Origin: Paracamarosporium sp. OC-R06-R3
Taxonomy: Eukaryota > Ascomycota > Dothideomycetes > Pleosporales > Didymosphaeriaceae
Direction: 5' to 3'
DNA length: 64,000 bases
Assembly (NCBI GenBank): GCA_019828545.1
Contig: JACVRA010000313.1
Coordinates: 124,001 to 188,000, forward strand
Shown one piece after another: positions 1 through 64,000 of this stretch (its first letter is position 1; each line of letters starts with the position of its first letter). The translations under genes and the position numbers were made by a program. The notes below the pieces were generated by a model. The model did no database searches. It saw only the letters and a program-made list of their open reading frames with translations, and was not told the DNA's origin.

Positions 1-974
1 ACTCCCTCCGGTTGGAAATTCAGCCTGCATCTCTAGCTTTCACCGCAGCTAAAGGACTGGAAGCCGTCATCCGCGAGGTATTCGAGAAAGACACACAACG
101 CGACCTAGAAGTTTTTGAGTTTTGCGCTGGGAGTAGTGGGCCCACGCCAACATTTGAAAGACTCATCAATCAGCATCGTACGAGCAAAGGCGAACGTCCG
201 ATTCGCTTTGTGATGTCGGATAAATATCCTAATTTGCAGGCGTGGAAGAAACTAAGGGGTTCCTCGGGGCGGCTCAGTTTTGTCGATATATCTGTTGATG
301 CGATTGAACCACCAAGGAGGGCTATGAGTCGTGGGGCTGTACTGGTGGGAAACGACTCGGGTGGCATGTGAGTGATTGCTCTTTTTTTTTCTGGAGAGGT
401 CGATCTTAGTGGCTACCATTTGCTAACAATATGTAGGAACCAGAAAAACGCAAAGCGCGTGTTCCGGCTCTTCAATTGCTCCTTCCATCACTTTAACGAT
501 GACATGGCTACGAAGATACTGAAGAGTACAATGGACACGTCGGATGGCTTCGCCATCATCGAGCTCCAGGATCGCCGGCTGGGCATGCTCCTAATGATGG
601 TCTGCAACTTCGCTTTCGTCTGGTTTCTTATCCCCGCAACTTTTGGAATTCACGGACCCTTTTGGATCGATTACTACGGCATACCTAATATCCTGATACA
701 TCCCATGCTGTGGCTCGCCATTCTGTTTGTACTGCAGTGGGATGGCTTCGTTTCTTGTCTGCGCACCCGAGAATTCGACGAGTTCAAACAACTTGTGAAA
801 AATGCTGCGGGGGTTGAAGGCCCAACGTATAGCCGGACTCGCCGACAGGGTGGTCAACGTCTTGAAGTGTACGACGTTCCGTCCTGGGAGATCAGAGCGC
901 ACGAAAAGGTCCTGCACACGCTGCCATTTGGGTATGTGCGGATGATCACGGGCGTACGGACAGTGCCAACTTAG
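1..974 (+). CDS. Fungal membrane protein with methyltransferase-like N-terminus (5' partial)
   Basis: The frame is open from the window edge, so the start lies outside. Two exons are seen, to 367 and from 437, with a 69-nt intron (GTGAGT donor, TGCTAACA branch, ATGTAG acceptor). The first exon carries EFCAGSSGPTPT and later RFVMSDKYPNLQAW, which resemble the SAM-binding and post-strand motifs of a fungal family of class-I methyltransferase-like proteins fused to membrane helices. The second exon has FHHFNDD and TSDGFAIIELQDRR, then two hydrophobic stretches (about codons 72-95 and 105-125 of that exon) ending at LQWDGFVSCLRTREF, typical of the same family. The activity is not known. A TAG closes the frame, but coding-like sequence continues in the same frame right after it (see next entry), so the true 3' end is uncertain. 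Naming of the family is from memory of similar proteins, not a search. Confidence 0.7.
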
Positions 975-2981
975 AAAACAGACGCTGCGGATGTTGCCCG
1001 TAAAGCGGCGAGGGTTGCGCGGGCAAGAAGGAGGGCTAAGATCGACGCGGCGGCTGCGATTTGGAAACCGTCTGGGCCTCAGTATCTAATGAGCATTCAG
1101 GAAGAAGTCCAACATGAGGCTTTCAAGTTGAGGAGAAGCCTCAGAAGATATCGAAAATTGAAGAGGACGTTTTTTGATTCGTCGCTCGTGGGGTGCGTGC
1201 GCGGTGATCAAGATGAGCAGTCGCACATGGAGGAACGATCCAGCGTGTTGCTTGCTCAGAGTACTGTTGGAGCACTGTCTGGACAGTTGGATGTGACACC
1301 TGGCCAGACACACCGAGGCCGTCATCGCCGAACGAACGCGATTTCAGGGATTGGGGAAATTATCCAGACAGGAGTAGGGTCTCAAGCTTGCAAGATAAAG
1401 TCCCAAGGGAAAGAAAGACGGTCATCAGTGGTCTTAGATAAGTCTGAGCTTGGTTTCGTTGTGGAAGAAGACAACGCTGAAGACTGGTACCAAGCGCGCC
1501 TTTTCGATGATTTCTTGGACAAGCAACGAAAGCGAGACAGTAGATCGGGTTACGACGCTGAGACGGAGGAGTATACGATGCCGGGGGATAAACGTGTTCG
1601 CTTTGCAATCCCGCAGCAGCGGGACTATGTTGTGGGGCCCATACCTAAGTGTAAAAGGTGTAGGATGCCTGGAGATCTACCTGTGCGCGGAACGAGGTTA
1701 TCAGGAAGCGATGGCGACCTTGTTATCGGACCCATACCGCAAGATAAGGATATGATGTCTGGAGCTTTGTTTGTCGATAACCCGCGACAGACAGCTGTAG
1801 ATGAGAGCCAGACCCAGGCAACAAAGCAGACCCCAGGGCAACGTCCAAGAAGGTCTTCCTTTACTCACCAGAATATCCGTGGGGAGCACCGTGAAGGGTC
1901 AGACCGACAGGGATACTCGTTTCCGTCGCGCTTGTCAAGTGGACACGCTGTAGTCGAACGCTTGAGCACTGGTCAGCTCATCCGAAGAAAACAGCGGAGT
2001 TGGGGTTCGATTAGACAACGTGGTTCCCAGGGACAACCTGCACAGCGAAACCGACAGCAGCAAAACGGCCAGCTTCCGGATTCATCGACCTTGGTAGAAG
2101 GGGATCCCCGTCCATCGACTGTTGTAGAGGGAGGACTTGAGGACGTTACTGATTCAGGTCCATTCCCTTTGGGTCCAATAACGAAGGGCGTAGACGACGC
2201 GTTCGTTGATCAAGACAGCGTGTTTGCTCATACACGCGATCAAAACACTGATGCTCAGGTCTCTGCAAAGGTTCGTTATGACGACGTAGAAGAGACATCT
2301 GAACAGAACCCAAGCGTGCCCATCTCGTGTCCTACGAAGCCGAAGGCGCCCGTTATCGAACTCAAGCCAAGATTGCCCAAGATGATTCATCAGTTTGTTA
2401 ATGCGAAGAACGAAGGGATAGGCAAGAATGAAGCTGAAAGGGAGAGAATGATGTATCTAGTCGATGCTGTGGCTCAAAATGTGAGGGCTGGAAAGATGCT
2501 AGTCGAGGGTATTCGCCTTTCTCCAGGAGAATTGAAGAGCGTCTTCATCGCTTTGGAGAGCAAGGGGTCATCGCTGGCGGGGGTCTACGAAGGAGTAGGG
2601 AAACGCAAGGCGAGGCGCAAGAGTGGGCTTGTGAAGCGAGGGTCTTGGAAAGACGGGAGCAAGGGAAAAGAGAGGGAGAGGCCGAGTTCAACGGAAACAG
2701 ACCAAGTTGAGCGGACCTCGTCGAAGACTTCTGATCTCCGATTCGCGAAGCAGGCCCCTGCGAAACCTGTTCTCGTCACTCAACTCCCGGTTCCTTCTGT
2801 CTTTCACGAGGTGCGAAATGGATCAGGAAATGCGATACAGCCTGCGGTGAAGACTGGGTCTGATGAAGCGGAACTCGACGTGGAGCCAAAAGAGGATCCG
2901 GGGTTCGTTCTCAATGCTAATGCAGATGACGACGAGGAGTATGAAGATATAACTGAGGATGAGAAATCACAAGAGGGATAG
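975..2981 (+). CDS. Long disordered protein of unknown function, possibly the C-terminal part of the preceding gene
   Basis: The first ATG is at 1089 (630 codons), but 38 open codons rich in Ala and Arg lie upstream in the same frame, directly after the TAG of the preceding gene, and read as coding. Either the two are one gene joined by a very short intron (GTGCGG at 936 to TTAG at 974 would be 39 nt and keeps frame; the better GTATGT donor at 932 does not), or the TAG is a real stop and this gene has its own start. The protein is basic near the N-terminus (RRSLRRYRKLKR), then acidic, Ser, Gln and Arg rich and without a recognisable domain. A short motif recurs: VVGPIPKCKRC, LVIGPIPQD and PLGPITKG. 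The tail is acidic. I do not recognise it; a structural or adaptor role would be a guess. Confidence 0.55.
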   Translation, partial: KTDAADVARKAARVARARRRAKIDAAAAIWKPSGPQYLMSIQEEVQHEAFKLRRSLRRYRKLKRTFFDSSLVGCVRGDQDEQSHMEERSSVLLAQSTVGALSGQLDVTPGQTHRGRHRRTNAISGIGEIIQTGVGSQACKIKSQGKERRSSVVLDKSELGFVVEEDNAEDWYQARLFDDFLDKQRKRDSRSGYDAETEEYTMPGDKRVRFAIPQQRDYVVGPIPKCKRCRMPGDLPVRGTRLSGSDGDLVIGPIPQDKDMMSGALFVDNPRQTAVDESQTQATKQTPGQRPRRSSFTHQNIRGEHREGSDRQGYSFPSRLSSGHAVVERLSTGQLIRRKQRSWGSIRQRGSQGQPAQRNRQQQNGQLPDSSTLVEGDPRPSTVVEGGLEDVTDSGPFPLGPITKGVDDAFVDQDSVFAHTRDQNTDAQVSAKVRYDDVEETSEQNPSVPISCPTKPKAPVIELKPRLPKMIHQFVNAKNEGIGKNEAERERMMYLVDAVAQNVRAGKMLVEGIRLSPGELKSVFIALESKGSSLAGVYEGVGKRKARRKSGLVKRGSWKDGSKGKERERPSSTETDQVERTSSKTSDLRFAKQAPAKPVLVTQLPVPSVFHEVRNGSGNAIQPAVKTGSDEAELDVEPKEDPGFVLNANADDDEEYEDITEDEKSQEG

Positions 2982-3748
2982 GATTAATGTATTCTTTTGT
3001 TGGTCGGTACGGAGGAGGTAATGGGAGGGAGGGAGGGTTCGGGTAGTATAGATGTAGTATTACAAAGAAAGAATAACATGCTTAACATGTTAAAGTCTGG
3101 ATTCAGATCGGGTCAACAGGACTAGATAGGAAAATCATGATGAGAGAAAGTTTTATTTCCTTTTTGTGCCTTTTGTTTACTAAGGCAGCACGAGCTAGCT
3201 GTAATTTGGATACTAATTCACCTTCTTACCTGCAGTCATTGAGGGGAGCGTGGCACTATATTAGCTCTAGAAAAGTAGTGATTATTACAGTTTATCGCGT
3301 TCGTACGTCGCAATCATACTGGGTGGCTGTAGGACAGACGATAAGTACGGAGCGCTAGGAGCTGGACGTGAGAGCTCAGCACCAACAAGGAAGACAAAGG
3401 GACGAGGTGGGGCAACGCATGACGAGGAGCCAAGCGACTTCAAAGGATGGGACGACTGGTATATAACCTGATAGGATCTCTGTACATTTCCTATCCTTCG
3501 TAGTCAACTTCTTATATCTAAATTGAGCGTGCGATCACGGGAAAGTGTAGTTCGATCACAAGAGTCGGTGCGAGCCTGGCATTCCGTCTATTAAGTGGAA
3601 TGGGTAGGTGCTGATTGCCCGACTTTCTATTGGACGACCGGGAAGTGGCAGCGCTTAGCGGGGATTGACGGTGCACCTAACTCTAGACAGCTGAACCCGC
3701 CTCTAAACCATCAGCCTAGCGGCCATACCAACGTCCATACGTGGCCTA
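2982..3748. other. Intergenic stretch
   Basis: Holds the 3' flank of the disordered-protein gene and the upstream region of the zinc-finger gene. A TATATAA stretch near 3460-3466 could be a promoter element. Short open frames here have no recognisable protein features. Confidence 0.5.
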
Positions 3749-4562
3749 ATGGGGTAAGCGTACGCCTTAAAGTTCCAACTGCTATTCTGATGTCTCTAAT
3801 AAAGCAAGCAGGAAGACGTATTGTTCTCGATGCGACTGCGACTTCTCCTCGCCGCGGGCATTACAACAGCACCTCGATGATTCCTCCAACCATTATCGCT
3901 GCGAGGTTTGCGCGTTCGATGCTCCAGATTGGGACAAATGGCTCAAGCATCACCGGAAGACAAAGCACCGAAGTGTGTGTGAGGGCTGCGACGATGGAGA
4001 AGGACTAGCCTGGGTTGCTGGGTCGCAGGAGTACCTCGATCATCTGCAGGAGGAGAACGTTTGCCCGACTTGCGAGGAGCATTTCCAGACCCCGAGCAAT
4101 CTTGATAACGTAAGTAGGATATTTAGCATACTGGGACGATGCTAACTCTGATTTTAGCATAAAATGGTGCACCTCGACCGATCGATCGAATGCTACGGTT
4201 GCTACCGGAAATTCGCCACGTATCCTGCGATGATACTACACCTGGAGGCCGGCACTTGCCCCTCCAACATCGACATGATCGACTTGAATGAATCTGCTGC
4301 CATGTGCTACCAATGGGAGGCGTACATCGATAGAGACTATCGGGACGAACTGCTCAACCGCGATGATCTACAATCGGAGTATAGCGGGCCGGTCTATCCG
4401 TTCAGGTGTCCTGAATGCGACACTGGATTCACGAAGCTATCGGGTCTGTTCCAACACGTGTATAGCAAGGCGTGCGATCAGGGTCTCTACGAAGGCAAGA
4501 TGGCTAAGTTGATCAGGTGGTTGAGAAATAGGCATAACCTTGGCGAGGGTGATGGTGATTGA
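3749..4562 (+). CDS. C2H2 zinc-finger protein
   Basis: Coding frame 3812-4109 and 4158-4562, split by a 48-nt intron (GTAAGT donor, GCTAACT branch, TTTTAG acceptor). The protein has a run of Cys2His2-type units: YCSRCDCDFSSPRALQQHL, YRCEVCAFDAPDWDKWLKHH, VCPTCEEHFQTPSNLDNHKMVH, IECYGCYRKFATYPAMILHL and FRCPECDTGFTKLSGLFQHV. The third is a canonical finger and spans the intron. This repeated layout matches a fungal family of finger proteins of unknown target; nucleic-acid binding is the likely role. The frame has no ATG upstream of the first finger, so a tiny first exon is needed: ATG at 3749 spliced from GTAAGC at 3754 to CAG at 3811 fits, as does ATG at 3599 spliced to 3804. Length would be about 235 residues. 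The start is therefore unresolved. Confidence 0.7.
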
Positions 4563-5476
4563 GGTGCGACAGCAAGAGCAATATTTCTAGGATAATTGGT
4601 TATCGCTCTGATAAAGAGATGTCTGCAAACCTTGCTATGGCGGGGAAGGGTTGGCGCGGATCGACATGTATGTCACTGAATCTGTGTTTGAGAAGCCAGT
4701 TAGCGCACGCAGACACCAATTCAGGCCCAGGGAGCCATTAGACGTGCATAAGCTGACAAATGGTTGCTACCGCTGCACTTGAGGGAGAAAAGTGTTTCCA
4801 TGGGCAGCGAAGTGGGATATTAACGCAGTAGCTTGTACACCTGCGGTAGGGCTGATGATTTCGGAGGAGATTAGCATATTCTGCCTGACACAAGCTCTTT
4901 AATGATGCACGTGAGGGTAGCGTTATAGTATTATACTTATCCTCTACTCACTTATGGCCTATACCATTCGGTGTTGTTGTTGGGTAGTCATCAGGTTGTC
5001 AAGATCACAGGTCCTTACAAAGGGGATCATCATTAAATCACATGCCAGGATATCGACTCTATCTAGCAGGGCCTAGATTACTGGCCTTTGTGCTCAGTTG
5101 CTGTGCACTGAGAGGGAGGAGTTTTCTCCGATTGGCCATTGCTTACGCACATGCTACTACTACTACTTCAGCCGTCTCTAAGTCCCATTCGGCCAAGACT
5201 TTGGCAATGAAACGGCTTGCAGTGTGGGGTACGCCATATCTCAACCTTTAGTCGACCCAAGCGTGAGGACACTCGGCTAGGTTGGCTCACACGCCTTCCC
5301 ACATGCATAATATAGAGCACGGGCAACTTTTCTGATTGCAATCGTGTTCCACGTTTCACTAATGCATCCCTACGTCAACCGTAAGCCACTGCATCATTAA
5401 AAGGCCGCGCATCGTACCTCATTTACCACTCATATTCTGCGTTACGTTGTGATGGAACGATATCGGAGATGAAAGG
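4563..5476. other. Intergenic stretch
   Basis: About 0.9 kb with only short open frames lacking protein features. I see no RNA gene, repeat or mobile element. Confidence 0.5.
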
Positions 5477-6600
5477 ATGGAATGTCCGCTCTCATCGTTA
5501 CTGCCAGAGCTTCTCGCATATCTGACGATCGAAGAGGAAGCAAAGATCTATCAGCAGTTTCAAGATGGGACATGGAAGCTAAATAGCCAAGTCCTATGGA
5601 GCGGCGTGCTGCCAGAGGAAGCCCAGAGATGGGCAGACGACCGTAGTATGCAAACCCTCACTACAGCAATGGGGCCCCTCATGGATTCCGCACATCCCTT
5701 ATGCCTACGAAAAAAGAAATCCGCCCTAGGATGGAAAAGATATATCAAGGGTGCCTCCGCAATCTTCGCATGGTGTATTTCAAAAGGGGATATGGTTACC
5801 GTGTTGACACCACCGCCTCCAGAGAGATTTCATCCATCTAGAATGACAAACTATCAAGCGATCGAAGCGCCAATCTTGAAGTGGACAACGGCAAGGAGTA
5901 CTTGTCTGCGTATAGACATGGTGCATCCCGACGTCAAAGGCGCAGAGGATTTCCTCTACCAAATATGGCCTCACGATGAGACTGAGACATGGTTAACGAT
6001 TTTTCGGGCTGTGTCCTTTAGAAAGCACAATTGGAGGCCAACGACGAAAGACCAGAAACAGTTAGTATTGAAGGAAGGCATAGAGGTCAAACAGATCATG
6101 GACGTCCAAAAGATTAGTATTCTAAAGAGTCAATCTCGCATTGATTTACCGGCTGGGACAGGTAAAACCAAGGTACGCACATTTTCATGGGGATAGTGTC
6201 TATCAACGGTTAGAGTACTACAATCTGAAGCTAACAACAAACACAACAAAAGCATGAGAATGCATTGAAGACAAAACCAATGCCTGGAGGGACAAAGGAA
6301 GCAGTTAAAGAAGCCCACGAGTTAGGAAAAGTGCCAAAAGCAGGTAAAATCTCAAAGACTAATAAAACGTCCAATACAAAAAAAGAGTCGAAAGCAAATG
6401 CCAAGCGGAAAGAAACTACCAAGCCGGAAATGTTATTCAAGTCCAAAAATGAAGATTGGGAAGGACGAGTCGGAGGCAGAAAGCAAGTCAAAAGTACGGT
6501 GCAGAGTCGGCCGTACTTCGCAATAGTCATAGAGGCATGGATGGCCGTCTCATATTTGTTCCATGCTGCCACCAGACTGCTACGAAGGGGCTACTTTTAG
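5477..6600 (+). CDS. Unknown protein with Lys-rich linker and hydrophobic C-terminus
   Basis: Two exons (5477-6172, 6253-6600) joined by an 80-nt intron (GTACGC donor, GCTAACA branch, AAAAG acceptor), giving 347 residues. The first 230 residues form a globular-looking region with WSGVLPEEAQRW and LYQIWPHDETETWLTIF; no family is recognised. The second exon begins with a strongly basic, Lys/Thr/Asn-rich linker and ends in a hydrophobic stretch near YFAIVIEAWMAVSYLF followed by arginines, which could be a tail anchor or a buried helix. Without splicing the frame closes 8 codons after the donor. The function is unknown; conserved-hypothetical status is an inference from its composition. Confidence 0.6.
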
Positions 6601-8067
6601 TAAGTTACCCGAAGTGCTTGTCGTGCTAGAGTGTTCCGATGTATTTAAGGCATGGGACAGCAGTGTCCTGTGGAGGGAGGGAGCACTCGAGGTGAGCGGG
6701 TTACGGCAGCAATGATTCGGGACGCATCGACTGTTTGCTAAGCGCGCCAAACCGGGCATAGCTGCGGAAAAATCGTGGCTGCAACCGTGTAGGACGGGAA
6801 CGGTGGCTGGTTACTCAACACTCTGAGCATATAGGCGCGAGGTATTTACCGCATCTGCACCGCTAGAACCGAGTTTACCGAGCCCTACACAGTGTCTTGC
6901 CCTTGAGTAGACATACACTCAGAATGGTAGCTCATTAGGAAGGAGAGGCGTGATCCTGTGGACTCGCAGAGCGTACGCATTGAAATACAACACCTCAATT
7001 AGTATTGCCTTATTTTCTCTACAGATCTTATGGGGGCACGAAATCTAGGTGTTCGCTTTGAAGGGATCGAGATAGACTTTCTTGATATAGTCCATCATCT
7101 TTGCTGGCTAAGTCTAACAGAATGTCTGCTACAGGAGAGGCAGCGCATCATCACTTATATAGAATAGATATTAGCGAGCACTGCACACTGAGGGAGAAGA
7201 AAAGGCTATATCCTCGTCCCCAGTCTTAGTCCAAGGCAACGCCGGATGAGGGCTATGCCACGTCATTGTACCTCGCGACAACCGCACAAGTCCTTTTAGT
7301 GTCAGATCAATTCGATCCGTCGATTGAGATCTCCCGGTTCATTGAGATTAACGGAAGAGGGCTGTAGGGCAAATTTGCGATGCTCGCCTACTCTTCGAAC
7401 GCGTAGGCGATGTCAGATTTGACCTCAGCTTCACCTTCGAAAAGCAGGTCGCTATCTTCCTCGAGCTCTCTACTACTATGTGTGAGTGGGCGGCAGAGTG
7501 CTCGCTACTATTGAACCGTCGTCAACTACGCGGCGCTTTCTTGACTCGTAGGCGACGAACAAACGCGGCAAGAAAGGAATCGCAAACGACGAGTGTATTT
7601 ATCATCCCAACGTATTCTTGCGCCTTTTGTGTGAGGCTTCTCGCTGTTTACGATTGTGGCAAACTTCTCATTCCGAGTCTAATTTCCGAAATTAGCACGG
7701 AATGTGGTCGCTCGAGCGCAAACGATGTCTGCAAGCAAAACCACAACTACGAGATGGAAGAAACGGAAATTATCGCAAACATTCCTCTCTGAAGATAGCA
7801 CAGTAATGCTTGCGGAGAGGAGCATATCGGCGCGAAAACCTTTTATACTTCACTTCATGTCTCTAAAGCTGCAGTGCAATGCTTTCTGAAAGAGAAGCAT
7901 AAGCTTGCGAATATTCTCTGACCAACTGACTAACAAGCCCAGTCGTCAATGTGAGTATCTTACCTTGAATCGGTGTCTCTGATGCAGTCTGCAAAAGCTC
8001 ACTTAGCAACAGCAAAACGATTTCTGCCCGCTATTGAACCGCGTGTCATTGACTCATTGGCGCAACT
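6601..8067. other. Long intergenic stretch
   Basis: About 1.5 kb. Contains only short frames, the longest (104 codons at 7478-7792) without recognisable features. A strong branch-plus-acceptor (CTGACTAACAAGCCCAG) ends at 7942 and a strong donor GTGAGT starts at 7951, bracketing 8 nt; this may be part of the 5' region of the BTB gene downstream. Confidence 0.4.
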
Positions 8068-8742
8068 ATGCACATTACGATTAAAACACCGCAACGTTCC
8101 TTCATTACCGATCCTGAACATTGGCTGGGCGAAAGTAAATATTTTGATAACCTGTTGTCCGGAAAATGGGGCGACAAAGAGAAGGATGGCTCATACTTCA
8201 TCGAAAGCGACGCCCACATCTTCGAACATATCCTTGGATATCTCCGTTCCGGAGTTCTTCCCGTTTTCTGGGATATGAAAACAGGTCACAATTTCGCGCT
8301 CTACCAAGCACTACTGGATCAATCAAAGTATTTCGCTATTGATAGGCTGCAAAAGTGGTTATGCGAGCGAAAATATTTAGACGCTGTCAAAATCCATTAT
8401 ATGGCTAAAGAGACTCAAGATCGAGAAACCTACCGGAAATATACTATGAGTTGGCCCGACGGTCGCACGTCCATGGTAGAGGATCGCTTTGTAGAAATTA
8501 CCACAAGTAGCAATATGGACATCACTATGGTTCCCGTCACACAACGGACCAATGTATTTTATTGCCCCGATGGAAAGCATGGCCGGAGTCATGAAGAGTA
8601 CTGTAGGAGCTGCATTGACCGGGCCAGAGTCTCTGTGAATGGTGGATGGAGGAGTGAAGACGAACTCAAGTGGTGTATTGTTGGAAAAGAAGTCGTTTTC
8701 GACCATGATCTTTGTGCCAATTTCGAGGGGATGGTCAGTTAG
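8068..8742 (+). CDS. BTB/POZ (T1, KCTD-like) domain protein
   Basis: Single open frame of 224 residues. Residues 1-70 look like a T1-type BTB domain: the opening strand pair, then FDNLLSGKWG, DGSYFIESDAHIFEHILGYLR and SGVLPVFWD, the last being the usual YFIDRD...F..IL.YLR.G.LP pattern of KCTD and potassium-channel tetramerisation domains. The following helix LLDQSKYFAIDRL also fits. The first strand is weakly conserved and in-frame stops lie just upstream, so an upstream exon cannot be excluded. The C-terminal half has clustered Cys and His (YCPDGKHG, EEYCRSC) and no known domain. Such proteins oligomerise and often act as adaptors for cullin-3 ubiquitin ligases; that role is inferred from the family only. 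Confidence 0.7.
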   Translation: MHITIKTPQRSFITDPEHWLGESKYFDNLLSGKWGDKEKDGSYFIESDAHIFEHILGYLRSGVLPVFWDMKTGHNFALYQALLDQSKYFAIDRLQKWLCERKYLDAVKIHYMAKETQDRETYRKYTMSWPDGRTSMVEDRFVEITTSSNMDITMVPVTQRTNVFYCPDGKHGRSHEEYCRSCIDRARVSVNGGWRSEDELKWCIVGKEVVFDHDLCANFEGMVS

Positions 8743-9472
8743 CCCTGGTAGTAAATGAGCCGCTCTTTTTCTTTCAGCCACTGTCAGTCGCCCTTTCCCC
8801 TTAATAGTGGATAAGAAACGACCCCCGTCAATTAGGTAATGCAGCGTGGTTTTATGGTGTCCTGGTGGTCGGTCTATCGATCGTGTAAAGTGTGTTTGGC
8901 TTTTGGCAGAGAGACTATGATAAACTATTATGGGTTATGTTTCTAAGCTGCAGTATTAGGGTATTTTGCTTTATGTGAATGATAGTGTTCCAACTTTTTA
9001 TCGTAGCGTTCAAGATACCCATTCCTTAAGAAGGCTAATAGGAGTTAGCAGTAAGGGTCTTGCGTCGCAACGCCTCCCTTCTCCCAACGTTTCAATATAA
9101 CTATTTGCCAAAGGTAGAATAACCTTCTCCCCTTAGCGAATAAGAAGCTCGTATATTGTGCTGTCAACTGCGCAAATGTGGTGCATAACGCATTAGATCA
9201 GAAGTCAGTCCGATTAGAGCGGGTCATTTATTGTAAGTGCATTAGAGTTCTAGCACACACACAAAAACGATATAGGAACAAACAAACATTCTCACCTACT
9301 AGACATTCTTCCCATTCGCCGCCTTAGCCTCCCAGAAAAAGTCCGCTCCACCGCACGGACGTTAGATCTATAACAAGGCGGGCTACCCTCCGTTCCACTC
9401 GCCCACCATTATCAAATAGTCTACATATTATTTTTCAGCATGTTCTTAGTCATCAAACCTATGAAAGCCCAC
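8743..9472. other. Intergenic stretch
   Basis: About 0.7 kb between the BTB gene and the tRNA gene. No supported gene; A/T-rich with scattered short frames. Confidence 0.5.
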
Positions 9473-9587
9473 GTCGCTTTAGCTCACTTGGGAGAGCGCC
9501 AGACTGAAGCAATCTGCCCCTGGCAGCAAACTTCGGTTTCATTCGAATGCCATCTGGAGGTACTGTGTTCGATCCACAGAAGCGACA
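9473..9587 (+). tRNA. tRNA-Phe (GAA) with a 42-nt intron
   Basis: The sequence folds as a standard cloverleaf: acceptor stem GTCGCTT with AAGCGAC (7 perfect pairs, 9473-9479 with 9580-9586), D arm GCTC-GAGC, anticodon stem CCAGA with TCTGG, anticodon loop CTGAAG-A with GAA at 9506-9508, and T arm CTGTG-TTCGATC-CACAG. Box A (TAGCTCACTTGGG) and box B (GTTCGATCC) are both good. The intron at 9510-9551 sits after position 37, as in eukaryotic nuclear tRNAs, and contains CTTC, which can pair with the anticodon GAAG. The mature sequence is close to yeast tRNA-Phe through the D, anticodon and T arms. It is followed by T runs. Confidence 0.93.
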
Positions 9588-9588
9588 A

Positions 9589-9598
9589 TTTTCTTTTT
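9589..9598 (+). terminator. RNA polymerase III terminator of tRNA-Phe
   Basis: TTTT then C then TTTTT directly after the discriminator base of the tRNA; T4 or longer ends Pol III transcription. Confidence 0.75.
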
Positions 9599-9647
9599 GA
9601 ATTTGTTTTTTGAGGATTGGGGTTTGCTAGGTGGTTTTAGGTGGTTT

Positions 9648-9680
9648 TGGGTGGGGTGGGGTGGGGTGGGGTGGGGTGGG
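9648..9680 (+). repeat. (GGGGT)n tract
   Basis: A pure run of TGGGG units starts about 60 nt past the tRNA terminator. It has at least five G4 runs with 1-nt loops, so it could form a G-quadruplex on the plus strand. No gene overlaps it. Confidence 0.85.
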
Positions 9681-9986
9681 GACAGTGTGAAGCGAGATGG
9701 CGGACGCTAGTCGCGCAGCGAGAATATGGAGATTGTTTCTTAGGCAGTGTAAATGAATAATTGTTAGCAGATAGGAAAAGAGATGGGTTGAGATGGTGAT
9801 TTAGTTTTTCTTTTTGTTTGTCGTGAATGTGAGTTCGCTCAAGCTCGAACTTGGGCAAGCAATTTCTTCTATTGTTGGTTATTCTATATACGTTACACTT
9901 GTATTCCATTCCTTCTCTCTCCATTTTCGATCATTCCTGGCATCTAATGGAATATTTTACAGGGTTGTCGTTCAATCAATCCCGAT
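9681..9986. other. Intergenic stretch between tRNA-Phe and the MFS gene
   Basis: No supported gene. It is presumably the 3' untranslated region of the minus-strand MFS gene. Confidence 0.4.
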
Positions 9987-11684
9987 TCAATGCGTGTTAC
10001 GCAACCCGGCATTGTAGGCGAATAGACTAGCTACGATTGCCACCGTCGCAATCCCCGTCGAGGCCGCAAACGAATACCTGATACCGTCGTAGTAGATCAA
10101 TCGCGCTTTTAATTGGATATCCGGAGGCAAGCTGCGGAGCGCAGTGACTGAATGTCTGATACTGTCGATGATCTCGTCTTTATTCGGGATCCCCACCAGG
10201 GCGTCTGGAAGTCTCCAGTTCAGTGTGTTTTGAACGATAGCAGCACTGATGGCTACGCCCCATACTGTCCCTAGGGATCTGACCAGGTAGACAGTAGATG
10301 CAGATACGGCGTGATCTGAACTTGTTAGCGGGACCATGGCTGGTGATAGGAACTGCGAACGCATACCTGAGTGATCAAACGAAGCTAGTGTGGTGAACAG
10401 AGTAGCTGGATATATGATACCTTGTCCGAGGTTGGCAGGAAAGATAAATACCATGTATTTCCACGTGTGATCAGAGAAAGATAGAGAGGCGACTAGTCCA
10501 TTTCCAATAGCCATGCACAACGCTCCTATCCTTACCAATGTTATCAACTTACCCCAGCGCGACATCACGATGCCTGCAATGAGACCTCCCACAGGGGTAG
10601 CAAGGGATGGGATCGCAAGCCGTGCGCCAGCCTTTGTGGCAGTGTCTAGTAGCACTACTTGGAAGAACAACGGAAGCATGAAGAGATATGCATAAGCGGC
10701 CGTTCCAGCGCAGATGTTCGCAGTCTGGATCGCAATCGGGTTCCTTCCGCGCAATTGACGCAAAGGAATGACGGGAATGGCGCTGGTCCGGGCCTCGACC
10801 CAGATGAAAGCTCCAAGCAGCACGAAACTGCCGACTAGCGAACTGATCACCCATCCGTTACTCCATGGCAGTTCGTTGCCGCCTAGACTCAGGCCCACGA
10901 GCTGCACCGAGATACCTGTCACAAGCAGCAGGGCACCCAAGAAGTCTACCTTGTCTCGGATCTCTTTCCAACTCGGATGAAGTTCGATGGGGTTTTTGAT
11001 GACGATCCAACCAAGGACAAACGCGACAGCAGAGATGGGCACTTGCACTAGGAAACACCAACGCCAGCCAATGGAGTCGGCAATGGAACCACCAAAGGAC
11101 GCTCCACATATTGAACCGAAACCAAAGATGCCATTCTGTAGTGCTTGGTACATGCCACGTTTCCGGAACGGAATCATGTCCGAGTTAACGATTGTCGCTA
11201 CGTGGTTGTGTCAGTCATGTGCCTAAGCTTAAATGTACAGGCACTCACCCATCGTCATTAATCCTCCCCCTCCGAACCCTGTCAACGCGCGCATCGCATT
11301 TGCGACAATGATATTGTTCGCAAGACCACATCCTAAACATCCTGCCGCGAACGTGACGGTTGATACAAAGAAGCACACACGTCGTCCGAAAATGTCGCTG
11401 AATCGGCCGTACAGCGGTTGAAAAGCAGTGCTGGTGACAAGATACGCTGTTGTGAGCCATGACGCCGTGTTCGCAGCATCAAACTTAGAGCTGATGACAG
11501 CATACGTCGCTGCCGTAATAGTACTATCGAATCCATATAGGAAGACGTTCGCGAAAATGGCCAATTCAATCCAGAAAAATCCTCGCGGGGGTTTCCAATT
11601 CTCTTCCTCTGGTGGTCTCAGCAGAAGGGGTGTGTTTTCTCCAGGTTCCTGGTCAGCATTCTCGGCGTCATGCGGAGGTGCCAT
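9987..11684 (-). CDS. MFS transporter (DHA2-like, about 14 membrane helices)
   Basis: Three exons on the minus strand (11684-11249, 11197-10367, 10315-9987) with 51-nt introns (GTGAGT...GTAG and GTATGC...TTCAG), giving 531 residues. The second intron removes an in-frame stretch: splicing restores FDHS-DHAVSASTVY, the usual family text. Helix 1 and motif A region read FLYGFDSTITAATYAVIS and PLYGRFSDIFGRR; GFGGGGLMTM and SDMIPFRKRGMYQALQN are typical of fungal drug/H+ antiporters related to the vacuolar basic amino acid (VBA) group. The acidic N-terminus has ENTPLL, a possible vacuolar or endosomal sorting signal. It lies tail-out next to the repeat-peptide precursor, so export of the peptide product or vacuolar storage is the likely job. 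The substrate is inferred from context only. Confidence 0.88.
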
Positions 11685-12091
11685 GTTTTGTGTAGCATCA
11701 TGGCTGTTTCTGCAGTGTATGAGCCTCGTTTGCTGGTCCCTGTTGTTTTGAGGCTAAGAGATTGCGACATCTCACGGGTTCTGAGGCAAGCGCTAGCATC
11801 AGTTTCCGATCTTCTTTGAGGTGGGGCTTGCATGATGTGCCCCGCGCGCCGCTTGGTCAACACTATAATGATACAATGACATCACTCATAAAGAACTTGC
11901 TTCACATGGATCATAGGGATATGATTGGCTCGCAAGACATTGCATTTGTTTGCTGTCTCACATCAGCATCTCCTAAATCTCATCGGTAACTAGACGAAGA
12001 ACTGCAAGAGATGGCATGTGCCCTCCTACGATTTCCACCATATACTCCTGATATCTGATTCCTTCCCTTTGGTCTCGCAGGTCGTGTGAAT
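11685..12091. other. Spacer between MFS gene and peptide precursor
   Basis: About 400 nt holding the MFS promoter and the precursor 3' region, both on the minus strand. No supported gene. Confidence 0.5.
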
Positions 12092-12678
12092 CTACTCCTG
12101 TCGCTTGTAAATGATCTTGGTGAAGCCTTCGTCAACAGTGGGTGCAGATTCGCGCTTGTAAATAATCTTTGAGAACCCCTCATCCACTGAAGAAGCAGTG
12201 TCCCGCTTGTAAATGATCTTTGAAAAGCCCTCATCCACCGACGAAGTAGTGTCCCGCTTGTAGATGATTTTGGAAAACCCCTCATCAACGGTGGGAGCCG
12301 AATCGCGCTTGTAGATGATCTTGGAGAAACCTTCATCAACTGTAGGAGCACTCTCCCGCTTGTAGATGATCTTGGAGAAGCCTTCATCGACGGTGGGTGC
12401 AGATTCGCGCTTATAGATGATCTTAGAAAACCCTTCGTCGACAAGGGCAGCAACTTCTCTCTCATCCTGGTTCGGATTAGCTTTCACTACGACAGCAGCT
12501 GGCCATAGCCAATGACAGAATTATGAGTATAACTTGTGTTCGTATTGGTGCTTCCAAAATATCACAGTGTACTCGATAGACTTCTGTCCTCGTACGGTAA
12601 ACTCACTAGGTCTGGAGTTGGAAGAGCATATGCCTGCATAGCGAACAAAGCAGGAACAAGAGCGTTGAGGAGTTTCAT
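12092..12678 (-). CDS. Kex2-processed repeat precursor of a candidate dikaritin RiPP
   Basis: Exon 1 starts at ATG 12678 and encodes a clear signal peptide (MKLLNALVPALFAMQAYA, then LPTPD). Exon 2 (from about 12498) holds a short leader and seven 12-residue units VDEGFSKIIYKR, the last with T for S, separated by 5-residue spacers (ESAPT x3, DSAPT, DTTSS, DTASS). Each unit ends in the dibasic KR cut by Kex2 in the Golgi. This is the architecture of UstA, PhomA and AprA-type precursors, whose core lies just before KR; here that would be FSKIIY or a shorter part, with aromatic residues suited to UstYa side-chain cyclisation. The best donor (GTGAGT at 12606) does not match the phase of the best acceptor (CCAG at 12499); weaker donors at 12602, 12581 or 12572 do. 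About 160-170 residues. Function is inferred from repeats and neighbours. Confidence 0.85.
12101..12442 (-). repeat. Seven tandem 51-nt repeats inside the precursor
   Basis: Six full 51-nt units plus one 36-nt partial unit, each coding 12 conserved residues. The copies differ at many silent positions while the protein stays nearly identical. Confidence 0.95.
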
Positions 12679-13175
12679 GACTGCTAGGTTCTTTGGGTAA
12701 CTGGAATGATGAGCTATCAAGCGATGTTGAATACTGTCGGTTCTACAGCAACCTCTTTATATTCACATTCTATGTGCAATATCATCAACTTCCGCTTATT
12801 TCCGGACGTGACAGGATTTATTTGCAGCCCGCACATTCTCCTGGTACGTACGTACTACCTAGTTGCATTAACTTAGTTCGGCAGGTCATGGTAGAATGGC
12901 AGATACACTACTCGAACTTAAACGTCAATCCCTGCTGGAAAGTTGAGATATTTCAAGATCTATCCAATGATTCTCAGATGCTTTGCTATCAGGACCATGT
13001 TCCATTACCGGCTAGGCATGCTGTTCTCCAGAATCTTACTAGTGTGCCAGCGCAAAATACTGCCTCGTTTTCAGTGCCCAATTTCACGGCATGGCTAGAT
13101 TGTTCCATGGTCTTTTAATAAGCACTCTTACTGTATCCACATAGTTAGAGAAACCAACTTGCATCATTCTTCCCT
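12679..13175. promoter_or_regulatory. Divergent promoter region between precursor and UstYa gene
   Basis: About 500 nt separating two genes read outwards, so it should contain both promoters. An open frame of 141 codons at 12693-13118 has no protein features and overlaps the expected upstream regions, so it is not called. Confidence 0.55.
12755..12761 (-). promoter_or_regulatory. TATA box of the peptide precursor gene
   Basis: TATAAAG on the minus strand, about 77 nt upstream of the precursor ATG, a normal distance for fungal genes. Confidence 0.5.
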
Positions 13176-14160
13176 ATGGATCGTCTTGTGGAAAAACTGA
13201 ACCTTCAGTTCGCTCAGAGGTATCGCTCTGTCCGTCAGCAAGATCTTCACGACGACAGCGAGGATTTAGAAAAAACGAGCACAAACTCGACTGGTTTTAT
13301 TTCGCATAGGAATACGAAAGAAAGCGGTTTGAAAAGCTTGTTAGCGTTATGGATTCCCTGGGTCTGTGTTCTTTGTTTGCTCGTCTCGAACTTGTACACT
13401 TGGGCGAAAATAAGGACTATCAGAGGTGATGGAGCTATCTTTTGTAAGTTGACTGACGGTGCCCCTTGAATGTTTGCTTGCATCAACTAACCTATCATTA
13501 TAGCTCCTGTGTCTCCTGTGCTGAAGTATAAAAATATCGTTTGGACAGCCGGTGTCGAAGACGACAAAACACCATATCAAGGCCATCCCAACGAGGAGAA
13601 TGACCGCCTATGGGAGGACCTTTACAATTGTAAGTTAGAAGCTACAGTATTGCGCAGCAAAATTTCTGACTATATCCAGTTGGAATGTCTAGAATCCCTA
13701 TGAGCGATGCCTCTCGGCTAATAAACCGAACGACGCCTATTCCTGGAGATCCAGGCTACTACATGGTAACGATAGACGTCTTCCACGAACTGCATTGCTT
13801 GGTATGTCACCAGCCGCCTACGCATTCATGCCATGGCTAACATTCTCCCACTAGAACATGATGCGCAAACGGATCTTCTGGAACGAGACCATGGGAGAAC
13901 TAGACAGCATGTACTCCCTGAGGCACATGGATCACTGCATCGACTCGCTAAGGCAAAGTCTCATGTGCTCTAGCGACATCACTGCGATACCATACGCATG
14001 GTATCCTAAATATAATCAGGTTCTACCAACGACTGGGGTTACGCACACATGCCGCGATTTCAATGCGATAAAGGAATGGGCCAAGGAGCGGTATACCTCC
14101 CAGATGGAGCTAAAGATACACGTGGAGGATCCACTAGGTAATGTAGTGCATGAGTCTTGA
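13176..14160 (+). CDS. UstYa-family (DUF3328) oxidase 1
   Basis: Four exons (13176-13443, 13504-13629, 13680-13801, 13855-14160) with good donors and acceptors; 273 residues. A cytosolic N-terminus is followed by one membrane helix (about 54-76), then a lumenal domain with the two hallmark motifs, HELHC (167-171) and HMDHC (196-200), the latter in the family context HMDHCIDSLRQSLMC. In ustiloxin, phomopsin, asperipin and cyclochlorotine pathways UstYa proteins are required for oxidative cyclisation or hydroxylation of the peptide core, and the HxxHC motifs are thought to bind metal. The gene starts 500 nt from the oppositely read repeat precursor, which makes it the prime candidate for crosslinking the core Tyr or Phe. 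No broken motif is seen. Confidence 0.92.
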
Positions 14161-15077
14161 GGCACGCGATGAGGGGCTACGTTAGGTAGAGTCATTGGGG
14201 CGGGTAAAGCGGGGTTCAGTGGCGTGCTTCGTGTCTGATACTGTGACGTTATCTGAGGTTGGTTTGTAGTTTATTCACAATACCTCAAGCTTATCTCACA
14301 CAGATTGTGAAGACAAGGTCCAGAATAGCCCGCACGAGACCAATTAATTGATCCCGTTATCAAGTCTCCATTTTGAGGCACATTTCTGAATCTGCGGAGA
14401 GCAACCGGCCTAGCGTGAAAGAAGAAGGTGAAAGGATTTAGGCGTTACTCTCGCTTGGAGACGTGTGCACTAACCTGATTTTAGCTTTATGGTACGCATT
14501 CACGATAAAACTATGGTCACTCCCGTCCTGAAAGCTACACAAAAGCAGCTCTCATTACTGGATCCAGTTCAAAATGCAATATATGAGAGCGAAAAAATCT
14601 CATGTATTTGGAGGCTAGACGCACGAGTCTAGTGTTGTGCTTCTACCCTTTGTAGAAGGTAGCTATGTTATCGTGCAGATACGCATACGCCTAGAGGCAC
14701 TTGAGCTGAAGGAAGCTCGGCAACGGACTATCTAGTCACGAGTATCCACGATGATGCTGGCGCAGCTCAATCACTTTCGAGGCTCTCCCTTCGCGACCTT
14801 CGCGACCTTCGACATACTTTTTCAAGATATCATGTCCAGGCACTAGGTGGTGCAGTCGAATACACAATTGCGTTCTCGATTATTTTTAGCCCTCAGAGAC
14901 AGTTAGGAAGATCGGGTATAGAGACTGTTCAAAAAGAAAAAACTCGACTTTCTCGCACGAGGTGGCGTCAATGCAAGGCGCTTAGCGATACCTGATTGGA
15001 GGCAGTTCCACAACTTTATATACACCGCCTTTCCCCTGATTGTGTTTCTTGTCCGCTTTCCAAAACGACTCTGAACG
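14161..15077. other. Spacer between the two UstYa genes
   Basis: About 0.9 kb without a supported gene. It includes a small tandem repeat (TTCGCGACC, about 2.5 copies) near 14790-14812. Confidence 0.5.
15015..15022 (+). promoter_or_regulatory. TATA box of UstYa-family gene 2
   Basis: TTTATATA about 60 nt upstream of the ATG. Confidence 0.5.
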
Positions 15078-15776
15078 ATGGCGGACGAACGAGACCCCGC
15101 CCTCACGACTCTAAACGACGAGGAGAAGTTCAAAGACTTCTCCGACGTGGACTCAGAAGAGCATGAAGATAGCCCATATCTATCAAGGTCACGTTCCTAC
15201 CGGACTGTGTTCTTGGTCGCTTCCGCTGTCGTGATCGTCGTTCTGTTGGCCTTTCTTGTAATATCCTGGACAAAGGCACCACGCCTTAAATATGATCAAT
15301 GTGGAACGAACGCAGACGAGGCTCGCGCACGAGGCTGCGTCTTCGAAACGACAGGATTTACATGGCTTGCGCCCGAATGCGCTGACCCCGATACTGAAGC
15401 CGAATTCCTCGACTACATTGTGAAGAACGAACTGAAGCTGTATCGTACCGAAAATTATACAGAAGAAGTGAGCATAGAGGAGGTGCGAAGGGGTAATGGA
15501 CCGGGTTTCTTCGTACGCCAGCACTATCACTTGACGCATTGTTTGTTCTTAATGAAGAAGCTACACCGGATGAGGGATAAGGGTGCGATGATAGACGGTC
15601 AAATTATGCCGCTACATCATACAGAGCACTGTATGGGACAAAACCTACAAGCGCTCGCAGACACGGGGTTCAGGAAGCATGATATACAATTCTCCTACAC
15701 AAAGTATCCGTACTGTGGAAAGCCAGGCGGATACAATCTGGTTTGGGAGGCGCAGGGCACATGGACGGATTCGTAA
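15078..15776 (+). CDS. UstYa-family (DUF3328-like) oxidase 2
   Basis: Intronless frame of 232 residues. A polar, acidic N-terminus precedes one membrane helix (about 43-64). The lumenal part has CGTNADEARARGCVF and FTWLAPECAD, then two HxxHC motifs: HLTHC (151-155) and HTEHC (181-185). This is the divergent branch of the UstYa superfamily seen in many fungal peptide clusters, shorter than gene 1 and without the LRQSLMC context. Like its neighbour it should sit in the secretory pathway with the domain in the lumen, where the signal-peptide-bearing precursor passes. Having two UstYa proteins is usual in dikaritin clusters (UstYa and UstYb). Division of labour cannot be read from the sequence. 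Membership of this cluster is inferred from distance and strand. Confidence 0.82.
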   Translation: MADERDPALTTLNDEEKFKDFSDVDSEEHEDSPYLSRSRSYRTVFLVASAVVIVVLLAFLVISWTKAPRLKYDQCGTNADEARARGCVFETTGFTWLAPECADPDTEAEFLDYIVKNELKLYRTENYTEEVSIEEVRRGNGPGFFVRQHYHLTHCLFLMKKLHRMRDKGAMIDGQIMPLHHTEHCMGQNLQALADTGFRKHDIQFSYTKYPYCGKPGGYNLVWEAQGTWTDS

Positions 15777-16098
15777 AGCATCATTCATCAACAATTACCA
15801 TGTTCAAGTTGGCGCAATTGCGATGCAAGATGACAGGGTTCCTTATGTTTGATTGTACTTACAGTTTGCGTAACGTCATGAGGGGCACCCGCAAGTGTGA
15901 GCACGCCATCACAGGAACAATTGACGCTCGGCGTGCATTTAAGAATGCCTCTCCAACACATCTTCCACATAAAACCAAACAAAAAACTTCCATATACGCC
16001 CTTAAAAAGACGAATAATTTGGTATAGTTCGGAAACCTTCACAAGGTCAATGTACCCTTCCTGCGAAATGCCGACTCAGACATGTCCTAACCACGGTA
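15777..16098. other. Spacer
   Basis: About 320 nt with no supported gene between UstYa gene 2 and the arylsulfotransferase-like gene, read in the same direction. Confidence 0.5.
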
Positions 16099-17824
16099 GT
16101 GCTGTTGAACGCCATGAAGCATTTGATCGCCTTAGCAATTGGATTAAAGCTTGCAGTAGCCGATTGGCAGTACAGATCACGCCCTGATCTAGCACCGCCA
16201 CGCTTGAACATTACGATTCCAGCTGCCGACAACGTGGAAAAGGGCTATCTCTTCGTAGCCCCCTTTGCCGGCTTTCCCGACACTGCGACCGAGCAGCATG
16301 GTCCTCGCCAGGCCGGACCGTACATATTCCGCGATGATGGCGATCTCATTTGGTCTGGCTATGGGATCTATTCCATTTGGGCGACCAATTTCCAAGCCGC
16401 GAAGTGGAAAGGCAAGGATGTCTTGTTCAGCTTCGAAGGTGACCATAATGCAGGTTATGGTCACGGCCACGGGCATACCACGTACGTCAAGAGCCCTTGA
16501 CTGGCGAATTTCGACTAATTTTGCGAAAGCATCCTAGATCAAAATTATGAGACGATCCGTGAATTGCGCGCAGGAAACCACAAGCTAACCGACAAACACG
16601 AATTTCACATTGTCAGCGACAATACTGCCGTCATCCAAATCTATCAGCCCATTCCACAGAACTTGACGGCTTATGGTGCAGGCGAAGAGCAGCAATGGAT
16701 TGTAAATGCCATCTTCCAGGAGCTCGATATCACCACGGGTAAATTGCTATTTGAGTGGGCTAGTCTTGACCATGTGACTCCAGATGGTAAGTATAAAATA
16801 GATTTACTAGTCTGACAGCTATTGACTCCCTATAGAAGCAATACTGCCGATCAATCCGGGCCAGGCTGGTTCAGGCTACAATTCCTCTGACGCTTGGGAC
16901 TACTTCCATATCAACAGTGTTGACAAGAACTCCGACGGTGACTATATCATCTCTGCACGTGATGCATGCTCTGTTCACAAGATCAACGGTACAGACGGCT
17001 CCATCATTTGGCGACTGGATGGCAAGAATTCGTCGTTTACTTTGGGAAAGAATGTTACGTTCTGCTTCCAACACCATGCTCGGTTCCACCCACATCTGAA
17101 GAGTGAGAGGGAAGGTGAAAACATCGAGTATATCTCTTTGTACGATAATTCTGCCCATGGGACTGAGGATGGGCGTGGGAAAGAAGTTGCAACTGCCCCG
17201 ACCAGTAGCGGCAAGATCGTTAGGCTGGATACTGAGGCTTGGACTGCTGAGCTCGTGCAAGGCTTCTATCCGCCCGACAACCTGCGTTCGAAGTCGCAGG
17301 GGTCAACCCAACTTCTACCGAAGGGTAATGTCATTGTCAATTGGGGTTCAGAAGGTGCGCTGACTGAGTATGATGCCAAGGGCAACGTTCTTTTCCATAC
17401 GTATATGGACTCCGGATACCTCGGTCTCGGCGTCGAGAACTACCGTGGCTTCCGCTACAACTGGACTGGGCTACCCAGTGAAGAACCTGCTATCGTCTCT
17501 CTTCATAATGACGAAGGTACGATCGTTTATGTCTCGTGGAATGGAGACACGGAGACGAAGGTATGGCGATTCTATGTAGTGACTGGCAAGTACTCTCGGA
17601 AGCACTTCCTGGGAGACGTTCCTCGTAAAAGCTTCGAGACGAGCTTCAAGGTACCTGGAAAGCAGGTTCCCCACGTTGTTGCGGAGGCTGTGGACGCGAA
17701 AGGAAAGGTTCTGAGAACAACTGGTGTAGCCAAGCTACAGCCCGAGATCGTGCCTGCGAAGAAGGGCCTGCAGTTTCCGCCAATGGTGGTACAGAGTCAG
17801 AAGCAGGCTTGGATGGAGCTCTGA
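16099..17824 (+). CDS. Secreted arylsulfotransferase-family protein (Arylsulfotran_2-like)
   Basis: Three exons (16099-16481, 16530-16786, 16836-17824) with introns of 48 and 49 nt; 542 residues, or 537 if the second Met is used. The N-terminus MKHLIALAIGLKLAVADW is a signal peptide, followed by YRSRPDLAPPRLN, FVAPFAG and GPYIFRDDGDLIWSGYG. Later WDYFHINSVDKNSDGDYIISARD, SIIWRLDGK, FQHHARF and GNVIVNWG are the beta-propeller blade motifs of the fungal arylsulfotransferase family. Bacterial relatives move sulfate between phenols; the fungal reaction is not established. Fungal members often end in a membrane helix; here the frame stops before one, though a hydrophobic stretch lies 200 nt downstream in another frame. 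It follows the UstYa pair on the same strand, so tailoring of a tyrosine-bearing peptide is possible but unproven. Confidence 0.87.
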
Positions 17825-18520
17825 TGAGCGTCCACCAGCTTGACTCGAGGCACATCAGCTGCTCGGCCTATTTTACCCATTCCGAATGTGCCGCCGCGCA
17901 AACGTGATGGGACGTTGGTGGACGGAAAGTCGAGAATCTTGTTGCTTATGGAGAACGGGTTGTGAAAACGTGCGCGGGCCGTCATTCTTTACTAGTGTTC
18001 TTGCAATGGTATATTTCCCCGCTGAGCTTCGAGCAAAGGTCTCTATGAACGCAGCGGTGTATCTGAATCTAGTCTTGATCGGGCTGGTCATCGTCTCGAC
18101 GCTGTCGGACAAGGAGCCAAATTAGGGAATGCATGCGCCATGAATCTCCACCTATGCACCCGTCAGTGCATCCCGAACCACAGTTGTCCCATCGATAGCG
18201 AGATCATACCAAAAACCGGGGTTTGGAGCAGCCTCGGCTCTGTTACCATGGGGCATCGGCGCTTCCTGCCCCGGTACGCACGCGTTAGCGGTTCACGTGC
18301 CTTTGTATTTTCCCGGGAAGTGGGCACGGCCAGGAAAATCCACCAATTTGATCACGCCGTGATGGAGAAATCCCCGCAGCTGTCGACTTACGACATCGTC
18401 ATATCACGCTAGTACCTGCATTTCATTTTGGATCGGAGGATAGCTCCGCAATGGCGTCGGTGAGGTCGTACAACAAAATGGCGCCCACATCCAGTCTTCA
18501 GCTTCTGTGCGATTGCGACA
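17825..18520. other. Intergenic stretch
   Basis: About 0.7 kb. A frame at 17886-18125 ends in a hydrophobic segment (YLNLVLIGLVIVSTL) that might be a lost or spliced C-terminus of the arylsulfotransferase gene, but I found no convincing splice path. Confidence 0.4.
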
Positions 18521-21500
18521 ATGAAGCTGTCCCGTGGCATTACGTGGGCGTCCACGCTGGCCCTTCTGGATTTCCCGTTCGCATCTCTGGGTGTACATGC
18601 GCAATCGAATACACCGAGCCAGTACCCGCTTCACGACAATGGCCTGAACAAGGTAGTCCAATGGGACCACTATAGTTTCAAAGTCAATGGCCAGCGCTTG
18701 TTTGTTTTCTCTGGAGAATTGCATTACTGGAGAATCCCTGTACCCGAAGTTTGGGAAGATCTCTTGGAGAAGATTAAAGCGGCGGGCTTCACAGCTTGTA
18801 AGTGTTTCCAATGGGACTAATTGCTATGATCTGACATCTTATCAAGTCGCGTTTTATGGCAATTGGGCCTGGCATAGTGCTACGAACCAAACCTTGGACT
18901 TCGAATCCGGGGCCCATAATTTCGAGCGGCTCCTCGAGACCGCAAAGCGTGTCGGCCTATACGTGATCGTCCGTCCTGGGCCATACGTCAATGCTGAGAC
19001 CAATGCTGGTGGTTTCCCGCTTTGGCTGACCACCGGAGCATATGGAACCCTCCGTAACGATGACGCTCGCTACACTGCTGCTTGGAAGCCATACTTCTCT
19101 AAATTCTCCGAGATCGCAAGCAAACACCTCATCACAAAGGGTGGTAATGCTATTGTATACCAGATCGAAAATGAATACGGTGAACAATGGAGCAACGTCA
19201 ATACGAAAACTCCGAATGCCGCAGCTGGTCGTTATATGGCGGCGCTGGAAGACACGGCACGTGCGAACGGAATCGATGTACCCTTGATTCATAACGATCC
19301 GAATTTGAATACCAAGAGCTGGTCGGAGGACTTCGCTCCGAATGCTACCGGAAACGTTGATGTTGCAGGTCTGGACAGCTACCCTTCATGCTGGAGCTGC
19401 AATCTGGACGAATGCACAGGAACCAATGGCGAATACGTTCCATACCAGGTTATCAACTACTACGATCACTTCGAAGAGGTTTCTCCTACTCAGCCAAGCT
19501 TCTTTCCCGAATTTCAGGGAGGATCGTACAACCCTTGGGGCGGTCCCGAGGGTGGCTGCCCCGCTGATATTGGAGCCGACTTTGCCAATTTGTAAGGCAA
19601 GACCCCCAATTTCTAAACATTATACTGATCCACAAAAGGTTCTACCGTAATCTCATCTCCCAGCGCGTCACAGCAATTTCGCTCTACATGATGTATGGAG
19701 GAACCAATTGGGGTGCGCTCGCATGCCCAGTCGTTGCAACCAGCTACGACTATTCCAGTCCTATCAGCGAGAACAGACACATCGACAGCAAGTACTACGA
19801 GACAAAGAACCTTGCTTTGTTCACACGAGTTGCCAAAGACCTCACAGTGACTAATCGAGTAGCGAACAGCAGCTCTTACTCCGACAACGCAGCAATTGCG
19901 ACTAGTGAGCTTCGTAATCCGGACACAAACGCTGCTTTCTATGTCACAATTCACTCGAAATCATCTTCAGGAACGCGGGAGTCGTTTAATCTTCATGTTA
20001 GCACATCTATTGGAAACCTAACGATTCCGCAGCACGCCGGATCGGTTGTGTTGAATGGTCATCAATCCAAGATACTGGTCACTGACTTCAGCATCGGCAA
20101 GCAAAGCTTGACTTATTCTACTGCAGAAATTCTCACATATGCTATCATTGACGGACATCCTACCGTTGTACTCTGGGTGCCCGAGGGAGAATCAGCAGAG
20201 TTCCACATTAAGGGTGCCCACAAGGGTTCTGTCCAAGCTACGGGCGGATCAAAGGCCACTTTCCACCCAGATCGCCATGGTGTCACAACAAGCTTCACAG
20301 CAGTCAAAGGCAAAAACGTTGTCCAGTTTGATAACAACGTCAAGGTTATTGTCGTTGATAGGCCCGCGGCGTATCTTTTCTGGGCGCCTAATCTTTCGAA
20401 GGACCCATTTGGACCTGTCGACAAATCTGGTGAGGTTCAAGCATTCCATCACTCACATAAATTTTATCTAATCGCATCACAGTTCTCGTTCAGGGACCAT
20501 ACCTAGTCCGAAGCGCGACTGCTGAAGGCAGCACATTGAAGCTTACTGGTGACGCGTCGAATACGACCGCGATTGAGGTCTTTGCTGCAAAGAACATCAA
20601 GTCAATCAAGTGGAATGGAAAGCAGATTCGAACCTCAAAGACCAAGTACGGCAGTCTTAAGGGAAGCATTGGTCTTTCTAACGACAAGATTGTGCTTCCG
20701 TCCCTAGACTCATGGAAGGTTCACGACAGTCTCCCCGAGAGGCTATCAAGCTACAATGATTCCGGTCCGGCCTGGGTCGAAGCCACCCACCAGACTACAC
20801 CAAACCCTACAAAGCCTGCAAGCCTACCTGTTCTCTACGTCGACGACTATGGCTTCCACAACAGCTTCCACCTCTTCCGTGGTTACTTTGACGGTTCTGC
20901 TACAAGCGTCAATCTTACCTTGCAGGGTGGGATGGCTTTTGGTTTTTCTGCATGGCTGAATGGCAACTTCGTCGGGTCTCACATCGGTAACTCCACCGTC
21001 GGCAAGAGCAGCCTTGTCATTCCTTTCACCAACGCGACGCTTAACCGAAACGGTACTAATGTCCTGCTCGTCGCACAAGACAACACTGGCCACGACCTTC
21101 GCGGTGGCGCAACTGACCCGCGTGGCATACTCGGTGCAACCCTTCAAGGTGGAGCCTCCTTCACGAAATGGAAGATCGCCGGTGAAGTCAACGGCGAAAG
21201 GCACCAGATCGACCCTGTTCGCGGTCCGCTCAGCGAAGGTGGTCTAACTGCCGAACGTCTGGGCTGGCATCTCCCTGGCTTCGACGACTCTACTTGGAAC
21301 TCCAGCTCGCCTTCCACAGGCTTCCCAGGAGCAGGTATCTACTTCTACCGAACTGTCGTCCCGCTTGACGTACCCGAAGGCGTAGATGCAGGCTTCTCAT
21401 TTGTGTTCAAAGCTCTTGCATCGAAGTCTATCCGCGTGCAGCTTTTCGTCAACGGTTATCAATATGCGCGGTTCAATCCCTCCGTTGGGAATGAGATTCG

Positions 21501-21699
21501 CTTCCCGGTTCCGCCGGGCGTGCTCAATTACGCGGGCGACAATACTATTGGTGTGAGCGTTTGGGCGCAGACGAAGGAGGGTGCGAAAGTGGATATCTCG
21601 CTGGAGCAGGATTACGTGTTGGAGAGTAGCTGGAGCCCGAAGTTTGACTCGGAGTACTTGAGGCCCGGATGGACAGAAGAGAGGTTGGAGTATGCGTAG
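18521..21699 (+). CDS. Secreted beta-galactosidase, GH35
   Basis: Four exons (18521-18797, 18847-19591, 19639-20429, 20483-21699) with introns of 47-53 nt; 1009 residues, the usual size for fungal GH35 enzymes. A signal peptide opens the protein. The catalytic barrel starts with [20 protein letters not shown] and carries [20 protein letters not shown], the acid/base Glu in [10 protein letters not shown] and the nucleophile Glu in [25 protein letters not shown] and [11 protein letters not shown] follow. The C-terminal half has the beta-sandwich domains ([28 protein letters not shown]). It removes terminal beta-galactosyl residues from galactans, arabinogalactans or xyloglucan outside the cell. 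All key residues are present. Many N-glycosylation sites fit secretion. Confidence 0.95.
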
Positions 21700-22664
21700 T
21701 TACTACCCGAAAATTGATATGTATGAATGCTACTATCTTAAGAAGCCGGTGATGACAGCAATATGCGCAATGTACTGCAGTTGAATATGTCGTGGCGCCG
21801 TTTGTCAATCCTGTATAAGCCGCACTCGAACGCTCATCTAGAATCAACAAAATTTAGTTCCATCTCATAGTCCATTAATAGTGACAATAATCTTCCACTC
21901 TATTGATGGTTGAAGGTTCAGGGACTGCTCGCGTACAGTGTTATTCACCCCGTGGTGATACCAGAACAGAGGGTATGCAGACTTTCTAGCACAAAGCTTA
22001 ATCATTGGTGCAGCCAAGCATCAGAACTTAGAGATTATTCGCCCTGCTGAAATGACACAGCGTACACCAACCACGCAAGCTTCTGATGCAGTAGTGTAGA
22101 GGTGTATTTTGTTCTATTGTAAGCCTCTCACCTAATAACGCTTTGAGTAGAAAGTCTTATGTGCGTGTGCGCACGCAATTACTAGAAGCCCGCATCGAGC
22201 GTCAACTATGATTAGAAAGCACGGGAGATACGCTGTTCGTGCTGGAATAGGACGGGGCGTAGAACGCCGGACAAGGCTGATCTTCGTTCGTTTGATCCTC
22301 ACGCCTTCACACGCCATGTCGCTACCCCGCATTCGAACCAAAATGTGAAACACATACTCTAGATGATTTGACTCGCTTAATTCGCGTTAGATTCGTAGCG
22401 CCAGGATTATATGTCTCATGATGGTGGGGGTAGCGCTAAACGCGATGGGGTCTGACTGCGCCTCCTCGGAAGCACATGCAGGTATTAATAGCTCAAGCGG
22501 GTGCTCAACTTAGAACATCAAGATTGACAGCAACGTTTTGCGGAAAACAGCTATTTCGAGATGCAGCATAGAGCTCGAAGAGTCGTAGAAATGGAACTAT
22601 ATATCATAGAAAGCCTGAAAGGCCAAGAAGTGAATCATAGGCTGAGAAGCTTGGTCTCGAAGAA
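21700..22664. other. Intergenic stretch
   Basis: About 1 kb without a supported gene; only short frames and the promoter of the next gene. Confidence 0.5.
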
Positions 22665-23825
22665 ATGGATAGACTACCTGACTATTCGAATACTTACTTT
22701 CCTCCTCCTCCAGGTGCTGCTAATACTAATGCTTCGACAACCTACTATCCTCCTCCGCCGGAACGCACTACGCTCCCGGCTTCATCTAGCAGACCGATTC
22801 CGGCGCCACCGACAGTGCCTGGCCACCCACTAAATTCTTCCGTATCCCACGACGTCGCCGTAAACGCAAATACATCACCGCAGCAGCATTCCTCACAGTA
22901 CCCCACCCACCAGCGTATACCATCAAGTCCTTACCAGCCACATGCGTCGGTCTATCAGGGCTCGCCCCTTCCATCGCCATCTCTCCTACCTTCTCAAACA
23001 CAGACAACCCGACCCTCTTCACCAGCATTCCGCACACGTTTCGCCTCGTTGTCCCTCCACAGCGCCGACCGCATCCAATTCCTACGCTTCCCACCCGCTC
23101 TTTACTCGCTACTGCGCGCAACAATACAGTCGGTCTGGACCCGCGGCATCCAATTCGAGAAAGTCTCGACATCGCTTCTGGACATACAACTAAAAGGGAA
23201 TCCATGGGGCATCCATAGATACAACCCGGAAGGCCTCGCCATAAGCTCCATACGCAACGCCCTAGACCGCGACTCGGAGGGCCAAGCAATCCACGCGCAA
23301 AGACTGGTGTGCTCGTTGTTGAGGACGCTGCACGGCGAAGGCTGGGTCCTTATGCAGAGCACGGATATCTCGCAGGTGCTGTGGGACGCCGACACGCTTC
23401 TTTTCCGGCACCAGATGCCCGCGCCGATACCTCACGAGTGGTTCAGCGTGGTGTTCAAGTACAATAAGTTCCGGTTCGTGGACGCGCCGCGGGGTCTTTG
23501 TCTCCGCGTGCTGGAGCACCTCTTAGCTCAAAAACTGGAGATGAAGTTCAAAGATCATGAGAAGGTGGAGGGGTGTTGCGAGGTCAAGTTTACGGGGACG
23601 ATGCGCAGGGGATCGCCGTATCTTGATCCGATGATTAATAATGCGGGGACGTTGAAGACGAAGATGATGTTTTTGGATTTGCTGGCGTGTATTGAAGAGA
23701 GTGGGTGGACGTTGTATGCGAGTGTGGAGCAGAATACGAGGGGGGATGAGAATGGTATGACGGACACGTGGTACTGCTGTAGACCAGTGGGATGGGTCGA
23801 GGGAAATCCGGTGTATCACAATTGA
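22665..23825 (+). CDS. Fungal conserved protein with Pro-rich N-terminus and duplicated C-terminal domain
   Basis: Intronless frame of 386 residues. The first 120 residues are low-complexity, rich in Pro, Ser, Thr and Tyr (YFPPPPG, YYPPPPE). The remainder is globular and looks like two related halves: LRFPPALYSLLRATI, IQLKGNPW, RLVCSLLRTLHGEGWVL then VLEHLLAQKLEM, EVKFTGTMRRGSPY and MFLDLLACIEESGWTLYASVEQ, ending TDTWYCCRPVGWVEGNPVYHN. I recall this layout from a widespread ascomycete family with no assigned function. There is no signal peptide or membrane helix. The Pro/Tyr-rich head could bind WW or SH3 partners, which is a guess. Base composition rises in GC in the globular part. Confidence 0.8.
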   Translation: MDRLPDYSNTYFPPPPGAANTNASTTYYPPPPERTTLPASSSRPIPAPPTVPGHPLNSSVSHDVAVNANTSPQQHSSQYPTHQRIPSSPYQPHASVYQGSPLPSPSLLPSQTQTTRPSSPAFRTRFASLSLHSADRIQFLRFPPALYSLLRATIQSVWTRGIQFEKVSTSLLDIQLKGNPWGIHRYNPEGLAISSIRNALDRDSEGQAIHAQRLVCSLLRTLHGEGWVLMQSTDISQVLWDADTLLFRHQMPAPIPHEWFSVVFKYNKFRFVDAPRGLCLRVLEHLLAQKLEMKFKDHEKVEGCCEVKFTGTMRRGSPYLDPMINNAGTLKTKMMFLDLLACIEESGWTLYASVEQNTRGDENGMTDTWYCCRPVGWVEGNPVYHN

Positions 23826-24040
23826 GGTGAGAGGAAGTGGGCATGAGTATTATTGTACGATAGGACTATGTTCAGATATGCTGAGATGATGCAAGGAACT
23901 TTCTATGTTAATATATAGATAGCTGGCGGAATAAGATGAGCGCTGTTACGGGCTTCGTTGGATCGTATAGTGGCATTGTATGTTCTGATGAATAACCAAA
24001 TTATATACTTGAAGACGGGCATACAGTGGCGTCCGCGCAA

Positions 24041-25140
24041 CTACTCGACAACTTCAGGCCATCCAGAAGAGAAATCGATCCAGTTAAATCCGAATCGGTA
24101 GTCGTTGTAAGTACCGTCCGCTTTGTTCACTATTGCTTGTCAGTTACCTTCCATATTCTCGTGCTGCTTACACACTTACCATAGTGAAAGTATAGCGCGA
24201 CACGATCGCTATCGGGATCATGGGCCAACCCTTGACCTCCAGGTGCATACACATCGTCATGGCTACCCAAAACCAATGAGCCACCATTCTCTGTCAAGCA
24301 ATTCCTGCCATCTTTGTCCGTGAAAGGGCCAGTCACACTCTCACCCCTGCAGACCATGATCTTGTACTCGTCTCCAGGCGCTTCGAGGCCCTCATCTTTG
24401 TTGGGCAGATTGCAGCATGCGCCCGATGAGAAGAATAGGTAGAAGTACTTGTGCCCATTCACGTTCGGCAACCACCACATGAAGGCGCCCTCCTCAATCG
24501 ACGGATACGTTTGCGGCTTAGTCGGATACGAGGTGTTCCTCGTGATATGCACCGGCGCTTCTCCAGTCCACTTCAGCAGATCAGACGTCAGGGTGGTCTG
24601 GAAAAGGTGTTCCCAGGAAGACCCGAAGTTCAAGTACGGCGTGCAGGTATCGCACTCCCGGAAGAGGTTCGCATCGATGCGGTTATAGCGACCGTCAGCA
24701 GGTAAGCCAATGCTTCCGTGGTCCGTCCAGTTTCCAGGTTCTCCAGTCACACTTGTTGCGACACCGATCGCTGAATTCTGGGACCCGATGGTCGATACAC
24801 TGTAGTGGGAGTAGAAGAGACCGGAGCTGAAGAACACATTGGGTGCCCATAGGCGTTGGTCATCATCGAGATGTATTATGGAGCCGCCGGGAAGCATGGC
24901 TCCGGCCTCGCCTGCATTGCTCGTCCAGGGACCGCTGATTGATGGCGCAGTTGCGATGCGTAGATTGCCTTCGGTGGTGAAGCGCATCCAAGTCCCATCC
25001 GCGCGACGAAGGACCGCAGGGTCGCGAATCGTTCCTGTGCACAGACCAGAGCATATAGGGTTTGGTATGGCGGATGTCGTTGTCGCCAGCGCGACGAGGG
25101 TAAAAAAAGCGCTAGAAAGGCGGTTCATGGTGGAGAACAA
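24041..25140 (-). CDS. Secreted arabinan endo-1,5-alpha-L-arabinosidase, GH43
   Basis: Two exons on the minus strand (25140-24180, 24129-24041), intron 50 nt (GTAAGT...AATAG); 349 residues. Splicing is needed: it turns a premature end into FHYVNKADGTYNDYRFG and a WIDFSSGWPEVV tail, typical of GH43. The signal peptide begins at Met1 or Met5 (FFTLVALATTTSA). Catalytic features: Asp in IRDPAVLRR (base), Asp in YNRIDANLF, Glu in IEEGAFMWWLP (acid); also WAPNVFFSSGLFYSHYSVS, GSQNSAIGVATS, YKIMVCR and GGQGLAHDP. The enzyme cuts alpha-1,5 arabinan, a pectin side chain, outside the cell. It lies near the GH35 gene, fitting the same substrate class. Subfamily assignment is by pattern only. Confidence 0.93.
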
Positions 25141-25200
25141 GCTGCGCAGTTAAGCTATGTATTCGACAGTACCTAAAAATGTGTCGATCGTCACATTCAA

Positions 25201-25206
25201 TATATA
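25201..25206 (-). promoter_or_regulatory. TATA box of the GH43 gene
   Basis: TATATA about 60 nt upstream of the GH43 ATG on the minus strand. Confidence 0.4.
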
Positions 25207-25821
25207 AAGTACGGAGGTCGAGTCAGTGTCAGAAGGTCCGGTAGGAGCTGCGAGTACCTTTTTCTATTATCGTCATTGTTAAGGGGGCTGAAGGAAAGCC
25301 GTGGGTTCGGTCAAGGCTGTTACATCTCCGTATCCCTGCCTGGTGGGCCCGGTAGTTAGCTCGAGCCATGATTCGATACCCTTTGTGGTTAAAAACGAGC
25401 AAGCGCATTGCAGTGATTGGATGTAACAGAAAGGTCCGGGCTGCTGAGTCTCATCCGTTTCGAAACGATGGACCACGTAATTTACGGCCGTATAACCCTT
25501 TACGGATAGAAGTGTGGCGGTATCAAGAAGTGTGGCTAGCTCTGTGGGGTCGGAAACACGTGCGCAGCCGCTCTTCACTCGATGAGTTATCGAAAGCTTG
25601 CTGAGGGATCCATTGTGTTTGATGACACTAAAAAATTGCTTGACTTGATGTTTCCCATTTGGCCCGCACTATGCGACGACCAAAAGAAACGCGACCACTT
25701 TGTTTGACAATTTTGTAGCTGCCCAGGGAAGCCTACTATGTAAATGCAATTCGGAGATTGTTCAAGTAACATCAAACGTATATTGAATTGATGGATACTC
25801 CCAGGCGAACAGCTCTAGCTC
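25207..25821. other. Intergenic stretch
   Basis: About 0.6 kb. A minus-strand frame of 99 codons (25279-25578) lacks recognisable features and is not called. Confidence 0.45.
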
Positions 25822-26715
25822 TCACTGATTCTGATTGGAACCCGTAGGATTTTCAGCTTCCCAATCCGTCAGATTTTTCACCTGGACCCCTGCTCAATGT
25901 CAGCGTTTTTCTCCTACTAAGCCCAACTCTACTTACCCCAGCCTTTCAATTCCGTGATTGCCTTAGCCTTGTCTTCGGCGGAGATGCTCTCGGTCGCATC
26001 CTCGATTAGGATAACTTCATAGCCAAGCTTAATGCCATCTATAGACGTCCCTCTTACACAGGCGCTCGTGATCAAGCCAGTGATGACTATCGTGGTAATG
26101 CTGTGCAGGGACAGTTCGGAATTGAGCGTGGTGAAACGGTGATACTGGTTATCTGCGAAGGCCGAGTACGAATCTACGGAATGGTCCTGGGCTTTCTTAA
26201 TGTAGTTGACGGGTGCCCGATACCCTTCAAGGTCCCACAATCGTGACTGCAATCCATCTTCGAGCTGAGCGCCCCAAGTTCCCGGTACACAGTGATCCGC
26301 GTAAAGACTTTGGTTTTCCGTTTTCAGTGGGGTCTCGACAAACGGGACGTTTACACTGCCGCCGGGCTGCGACCCAGGATGCGCCGACGCAAAGGAAACG
26401 TGATCTTTAGGATGCCAATCCTGCGATGCTACGATAAATGGCCATTCGTGATCATCAAGTAGTTTGTACACCTTCGGTAAGATGGCTGGAGCACGGGGGT
26501 TGTTGAGCGAGCCATTGATGAAGTCGTTTTGGATATCAATGAGGACCAGAGCAATACCCTTGTGCAGATTGGGCGAGTACTGCCAAGTATCATCGGTTAG
26601 TATGAAAGATCTCGAAGTTGATGCTGTACAAGGGTATATATACCGGGACGGCATGCACTAGCGATGCGCCGAGAAGGGTCGCAGCGACAATGGTATTCAC
26701 GAGATTGGTCCCCAT
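25822..26715 (-). CDS. Nicotinamidase-like cysteine hydrolase with a signal peptide
   Basis: Three exons on the minus strand (26715-26644, 26579-25937, 25889-25822); introns 64 and 47 nt; 260 residues. Exon 1 is almost entirely a signal peptide (TIVAATLLGASLVHAVP) and splices in phase 0 to YSPNLHKG. The hydrolase carries the nicotinamidase set: Asp39 in LVLIDIQNDF, the metal-site run SQDWHPKDHVSFASAHP, Lys in YIKKAQDHSVDSYSAF and the catalytic Cys in GLITSACVRGTS. The last exon adds GVQVKNLTDWEAEN, the usual C-terminus. The reaction would be nicotinamide to nicotinate plus ammonia. Most fungal Pnc1 proteins are intracellular, so the secretion signal is unusual. An isochorismatase-type activity cannot be excluded, but the DWHPxDH motif favours nicotinamidase. 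Confidence 0.88.
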
Positions 26716-28104
26716 TTTTCCAAAGATATTGATCCAATTCAGGTGTGTTCGCGAAGCACAGTCGGTGTACCGACCGGTGGGTAGGAAGAGAAAAGTTCTC
26801 AAGCGGTGGAGACGCCGTTGAGCTCATAGGTTGCTTTTTCAGCCGGCGCTAAGCTTATCGCAGGGCGAACGCTATGGCCTTGCACGAGCAGGGATTGTCA
26901 CCTCGTATTCGTTCCAACTTGGGTTCGCCGTCACATGTCAGCGCTGGATAAGTTGTGGTTGTTGATCGCTAACACAACATTCGTAACGCGAAAACAAACG
27001 GGCCGATCAGAATAGGCAACATCAACACGAGTGCAATGTGTGTATACAACTCAGTACATAATAAGAGTCTCCGTCAGCACATTCGCCTGGATGATAACGG
27101 CTGACAAAACTCAGCTACAGACTTTCGCAGCCTGCGCAATGCATGATTGCCTTCTGTTGCCCAGACCACTACATGGACTGAGCACGGGAAGATCAACTTC
27201 ATTTTGCAACGGTGTCATACGCACCGACCATGCGAAAACAATGATATGACGATCGTCATCTAGGAACCCATCCTTCTCAAGGCGCCGAACCCTGTCAGGT
27301 TCGTCCTACCCCACATCTTCGAACAAAGCGACTCCCATCAAGTTACCATTAACGCGCCATGTTTATCTTGAGTCCTGCTAAATGCATTATGCTGGATTTG
27401 TGGCTACATCGTATTCACGTTAGAAATTATAAGAGATTTTCATCAATCTCTCCGAAGTGACATCACAGATAATTTCTTACACCTAGGTCTAAAAAATCTT
27501 ATTAGCTCTCGTAGCATATGAACTTCATTCAACGTGCGGCCATGAACATGTGGAGGGAAATATTAGAGAATCTTAGCCGGAACAACCAGGCGATCCGCTG
27601 ATTAGCTTAGCATAGGAACAAACAAGAACGTGAGGCTACAGTCCTGTGTGCGAAACTTGAAAAGACGCATATAAATATGATCAAAAAAGAAAGCGAGGTA
27701 AAAAAGGATTACTCAGCTCGGAAACAAACATTAGAGTATACGCAGAGAAGCACAGGACGCCTCAACCGCTACCACTAAAAGTCCCGACTACAGTACGCGA
27801 GCCACTAAATCATGAAACCATACCAGCAGATCAACAGTTCCTACTCGCATATATCGTTCGCTATAATACACGAATCACATTCTCCTCAACTTTCAGCCGC
27901 ACTGCTGCCTCCCACGTTACACAAACTCGGCGCTTACTGCCCACCGCCCTCACCTCACGTACCCCGCCAGGCATCTCAACCTTACTTCCTCGAAACATCT
28001 GCGTCCACAAAAACTACAACCCTACGCTCACCAATCCCTCTTTCACACGCTCCTCCCATCCTCCCCTTCTTCAACATCCCCGCTCTCTCCATCCAGCCAA
28101 AAAC
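26716..28104. other. Long intergenic stretch
   Basis: About 1.4 kb without a supported gene. The right end is C-rich and probably the 5' untranslated region and promoter of the Ifi-6-16 gene. Confidence 0.5.
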
Positions 28105-28615
28105 ATGTCCCTCCCAACAAACACCAGCACCGCGCTCTCCGCAAAAGCCTGGATCACCACGCACCCCCGAATCGCGGCCTCCGTCGCCGTAGCCCCAGTC
28201 TTAGCCGTCGTAGCCGCACCACTCGCTCTCGGCGCCGTGGGCTTCACCGCTGGAGGCGTAGCCGCCGGTACGTCTCTTTCTTTCCCCCATTCCACAACCT
28301 CCGTACATTTAGGGAAGAAGAAGAAAAACGCTCGTGCTAATGTACCCGTCAGGCTCCCTCGCAGCTGGCATCCAAGCTGGCATCGGAAACGTCGCGGCAG
28401 GGAGCTTATTCGCTGGGCTTACGAGTGCAGGGGCGGGGGGTGCGGCGCTAGGGGTTGTGCAGGGTGTGGCGGGGGGAACGGCGGCTGTGGTTGCGGGGGG
28501 CACGGCGTGGGCCTTTAAGGGGAAGGGAAAGATCGAGGATAAGGACTTGAAGGATAGGGAGGGGGGAAGAAGGGTGTTTAGCTTTAGAAGGCTATTTGGT
28601 AGAACCGATATTTAA
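28105..28615 (+). CDS. Ifi-6-16 (IFI6/IFI27-like) family membrane protein, copy 1
   Basis: Two exons (28105-28267, 28353-28615), 85-nt intron (GTACGT, GCTAATG branch, GTCAG acceptor); 141 residues. Splicing joins LGAVGFTAGGVAAG to SLAAGIQAGIGNVAAGSLFA, the diagnostic Gly/Ala-rich core of the Ifi-6-16 family, followed by SAGAGGAALGVVQGVAGG. The core forms two or three hydrophobic helices; the tail is basic (FKGKGKIEDKDLKDREGGRR). Animal members (IFI27, IFI6) sit in mitochondrial or ER membranes and affect apoptosis; fungal members are uncharacterised. The ITTHPRIAASVAVAPVLA lead-in also matches copy 3 in this window. The intron position, phase 1 after the first Gly-rich helix, is shared by all three copies. 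Confidence 0.88.
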
Positions 28616-29198
28616 GGTGTTCAGTGAAGGGGGTTGTGGCATTTTTGTTGTGGGGTCTTGGGAAGTTAGTCTTTGCTTGGTTTTTGATGTGGTGGTGTTG
28701 TGTAAGAAGTAGCTCGAAGGCTGCTGGATAAATCTAGGGCAAAAGGATAAAGAAGTAGGCAGCATGTAGTCCGATAAGTCAACGGGGCAGGGGCCACTAT
28801 AGGGGATATAGAGGGGGGGAGAGGCAGAACAGACTGACAACAACAGACAATTGTACGATATGGTTTCGATAGTACAGATCTCTACTCTATGAAGAATTCT
28901 CCCGATACTCTCTCGAAGCAGCCTACTCACACAGCAGTGGTAGGAATAGCCAGGTGGAGGTTTACGAATTGTGCAATTCGCTTGGCTGTAGGTCAGGGAC
29001 GATCACCGGGATGTAGAATTCTGGAAATGCAGAAAGTGTGTGCATCTAATTCGAAATTTCATCCTTGCCGAAGGTTCGCACCTCTGCTTCTATCCCTTAC
29101 CCAATCATATACATTGGTACATCTTCTGAGTTCAGAGTTACGGCAACAAAATCCGACAACCGCAGCCAACACCCCTCAATTCTGGCTATACTCTACAT
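28616..29198. other. Intergenic stretch
   Basis: About 0.6 kb between convergent genes; presumably both 3' untranslated regions. No supported gene. Confidence 0.45.
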
Positions 29199-30625
29199 TC
29201 AGAGGCTAAAATTCCGAGTTTTTCGGTGCGGAAGGGTGGTCATCCCTTTGTGCATGAGCACAGCGTCAAACATTTTTAGTTTTGCACTTGGCATTACCCT
29301 AAATGGCTCATAGGCTTGCATTTTTCGGTTAGGATCAGTCGGATGCACGTCTTGATACAACCTGTAGAGTGCTGAGCTGACAAGTGCCTCTCCTGCGACG
29401 CCCTGAAACTGATGCTTCAAGAACCCCTCAAATATCTGATGCCTGTCAGTTACACATCGACAAACAAGAGTTTATTTATATACCGGCCACTTGCTGAACC
29501 ACTCATATGGCAGGCTGAAATGCCTTCCCAAGAAATCTTCAAAGCGGATGTTGTCGTCCAGCAGCAATGTTGGAGCAGAGTACAAGGTAAGAGAGGATAG
29601 ACGGGTTATAGCCCGGATGCGAGTCATGATATGACTGACATGCGTTAGTAGGGATACCTCAAATTAGGTTGGAGACTTAACGTGAAGTATATAACAAGAC
29701 TTCGGAGCGTAGCGAGTATTTGGACGTATCTGCAAAACTGAGCTATAGCACAGCAAAGCTACTTGTTCAAGAGCTTACAAGCCGAGTAAGTTGTCCGAGA
29801 CGTCGACGCCGGGACCAGTTCGCGAGAAAGTCTCAATCGAGGTGAGGTGCGTGTTATCGAAGGATATCCTACTATCCCTGTAGGCACCCACAATCCCAGA
29901 AGGATGACGTGTCTGAGTTTCGTCTTGACTGCGACCCTGAGTAACTGTGAGTTCTCCCAACTGAGCTTTTAACCCATCGACAGGTTCTATGATTGTGGTG
30001 CCAAGAGAATTACGTTCAGCTCTGTGCGATTCTAGAAGGGTTTCCAACGATATCAGTCTCTGGGCAGAGGCATCAATAATACGTCTATATCATCACTATT
30101 AGAAGCGTATATCTTGGTGCAAGGGGTCCGGATGGCTTACAGGGTTTCATGCTGCAAGAGTAATTGGAGTGTTGTAGCCTCGGCAGATATCTGATTTCTC
30201 AAGCGGTCCACCTTTTCGGAGACGAATAAAGACCACTTGATCTTGCGCAAGCCCACATGCAAAGCGTTGTGGGGTCTTGTTAAGGATCTTTTGGCGCGAG
30301 GCTCGTGACTTTGGATGTCGGCGATGAAGGTACGGAGTGGCTGTTCCATTGCATTGGCTAAGGTTTGTACGGCTTGTCGAACTGTTGGGTCAAGTGTTGA
30401 CATGTTGGTGCCTTTTAGATGCTGCAGAACAATGCACAAGCATTTCAGGAACTGCATGGTATCCCGATATTCAGATACGGCTCCATTCGTCTCGTCCAAG
30501 GCACGCATGATTTTCGTGAAGACTTCGATAGCCATAACGATGTCATCAGCGCTGAAGCCGAATGGAACGGGCATGACTGATCGACTGGGTGTTGCGATGC
30601 CAGGTAAAGGAGTGAACTTGTCCAT
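29199..30625 (-). CDS. Fungal protein with NACHT/ankyrin-type N-terminal domain and C-terminal ubiquitin-like domain
   Basis: Four exons on the minus strand (30625-30141, 30084-29779, 29634-29484, 29435-29199) with introns of 56, 144 and 48 nt; 392 residues. The N-terminal 160 residues (PFGFSADDIVMAIEVFTKIMRAL, ETNGAVSEY, KIKWSLFVSEKVDRLR, ATTLQLLLQHE) match the helical domain that opens many fungal NLR-like and ankyrin proteins. A predicted coiled linker follows (LISLETLLESHRAERN). The C-terminal part, TLLLDDNIRFEDFLGRHFSLPYEW then FEGFLKHQFQGVAGEALV and LYRLYQD, matches the fungal ubiquitin-like domain usually found downstream of that N-domain. The gene is therefore a compact N-domain plus ubiquitin-like protein with no STAND ATPase. 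The role is unknown; relatives are linked to fungal non-self recognition by architecture only. Confidence 0.82.
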
Positions 30626-32122
30626 GGAGTGGGGATCATGACAGTGTTGCTGCCTAGCCTAGGTATAATAAGGCTGAGACCTGCTTGCAAGGCTGGGGTT
30701 CCGCAGCGCAGAAGCCGATCGTGCATACCACTAATGCGTCTGAAGAAATAGCCCGGACTCACAAAACAACACCATCGTTAGCGTCGAAGCCCACTCTAAA
30801 CATTCTACTCTCTTTAAATCTGAAATCTCCTTTTCATGTTATTTCAATGGATAGTTATTATGTGTTGTTGTAGAAGAGAGGAGTAAAATAAGACTAAGTT
30901 TTGTTGTTTGCTAGATCAGGCTGGCACTGAGTCCGAGCTATCTCACCCGCCACGTGCCTTTGTAGCTATACCGAAAGTCTTATGTAGCTCGTATGCGATA
31001 TATCAGTTGAACCAAGTCGAAAGTTGAACCACCCCGAAAACTTCACCAACTCGACTGCAATCCAAAGCCATATCCAAACACAAAATCCCACACCAAAGGA
31101 ACCCACTACCTACACCATTCTCACCCTACCTCCAAACCTCGCACATCGCCACACATCCAGCCCTACAGCTTAGAAGACGAATCACAACGCACACACCCCA
31201 CCCCTAACATCATCAAGATCCAGACAAAACGCAGCATTCACATAAACAACTCAATTATCAAGTGTAAGAGCAACCACGTGACAGCCTTTCTCATCCCATC
31301 ATGTACAGGAAGGACCAAACACGCAGCCGTTCACAGATCATATATAGGACTACTAGGCGTTTCTTCGAAATCAGGTAGGTGGAATAGTAACTTCATTCTA
31401 AAAAAAAGTGTAAGGGTGTAAGAGTGACGAGGCAACCGAACAACGCACAACCTATACCCACTCAGCCTAGCCCAGCCCAGCGGTGAGTGCCTGAACTGAT
31501 CGAGCAACATGGCAGGTGCCTTTCTAACATACATACATACATAACATCTCCATCACACCATCCAGCCCACCAATTTGAAGTCAAATCACGAGAAACCAGG
31601 TTGTGCGACTGGTGCGATATAGCAGTATCTTGGTGCTTGCAAGGCTTGTCCCCGCTTGGAAGGGACGCTCGGCGAATCATGTAGGAAGGCAGTGATGGAG
31701 AAGGAGGTTTTGTGTGGGTAGTATCCCGGCGCTTGGGAAGTAGCATTGGAGCGTGATGCTGCTGTGAATACATATGACTACGGGAAATACGAAGAGTCGC
31801 TTTTTTATCATGAACTTGCAGGTCGATATACCTCGTCGGTACATTGGAAGAGGATGCACGCCAGGTAAACGAGTGCTTCGTATCAGATGCCATGGATAAC
31901 GTAGCATACCCAAGTCCAACCGCGGTACTCTAGAGTCATACCCAGGCAGTGCGGTGACCCAGTCCCACGGGTTGGACTCGGCTTAGTGCCTGTCTTCACT
32001 ATTTAGATCTCGCTGCCCCTCCTGGTTACATCACGACCACCACCATTCCTCTCCTCCACTATAAAATTGTAAAGACATTTGCAAGATACCTTTGCCACTT
32101 TTTGTCTCAAAGTATCAACGCC
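30626..32122. other. Long intergenic stretch
   Basis: About 1.5 kb without a supported gene; contains a short (CATA)n run near 31527-31543. A 143-codon minus-strand frame at 31462-31893 has no recognisable domain. Confidence 0.45.
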
Positions 32123-32462
32123 ACCATAGTCTTCGGTGAAATCGCGGCTATACTAGGAGGTACGGGTGCGGTGATTGTGGGGTGGCCTGTCGCTCTGGGC
32201 ACAGCTGGTTGGGGCGCTGCTGGCGTTGTTGCGGGTAAGATCTCGATCTAGTTCATGGTATGGAGAGTGACTGATGTGGTGTGCAGGTAGTGCTGCTGCC
32301 GGGATCCAGGCCGGGATAGGGAACGTGGCGGCCGGGTCTGCATTTGCAATTGTTCAGAGCGCTGCAATGGGCGGTGCTGTGGCCGGTTCAATTAATGCTG
32401 CCATCGTCGGGGTGGGAGCTGGTGCGGCTGGGATGCTTGCCGCACTCGCGGGCAAGTGTTAG
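32123..32462 (+). pseudogene. Ifi-6-16 family gene, copy 2, start not found
   Basis: Two coding segments (to 32234, from 32287) flank a 52-nt intron (GTAAGA...GTGCAG) at the same position and phase as in copy 1. They read IAAILGGTGAVIVGWPVALGTAGWGAAGVVAG then SAAAGIQAGIGNVAAGSAFAIVQSAAMGG, unmistakable Ifi-6-16 core, and end after about 95 residues. The frame stays open upstream for more than 100 nt but has no ATG before it becomes unconvincing, and I could not find a spliced first exon with a start. It may have lost its 5' end, or the first exon may be tiny and distant. The core itself has no stop or frameshift, so recent decay or a functional gene with a hidden start are both possible. Confidence 0.6.
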
Positions 32463-33587
32463 GTACGGATGTCGGTTGCGTCTTGCTTGCTGTGGTTCTC
32501 GGACTCGATTGTACAGGGAGAGGCTGACGTGATATCATATTGAAAGGCATTTCGTGAGACATGTCGCGGGTATGGGGCAGTCTGGTTTAGTCGATTCGTC
32601 CTGCATTGCTCTGGCAATCAAAGCCGCGATAGTGCACCTATCAAACGAAGAAGTTCGATTCGAAGAAAAGAAGAGAAGTCAGTAACTATGACCGGCTTGT
32701 CTTTGGCGAAGCGCTCGCTTATATGGGGCGCGCGTGAAGGTGAGTCGGCGTCCCAGACACGCCAGTTCTCGAACATGGCAGCGAAGACCGAGGCTGATTC
32801 ACGTCGCACGCAGTCCATGGGATTTCATTTTTGGGGGTTTCATATGCAGGAGGTCCAGACCGCGGTTAGCGGGCGTTGGTACGTCTCCTTGCAGTCGCAT
32901 GAGGGCCTTGTTATTGTCGGATGGTTGCAGGAACATTGGTGGAGGCTGTCCTCCTATGCGGTCCGGATCTAGAATGCGCTGGTGGGAGTCGGAAGTCAAA
33001 CAGACGGAAGCGTGCAGCGGAGGGAATGGGCGTCTTCCCAGGTATCTGTCCAGGCCGCGCATGTTTGTGCCGCATTCCAGCGTCGTCGCTCGGCGGGCAA
33101 GGCGGCACAGGTCAGGTATCGGGCGCGGAGGCTGACTAAGGGCGGCAGGAACGACAGGGAACGACAGGGAAGCTGAGGGAGCTCGGCTGGTGGAACCTGG
33201 CGGGCGATCATGTAGGCACGTCGGATGGCAGGTCGGGGCGCGTGAAACAGACGGGCAACGGGCAGGCCACACGTGCCCCGGGACTCGAGCAGGCTGCAGG
33301 TTGCAGCGACACAGGACACGGCTCGATATTATGTGACCATGCTGTGACCGGCGTGGCGGGCTGCAATGATGCTGGCGAGCCTGTGTGGAGCGCGCTAAAT
33401 CCCGGGGAAGGTGGCCCACTGATAGCCCAAGCGGGAGCCCATGTCCACCTCTGCTAGCTTTAGATACCACCGCGTCCGCACGCATGCCAGCCCGCCAGCT
33501 GCAAACCCTCGCCCGGCAGCACTCCTCTGCCCGCGACGCCCGCCCGGATGCTGCCTGCCCTCGCCCACGGCCGCCCCTCTGCCGCCC
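32463..33587. other. Intergenic stretch, GC-rich
   Basis: About 1.1 kb without a supported gene. GC content rises towards the transcription-factor gene, and many overlapping frames are open only because of that composition. Confidence 0.45.
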
Positions 33588-36146
33588 ATGGCCGAAACAA
33601 TCACCGTCAACTCGCCCTCGCTCTTCCTCACGCCCGCCGATAAGGGCCCGCCGCGTGGGTCGAAGCCGGGGCAGGTGCGCCGCCCGCCGAAGCCGCTGGG
33701 GAAGGAGCCTCTGAAAGCAGCAGCTGCAGACCCCAACGCCGTGGTCAAGCGCAAGCAGACCAAGAGCCGCAATGGTGCGTACCGGCTTTCTCTCTCCTCC
33801 CTCACTCCCTCACTCCCTCACTGCATCGCTGCTGATCCACCCACCCCCCCCCGCAGGCTGCATAACGTGCAAGGCCAAGCGCCTCAAGTGCGACGAGACG
33901 AAACCAACCTGCAAGCAGTGCGCCCGCCGCAGCGTCGCCTGCGGAGGCTACAAGAAGGACTTCAAGTGGCGGCCCTTTGAAGACACCACCTTTGCGACCA
34001 AGACGACGGCAAAGCCAAAGAAGACTTCCCCGCCCCCCACCTCTGCACCCGCGCCCGCACCTCACCATGGCTCTGCGGGAGAGATGCACTTTGCCCACCA
34101 TGCACCCCCAGCCCACGACACTCACCCCAACGCCTACTACCCGCCCCCGCAGGCCCAGCCCGCGCTGCAGCCCATCCCCCCGCTGCCACCCTTCCCGGAG
34201 CCCTCGCAGGCTCTCATGTCCAGCATGTTCGCAATCCCCCAGCAACAGTCGTACATGCTGGCTCCGTCGTCCATGTCACCCGTGGACAGCTTCCCACCAG
34301 GCTCCGAGAGCACAGGCAGCGTCTTCGAGGCCGAAAGTGCCACCGACAGGACCAACATCGCATCGAGCATCTCATCCGGACAGTCGCCCCGCTTGGTCGA
34401 TCTGCTGCTCCCGGGGACCGACCTGTCCAACTTGCCAGAGGAGTACATGTCGTTCCGCGAGCAGCACGAAGCCTTCTACCAGCCCACTGGACTCACCCCG
34501 CCTGCAGACACCATGGATCTGGACGTCGAGGAGATAACCCGCGATTTCCATCAAGACGAATGGCCGATGCGGCTTCCCTCGCCAGCAGCCTCAGACTCGT
34601 CAAGTTCGTCTACAGAGTCCAAGGAGCTGACCCTCTACGGCCGCCCACGCCTCTCGTTGACATCGCCCGAGATGCTGACGAGGCGGTTTGACCAGGAGAC
34701 GTGCGGCATCCTGTCCGTCAAAGATGGCCCAACCGAAAACCCGTGGCGCACCCTCATCTGGCCGCTCGCGCACGACTGTCCGGCCTTGTACCACGCCATG
34801 CTGTCCATGACATCGTTCCACCAATCCAGGGACTTACCCGCGCTACGCATCGAAGGGATAGACCACATGCGCAATGCCGTTCATGCACTAGCATCCAGCA
34901 TGGACAATATGCGTGTCGACGCAGCCATCTCCACCACCATAGCTCTTGCTTTCTCCGAGTCGTGGGATCAGCACATCAGCACGGGCATCAATCACATCAA
35001 GGGCGCCCGGATTCTGATCGATCGCGCGCTTGTGCAACACAACCTCAGCCCCGTTCAGGGTGAGGAACTCACGCGCCTGAAATTCCTCTGCAACTCGTGG
35101 CTGTACATCGACGTCATTGCGCGCCTGACCTCCGCGGATACGGACGAGTCGAGCGACTACGACAGCGTGCTTGAGAGGCTGCACATGGGTGAGAACGATG
35201 CCTGCCAGCTCGATCCGCTCATGGGCTGCGCACAGACGCTGTTCCCCATCATTGGCCGTGTGGCAAATCTCGTCAGAAAGGTGCGACAGGTCGACAGCAA
35301 CAGCCCTACTATCATCTCGCAGGCCATGGAGCTGAAGCGCCAGCTCCAAGACTGGATGCCGCCCTCGTACATTGAGGACCCGGAAGACGAGACCACCAGC
35401 CCCCACGACTCCATCAAGACAGCCACGGCATATCAGTACGCCACGCTGCTGTATCTCCACCAGGCCGTTCCTGAAATCCCTTCGCTGCCATCTCAAGTGC
35501 TTGCCCAAAAGATAGTACGCGAGCTTGCCACTGTCGACCATCGGTCACGTTCGACCATTGTGCACATCTATCCTTTGATGGCTGCAGGCTGCGAGCTGGT
35601 GGACCCTGTTGATCGCGAATGGATTTGCGACCGCTGGGATCGGACGGCTGCCAGGATGAAGATTGGCATCATAGAGCGCTGTCTCGAGGTTACAAAGGAG
35701 GTCTGGAGCCGCCGCGATACGTATGCGGCAGACGCCGCCTTGGACCACGAGATAGATAGTAATATCTATTCTGCCACACCATCCCTGAAACGCCACTTCA
35801 GCAGTATATCTGAAGACTTCCCGGGTACAAGCGACTTCTGCTGGCTCGAGCCTGCAGCGAAGGCCAGGGCTGTAGAACCGTTGTCAGCGCTAGATCCCGA
35901 CGGGGAATTTTGCTGGCTAGATCCTGTTCCTCGCGAGAATTCACGGCGCGTGCCTGTCCAGTCAGCAATGAGCGACGGTCTGCGGCGGTCAGAGGTTCTG
36001 GGTACGGAGACCCTGCCGCCAGAGTTTACTGTAAAGGGGCGTCTGCACTGGTTGGGCGTTATGAAGGACTGGAACTGGGAAGGTCGGTTTACGCTTTTCT
36101 CTCATCCTATGTGTCTAGCTAATTCCTCACAGTCTTACTTGGATAA
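33588..36146 (+). CDS. Zn2Cys6 transcription factor with Fungal_trans_2-type domain
   Basis: Three exons (33588-33774, 33857-36082, 36133-36146), 808 residues. Intron 1 (82 nt) splits just before the zinc cluster; splicing gives GCITCKAKRLKCDETKPTCKQC with the sixth Cys in RRSVAC, the binuclear Zn2Cys6 DNA-binding motif (about residues 64-91). A Pro-rich linker follows, then a helical regulatory region: PENPWRTLIWPLAHDCPALYHAMLSM-type text and STGINHIKGARILI, typical of the Fungal_trans_2 family. Splicing a 50-nt intron near the end yields the tail HWLGVMKDWNWEVLLG instead of a 46-residue out-of-frame extension; only five codons lie in the last exon. A repeated FCWL(E/D)P motif occurs twice near the C-terminus. 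Targets are unknown. An upstream in-frame start at 33441 (GTG or later) is less likely. Confidence 0.92.
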
Positions 36147-36571
36147 CGGCCGCTGCCTTGTCTTTGCGTCCGTCGACATTCCGCACCTCGTCCACCGCTG
36201 CTCCGCATCGCGCCTCGCATGATCGATTGCGTCTCTTTTTACGAAACGAAAGCACGGCCACGGCGTTGTTCCGTCGGGCGTTCACCGCATCTATCTATCT
36301 ACCTCTTCGTATAACGGCTTTCTCTCCTATCGCTTTGTAATTTATGGATTTGTTTTTCTGTTTTTTTTCTAGCGGTTTTATAGGTACTCGGGAGTTTATA
36401 GGTTGGATGGATTGGGGTAAAGATAAGATTGGGTTGGGTTGCATGGCGTGGCATGGACATTGGTGTAATTTGCTTGGTTTGACTTGGTTAGGCTGCTCTG
36501 GATGGATGGAAAGGATTGGATCGGATTGGAATGGAGTATACACGGTTCGGAACGGGTCTACGATTGATACG

Positions 36572-36597
36572 ATATGCTATGCTATGCTATGCTATGC
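36572..36597 (+). repeat. (ATGCT)n microsatellite
   Basis: About five copies of the 5-nt unit in intergenic DNA. Confidence 0.8.
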
Positions 36598-36948
36598 GTT
36601 AGCAACAGCTGCTGGGACTGGATTGGACCGGCGTTTTAAATCAAACATGAATATGATATGGGTACGCTGAGTCTGTCTGGCTATCTGTCTGTGCAGTGAT
36701 CAACGATGTACGTGTGTGTGCTTGAACTGAGTGCGTTGCTGGTGTCTGGTGTATGTGGATGTAGATGTACACGATTATCAATCGCGAAGTACCACTTTCT
36801 TTCCCTTCCTTTCTTTTTCCCCCGCCGCGGATGCGCTTGTGCGTGCAGTGGTAAGATGCGGAGTTACGAATGCGTGTGTAGGGAGGAGGCTATTTGCACT
36901 TGCTTTTCTTCCCTAGGCTGGGAGTAGAGTGGGAAAGGAGGACAAGCC

Positions 36949-36977
36949 TTCTGAGTCTGAGTCTGAGTCTGAGTCTC
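36949..36977 (+). repeat. (TCTGAG)n microsatellite
   Basis: Between four and five copies of the 6-nt unit. Confidence 0.8.
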
Positions 36978-38788
36978 ACCCCGAGCATGAACCTAAACTT
37001 GAACCTTTCTACCCGCACGGCTGTGGAGGTCTGCATCTATCGATGTCTTGCATATCACGTGCGTACACTGGTTTGTGTTGCGTTGGAAGTGTGGTGGTGT
37101 GGGATTTGTGGGCGTGGGTAGGGAGGGGAGTAGTAATGGGTGGATTTGGTGTGTGGGGATTTGCATCAGTGTACGATTTGTAGGGATGGGTTTGGTATGT
37201 GGTAAGTGTGAGGGTAGGGCTGGGTGAGCGGATTGGAGGTGCTTGTGGGCTTTTAGTGGGAAGGTGGTATGGGGGATAGTTCGACTTGACACGGGAGTTG
37301 ATAATCTTGACATGAAGGGCTGTTTGTTAAGGTTGGGGCTGGTTCATTGTGTGGGTTTTCAACTCCGTTTGTTGTGCTGGTCCTAATAGGATGACCTTTT
37401 GGATACTTGTTGTGCTTGGACCCTCCGCGACTACGTTTTCGTCAAACGGGAGCCCGGGCTGTGTGGGATTGCTACGTGGCGTGATGTATACGGAGGGGCT
37501 GTTTTTTCCGCAGTGGTTGGATGTTCATCGGAACTACCTCCTTCGTTTACGATACTAAAGCGTAGATGGATACTACAAACTTGGTTATTACCGAAAGCGT
37601 ATGGACGAAATGTCGGAAAAGTGGGTTGCTAGAAGTTGCCGGGACGAAAGGGGATACGCGGGCTGCGGCGGTCTGTGTACCGTCAGCTGGCATCTAGTGG
37701 CTGTGATGTATGCATAGTCCGTCGTAGTTCATCACTCGAGCGACTGGGCACCGCGTCTGCCGTGGGCATCTTTACTCCACATCCCGTTAACACCGTCCCT
37801 GCACGGTGCAACAATGCATCAGCGCGTGCATTCCGAAACAGCCTGCCCGTTGCACGACAGACTGGTCTATCGATCACTTACTAGCCTTTGTATTTACCTG
37901 GTTGTCTGATTGTCTGCCTGAAACAATTTCCAAGGCTACGGGAATGGGGCGACCAGCCTCGCAGGTTGTATTTCTGCGCCGTGCCTTCTGTGTGTTTCCA
38001 TGGAGTGCTTGCGCGGGTGGACGGTTGCGATGCAGGAAGCCTCGAGTCCTTGTACCGTTAGAATGATGGATTAGGACTTTGCTGGACTTGAAGTGTTGGG
38101 CGTTGTACGAGGTGTGTACCTGCATGGCGTGACTGGGGCTGTGCTACATTAGAGAACGAGCCGGTGCATCGTTGGCAATGAGCTTGGTGTTGTTTAGAGC
38201 ATAATGTGCAATGTGCTTGGCAAATTTTTAGAAAGTGTGTCAGTGGGCAGTAGTCTGTTTAGGTCCATGAAGCAATGCATCTTCAACAGGCAAACGCTCA
38301 ATGGACATTAGCTGCTGTGCAACACACTATCACTTTTCGTAAAGTCCGGAGCAATCGTCAGACGCAACGTGACGGGGCAGTCGGCCTAGGGTGCATGATG
38401 CGATATAGTGGGGACGAACAAGACCTACGTCTAGTCGCTTTTACTGACTTACAGACAACGTATGAGTGGATCAAGTCATGGTCGTAGTGAACGAAGCTAA
38501 GTGTTTGCCAAGCTGAACTACACATTCTTATTGGCAGAACCAGACAGTCGACGCATTGCCTTCCACCTGCAACGCTCAACAACGGACATGGCACATTGGT
38601 GGCGTTTTCGCTCAACGTGCTCGCATCAATCAACTCTACGCCACCGAAGCTTGGCGGCTTGTTCAAGCACGGTTGCGGGTGCCACTGTGAAAGAATGCCG
38701 TGTCCGTGTCGCGTCCCGGGTGTAACCCACTGCCATTGCGTCTCGATGACGCGTCAATCTACTCGTGTACCGGGAACACGCATTTGTT

Positions 38789-39621
38789 TCAGGGAAGAAC
38801 TTCTTTGCCATCCCAGTCCCAGCACTTGCCCCTCCCTTCCACACCGACGTTCCGGGCGACGTTCACCAGGCGTTCGGCTACCCATTCCTTCTCAAATAGC
38901 TTCTCTTTCTTTACACCGCTCCAGAACTCTTTGCTAAACTCCGTCTTGACTGTTCCGGGATGCAGCGCAATGGATATCGCTTTGTCTCCTGAGGCGGTCT
39001 TCAGATGATTATCGAAGGTCTTGACAAGTTGGTTTACGCCAGCTTTTGAGGCACGATAACTATACCAGCCACCAAGGCGGTTGTCGGAGATACTGCCCAC
39101 ACGGGCGGACATTACAGCCATGGTCGAGATGCGAGGCAGACCTTCCAGGTCATCGTCCGGTCCAAGTTCGAACTTCTTCTTTGCAAGGAAAGGCGAAAAA
39201 TGCTTGATCATCAGCATCGGCCCTAGGGTGTTTGTGCGGAATGTCAGTAGCGCATCATCTGCATTGATTTGAGCTGGTGATTTCTCCGGGTACAAGATCC
39301 CTGGAATAACAAAGGCTAATTGCAATTGGCTCGTGAATTTCTCTTTGCAGGCTGCGGCGGCATTGGCGATTGTCGCTTCGTCTAACAATCGGTCAGTAAT
39401 GGATACACAAAGGTATGCATAAACGTACTCAATACATCGACTTCAAGCATAGTCAGTCTATTCTCATCGACGTCTAGCCCGTCTAGTAGCTTTTTCTTTG
39501 TCCCTGCAAGGTCTGTCCGTGCCGTGGCTACTAGTGGAGCTTCGGTCGTTTGCAGCACTCTTCTAGCAAGGGCGAACCCAATGCCTCGAGAGGCGGGGGA
39601 TACAAGGGACCATGGTGCCAT
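38789..39621 (-). CDS. Short-chain dehydrogenase/reductase (CsgA/C-factor-like)
   Basis: Two exons on the minus strand (39621-39429, 39381-38789), 47-nt intron (GTACGT...GTTAG); 261 residues, normal for a classical SDR. The N-terminus SLVSPASRGIGFALARRVL is a variant of the Gly-rich dinucleotide-binding turn, followed by the LEVDVLNEATI region; TFRTNTLGPMLMIKHF is the strand-4 region; the catalytic Tyr/Lys pair is in GGWYSYRASKAGVNQL, with the Ser in MSARVGSI. HPGTVKTEF follows as usual. The closest pattern is the C-factor/CsgA-like group of cytosolic reductases. The substrate is unknown. The motif has SPASRGIG rather than TGASRGIG, still compatible with cofactor binding. Confidence 0.9.
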
Positions 39622-41213
39622 GATAGTGAGTTGGATGTTGGAGTAAATAATTGTGAAGCATATTGGAATTTGAGTTCGTGAACAAAGGTACTGAAGTTTG
39701 ATCGCGACGCGATCGATGATGACATCGCGACTTCGCGTGCGAATCGGCTAAGATGGACGACGTTAGCGTGTAGCTTCTAGCGTGATTTCAATTGGATCTT
39801 GTTTCCTAACCTTCTTATGCATTCGCTAAACTTCCATTCAAATACAATAAGTTGATAATGAGAGGACTGGGTCAGGAAGTACCAGTCAAGCGCTAGAAAT
39901 GGTGGGATCTAAAACCTTAATCATGCCACACTAACCACACGATGCATTGAGGCACGATGATCAGAATGTACTGATTCTGTTAGTATGAATACATTGGAAC
40001 TATATGAGAGTTGAAGCTGTACAAGCCTGTGAAAGCCTGTCTAGAAAGCGATCTTTAAGGTACGGTGTCTAAACTTTCTACTAAACCACATTATGCATCG
40101 TTCATGGTCCAAATGCGTCCTAACCCTCACGACATCTCCATTAACTCTTTTACGAAATGAGACTTTCCGTACACCTCATCCCTCACCTATCCCGGCAGAT
40201 ACCCTCCTTGAAAGAATCTAAAACGCGGATTGTTGATGGGGAAACATCTCGATCATTTCGTCAATTTCGCGGAGTGTGGCTTGAGGTTACATCGTAGTAA
40301 TGGTCTGTGTAGTCCGGCGAGTAAGGTATAGGAGAAATTGTATGCTAGCCAGTCTTTTGGAATGCCTTTTTTGACTGCCAGTGGGCTGAGGTGCATTCTG
40401 AATATGTATTCCGAGGACCTCTTTCGGTAGCTTTATCTCATGTTGCTCCTTACGAATTTTCAACATGAAGATGAGGGAGAGTGTAATTCTTAAAGAGACT
40501 CATATTCGAACACTATCAGCATGTTTGAGCGGTACAGAATGGGCAAAGTTCGGGATTAAGATTGAACCAAGGCTTAGTATTTGAAGTTGATATTGACACC
40601 GCCTAATCAATCGTACGAGGATTTCTTAAATGGACGTCACGAAAGCTGCATAGGATTTCATCGACGTTTCAGCTTCCACGATGGGCACGAATCGTAATGT
40701 GTCCAATAATTTAATTGGTTTCGATTTAGAACTCTATCTTTACTGTGGGAAATAGCCAAGGCGCCGATCGGCTTTTCTACAATACTAGAACAGAAGCCCC
40801 TGTACGCTACTTTACCCTTTGTTTCAGCAACATAAAACTGAAAGTTCAGCTTTCGTCTTGTGGCCATTGTCGGTTCTTAAATTCCATAGCCTTTTGCAAT
40901 TCCCTTGCGTTCTGAAAAGGCGCTCTTCAACGTTCTGCGCATGCTCCACCAGCATTTTGATTCTTGATTTGAAAGATACCACGAAGGGGCAGCCACCACC
41001 TCTCGTGTCATGCAAAATCCAAGCAAGTCACAAGGTAGACAAATCTTACAAATGCTCTTCATGTATTTTCCTTTATGAACTGGCGCGGAACAAAGTGAAG
41101 CAACAACAAAGCACAATGATCGGAGCTGCAAAAAATCATGTAGAGCGAGGACAAACCAGACTTGCTATACATCATTGTACAAGGTAATAACCCATATAAT
41201 ACAGACCAACTAT
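39622..41213. other. Long intergenic stretch
   Basis: About 1.6 kb without a supported gene. Frames here are short, A/T-rich and featureless. Confidence 0.5.
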
Positions 41214-41788
41214 TTACTGCGTGCTCGACCGGATCTCTGCTCGTCGCCTCTCCGCTTCAGCGGTCAGGTTAGCTTGCTCGTCCCTCAAGCGTTGGGCGTT
41301 CTCCGCAGCGCGTTTCTGGTCCATTTCCTTCTGCGCAACCCAGACTGTGAGAAGTGGTTAGTTCCCTTTTGCGCGTACTAGAAATGTATAGACTTACTAG
41401 GCTTGTCCGATCTGGATGCTTCCTTCAACTGTGAAACGAAGTTGTCGAACTCCTGCTGTCGCGCTTCACGTTGAGCCAGGGCTCTCTTCTGCAGGTCTGG
41501 GTTGTATTTCTGGAGAGAGAATCACGTTAGACAATATGATATTTTGGGATTTTCCTAGAAAGGAGGTATCGGAGGGAGGCTTGCAAAAATCAAGTGGCAA
41601 ACGCAGGCATGATCACGTAAAACGCACCTTAAAGATCTCCTCTTCTGTCGGCGTTACGTACCAGACGAACGCTGGCCCGCCTATGCATAAAGCGGCTCCG
41701 CTATAAAGTGTTAGGTGCCGAGCTTCCGTTTCATGCTTGGGGATACGCACGCTCCGATGGCCTTGACGTAGGTTGCTGCGCTCGGCAT
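41214..41788 (-). CDS. CBP4: Cbp4, assembly factor of mitochondrial complex III
   Basis: Four small exons on the minus strand (41788-41751, 41700-41628, 41509-41398, 41344-41214) with introns of 50, 118 and 53 nt; 117 residues, the usual size. After a short N-terminus comes one membrane helix carrying the family signature [17 protein letters not shown], then [25 protein letters not shown] and [22 protein letters not shown], a charged helix with a C-terminal Arg/Glu-rich coiled coil. Cbp4 binds newly made cytochrome b with Cbp3-Cbp6 at the inner membrane during assembly of ubiquinol-cytochrome c reductase. All four splice junctions keep frame. No anomaly is seen. Confidence 0.92.
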
Positions 41789-42960
41789 GGCGAAAAGTTG
41801 ACTGTGGGTGGCTGATTGATAGCAGTGTGTACGCAATTGATTTGTGGCTGAGTAGACTAGTAGGGTGCAGTGAGCTGAACTGGAGTTTCGATGGAACGGC
41901 AGTTGATGGTGATGGTTTGGATGAATGAGCACGAGGTTGAATGTCAGGACTTGTTACGGTTAGCGTGTCCGTCAGCCACCGTGGCGCAGGCGTATCACGT
42001 GAGTGGATGCCCACTTGGACACCTGGATACACCTGCACAATAAGCGCCGAACGATACCTTAGTGACGACATAGCGGAGCTACCCGGGACAGGCACTTTGG
42101 CGAATGGATCAACAGAGCCAGTTCGCGCGAATTGCTGCCATTGGTTCGTTGTACGATTTTCAGAGGCTCTCGCGCAGACAGTGCCTGACCCGAGCGAATA
42201 CGTACAACGACGTGCAGAGCTGAAACTTCTTGGATCCGGCACGGCCATCTTATGCTACAGGGTCAGCTCCTAAAGCTCCACGATCATGACTACGTCTCTT
42301 TTGTTTACACACTATCTGGCTTGGGCAGCTGAGTGGGTGCTTTAAATGAGGTCTCTGGGAAAGTAGCTGGGCTGCTCCTTGGGGGCTGTGGCGGACAAAT
42401 CATGCTGCAAATTGACTGCCTTGTGGGACCTGCGAGCCTGACATAAAATGACGCTGAATGGCCATCTCTTGAAACCAGCGTCGTCTCCGGGGTCGGCAAG
42501 TCGAAGATCCCAGCGTGTCTGTGGCGCCTGAAACCGCGCACTGCCTGCAACCCAACCCTCGGAGAGCTTGCAGCCCACACCTGCACACAACCTTGAAGAT
42601 AGCAGCGCTCATTTGACCCCTTGTACGGTGTGCTGGTCACATTCGTATTTCCGTTCGTTATAGTCTATAATAAAAGCTCACCCCTGCCAAGTTGGCTGAC
42701 CTGACTTCCCGTTCCCGTCCTACGCGCTCCTCCCCCACCACAGCTACCTACATTCACCGGCACGCCTGGAAAGGCTCGCTATTCACGACCCTCGACGCGA
42801 CTTCCGCCTTTCCACGCAGCGATTTTTCAGCTGCGAATATACGCAAGGAAGCCGAAAGCGCTTTGTGTATGTCCTGATTGCGCGCGCGTCCTCTACGTCG
42901 ATCTAGCCTTGGGAGCAGCGCGTCGGCGCCTCTTCCGGTGGCCAACGCGTGCCTACACCA
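41789..42960. other. Spacer between divergent CBP4 and SKT5-like genes
   Basis: About 1.2 kb holding both promoters; no supported gene. The last 250 nt are C-rich with pyrimidine runs and are probably the 5' untranslated region of the SEL1-protein gene. Confidence 0.5.
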
Positions 42961-45900
42961 ATGGCCTACCAACAGCAGCAACGGCAGTACTATGACGAGT
43001 ACCAGCAACCTCCGCGACAGCAGCAATACTACGCCCAGGGTGCCCCGCAGCAGGGGAGACAGCCAGCAGGCTACGACGCGCACTACGACCAACAATACGA
43101 TGACTACGGCTATGACAATAGCCAATACGAACAGTGGGATGACGGTTACTACGACCAAGGCAGTGGCTGGGACCATGGCCAGCAACGCGGACATGGCGAT
43201 ATGAACCAGCAGCCGAGGCAGCAACCGCAACGCCGGACGCCTTCGCAAGACCACGGCTATGACCAACAGTACCGCCAGCAACCGCCGCAGCGAGACCCGC
43301 GAGCACCAATGGGCCGAGGTGGTGGAGGACCACCTCCGAGTCAAGGTCGGGGAGCTATGAGGCAGCCCTCCGCTGGTAAGTTGAAGCTCCGAGGTGTTGT
43401 AAGCATATCTGACTGAGACTAGGGGGACAACGCCCACGCATGGCGCCAGCATCACCCACTAGTTTCCCTCAAGACAACCCGTTTCCAACCTTCCCTTCAC
43501 AAAAGCCTAAGTCACGACCCAAGGCTGGTTCTATGGACGAGGCCATGGCATTGATGAATTTGGGAGCGGACAATGCAGGTCAAGGCAGAGGAATGGGACC
43601 ACCGCCTGGCAGAGGTCGAGGCCAACCCCCCATGCAGCCTAGAGGTCCACCTATGGGAAGAGGAGGACAGCCGGACATGCAACGGCACGATTCAGGACAC
43701 TATGAGGGTTCTGGACGGGGTCAGCGACCACCACCAAACCGTATGCCCCCGAATCGTGGACCTCCTCAGCAAGGTTTTGGACCCGTTCAACGTTCCATGA
43801 CCATGCCACAAAATATGCCTGGGCCGGGAAATCAAAGACGCTATGATGATCCACAGCAACAGTGGGCAGAACCTGGGCCTACAGCTGGATATCACGGGCC
43901 AGAATCGCCGTCTTACATTCCGCCACGTCCTACGACTGCTGGTGGTACCAAACCGAATAGTTATGGACCACCACAAGGCTATGAGCAAAGACCTCCAATG
44001 CCGCAAGTGGTCCAGCAGCAGCAACAGTATCACCACCAAAACCAATCAAGACAATCTCAGGAAGCATCACTGGACAATGTGTATGATGATTACTACGGAG
44101 AGGACCGTCAGAGTAAGGCTTCGATCGATATGCCTAATTTCGATGCGATCCAAGAGCCAACCGGCGGGCATCGAAGAGGCGATTCTTTGGAGGATCACCT
44201 TTCTCCAACGACTGGACCGCCTGCTGATAGCATGACTCGAACAGCAGGCGCTGGCTACAAACAGGCGAACAACTTTTATCAACAAGCAGCGAAAAGTCGT
44301 TCGCAGCCAGATTTACATGGCCAGTATAATGCTTACGAGATGGAGGGCGATGTCCCTACAGTACCCGCCGTACCTTCAGCACATGCTGCATACCAGCCAC
44401 CTAATGGTTTACCAAGTGGGCCGCGCGGTAGAGGTCCTCCTCCTAGGGGCATGACTATGGACAGTACAACACCTAGTCAGGGTTTTGGCTCAGGCCAGGC
44501 TTCGAACTATGATCCTAGATATGCGCGGCACCCTCCTGCACCACAACGAGTATACTCGGACGAGACGACTTACTCTGAGCCTCCACCCAACGCCATGAGG
44601 AACGCCTCGCCAATGGCACTAGGTAACCCTATTCCGCGACCTGGAACGGCAGCTCCTGCGCCTGGGCGAGCTCCCAGTGACCCACTAGGGCGCCGACCAG
44701 GAACAACGCAACCTATGAACCCTGACGCGCTTCCAGCGCATCCGGCTCCTTTCCGCCCCGGTCTGATGCAACAACAAAACTCTCAGGCGCCATCGCCACA
44801 AGCCACGAAGCCGCCACCTGTGCGACAATACAATACCGATCCAGCACCAAATGGGTATAGCAATCAGCAAGGTGGTCCTGCCCAGCAGCAACGACGTCCC
44901 TCTGTACAACACCCTGTAACGCATGATGAACTAAATCGCTTGAAAAATACATGGGGTGGTAACGTGCATGATAGCAAGACCGGACTTCAATTAGCGAAGA
45001 AGCTTGTAGAGGCAGCCAGTGTACTCGCGGACGAAGGTGGAACCGCGGATACCCGCACGCGGAACAAGAACCGTGAGAAATTCATAAATGAGGCGCACAA
45101 GATTGTCAAAAAGTTGGTTTCAGCCGGTTCCCCAGACGCCATGTTTTACCTTGCGGACTGCTACGGTCAAGGGCTACTAGGGCTGCAGGTCGACACTAAA
45201 GAGGCATTCACGTTGTACCAATCCGCTGCAAAGGCTGGCCATCCCGGTGCAGCGTATCGGACAGCTGTATGCTGTGAAATGGGTCATGAAGAGGGCGGAG
45301 GGACGAAGAAGGATCCTTTGAAGGCCGTGCAATGGTACCGTCGAGCCGCTGCTCTGGGCGATACGCCAGCCATGTACAAAATGGGTATGATCTTGTTGAA
45401 GGGCTTGCTTGGACAGCAAAGACACCTAGGCGAGGCCGTCAACATGCTTAAGCGAGCTGCTGATCATGCTGATGAGGAAAACCCTCACTCCCTACACGAA
45501 CTTGGATTGCTTTACGAGGCTCAGACTGGGAATGAGCGGATTATGCGCGACGAACCCTACGCGTTTTCGCTCTTTAAACAGGCAGCTGAGCTTGGATATA
45601 AGTTCTCGCAGTTCAGGTTAGGCCAAGCGTTCGAATATGGACTACTGGGTTGCCCGGTCGATGCCCGCTTGAGTATCGGATGGTACACGAGGGCAGCTGC
45701 CCAGGAAGAGCATCAATCCGAGCTTGCATTGTCAGGCTGGTATTTGACGGGCGTGGAGGGCATATTAGGACAGAGCGATACCGAGGCTTACCTTTGGGCC
45801 CGCAAGGCAGCATGCGCAGAGCCACCGCTTCCGAAAGCGCTCTTCGCCATGGGCTACTTCACCGAAGTCGGAATTGGATGCCCACGGAGCTTGGATGAGG

Positions 45901-46112
45901 CGAAGAGGTGGTATGGAAGAGCTGCTGGTAAGTTTGCCCCTCCTACGCAAACTACGAAGTTTTGAACTAACGGCCTGGTAGCATACAAATTCCCCAAAGC
46001 CCAGGAACGGCTGGAAGAGCTCAAGAGGGGCGGGTCCAAGGTCCAAATGAAGCGCGAGCGGCTGAGCCGCACGAACCAAAAGCAACAGGAAGAGAACTGC
46101 GTGGTGATGTGA
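42961..46112 (+). CDS. SKT5: SEL1-repeat chitin synthase activator, Skt5/Chs4-like
   Basis: Three exons (42961-43375, 43423-45927, 45982-46112), introns 47 and 54 nt; 1016 residues. The first 550 residues are disordered and rich in Gln, Pro, Gly and Tyr (MAYQQQQRQYYDEYQQPPRQ). Then a SEL1 repeat array runs from about residue 600 to 940: MFYLADCYGQGLLGL, AKAGHPGAAYRTAVCCEMG, AAALGDTPAMYKMGMILLKGLLG, AAELGYKFSQFRLGQAFEYGLLG, AMGYFTEVGIGCPRSLDEAKRWYGRAA. The last exon ends in CVVM, a CaaX box for farnesylation, as in yeast Skt5/Chs4, which activates chitin synthase III and needs prenylation for membrane attachment. Start at the first ATG in the frame; an earlier exon is not excluded. A close SEL1 paralogue with another role is the main alternative. 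Confidence 0.88.
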
Positions 46113-47516
46113 TTCTCCTTTTTAGCTCAGGGCGGCATTATACCCATTTACTTTACTTCCTTGCACTGTCGCGCTCGATTCGTGGGTCTTGAATGTATGA
46201 GCTTTCGCATTGTCAAGGCGCTGTGCGTGTTTTGCATTAACGTCTTCTCACGGTATGCGAGTGAGCTTTCTGTTTTGGCAAGTTGGGATGCGATGGCGTC
46301 GTATGTCGGTATGATCAGAGGTTATGCGAGGGCTATGTACGATCAATGACATATTTGTTATGAAACGACAGTTGCTCTTTTGCCGTGTCCTCCGCCTTTT
46401 AAGTGTAGTTAATGACGAAGCTTCCGTAAGTAAATATTCCTCGCGAAGTGTGAATGCATTCAAAAGCGGACCATCCTAATCGAAAGAAACAAGAAAAGAA
46501 AGCAAAAAGAACAGTGGATGATTGTATGCCTTCCGGGTTCCAACAGCTACCCAGTCGGACGGTCTCTTATCTAAAGTTCAGATACTAATACACGTAGACA
46601 AAGCGCACTACCACCGTTGCCAAACGATGGTGAGGTCGATTGTGCTGGTACTGCCTAATCAAAAAGTATACATACCCTTTATGGAGATTAGAGCGGATGT
46701 AGAGGCGCTTGTTTTGGTGTTGTGTGCGGGCGCACATCATTCATTCACTCACTCACATACATTACAGCGGCTATTTAGTATATGATTGCCCTCGGGGTGT
46801 ATGGTTCAATCGAGAATGATAAAGGTATATTACAGGGTGGGTTAATGAGGCAAAGGGCAATGCAGAGAATCAGAAAGAGACGCATAAAGGACTTATAGGC
46901 TTAGAGTGGGGAACGGGTATGACTTCGCTGAAGTATCATTTACGTAGTATCAACCTATTACGGTATCAAACCGTCGCATTTCACTTATCGCAGTTCAAAT
47001 TCCAACAGAGACATGGGCAAAGAATCTGAACATTGCAGGATTCCTCAAAAAAACCATCATTCATAGCCCTGGACTTTGGAAGGATGCATGTAGTGAAGTT
47101 AGTCCTGCTTTGGCGTATAGAATGTCCGGCAAATGTTCAACTATGACCCAACAGTGCTTCGGACTTCCGGTGTTATTTCCTACACACCCCCAATGGCAAT
47201 AGCACTCTTCGAAATAGTAAGGAGCCATATCTGAGCGCAACATGTCCCATGATTTAATCCTTGGCGAAGTAGGGCTTGGGGGCTAAACTGGACGCTTTAG
47301 GTAAAACCCATCGCGTTTACGGGCGTATCTTGAGTTAGCGGAGTAAGCGTTTCGATCGCTAACCGAGCAGGAAACCCAGAACGGAGATGGCGTACATGAA
47401 GTACGTACGGAATAATGTTATATGCAAGGTACGTTGTTTCGATACATGGGTCTTCAAGAACTAGGGTCTTGTTGTAAGGGTGAATGTACATTACCGATGG
47501 TTCGACCGTAAGTCGA
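46113..47516. other. Long intergenic stretch
   Basis: About 1.4 kb with only short featureless frames. Confidence 0.5.
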
Positions 47517-47522
47517 TATAAA
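47517..47522 (+). promoter_or_regulatory. TATA box of the secreted orphan gene
   Basis: TATAAA 68 nt upstream of the chosen ATG, in an otherwise mixed sequence. Confidence 0.5.
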
Positions 47523-47589
47523 CGCGTCGTTGATGGTTTCAATTCTTTTCAAATCAGATTCATCTTTCAATTTGCTCTCTTTTCAGAAA

Positions 47590-48486
47590 ATGTTTGTTAA
47601 GACTATTCTTCCTGTCCTCGGCTTCGCTGCCTTAGGACATGCAGCCTACGATATCATCGAAGAGATCGATGGCTATCAGTTCTACCATGGCGGGCCGACC
47701 AACGCCCAGAAGAAGTCAGACTATGAACTATCTTTCTGCCACACTGCGCTTGCAAAGTTCAACGCCACGGCCAACGATGCAAGTTGCCTGCCGACCCTCC
47801 GATCCATTAAGGCCAGCAAGACACCAGAGGAATTCCTCACTGTATTCGACGCCGACATCAAAGCCGCCGATACAACTTGGCATGCAGTAGTCAAGAACTC
47901 AACCGGCACTTCGCACGTCGCGGCCACCGCCGATGTCGTCGTCGTAGTCCCCGGTATCAACTCGGTCAGCTTCGCTGCGTACTACCTGTCGGAGTATGCC
48001 CAGAACAGCTACCAGAAAATTAATGCAGAACACTACATCAACCGAGACGATGGTACCCTCAAGCAAGAGATCCTCGAAGGCTGGGGCGGCGTCACGACAC
48101 ACTTCACGCTGGCCACTACCGACCGCAGCCAGTTCGAGTATCTTCCAGCGCTCCCAGAGTTCGCCATTAAGGTAGCCTCGGACAAGATACTACGCGACGG
48201 AACGGATACCAAGTTCGGCATTGTTGACATTGCGCTTCGGGATATTGTCGGGCCTGAGGGCGGGTTGGAAGAAGGTACAAACGGCGTGCATATTCTTTCT
48301 TCGGTGTGGTATGGGAATGGGGCTCCGGCCAGTTTTGTGGAGGTAGAGGCTGAGCATGTTGTCGTGGAGATTGTAAATCATGCACTCAATGCTAAGGCTG
48401 GGTATGACAGTGGAGAGCTCGTGCTAAGTGAGTTGTTGGCAGCGCTATGTGCGTTGATGCCGACTACGCCGGGGTGTGCTGCTTGA
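47590..48486 (+). CDS. Secreted protein of unknown function
   Basis: Intronless, 298 residues from the ATG at 47590, chosen because MFVKTILPVLGFAALGHAA is a clean signal peptide and a TATA box lies 68 nt upstream; an in-frame ATG 60 nt earlier would bury it. The mature part starts YDIIEEIDGYQFYHGG and contains a strongly hydrophobic strand ADVVVVVPGINSVSFAAYYLSEY, with four Cys in the precursor after the signal peptide and several N-glycosylation sites (NATAND, NSTG). The last 20 residues are hydrophobic (LLAALCALMPTTPGCAA), which together with the small residues near the end could allow a GPI anchor, though no basic or charged pre-signal is obvious. I do not recognise the family. Confidence 0.82.
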   Translation: MFVKTILPVLGFAALGHAAYDIIEEIDGYQFYHGGPTNAQKKSDYELSFCHTALAKFNATANDASCLPTLRSIKASKTPEEFLTVFDADIKAADTTWHAVVKNSTGTSHVAATADVVVVVPGINSVSFAAYYLSEYAQNSYQKINAEHYINRDDGTLKQEILEGWGGVTTHFTLATTDRSQFEYLPALPEFAIKVASDKILRDGTDTKFGIVDIALRDIVGPEGGLEEGTNGVHILSSVWYGNGAPASFVEVEAEHVVVEIVNHALNAKAGYDSGELVLSELLAALCALMPTTPGCAA

Positions 48487-49449
48487 GGAAGGAGTAGTGC
48501 TGAGAAGCTTTGTATCAATATTGTCTGAAGTAAAGGATTGTGTATGGATATGCATGTGTATATTAGTGCTTCCTTGTAGCTATTTATCACATTCAACGCC
48601 ATTGCAAGACCTGTTACTCGTGCTCTACTGCGTATCATGTTCACAGTTTAGTGCTTCTACTAAAAGTTTCCAGATTTTTGCGCGTTTGTGGTTTTCTAAG
48701 GCGCACTGCTGAGGTTGAAAGAGAGGGCTTTCCAAACTTAGGGCTGCCAGGTCTCTACAGCGTGATTGTGGCCAAATGTTTGCAAGCACAGCAATCTCAT
48801 GTCGAACAAGCAGGCAACTTGGTCTCTCTATCATCTTTCAGTCTAAGTTGTTTGGATGGAAATGCTTAGCAATTGAATATCACTTTCCGATTGCACAAAT
48901 ATCGTAGCCGGTTGGCAAATTCCAGCAGGGGGCATGAGCGACGCACGTGACCCTTTGGTATGATCACTCATGACACGTACCAACTCCATCCTATAAATTA
49001 AACCTTCTAACACGTGAGTGGCGAATAGTGAACTCGCTTAGTTTGCGTCGCTCTTGTTTTCACTGGTGAACACTCCCGACTCACTTTCACCGCACTAATC
49101 TACTCTCGTTAGCAATCGACTACAATAGAATCCTTAATATTGATTTGGTCTCAGTGGCTTGGCGCCTCCGCATGTCGCTATAGCGATCGTTTGCGTCCTT
49201 GCCTAACTCACACTTTCTCAATCTACTCCACCAAACACTTGTTCAACTTCGACCTCAACTCTAAGTGCCACAATAAGCCACATAATCAGTAAGTAATTCA
49301 CATCAACGACGCAACCCAACTATACACCCCCACATCAGTTCGCGCAGCAGCACAACGCAAATAACCTTTCAGAGAATTCCCTCAGCCAGGAAGTAGCAGG
49401 TCGCCAACTGGATTCCATCACATTTTCCGGCCGGCCGAGAGAAGCTCTC
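48487..49449. other. Intergenic stretch
   Basis: About 1 kb. The last 450 nt, rich in pyrimidine and CA runs, look like promoter and 5' untranslated region of the PHD-finger gene. No supported gene. Confidence 0.5.
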
Positions 49450-51552
49450 ATGTTCGCTCGTACACCCTCAATTTCGGGACCACTCCCATCGCGCTGGGGC
49501 GTATACTCTCAGAGAATGTTGGGCAATGTCCCAGTCGAGTCCATACTGTTGCAAGAATATGGCTCGGTCAGCGAGGCATTCGAGTATGCACAAACATCTG
49601 CCAACAACGAGAAGGCCAACTTGGCAGAACAGGCGAACCTAGCTGGTAACCCGTCATTGCATCTGGATGTTTTCCAGGACGATATGAGGCGCAATTTCAC
49701 TGTTTCTGTGGACAACATCTTCCGGCTGCGATTCCAAGTTGATCCCATTTATGATGGCATCAACACTCAAGCCTTTGAGGCGCACCAGACAAAGCTGGAT
49801 ACAGCTCCAGGAACACAGGATGAGAGACAGGACACTCCGTTTCAGGGCAGCACCACCAAAGATATCATGCAAATCAAACAAGAGCTAGGCGCCTCTCCGC
49901 CTGTCCCCCTGATTACTTACCCAACCGCCGCGCTTGACAATTCCAACATGCCATGTATCATTCAGCCAGGCGATCTCGATCAAACAGCCATCGTTGTTCC
50001 CGACAACGAGCCCGAGATGCCTGGTGGTGACGGAGATACTATGTCCGACGATGACAGTCTCTTCAACGGGCAAATCAGCCAAGTCGAGAATCTAGGTGCA
50101 GCTGTGCAAGGGTTGGCTGTGGAGCAAGCGGCTATTCAACAGGTCGGACTAGAGCTGCATAAAAACAACGATAACGATACCAAAACCGAAGACCTAGGTG
50201 ATGTCCTTCCTGCAGTATCCAGTGGACCAGCGATGACGCAAGAGCTTGAGGAGAATGTAGTAGGCGCAGTTGATCCGGATGAGACCGACATTGAAGCTAC
50301 AGATACAGCGATCCTCCAATTGACCAAAGAGCAAGCGGACGCGATTGGAGTCAAACCAGAGGTGAAGACGACTAATGATCCCAACCACTTTGGTCTCTAC
50401 CTTACTATATCCGATCCGCCTGCTCCCGCTGTTACCCACCGCGTCCAGATAAACACTTCGCTCGGCCAGGCGGAAAGCGACATGAAGGTGATTGTCGGAA
50501 ATGAGCTGACGAAGGCACTGGCGCAAGGCATTAAACAAGATCTGCATCTTCTAATTGACAGCAACAAGGTTGAGATTGTCAATAACAAGAAGGGATCTAA
50601 GCTCAGCTACGAGGTTATCGATGGTAAACTCATTGATGGTCGCTTCCAGAGTGACATGGAGCTGTCAGGCCGCGTAGCTGACGGAGAGAGCTTTACAAAA
50701 CGGAAGCTAGAGGAGAGCCTTACAGTGTCAGAGGAAAGCCACAGGTATGTTGTGTTATCTCCATGTCAGGAAACACAGAGGTCGGCTGTACTAAACATCT
50801 TCCCCGACGGTAGGATGGATTCAGAGGCGCCTGCAAAAGAAGAGAGCAAGGAAGGCTTGGTCGAAACCACAGATGACGTGTCGAATGCTACCGAGGTAGC
50901 ATCGTCTCAAAAGCATCAGAGGAACACTGACAAAGAAGCCGGTTTGGAGAACGGTTCTAAAGAAGACGCGAGCGACCAAGAGGCTCCAGTCATGCCACCA
51001 TCTAAGAAACACAAGGTAAACTCCAACCAAGCTACCCAAGATGGCGAGCATGGCGAAATCAACAACGGACAACAAACCAATCTTGTCAATTCGTCATCTA
51101 GAAAGCGCGGCAGGGAGCCGGAGGAAGATACTGCGGGTCAAGATGGAAAGGTTGACGAGAACCAAGTCGAACCGTCCCACAAGAAGCTTAGGAAGGGTTC
51201 CGATAAGGATGCTGAAGGCGGAGTGGACGACGAGGTTGATGATACCAACGCAGTGGACGACAAGATTGACTACCTGAACGTAGTGTACTGTCGCTGCAAG
51301 CATCCTGATGACGGCCGTGAAATGGTGGGATGCGACGGCGAGCAATGCCCGAGCAATGGCTGGCTGCACCTAGAGTGCATACCAGAGCTGGCGGTAGTAC
51401 CGGAAAACGATGGTGGTGCCACGAAATGGTTTTGTCCGGATTGCGACCCAGCGGCATTCAAGAAGAGCAAGAAGGCAGGTGCTGGGAAGAAGAAGAAAAC
51501 CACGGGCAAGAAGACTGGACGTGCAGCCAACAAGAAGCGCTTGGTTCGCTAA
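49450..51552 (+). CDS. PHD-finger chromatin protein
   Basis: Intronless, 700 residues. The C-terminus holds a complete C4HC3 PHD finger (about 614-665): YCRC, MVGCDGEQC, GWLHLEC and WFCPDC, of the type that ends ING and related histone-tail readers, followed by a Lys-rich tail (KKSKKAGAGKKKKTTGKKTG) that should act as nuclear signal or DNA contact. Most of the remainder is acidic and disordered, with an island around residues 315-420 (HFGLYLTISDPPAPAVTHRV, ELTKALAQGIKQDL) that may be folded and has no name I know. There is no ING N-terminal domain. A role in reading H3K4 methylation is inferred from the PHD type; an aromatic (Trp, in NGWLHLEC) is present in the expected place. Confidence 0.87.
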   Translation: MFARTPSISGPLPSRWGVYSQRMLGNVPVESILLQEYGSVSEAFEYAQTSANNEKANLAEQANLAGNPSLHLDVFQDDMRRNFTVSVDNIFRLRFQVDPIYDGINTQAFEAHQTKLDTAPGTQDERQDTPFQGSTTKDIMQIKQELGASPPVPLITYPTAALDNSNMPCIIQPGDLDQTAIVVPDNEPEMPGGDGDTMSDDDSLFNGQISQVENLGAAVQGLAVEQAAIQQVGLELHKNNDNDTKTEDLGDVLPAVSSGPAMTQELEENVVGAVDPDETDIEATDTAILQLTKEQADAIGVKPEVKTTNDPNHFGLYLTISDPPAPAVTHRVQINTSLGQAESDMKVIVGNELTKALAQGIKQDLHLLIDSNKVEIVNNKKGSKLSYEVIDGKLIDGRFQSDMELSGRVADGESFTKRKLEESLTVSEESHRYVVLSPCQETQRSAVLNIFPDGRMDSEAPAKEESKEGLVETTDDVSNATEVASSQKHQRNTDKEAGLENGSKEDASDQEAPVMPPSKKHKVNSNQATQDGEHGEINNGQQTNLVNSSSRKRGREPEEDTAGQDGKVDENQVEPSHKKLRKGSDKDAEGGVDDEVDDTNAVDDKIDYLNVVYCRCKHPDDGREMVGCDGEQCPSNGWLHLECIPELAVVPENDGGATKWFCPDCDPAAFKKSKKAGAGKKKKTTGKKTGRAANKKRLVR

Positions 51553-52244
51553 GAGATTCGAGAGGACCGAAGCAACGTTTTGCTTTCGCATTGGTTGTTC
51601 GGAGTTGAGTATGGACATATGGAAATTGACGAGAAGAGTTTTTGCCATGATAGTGGATGGAACGGATCATGATAAACTATTGGTAGGCTCCAGGGTCTTG
51701 AAAGTGAAAAATATGATGAAAACCCGTATTTGTTATGATAGTTTCGTTGTCATGGTCGTGATGGGTTTCTGATGTTGAATGCAGCTAACGATGCTACCAA
51801 TGGTCGGACGCAGGTCCGTTGTTCGTTACACGACAGGTGCTGTGCGCGTCTTTGGCGACGCCGCTACGTTTCAGCGCAGACCCCACATCACAAACAACGA
51901 AAACAAACAATCACTTCGTGGACGAAATTAGGCATTTTTACACCTACTATGTCTCGCACGAATTTTGCAATATATGGAGATGATCGGGTGTCGGAGGCAG
52001 AGCTGCAAACTGGGTATGACGAGGCCGGCCAGGGGGGCCGCGTATCATAGGTAGAAGTTTCAAGGACAACGCATCGAGTGCCACATCGAGTGCTACTACA
52101 GGAACCATATGCATCTACTTATCCACGCCGCTTGTTGCTGGACAACGCGACGTACATATATTGGCCCCGCTCCCCCTCACATCCACACTTTCTCAACGCA
52201 TCCCATGCTGACCCTCTCTCTTTTTTCTTACTTTTCATAACATA
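51553..52244. other. Intergenic stretch
   Basis: About 0.7 kb; no supported gene. Confidence 0.5.
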
Positions 52245-52967
52245 ATGTCGAAGGCAGTAGCACTGGCAATGTTCTTTGCGGATGAGGTGTGGGCAGTGTA
52301 TGGTATTGCGGTCCAGGCAGAGGGCGCATGTGCAGTGCGTTTCTACGATGTATACCTATTTCCAGATGCTAACAAATAACAGGGATGTTGGTCAGACCAA
52401 GTATCCCCAGCAGTGAAACGGGAAGAAACATTACTGTCATCCGACTTTGCCATACCCACTTCGCACTCCTCTACCCATACGGTTCCAGCGCCATCGACCT
52501 CACCTACTGCTATGGGTTCTTCAAGCGTCATCAATTATGCTTCTGCTACTATGACCGTGCCATTTAATCAGCCTACGGCTACCGGAAGCATACCATCAGC
52601 ATCGCCTGCGACTTCCACCTCCTCACTACCATCAGCCTCGATACCAACGGCACGACCAGTCGGAGATTTGGAGATTGGGGTCAAGATTGGCATTGGTGTT
52701 GTTGTTGGCTTTGTTAGCATAGCCCTGATCATTTTCTTTGTGGAGGCTTGCTACTTGCGCCGGAAGAGGCGGGAGAAAGCGCTCCAGCGAGCAGTGGAAG
52801 AGGTCGAGAGGGGAGAGAGGGAACTGAATAAAAGCAGTGAGGAGATCATGGTTCTTGAAAGCAGGGTCTCGATCGTCTTTGATGATGTCTCTGAAGAAGA
52901 GGATGCAGAAGAACAAGAGCGAGGGCGAGCAAGGAACGGGATGTCGCTGCCTCGTAGGGAGTATTGA
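52245..52967 (+). CDS. Mid2-like single-pass membrane protein
   Basis: Two exons (52245-52334, 52383-52967), 48-nt intron (GTGCGT, GCTAACA branch, AACAG acceptor); 224 residues. The first exon is hydrophobic and may act as a weak signal sequence. A Ser/Thr/Pro-rich region of about 85 residues (likely O-mannosylated) is followed by one membrane helix, IGVKIGIGVVVGFVSIALII, then a basic stop-transfer YLRRKRREK and a charged, coiled-coil-like cytosolic tail ending in acidic DDVSEEEDAEEQE. This is the layout of fungal cell-wall stress sensors and related proteins, without a WSC or CFEM domain. Identity beyond layout is not supported. Without the intron the N-terminus would be missing. Confidence 0.72.
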
Positions 52968-53165
52968 GACTTACAATGCAGTGCGCAGCTGCGCATATCT
53001 GTTCTCGCGGAGAGCTGTTGTACTCAAAAGCCTACCGTCGCAGTAGCAGGTAATATGGTCATGAAGCGGAAACCCAGACAAGCGCTGTACTCAACGACGA
53101 GCCTCAGCAAGTAATCTTAGCTAATGTATTTCGAATGTATACCAACTGTTTCCCTTTCTGCTACC

Positions 53166-54098
53166 TCAGAACATTCCAGCGTGGAAATCTCCACGTCTCA
53201 CCTTCGCAGCTCCTTCGCCCCCATCAGTAAGTAAGCTCGTTGCTTTACCAATAGCCTGTGACACCTTCGTTATATCCTCCACAGACATAACATGTTCCTT
53301 CCTTGTCCATCCCAGCTCCGTAGGGAAGCGTTCATTCAGAAAAAAGTACTCCAACAAGTTCTTCGGCACAGTAAACTCATCAATGTCTCCGAACGCAATA
53401 ATCGGTGCCGCTACCTCGCCCAAACTGAACTGTTCAGTTGTCGACGTGAATTTGTAATTGGGGTTAAAGGCCCTGCTCTCTATCTGTCGGTAGACCTTGG
53501 AGTTGGCGAGCATTTCGGCGGTCACCACGTCTGCGGTCCAGAATGCGCGAGACGTGTTAAATATGGTTTCGTTGAAGATATGGTTGGAGCCGAAGTAGGC
53601 ATCTGTGCGGGAGAGGGAGGCATCATGCTCGAGAACGTTATGCACGTTAAGCTGGTCAAGCGTGAAGAACGTTGCGTTTGGCGTCGGGTTCGCGATGATA
53701 GCCATATCGAACATGAGCTCTGCAAGGGATGCATTGAAGTTCAAGCCACCTGTTAGGCCTTCGACGGCCTTAGCTTTTGTAACTGTGACGGTTTGAGTTA
53801 GCTTCGGTCAATTGCTTGCTGGCATACGTAGAAATCGAATAAGATGGTGCACACATACTATTGCGTCCGTCACGAGGCAGATAGCCATGGTTTGCAAGTG
53901 TGTTCATCATGGGGCAGGGACCACGGACTGGATGTTTAATCAGTGTACGAATATTTTGTATGCAAGGAGAACAATACAGTCATCAGGGCCTCCGGGAATC
54001 CATTCATGCGGAGAACCAGTCGGATACTGGCGGGCAAGCTGAGGGCTGGCAGAAGAGAGAGCCGCAAGCTGCGAGATAAGAATGGCGTTAATCCTCAT
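53166..54098 (-). CDS. Secreted heme-thiolate peroxidase, chloroperoxidase type
   Basis: Three exons on the minus strand (54098-53978, 53927-53859, 53782-53166), introns 50 and 76 nt; 268 residues. Signal peptide MRINAILISQLAALSSASP is followed by the heme-ligand motif: GGPDDFRGPCPMMNTLANHG, LPRDGRN, with the proximal Cys in PCP (residue 45). The distal motif is EHDASLSRTD (114-116 EHD), as in Caldariomyces chloroperoxidase, rather than the EGD of unspecific peroxygenases; FGSNHIFN and a downstream FGDIDEFTVP follow. It should use hydrogen peroxide to oxidise or halogenate small substrates outside the cell. The second exon is only 69 nt but carries part of the heme site, so splicing is essential. 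All expected residues are present. Confidence 0.92.
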
Positions 54099-54663
54099 AA
54101 TGGAGGTATAAATAGATTGAATATCAAAAACAGTTCTTGCAATCTAATGCTTAGAGGAAACCCGGTGTAGTAGAAGCCACTTAGCGATGTTCTCTCTTTG
54201 GCATTTAAATAGGACACCCGCTTTCCGCAACTAAATATTGAATTTAATATGACGCGTAACTTAAAGATATTTGAATGCATTATGCCTACATCACATCGCA
54301 AGTCTAACTCTGGGAAGTCTAGTTTTGTCGTATCCATTGTACGAACCTCCCCGTAGAGGGTACGGGCCGCAAAACCCGCATCCACAGATATATTCCGAGA
54401 TGTCGATCAACGGTCCTCGAGCCTTGGAACACCCAATGAAATCTTCGGTAATAGACATCAAAAGAATGTTAATATATGAGACCTGGTAGGATGGCCTCGC
54501 TAGTAGGGATGTGTTGCACTCGTATTGTAATTACGATATACGCGTATATTCGTACAGCGTATATCGTATACTCAGCCAATACAGTGGCGAGCATTTCTTT
54601 TAGGAACTCACGACTGGTTCCTTAATTTACCAGGCATTGACAGACTGTATTCGTTTCTCCGTG
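54099..54663. other. Intergenic stretch, A/T-rich
   Basis: About 0.56 kb; peroxidase promoter and 3' flank of the next gene. No supported gene. Contains short alternating TATACG-type runs near 54520-54560. Confidence 0.45.
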
Positions 54664-55515
54664 TCACAACTCACTCTTGTCTGCATCTTTTTCTACCTCG
54701 CCCGCTATGAGTTCGGGAACAGCAACTCCAGCAACGGCAGCTAGGCTAGTCAGGCTTCCCACGATCCCCTGGATAACTGCAAGCCCAGCACCTCCAGCGC
54801 CCGCACTCATCAATATAGCGAACAAGCTGTGTGCAGCGATATCACCTATTCCCGCTTGAATGCTCGCTGCGACAGAGCCTAATGAAGAAGTGAGCATATT
54901 CTTCCAAGATGCACCAAGGGACCATGTACTAGCAGCGACTCCTTCCGCAGTGAAACCAACGGCACCTAAGACAGTCGGTACGGTGGCAGCAGTTAGTGGA
55001 CCCACTATAATGCTAAGTATGATACCGATAGTTTGCTCAGGGTGCTTCTCAATCCAGTCTTTGATATGTATGGGTAGATGCTCCCATTCAATCACTGATG
55101 CATTTTTGACAGCCTCAAGGAAGTAGTCCCTTACACATTGACTAGCGCCTTCGATTGAATTTCCTATCTCTTTCACAATCGGCTCAGTGAGTTTACCAAA
55201 CTCTTCTCCTGTACCCAGTAGAGCCTTCCAAATGTCGTCGGCGGTAGCGCCCACATGTTGTCCAGCCTCTTTTCCGAAGTCCTCGAGGGCTTTTAAAGTC
55301 GAAGAGTCAATGTGTTTGCTTATCTCTTGTCCAACCCCTTCTGCGACGCGGCTAATGTCTGCGACAGCGTAGCCGGCATGCTTGCCCACTTCCTGACCAA
55401 TCTCATCTAAAGAACTGAAGGCGTCTCTTAATAGGTCCATACCTGCGTTAGAATCATCGGTAGAGAAGGAGCCCGAAGAATAAGAGAATTGACGAACTCG
55501 CGCTTGCCAGGTCAA
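54664..55515 (-). CDS. Ifi-6-16 family protein, copy 3, with long amphipathic N-terminus
   Basis: Two exons on the minus strand (55515-54930, 54878-54664); 266 residues when the 51-nt intron (GTACAT...ATTAG) is removed, 283 if retained because the intron is a multiple of three without a stop. Splicing gives LGAVGFTAEGVAAS joined to SVAASIQAGIGDIAAHSLFA, aligned with copies 1 and 2 at the same phase. The core then reads ILMSAGAGGAGLAVIQGIVG. Unlike copy 1, a 150-residue N-terminal region has recurring amphipathic segments (EIGQEVGKHAG, GVGQEISKHID, DFGKEAGQHVG, GTGEEFGKLTE), LEA- or apolipoprotein-like, then IKDWIEKHPEQTIGIILSI, which matches the lead-in of copy 1. Probably a membrane protein of mitochondria or ER, by family only. 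Confidence 0.87.
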   Translation of the reverse strand: MTWQARVRQFSYSSGSFSTDDSNAGMDLLRDAFSSLDEIGQEVGKHAGYAVADISRVAEGVGQEISKHIDSSTLKALEDFGKEAGQHVGATADDIWKALLGTGEEFGKLTEPIVKEIGNSIEGASQCVRDYFLEAVKNASVIEWEHLPIHIKDWIEKHPEQTIGIILSIIVGPLTAATVPTVLGAVGFTAEGVAASTWSLGASWKNMLTSSLGSVAASIQAGIGDIAAHSLFAILMSAGAGGAGLAVIQGIVGSLTSLAAVAGVAVPELIAGEVEKDADKSEL

Positions 55516-55855
55516 TCGCTCGTTCCTGTTGTGTAACAGTTGCGACGAATTAGGTTAGCATCGCATTCGTGGCAAATGTTCATTAGCGCTAATGATTCGA
55601 TTGAAAAGCACCCGTGAAAGCATGTCTAAGGTAGTTGCTAGTGCAGCCGTGCAACAATGGCGAGCTGGCATGTTTTCTGTGTTCTCGAGTGTCAACGTGC
55701 AGCGGCCTGCGACGGTTTCCTATTTTTATTGAGCACCTGAATACTTGTAGTGTATGTATGAGGTAACATATTCACATCTGCAGGAGTAAGTCTAAGTAAG
55801 TGAACAAATCATATATGGAAAAGGAACTAGGCTGCATAACGAATCTATCAGTTGG
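55516..55855. other. Intergenic stretch
   Basis: About 340 nt; nothing supported. Confidence 0.5.
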
Positions 55856-57977
55856 TCAGATAATTCGAATATCGTGTAGACCATCTTGATAGCGGCGACA
55901 AGGTAAACTCTTTTTAAGGTTCTCATCCAAACTTGCTAATAACCACTCACTCGATTCTGCATATGTCCATTTACGCGCCCAACCGATTCTCTTGAATATG
56001 CCACCTTGAATGTCCACAACGCGCAGTAGTAATACTTCCTGAAAATCTGGATATGAAACATTGAACGCGGCGGGAATGTAGAATAGCCGGCCAGCTGCAT
56101 TGTCGTCCTCATAAGCTTTCGGATCTGATGGAGGAACGTCAAGGACGGTCATGTCCTCCCTGTCATAAACTTCGGGATGCGATATGTATAGAACCGCGTT
56201 CCATCTTCTTGACTCTAAATGGGGCTTATCATTGCTCCATTCCAGAATCATCGGCCTAAGCTGTCCTCTCAGGTCCAGCCAGCCACCGGTTACACGACCG
56301 GTGATATCTTTGGTCGCGTGCTGAAGGCAAACGTCTACGATATCGATCATTGATGATCTGGTGGTTTGATAGTCTTTAATAATCCGGTGCTCAATTGATG
56401 CCCAAGACCATGAAGGAGCTCGGTAGACAGCTGGCTGCTGGATATAAGCACCTACGCTTCTGGGCCTACGGTACCATAAGAGGTCATCTTGTAAATTCCC
56501 TCGCCACATACCCGCAACGTATGTATCCGAAACTAAGACTGACATCGATTTTGCAATGCCAGACAAAGCAATGAGCTTATCGAGAGGATTCGTGAGACTG
56601 GTCTTAGAGTATAAATCGACTAATGCCATCCAAAGCTCGTACTGTGTGAAACCATGTTCGTGACCAAAATCCACTGGGCTTAGTATTATGCCATGTTTGT
56701 ATCTGTCGAGTAGCAATTTGATTCTCGCGATAGCATTGTCGTTTGCTTCATTGAGTGTGGATCCAATCAGGCTAGTGTGCCCTTCGGGATATTTCTCACA
56801 CGCTCTATGTTCTCGACATTCCCAGAATAACTGATCGTGACAAAAATGCAGGATCCGTGGAGAGAGGACTCTCTCTTGAAATACCCAACCGCGTGTATTG
56901 AGAGAACAGTTCAGCACGTTTCGTAACCACAATTCTTCATCGATAATCTCATAGTTGATGGGACTGGAACGAACGCCACGATCCTCAGTTAAGAGACTTA
57001 TATTTGACCCGTAGAGACTGGATGGATTGCGGTTCCGAGACAAACCTTCCAAACCAGAGTCCGAGTCAGAGGCTGAGATGTTGAGATGTGAATTTAGATA
57101 GACTTTATGCATAAGACCGGCTTCATTTGCCCAGTCGGTAAGATCATCCTTATCTTGTATGATGCAAAGTGAGTCTATCCATATATATCGGATGCCAAGT
57201 TGCAGTGATACGGAAATGGCATCTGCAAAAGTTGACGGTAAAGCCGATATAGGGATGTTCCGACTGAACCATGATAAATTGCTTTTAGTGAGTTTTAGAA
57301 ACTCTACCATGCCCCACCGGTGGCTTAAAGTGTTGTATGGTCCAGTGGGTGGCTCCTGCGCTGTGTGGATTAAACGCACATGGCATTGACCGTGATTGGA
57401 GACGCTGATTAGCAATAAGCGTGTTGGATACCATGTCACAGCTGCATCTGTGCGGTTGTATTTTCGGTGGGAATGGAAGCATTGATGTAACCAGCCTTTG
57501 GCGCATTCGAGCGACAATTCCGACATTGTATTGTTAGACGTAATCGAAGCCTGAGGAGCGGGCGCATGTTGGAGGCTGGTAACTGGAATCTCCTCAATGC
57601 CTAGGCTTTATTTGGAAAACTTTACACGTACCCGGTAACTTTTCCAATTTGAATTTATGGATCACTCCACCAGCACCCCAATATGTGGGTTCATATAGAG
57701 CAAAGTATAACGAGCGTGTTTCTCCTTGCCTGCCATAAAGACTAGCCACAACTAGGAAGTCAGCTTTAATCGCCGCATCATAACGTTTCTCTTGCAGTAG
57801 CCTGGTTTCTCTCGATTCTGCGTCCTCCTGTTCTTTCGTACGTATCCAGCTTTGTTTGATCCTGGAAAGCTGCAGCGATAGTGTCGTGCATATACAACAA
57901 CCTTGTTTCACGGATCGCTTAAGTGATCTGAGAGTTCGATGTTGTCCAAACTCCCACAGGCCCCAACCTGGATACAT
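55856..57977 (-). CDS. HET-domain protein (heterokaryon incompatibility type)
   Basis: Two exons on the minus strand (57977-57632, 57582-55856), 49-nt intron (GTACGT...TCCAG); 690 residues. A nearer acceptor (CCTAG) would make a 31-nt intron in the same phase, too short to be likely. The first exon has the usual HET-protein opening (QGCCICTTLSLQL, SRSLYFALYEP-like). The second has AKGWLHQCFHSH, RLIHTA, then the HET domain: YNTLSHRWGMVEFLKLTKSNL, ALPSTFADAISVSLQLGIRYIWIDSLCIIQDKDD and LNISASDSDSGLEGL. Downstream TRGWVFQERVLSPRILHFCHDQLFWEC and PLDKLIALSGIAK and YRAPSWSWAS are standard. The family triggers cell death after fusion of unlike hyphae or plays immune-like roles; this member has no extra domain. 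The partner is not identifiable. Confidence 0.93.
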
Positions 57978-59230
57978 TGAAGAAAGCCTGCAGTATCAAA
58001 GAGTCCTAAATGACTGAGTTCTACAAAAATTTCACAAGGGTAGCATACCTATTTTTCGAATACCGCAACGTACCCACACACACATCGCACAACATTATTG
58101 CAAAGGGTGGTTGGTGGCTTTGTGGCCCGGCGGGTTGGAGGTCGGAGATTAGGCAGCCGAAGAAGATCTCGAAATCTAGGGGTTTATGTTGTTTGCGTTG
58201 TGGCTGGGTTAAAATAGCACATGGGTGGTAAAAGACGCCATAAGGTAGGCACGTCACTGTCGCAAGACTCTGGTCACCTAGAGAATTGTGACGGTGATGA
58301 AAGACCCGTAGGTGGATAGCCATGCGGGGGTACGAGATATTGCAGCCTGATATAAGCCCTGCACAGCAACAAGTCAGCTCTCCACCTTCAAGTCTAATAT
58401 CTAGTCGAACAAGCTTTATAAACATGCTAAACGTATTGAATGCTATGCCGCCTACATAGTAAACATTTTTGAGGTAGTCGACAATGCTGGTGTGTTTGCT
58501 GACATAATGTCAAAACAGATGGTTCAGCATCCGGCACCTGACTTAGGTGGGTAGTGTAAATATCACCTTAACTGCCATCACTCTTTAATTGGACAGGCGC
58601 TGTCCTTTTATCTCTTCGGAGTGCATTTCGTCGTGAGCCTAGGAACCATTTGAAGATACCCTTAACACGTTATCTTGAAGTAGTGTGGGGGCCAATGAAA
58701 ATGACTAAGCAAATGCTAAAGCCCCCGTATTCTGGAAACCGGCAAATTAGGCTTGGCGTCTTGGATTCTAGAACCTTGCGCGTCTTCCATGACTGGGGCT
58801 CATCTCGTTTACGATGGGCGAACAGCCACCTCGTCAGCTCGTGCGCATGGGGTAGTTTGAAACGAAGGCTACTTCGATGCCGGTCGATAGGAGAGAAACC
58901 AACATGGGGTTGAAGAGGCGTGAATGGGCGTGGGACCTGCAGCTATGGCATGGCGTGTGTCGTGGAGGCACATGTGAGGGCAGCGATAGGTCGTCATGCG
59001 CGTGGATTAGCGATAGGCGGGATGCGTGACAGGGAACAGCTCCGCCCGCCGCGGTCGTGTCCAGGCTTCTGTGAGGGCTGCCCTGTTTGATCGATCGACC
59101 GGAGCATTGATGAGACAGGCCGCCTGAGGTAATTTGTTGACGCTGCCAGGACCGGTGACACGCCTTCCACAGACATCCCTCGCCAGCATGCCTTGCGCCT
59201 TCTCCTTACACAAACCGCATCAAACCCAAC
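57978..59230. other. Long intergenic stretch
   Basis: About 1.25 kb between divergent genes; promoters of both. No supported gene. Confidence 0.5.
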
Positions 59231-62200
59231 ATGCCGCTGCGCAAACGCCAGAAGAGTACAGCTGCCGACGGCCAAATAGCAAAGGGCGAAGAGAAGAAGA
59301 GTAAGCGGCAGAGGCTTGCTGAGTTCTTCAGGTCGAGGAAACAAAAGAGCGACAAGGAGGCTGCACCTGTACGCCCACCACTCCCCTTCAGCTACCCCGC
59401 CAGGTGATTACAGAAACTAATGGCTCCCTTTGTGTCCAAGATACCCGTTGCTGTTTCCAAAGATGGCTCAAGAAACCCCCCTCGAGACTCAAAGATCGCC
59501 GAATCTACAAGACCCGCGAAGTCGAGCAGCTCTGTCGACGTACAACGAGTGGGGGCTGACCCGCAAGACGCATCGCTGCCCACGCCTCCACCAGAGCCAC
59601 CCGTATCGACAGAACCAGAAAGTACAGAGCCAGCGGAGGTGGGAGAACCAGAAAAGGCAGTGTTGGAGAGAGCAGAGCCACCTAACGTGGAGTACCTCAG
59701 CGAGGAGCATATACATACGCTTTTCTCAGGCGCACCTCACTTCTTCGTACAGAAGATGGAGAAGCGACCTATACCCAGGGCTTCTTTTCCGTGGGACGCG
59801 GAACTGACTGTAAAAGACGTGTCGGATTCTGTTCAGCTTGCAGAGCCCGCCTTCTCTACCGCTACGCTGCACAGGCATTTGCCTGTGTTACAGCAAGCCG
59901 CAGATCAGAATAAGCCATATCAAGGCTATGACCTGGACGTAATTGAGGTGCCGAGCATGCTTAGCGCTCAGGGCATCGAGCCGGTAAGTAGATATCCTTC
60001 CATAGTTGCACCTGATCAGATGCTTATCATGTGCTTGCGCATAGGGAACTGTTGGGTTCGCTTACTTCCTCGAGCTGTCACAATCCGATCACCTCGTCAC
60101 AGATCTTTCACAATCACAGACCAGTAACGAATACCTGGAGGGGATGAGGAACAAACAACTGATGCAGCAAAACCCGGAGAGGCTTGGAATCAGATCTGTC
60201 GAAATGGCTATGGTACACGACCGGCTCGTCGAGCTCGGTGACTTGGTGGAGGCATTCCATGACAGTCCCGAACGAATGACTATACTCAACAACCAGGCTC
60301 CGGGAGATCTGTACGCCAACCTTTTTGGAAAATTTCTCACACCTCCTGGGTATGATAGCACCGCGGATGATCCCACTGGCATGAAAGTGCAGATTGATAC
60401 ACTTTTGAAGATTCTCCGACTACGAGGAGTATGGTTTGACTTCAGTCTGGTGGAATGGCGGATACGACTTGGTCAAATTCTCTGGAGTGAGACCGAACCA
60501 GAAGTCGAGCTTGACACACAGCCATTGTGGACAGATCGAGATATTCTGCTTCTACAGATCACTTTAGCCTGTGAGCTTCTGCTTCGCCTAGACGCCATCA
60601 CGAGCATGGAAGTCGATGATGTCAAACGCCAGATGCATGTCAGCCCTCAGGATTTTCAGGGTTTCTTAAACCTTCAGACGCGCAAAACAGACTGGGATCT
60701 TGTCTTGGCGCGACGATTTCTTGAGAATATCCTTGTTGTCAAGGAATATAATACAGGTCCGTCCGTGCCGGAATCGAAGTCGCGAGGGTTGTTGTCCCTT
60801 CTTGGATCGAGTGCGCCAAAAGATGAAGTCAAGTCGGATTTAATTTTGCTACCGCAGCATCAAGCTCGACAGCTTTCCGGTCTTCTGCATTTTGCTCAAA
60901 CAGTACAATGGCCTGGTATTGATCTGATTGCGGCCGAGCTCGCCCATAAGATAACTACCCCAGAGATTGTCCCAACGCCGAGTGAGGCAGTGTCACCTAC
61001 TGGAAGAATTTTGGACCTAAGCACACCCGCGTCAATCAGCGTGTACGGAACACCCCTGGCAACACCGCGCTCGAATGTTCTGCTGGACAGCTACTTTGGC
61101 AACCTGCAAAGACCATCGCCAAGCCGAAATGACTCCCGGACGCTTCAGATTCCACTTTCAACCACGTTACTTGCCCATGCTGATAGCCCGGATCATACAA
61201 TCAACGTTGGAGGTTGGCTTAGTCGCTCCTACCTGACAGGTCTTATCTTACCCGGAGAAGGTATATCGCACTTTCTCATTTCCACACTGTTAGAGAACGA
61301 CAAGCTAGCCATTGCCGCTCTCGGTGATTCTGCGAATCTGTACGGCGGATTCATCTACGCGGAAAGAACTTGGTGGAGTAAAGCTTCCATTGTGGCCCGT
61401 GTCTTGGGCTGTGTTGAGGGGGCTGTTGAATGCATGGGCTGGGTCAGTTTTTCGAAGCTGCCTGCTGAGTCTCCTAACGGTTGGTATGCCGTCAGCAGCG
61501 AACAATTGCATTCCGAACAGCCATCTCGAATTGCTGCCGAAGAGGACGTTGTTTTGCTGCAATCCGCTGTTATACCAGGTCTTGACGAATCGGCGGTTAA
61601 AGCTGAAGATCTCATCGTCCCTCGCGATGCTGAAACTCCTCCCATCCCGGCTGTCGAGTTTTCAACATGGAACTTGACTCCAGTCAACGCAGAGCTGCAA
61701 AACAGCGACGCTGCTTCCACACCAACCGCAGAAGCGGAGTCTTATGTGGCATCGGTGACGTTCACTTCGATGGCCCGCAGTACGCATGTCTTGTCATTGA
61801 CTCATGACGTTCATTTTGTGACCTCCTGGCCCTGCACTCCGCCTGCAGCTTCACCAACCCCTAATGTCCCTCGAATGCTCAAGCGCTCACAGACCTCATC
61901 GCTCTCTCGTACATCATCCAAACGCAGCATTCATAGCAGCCGGACCGCCAGCAATAGATCTTCACAACTCATTCGTCGCAACTCGCATGGTTTCGAGCCG
62001 TTGCTCTCTCATCCTCCAGATTCGCCCAGCATCGCGCCAACCCGCATGTATTTTCCTGTGCCGGACGAAGATCATAAATACATTTTGTCACCAAAGTCAG
62101 AGCCACTGAATGTGCACCCGCTCCACACGTCCCACAAGTACAAAATAGTTCCGGCGACGGATATTCTGGACACAAACTTTATCCTGCCTTTCACACCTCA

Positions 62201-62453
62201 TGTGTATACTTCACCAGCACCATCGGCACAAAACTCGCCAGAAGAGGAGAAAGAGGAAATTGTTCCTAAGACCAAAGATGAGGTTGTTCTCGTACTGGAC
62301 GCTCGGGCCTCGAACGATCTTGAGCTTCTTGCCCGTTCTTGGTGTGCGGAGAAAGGCTTTCACGCGGTCATTGGTCGGGTTGGGCGCAGCTGTCTCGCAT
62401 GTTGCGTTCGCGAGGCAAAAGGTCTAGGTATCGATATCGTCATCAGAGTCTGA
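59231..62453 (+). CDS. Large fungal conserved protein of unknown function
   Basis: Three exons (59231-59368, 59414-59983, 60045-62453), introns 45 and 61 nt; 1038 residues. The N-terminus is very basic (MPLRKRQKS, KKSKRQRLAEFFRSRKQK), then a Pro/Glu-rich linker. From residue 140 a long folded region begins (HTLFSGAPHFFVQKMEKRPIPRAS-type text, PWDAELTVKDVSDSVQLAEP, ILRLRGVWFDFSLVEWRIRLGQILW, CELLLRLDAI). A second block reads INVGGWLSRSYLTGLILPGEG, LISTLLENDKLAIAALGDSANLYGGF and YAERTWWSKASIVARVLG. A Ser-rich insert precedes the C-terminal DEVVLVLDARASNDLELLARSWCAEKG. I recall this pattern from ascomycete proteins carrying an uncharacterised DUF; no function is proposed. No signal peptide; the basic head suggests nuclear or membrane-surface location. 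Confidence 0.85.
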
Positions 62454-63042
62454 TTCGGGGGGTAATCGTTGCTGCGCATTTGTTCTCTACGATCGTCATT
62501 TTTCCGCGGCCACGAAAGTCACGATGCTACCTTGTTTTTACGCACATATACCCAGAGCTAGTTTTTGCTCGTCATCTTTTCCATCCCGCTAGATACCAAC
62601 CCCACAATATACATATCCACATTAACGAACGAATTGTCTATGCGCATGGTGCGATCAGGCGGGCGGTGGTGAGGCTGTGACGCCGAAAAGGAACTAGGAT
62701 CACCGTCGCTAAGTTGCAAAGCCTCCGACTCCTTCGCACCAAAGTCCGAGCCTCCGCCAGTAGAGGAATTGTGTGCGCGCATGAAACAGTGCGTTGGACT
62801 GCGGCTGCGGTCCGATCCTGCACTGTCATGCGCTTTTGCGGAGCTGAAGATCGCGTGTATATATGTTTGAGGTGGGTGGTTCTTTACGCCCTGCTCTGCC
62901 TACCTGCACCGTCTATCCATCTATCTGTCTCCGCAATAACAACTATCATACTAAACCCCGCGCATCTCCCTGAATCTATCTAATCCTCAATTTCTCAAAC
63001 CAAGACTTCCGAACTAGCTTTCCCAAGAAAGAGATATCCAAG
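62454..63042. other. Intergenic stretch
   Basis: About 0.6 kb; nothing supported except a pyrimidine-rich leader just before the small gene that follows. Confidence 0.45.
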
Positions 63043-63228
63043 ATGCCGGAAATGCAATACATACCTGCTGGCGGGAGCGTCGATTCGTCTGTGCCCGACA
63101 CGGAGGAAGAAGCAGGCTCGTCTACGTGCCATGGGTTTTGGCCTGTCCAAATGGTCGGGGCCTGCATGGTGGGGACGTGGGCGCTGATTGCGAGTGCGTG
63201 TATGAGCTGTAATGGGTTGAACTGCTGA
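63043..63228 (+). CDS. Possible small Cys-rich membrane peptide
   Basis: A 61-codon frame that reads acidic head (DTEEEAGSS), then CHGFW, a hydrophobic segment VQMVGACMVGTWALIASACM and a Cys-containing end (SCNGLNC). The ATG lies in a good fungal context (ATCCAAGATGCC) after a long C/T-rich leader. Four of five Cys fall in or after the hydrophobic segment, a layout shared with small tail-anchored Cys-rich membrane peptides. It is short and unsupported by similarity, so it may be chance. Confidence 0.35.
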   Translation: MPEMQYIPAGGSVDSSVPDTEEEAGSSTCHGFWPVQMVGACMVGTWALIASACMSCNGLNC

Positions 63229-64000
63229 GGTGTGTGCTGGTTCGATGTTTGGAAGGTTGGCAATGTCCGGGTGACATTCTTCAATTGAATTTCGAAGGGG
63301 ACATTTTTCGATTGGGTCTGGGTAGTCGGCCGCGTTGGGATCGACGCCTGATTGTACGTTTGAATGCCTGGGTAAGGTTGAAAGAAGTGGGGCGGGAATG
63401 TGAAGTGAAACGGGATGAATCATTCGATGGACACGGTAGCATTTTTGCAGCCTCGCGTGGAGAGTTGAGGCATGACACGAAAGGAATGTTCAAGATGTCG
63501 ACGCAGTATATGGAGCATTAGCACTCTGGCGCAGCGTTGGGGACAAATGAGGAAAGCACAACGAGGGACCATGCGTTAAGTTGTGTGGTGTTTGGGAACT
63601 GGTTTTGGTATTTAGTAAGGCAGCAAGTGCGTTCAAGGTGCGTTGGGCCTAGGTCTATGGAAAGAGAGGTCGCAATAGTGGTCCAATCGGAGCAGCTAAG
63701 ACAATCACTCCAGAGTCCAGCTGATAGCGCAAGATGAGTATGATGGTCTTTTGTATGATATACCCTGGAGTAACTCAATATACCACGCGCATGTAAATTT
63801 GACGCTGCGTAACACTTACCACGTATCTGGCTCACTTCTCACTGGTGCGAAGTGATGGGAAGAGCAATGAACCCATCCACCCAACGCCTTCCTCATTACT
63901 AACAAGTCCCCTTCGAATTAAAAGCCGCTCTACAAACGGCTCAACCCTTCCTCCTCTACCAAAACCCATCACTACACATTCGTCCTCGCTCCAGCTACTC
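63229..64000. other. Intergenic stretch to the window end
   Basis: About 0.8 kb; only short frames. The last 100 nt are C/T-rich, as in fungal 5' leaders, so a gene may start just beyond the window. Confidence 0.4.

Follow-up and report, generated by a model that had tools for sequence, protein, structure and literature searches.

The four-gene set analysed here, located in a 64,000-nucleotide stretch (the window) of the Paracamarosporium sp. OC-R06-R3 genome, very probably yields a small, oxidatively modified and likely cyclic, secreted peptide from a precursor carrying seven copies of its core. Judged by its gene content, the locus is likely to represent a RiPP pathway of the dikaritin/epichloecyclin type comprising kexin cutting, two HxxHC oxidases, ring closure and export, and one of the two putative copper oxidases, protein B, is unseen by the usual domain model. 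A sequence-only reading had described the locus as a minimal dikaritin cluster with a precursor, two single-helix HxxHC proteins and an MFS exporter. Its dikaritin assignment is well supported: the genes present fit it, the repeats are under purifying selection and a diverged trio lies elsewhere in the genome. The set is not unusually minimal, however, protein B is not matched by PF11807, and the MFS gene is a candidate member only. By gene models, and for the MFS gene and UstYa-A also by Pfam matches, the four genes lie on contig C142 where that reading had placed them:

9987..11684, minus strand: MFS transporter, exons 11684-11249 and 11197-9987, 548 aa, from gene model and MFS_1 matches
12092..12678, minus strand: precursor, exons 12678-12607 and 12466-12092, 148 aa (preferred model)
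12101..12442, minus strand: repeat array of seven units; in Tandem Repeats Finder a 51-base array at 12102-12443
12679..13175, no strand: divergent intergenic stretch of 497 bases between precursor (minus) and UstYa-A (plus), defined by position only
13176..14160, plus strand: UstYa-A, exons 13176-13443, 13504-13629, 13680-13801 and 13855-14160, 273 aa
15078..15776, plus strand: protein B, single exon, intronless, 232 aa

The precursor is composed of a signal peptide judged by eye (MKLLNALVPALFAMQAYA), the short pro-region LPTPDL and seven repeats of VDEGF(S/T)KIIYKR plus a five-residue spacer with an exact period of 17 residues, just as the claim of a signal-peptide precursor with seven KR-ended repeats had it. 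Its preferred intron (GTGAGT...CAG, 140 bases) is favoured because visual inspection shows an intron following the PTPD motif in the precursor of a second trio, on contig C260, as well; an alternative model with a GTTTAC donor adds 12 residues ahead of the repeats. When the seven units are compared pairwise, the uncorrected share of changed sites in the 12-codon repeat block VDEGFSKIIYKR is 0.785 for silent versus 0.010 for replacement sites, while the spacers of units 2–7, excluding the first spacer, which differs from the rest, show 0.639 versus 0.275. The repeat core and its KR sites are under purifying selection. A scan for dibasic sites and repeated words found the precursor as the only such gene within the window and returned 0 matches on 2.54 Mb of first-order Markov shuffles, a weak control because shuffling destroys any tandem repeat. 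The precursor also drew six weak Pfam matches, Vg_Tdu and FF_PRPF40A among them, which all fall below the cut-offs and were taken as repeat artefacts; a text search of one library of papers found no mention of the core string FSKIIY.

UstYa-A is matched by PF11807 at 6.5e-50 (170 bits) and carries one hydrophobic helix at residues 50–76 as well as the motifs HELHC and HMDHC at residues 167–171 and 196–200, 29 residues apart; a PDB sequence search up to E = 1 returned no relative. Its start lies 498 bases from that of the precursor, and the stretch between the two genes may, going by its position only, be a shared promoter. Protein B has one helix at 39–70 and the motifs HLTHC and HTEHC at residues 151–155 and 181–185, 30 residues apart, so two single-helix proteins with paired HxxHC motifs are indeed present. 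The two exons of the MFS gene match MFS_1 at 8.1e-23 and 1.8e-16. The presence of the proposed exporter gene thereby stands while its membership in the unit is unproven, and we regard it as a candidate exporter only, because no MFS gene was found beside the C260 trio in the stretch read by eye.

The assignment of both HxxHC proteins to UstYa had to be corrected, as Pfam recognises UstYa-A only: at thresholds up to E = 0.1 PF11807 does not detect protein B, which, like its four relatives, is absent from the 75 matches to this model across the genome. Each of the five B-type genes identified nevertheless has a PF11807 match at a distance of 1.2 to 5.7 kb, and protein B fits the wide-sense DUF3328 pattern of HxxHC(x)nHxxHC with one N-terminal helix. 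Its cysteines 75, 87, 101 and 213 are common to the four B-type proteins aligned. A profile of B matched eight UstYa rows with an E-value of 6.1e-05 and a probability of 65 % over 50 columns, above all 200 column shuffles; with the motif letters masked, a single column aligned. At the level of sequence profiles, the likeness of B to UstYa appears confined to the HxxHC motif. The single-sequence AlphaFold2 model of B (pLDDT 51) is too poor for a fold comparison. An InterPro or PANTHER entry tied to the phomopsin cluster may already cover B-type genes.

A search for homologues of A and B within the same genome led to contig C260, which harbours a diverged precursor-UstYa-B trio in the same order and orientation, its precursor and UstYa gene also being divergent, with a different core. 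UstYa-A shares 47 % identity with its counterpart A' and protein B 61 % with B', A' and B' being the best non-self genome matches in a one-way search with the window proteins as queries. The C260 precursor, missed by direct sequence search and recognised by position and pattern, follows the same signal-PTPD-intron layout and contains VDxxF....Y cores. These are followed by GLKER rather than KR, with KR sites some way upstream, and therefore its cutting pattern differs from that of the window precursor. The window locus adds a core with FSKIIY and a diverged sister locus with another core, by which the residue needs of the oxidases can be asked.

Precursor genes beside UstYa genes are common in this genome. 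From its 47 UstYa loci 19 were examined, and at least 11 of these, including the window locus, contain a repeat precursor (10 of the 18 fetched besides the window's), which makes the window locus ordinary in kind. With small gene sets known from epichloecyclins and asperipin-2a and at least 10 further repeat-precursor/UstYa loci at hand, the set is not unusually minimal. UstYa trees were calculated from the UstYa genes of fetched loci having both motifs in one open frame, together with A and A', as 17 rows without (run 1) and 18 rows with (run 2) the gene on C38; the trees leave out the genes of C76, C42 and C110 as well as any second or third gene that is divided between frames. In both trees the four partners of B-type genes fall into one part, in a clade that includes C200_18k on a long branch, with C38 just outside. 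Shuffled labels were equally clustered in 10/500 and 12/500 cases, and the four partners share one branch in just 2 % and 11 % of bootstrap trees. A (G/A)F core was seen in 3/3 precursors at B-type loci versus 0/8 others, a pattern noticed post hoc with two of the three being homologous. No precursor was found near the two B-type genes on C148 within 19 kb of this 42.6-kb contig.

For the peptide itself we propose that the precursor would enter the secretory pathway, where kexin would cut after each KR to release seven near-identical peptides of the ESAPTVDEGFSKIIY-KR type. A and B, anchored in the membrane with the catalytic domains facing the lumen, would act on VDEGFSKIIY as copper- and O2-dependent oxidases, a chemistry suggested by homology to CctR, where the paired HxxHC motifs hold two coppers and use O2 (PMC12435403). 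The Tyr side chain would then be joined to another side chain, closing the ring, and the peptide would leave by secretion or through the MFS pump; the cluster genes would be co-expressed. Kex2 cutting together with modification by UstYa-type oxidases appears very likely, and cyclisation reasonably probable. The precursors of both trios share F, a beta-branched residue at +3 and Y at +5 (FSKIIY, FVNVAY, FEGIVY), which fits a Tyr link to the Ile/Val two places before or to Phe, although either site is a guess from sequence. Computed linear [M+H]+ values are 1655.816 for ESAPTVDEGFSKIIY, 1641.801 for DSAPTVDEGFSKIIY and 770.445 for FSKIIY, from which one oxidative link would subtract 2.016 and two links 4.031.

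Besides cyclisation, hydroxylation and halogenation have been reported for DUF3328 proteins (PMC12435403), so modification need not mean a ring, and the HxxHC proteins might merely hydroxylate, halogenate or desaturate a Kex2-cut linear peptide. We consider this improbable, since ustiloxin, phomopsin, asperipin, victorin and epichloecyclin, all made by Kex2 repeat precursors, are described as cyclised (PMC7329392, PMC9233826), and Y-containing repeats are reportedly commoner beside DUF3328 genes (65.6 % versus 38.2 %; PMC7329392), the core here having one Y. Less credible still is that the precursor gives unmodified linear peptides for secretion, in a pheromone-like or signalling role, and that the oxidase genes are unrelated neighbours. 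Mating factors are linear, and most fungal Kex2 repeat proteins lack a DUF3328 neighbour, with such genes adjoining 22 % of the 7878 proteins surveyed in PMC7329392; the same survey however describes mating factors as almost never lying beside DUF3328 genes, and C260 repeats the arrangement of precursor, A and B, its A and B proteins being homologous to those of the window.

More weight, though still unlikely, has the possibility that UstYa-A alone modifies the peptide, with B as a structural or accessory protein supplying copper or electrons or holding the substrate, and the MFS gene as a chance neighbour. It differs from the cyclic-peptide pathway preferred here in B's role only, and agrees with the missing PF11807 match and own cysteine pattern of B, with the lack of an MFS gene beside the C260 trio and with the accessory protein supplying Cu(I) or electrons that the CctR authors propose (PMC12435403). 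Against it, B retains both full HxxHC motifs and its single N-terminal helix, by which it looks like an enzyme rather than a mere helper. With about the same reserve we put forward that B may be the first of a distinct, Pfam-invisible line of HxxHC copper oxidases, obligately paired with a single UstYa lineage and perhaps joined with A in a mixed dimer, acting on D-x(1-2)-(G/A)-F... cores; precursor-A-B trios might then form a RiPP subclass of their own, half described by PF11807-keyed mining. If B is a real partner oxidase, PF11807-based genome mining undercounts fungal RiPP tailoring enzymes, and the trio would lend itself to studying how two HxxHC proteins share work.

Among known systems, the original five-gene definition of dikaritins includes a tyrosinase and a methyltransferase, while a later one takes DUF3328 as class-defining (PMC12048977). 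Further features of the class are a transporter or peptidase gene, for which the adjacent MFS gene is a candidate here, and a ring formed by an oxidase between side chains. The window locus has a signal peptide, read from sequence, and tandem repeats split by kexin sites, as well as, close to the precursor, a protein matched by PF11807 that bears the HxxHC motif twice. The lack of tyrosinase, methyltransferase and peptidase genes noted earlier holds within the scope covered: none of the 39 genome matches to PF00264 lies on C142, and Pfam assigned none of the 18 ORFs and gene models scanned in the window to a methyltransferase or peptidase family. In this the locus differs from ustiloxin and phomopsin, which require a tyrosinase and share the signal peptide, Kex2 repeats and more than one DUF3328 protein (PMC7329392); Tyr starts their core (YAIG/YVIP) and ends the core here. 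Epichloecyclins (gigA, Epichloe) likewise derive from a secreted, presumably kexin-cut repeat precursor in a four-gene cluster with a DUF3328 protein (PMC7317419), and a likely Tyr-Ile cross-link is described for them (PMC9233826), but their repeats are imperfect and 27 rather than 17 residues long, their core differs, and their cluster contains a kexin gene, whereas the only P_proprotein (PF01483, kexin-type) match in the present genome is on contig C306. The multi-core victorin precursor is likely Kex2-cut as well, with a ring joining the C-terminal Phe to an internal Leu (PMC9233826); the core here also ends in an aromatic residue, although the cores differ. Asperipin-2a comes from a cluster without a peptidase (PMC12048977), but with one DUF3328 gene (PMC7329392) instead of two HxxHC proteins. 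Its core and ring pattern are different, too. The title of a 2019 paper by Ye, cited in PMC12048977, proposes that one DUF3328 protein makes both of its rings. CctR resembles A and B in its one N-terminal helix, lumenal domain and HxxHC(x)nHxxHC pattern binding two coppers (PMC12435403), yet its substrate is a non-ribosomal peptide, and protein B has no PF11807 match and its own cysteine set; the copper site of CctR is described as planar. Observations against the dikaritin/epichloecyclin-type reading are the missing PF11807 match of B and the near-complete loss of its profile likeness to UstYa on masking the motif, the missing tyrosinase on C142, the missing MFS gene beside the C260 trio, the different cutting pattern there, the failure of direct search to detect the C260 precursor and the range of DUF3328 reactions other than ring closure.

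An arylsulfotransferase gene (PF14269) just downstream of B was considered as a fifth member and rejected, being near a UstYa match in only 1/6 PF14269 loci and not seen by eye beside the C260 trio; two of the other five loci lie 100 and 177 kb from a UstYa match on the same contig, and three are on contigs without PF11807. A BTB-like frame at 8053-8742, below the Pfam cut-off, and a GH35 gene at 18.6 kb were taken as ordinary neighbours.

The locus in the window is a real RiPP locus, selectively maintained and of a kind already known. Its four genes, proposed by the sequence-only reading as a dikaritin-type cluster, are real, with gene models falling at the places it had given them:

12678-12607 and 12466-12092 (two exons), minus strand: precursor gene, 148 residues, with a signal-like start, LPTPDL and seven VDEGF(S/T)KIIYKR repeats
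13176-14160 (four exons), plus strand: UstYa-A (A), 273 aa, matching the UstYa/DUF3328 model PF11807 at 6.5e-50
15078-15776 (intronless), plus strand: protein B, a single-helix protein of 232 aa carrying two HxxHC motifs
11684-9987, minus strand: MFS transporter, with a Pfam match

Both HxxHC proteins stand as genes, but only UstYa-A matches PF11807, protein B giving no match to the model up to E = 0.1. An alternative intron choice would place 12 extra residues ahead of the precursor repeats; the first intron is preferred, since its donor GTGAGT is canonical and a related copy on contig C260 has an intron, as read, after the same PTPD motif.

The seven repeats follow one another at exactly 17 residues. 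A scan for open frames with at least three dibasic sites and a five-residue word occurring at least three times found the precursor gene as its only match in the 64-kb window; first-order Markov shuffles totalling 2.54 Mb gave no match, a weak control because shuffling breaks any tandem repeat. Better evidence for more than chance is the constraint on the repeat. Across all pairs of the seven copies, the 12-codon block differs by 0.785 per silent site versus 0.010 for replacements, with no replacement in the KR pair of any copy, while the spacers of units 2-7 change freely (0.639 silent, 0.275 replacement; the differing spacer of unit 1 excluded). The copies are thus old enough to differ in their DNA and have been kept to one peptide sequence; no other single piece of evidence speaks as strongly for the importance of the mature peptide.

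Under current usage, which asks for DUF3328 and a repeat precursor (PMC12048977), the locus counts as dikaritin-type, whereas it fails the first five-gene definition on the tyrosinase. The sequence-only reading had taken the missing tailoring genes to mark a minimal version; their absence is unremarkable, as the epichloecyclin cluster has four genes (PMC7317419). The core string FSKIIY had no match in the openly available literature searched.

In its genome the locus is also one of many. Across the 337 contigs (43.1 Mb) of the assembly there are 75 PF11807 matches, which form 47 loci at 10-kb spacing. Besides the window, 18 loci were examined, picked for better scores or B-type genes rather than drawn at random, and a repeat precursor was found at 10 of them (11 of 19 with the window) by a scan that can miss split precursors. 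The UstYa set is greatly expanded, with at least ten non-window loci carrying distinct repeat precursors, whose words include QWYDLTYID, AAATYAPLVYVGG, QYHGKNVVK, FAPWYRATNILPASD and VNTRVNGSQNYTGPGNG. In published surveys, an Ascomycota strain has on average 5.25 Kex2 repeat proteins, of which 22% overall have DUF3328 neighbours (Umemura, PMC7329392), and Venturia inaequalis has nine dikaritin clusters (PMC9632046). At C23:92428-96666, a tyrosinase match (the genome's only one less than 20 kb from a UstYa match) lies 1.3 kb from UstYa and adjoins two UstYa matches, making this a candidate ustiloxin/phomopsin-like locus.

A second trio lies on C260, where a repeat precursor (minus strand), a UstYa (A', plus) and a B-type protein (B', plus) occur in the order and orientation of the window. 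A and A' are 47% identical, B and B' 61%, and A' and B' were the best non-self matches of genome searches run in one direction with A and B. The window precursor did not recover the C260 one in a direct search, so their kinship rests on place, layout and pattern. Both share the layout of signal, PTPD and intron, and the four C260 units, VDQAF(VNVAYF twice, VNVAYI, EGIVYY)GL, agree with the window cores in having F, followed at F+3 by a beta-branched residue and at F+5 by Y. The C260 cores continue into GLKER, with KR sites farther upstream, whereas in the window KR comes right at the end of the core, which counts against a simple parallel. By eye, no MFS gene stands beside this trio: past B' the next one begins after about 5 kb and another long open frame, and on the other side 3.3 kb was covered. 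Both loci thus conserve a unit of precursor, A and B. It is worth mentioning that C260 (262 kb) carries four separate UstYa loci, at about 38, 146, 216 and 247 kb.

Genome searches with B and its C241 relative, the latter recovering four of the five, gave five B-type genes at four loci, on C142 (the window contig), C260, C241 and C148 (two, of which the one near 30.3 kb matches weakly, at 1.9e-4). Measured from start to start, each of the five lies 1.2 to 5.7 kb from a PF11807 match, and 1.6% of the genome lies less than 7 kb from one. Three of the four loci have a repeat precursor; at C148 none was found within the 19 kb examined, and either it lies outside that stretch, or it was overlooked, or a different kind of peptide serves as substrate. 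The two C148 genes stand near each other, with PF11807 matches at two places (C148:25612-34995).

Four aligned B-type proteins share the HxxHC pair and four more cysteines (75, 87, 101 and 213 in B). Their profile aligns with eight UstYa rows over both motif regions (E 6.1e-05, probability 65%, 50 columns), scoring 39.3 against at most 24.3 in 200 column shuffles. With the motif letters masked, the alignment falls to one column, at 18.7 versus 18.3 for the best masked shuffle. B thus resembles UstYa in motif, helix and place, but common descent is supported no further than the motif. When UstYa motif regions are placed in a tree, the four partners of B-type genes group in a clade that also contains C200_18k (94/98); C38, when added, falls just outside, and its contig has no B-type match. 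Shuffled labels clustered equally in only 10 to 12 of 500 cases, and bootstrapping of the two UstYa trees united the four partners on a single branch just 2% and 11% of the time.

The B-type partner is the one lead worth following here. No description of the subfamily was met in the openly available literature looked at, where searching by name was limited. These proteins may already be covered by an InterPro or PANTHER entry associated with the phomopsin cluster, in which case their novelty would drop.

As to mechanism, a Kex2-type protease would cut after each KR; the constraint on the KR pairs speaks for this, as does a kexin-type gene (the genome's single PF01483 match, on C306). In the DUF3328 protein CctR, activity was shown to depend on the HxxHC pair, each chain binds two coppers, O2 and electrons are required, and the authors put the protein in an organelle lumen behind one helix (PMC12435403). 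By analogy, A, and probably B as well, would act as oxidases on the peptide within the secretory pathway. Described cases beside Kex2 repeats end in ring closure (PMC7329392, PMC9233826), and the window peptide would probably do the same.

Around the cluster, the stretch at about 9478-9590 (plus strand), left of the MFS gene, resembles by eye an intron-bearing tRNA gene, and ARAGORN at the settings used reports none. An arylsulfotransferase-family gene (PF14269; 16018-17824, plus) lies a short distance downstream of protein B, and the genome's five remaining PF14269 loci are not near any UstYa match. At 55856-57607 (minus), the window encodes a HET-domain (heterokaryon incompatibility) protein (PF06985, 4.2e-28).
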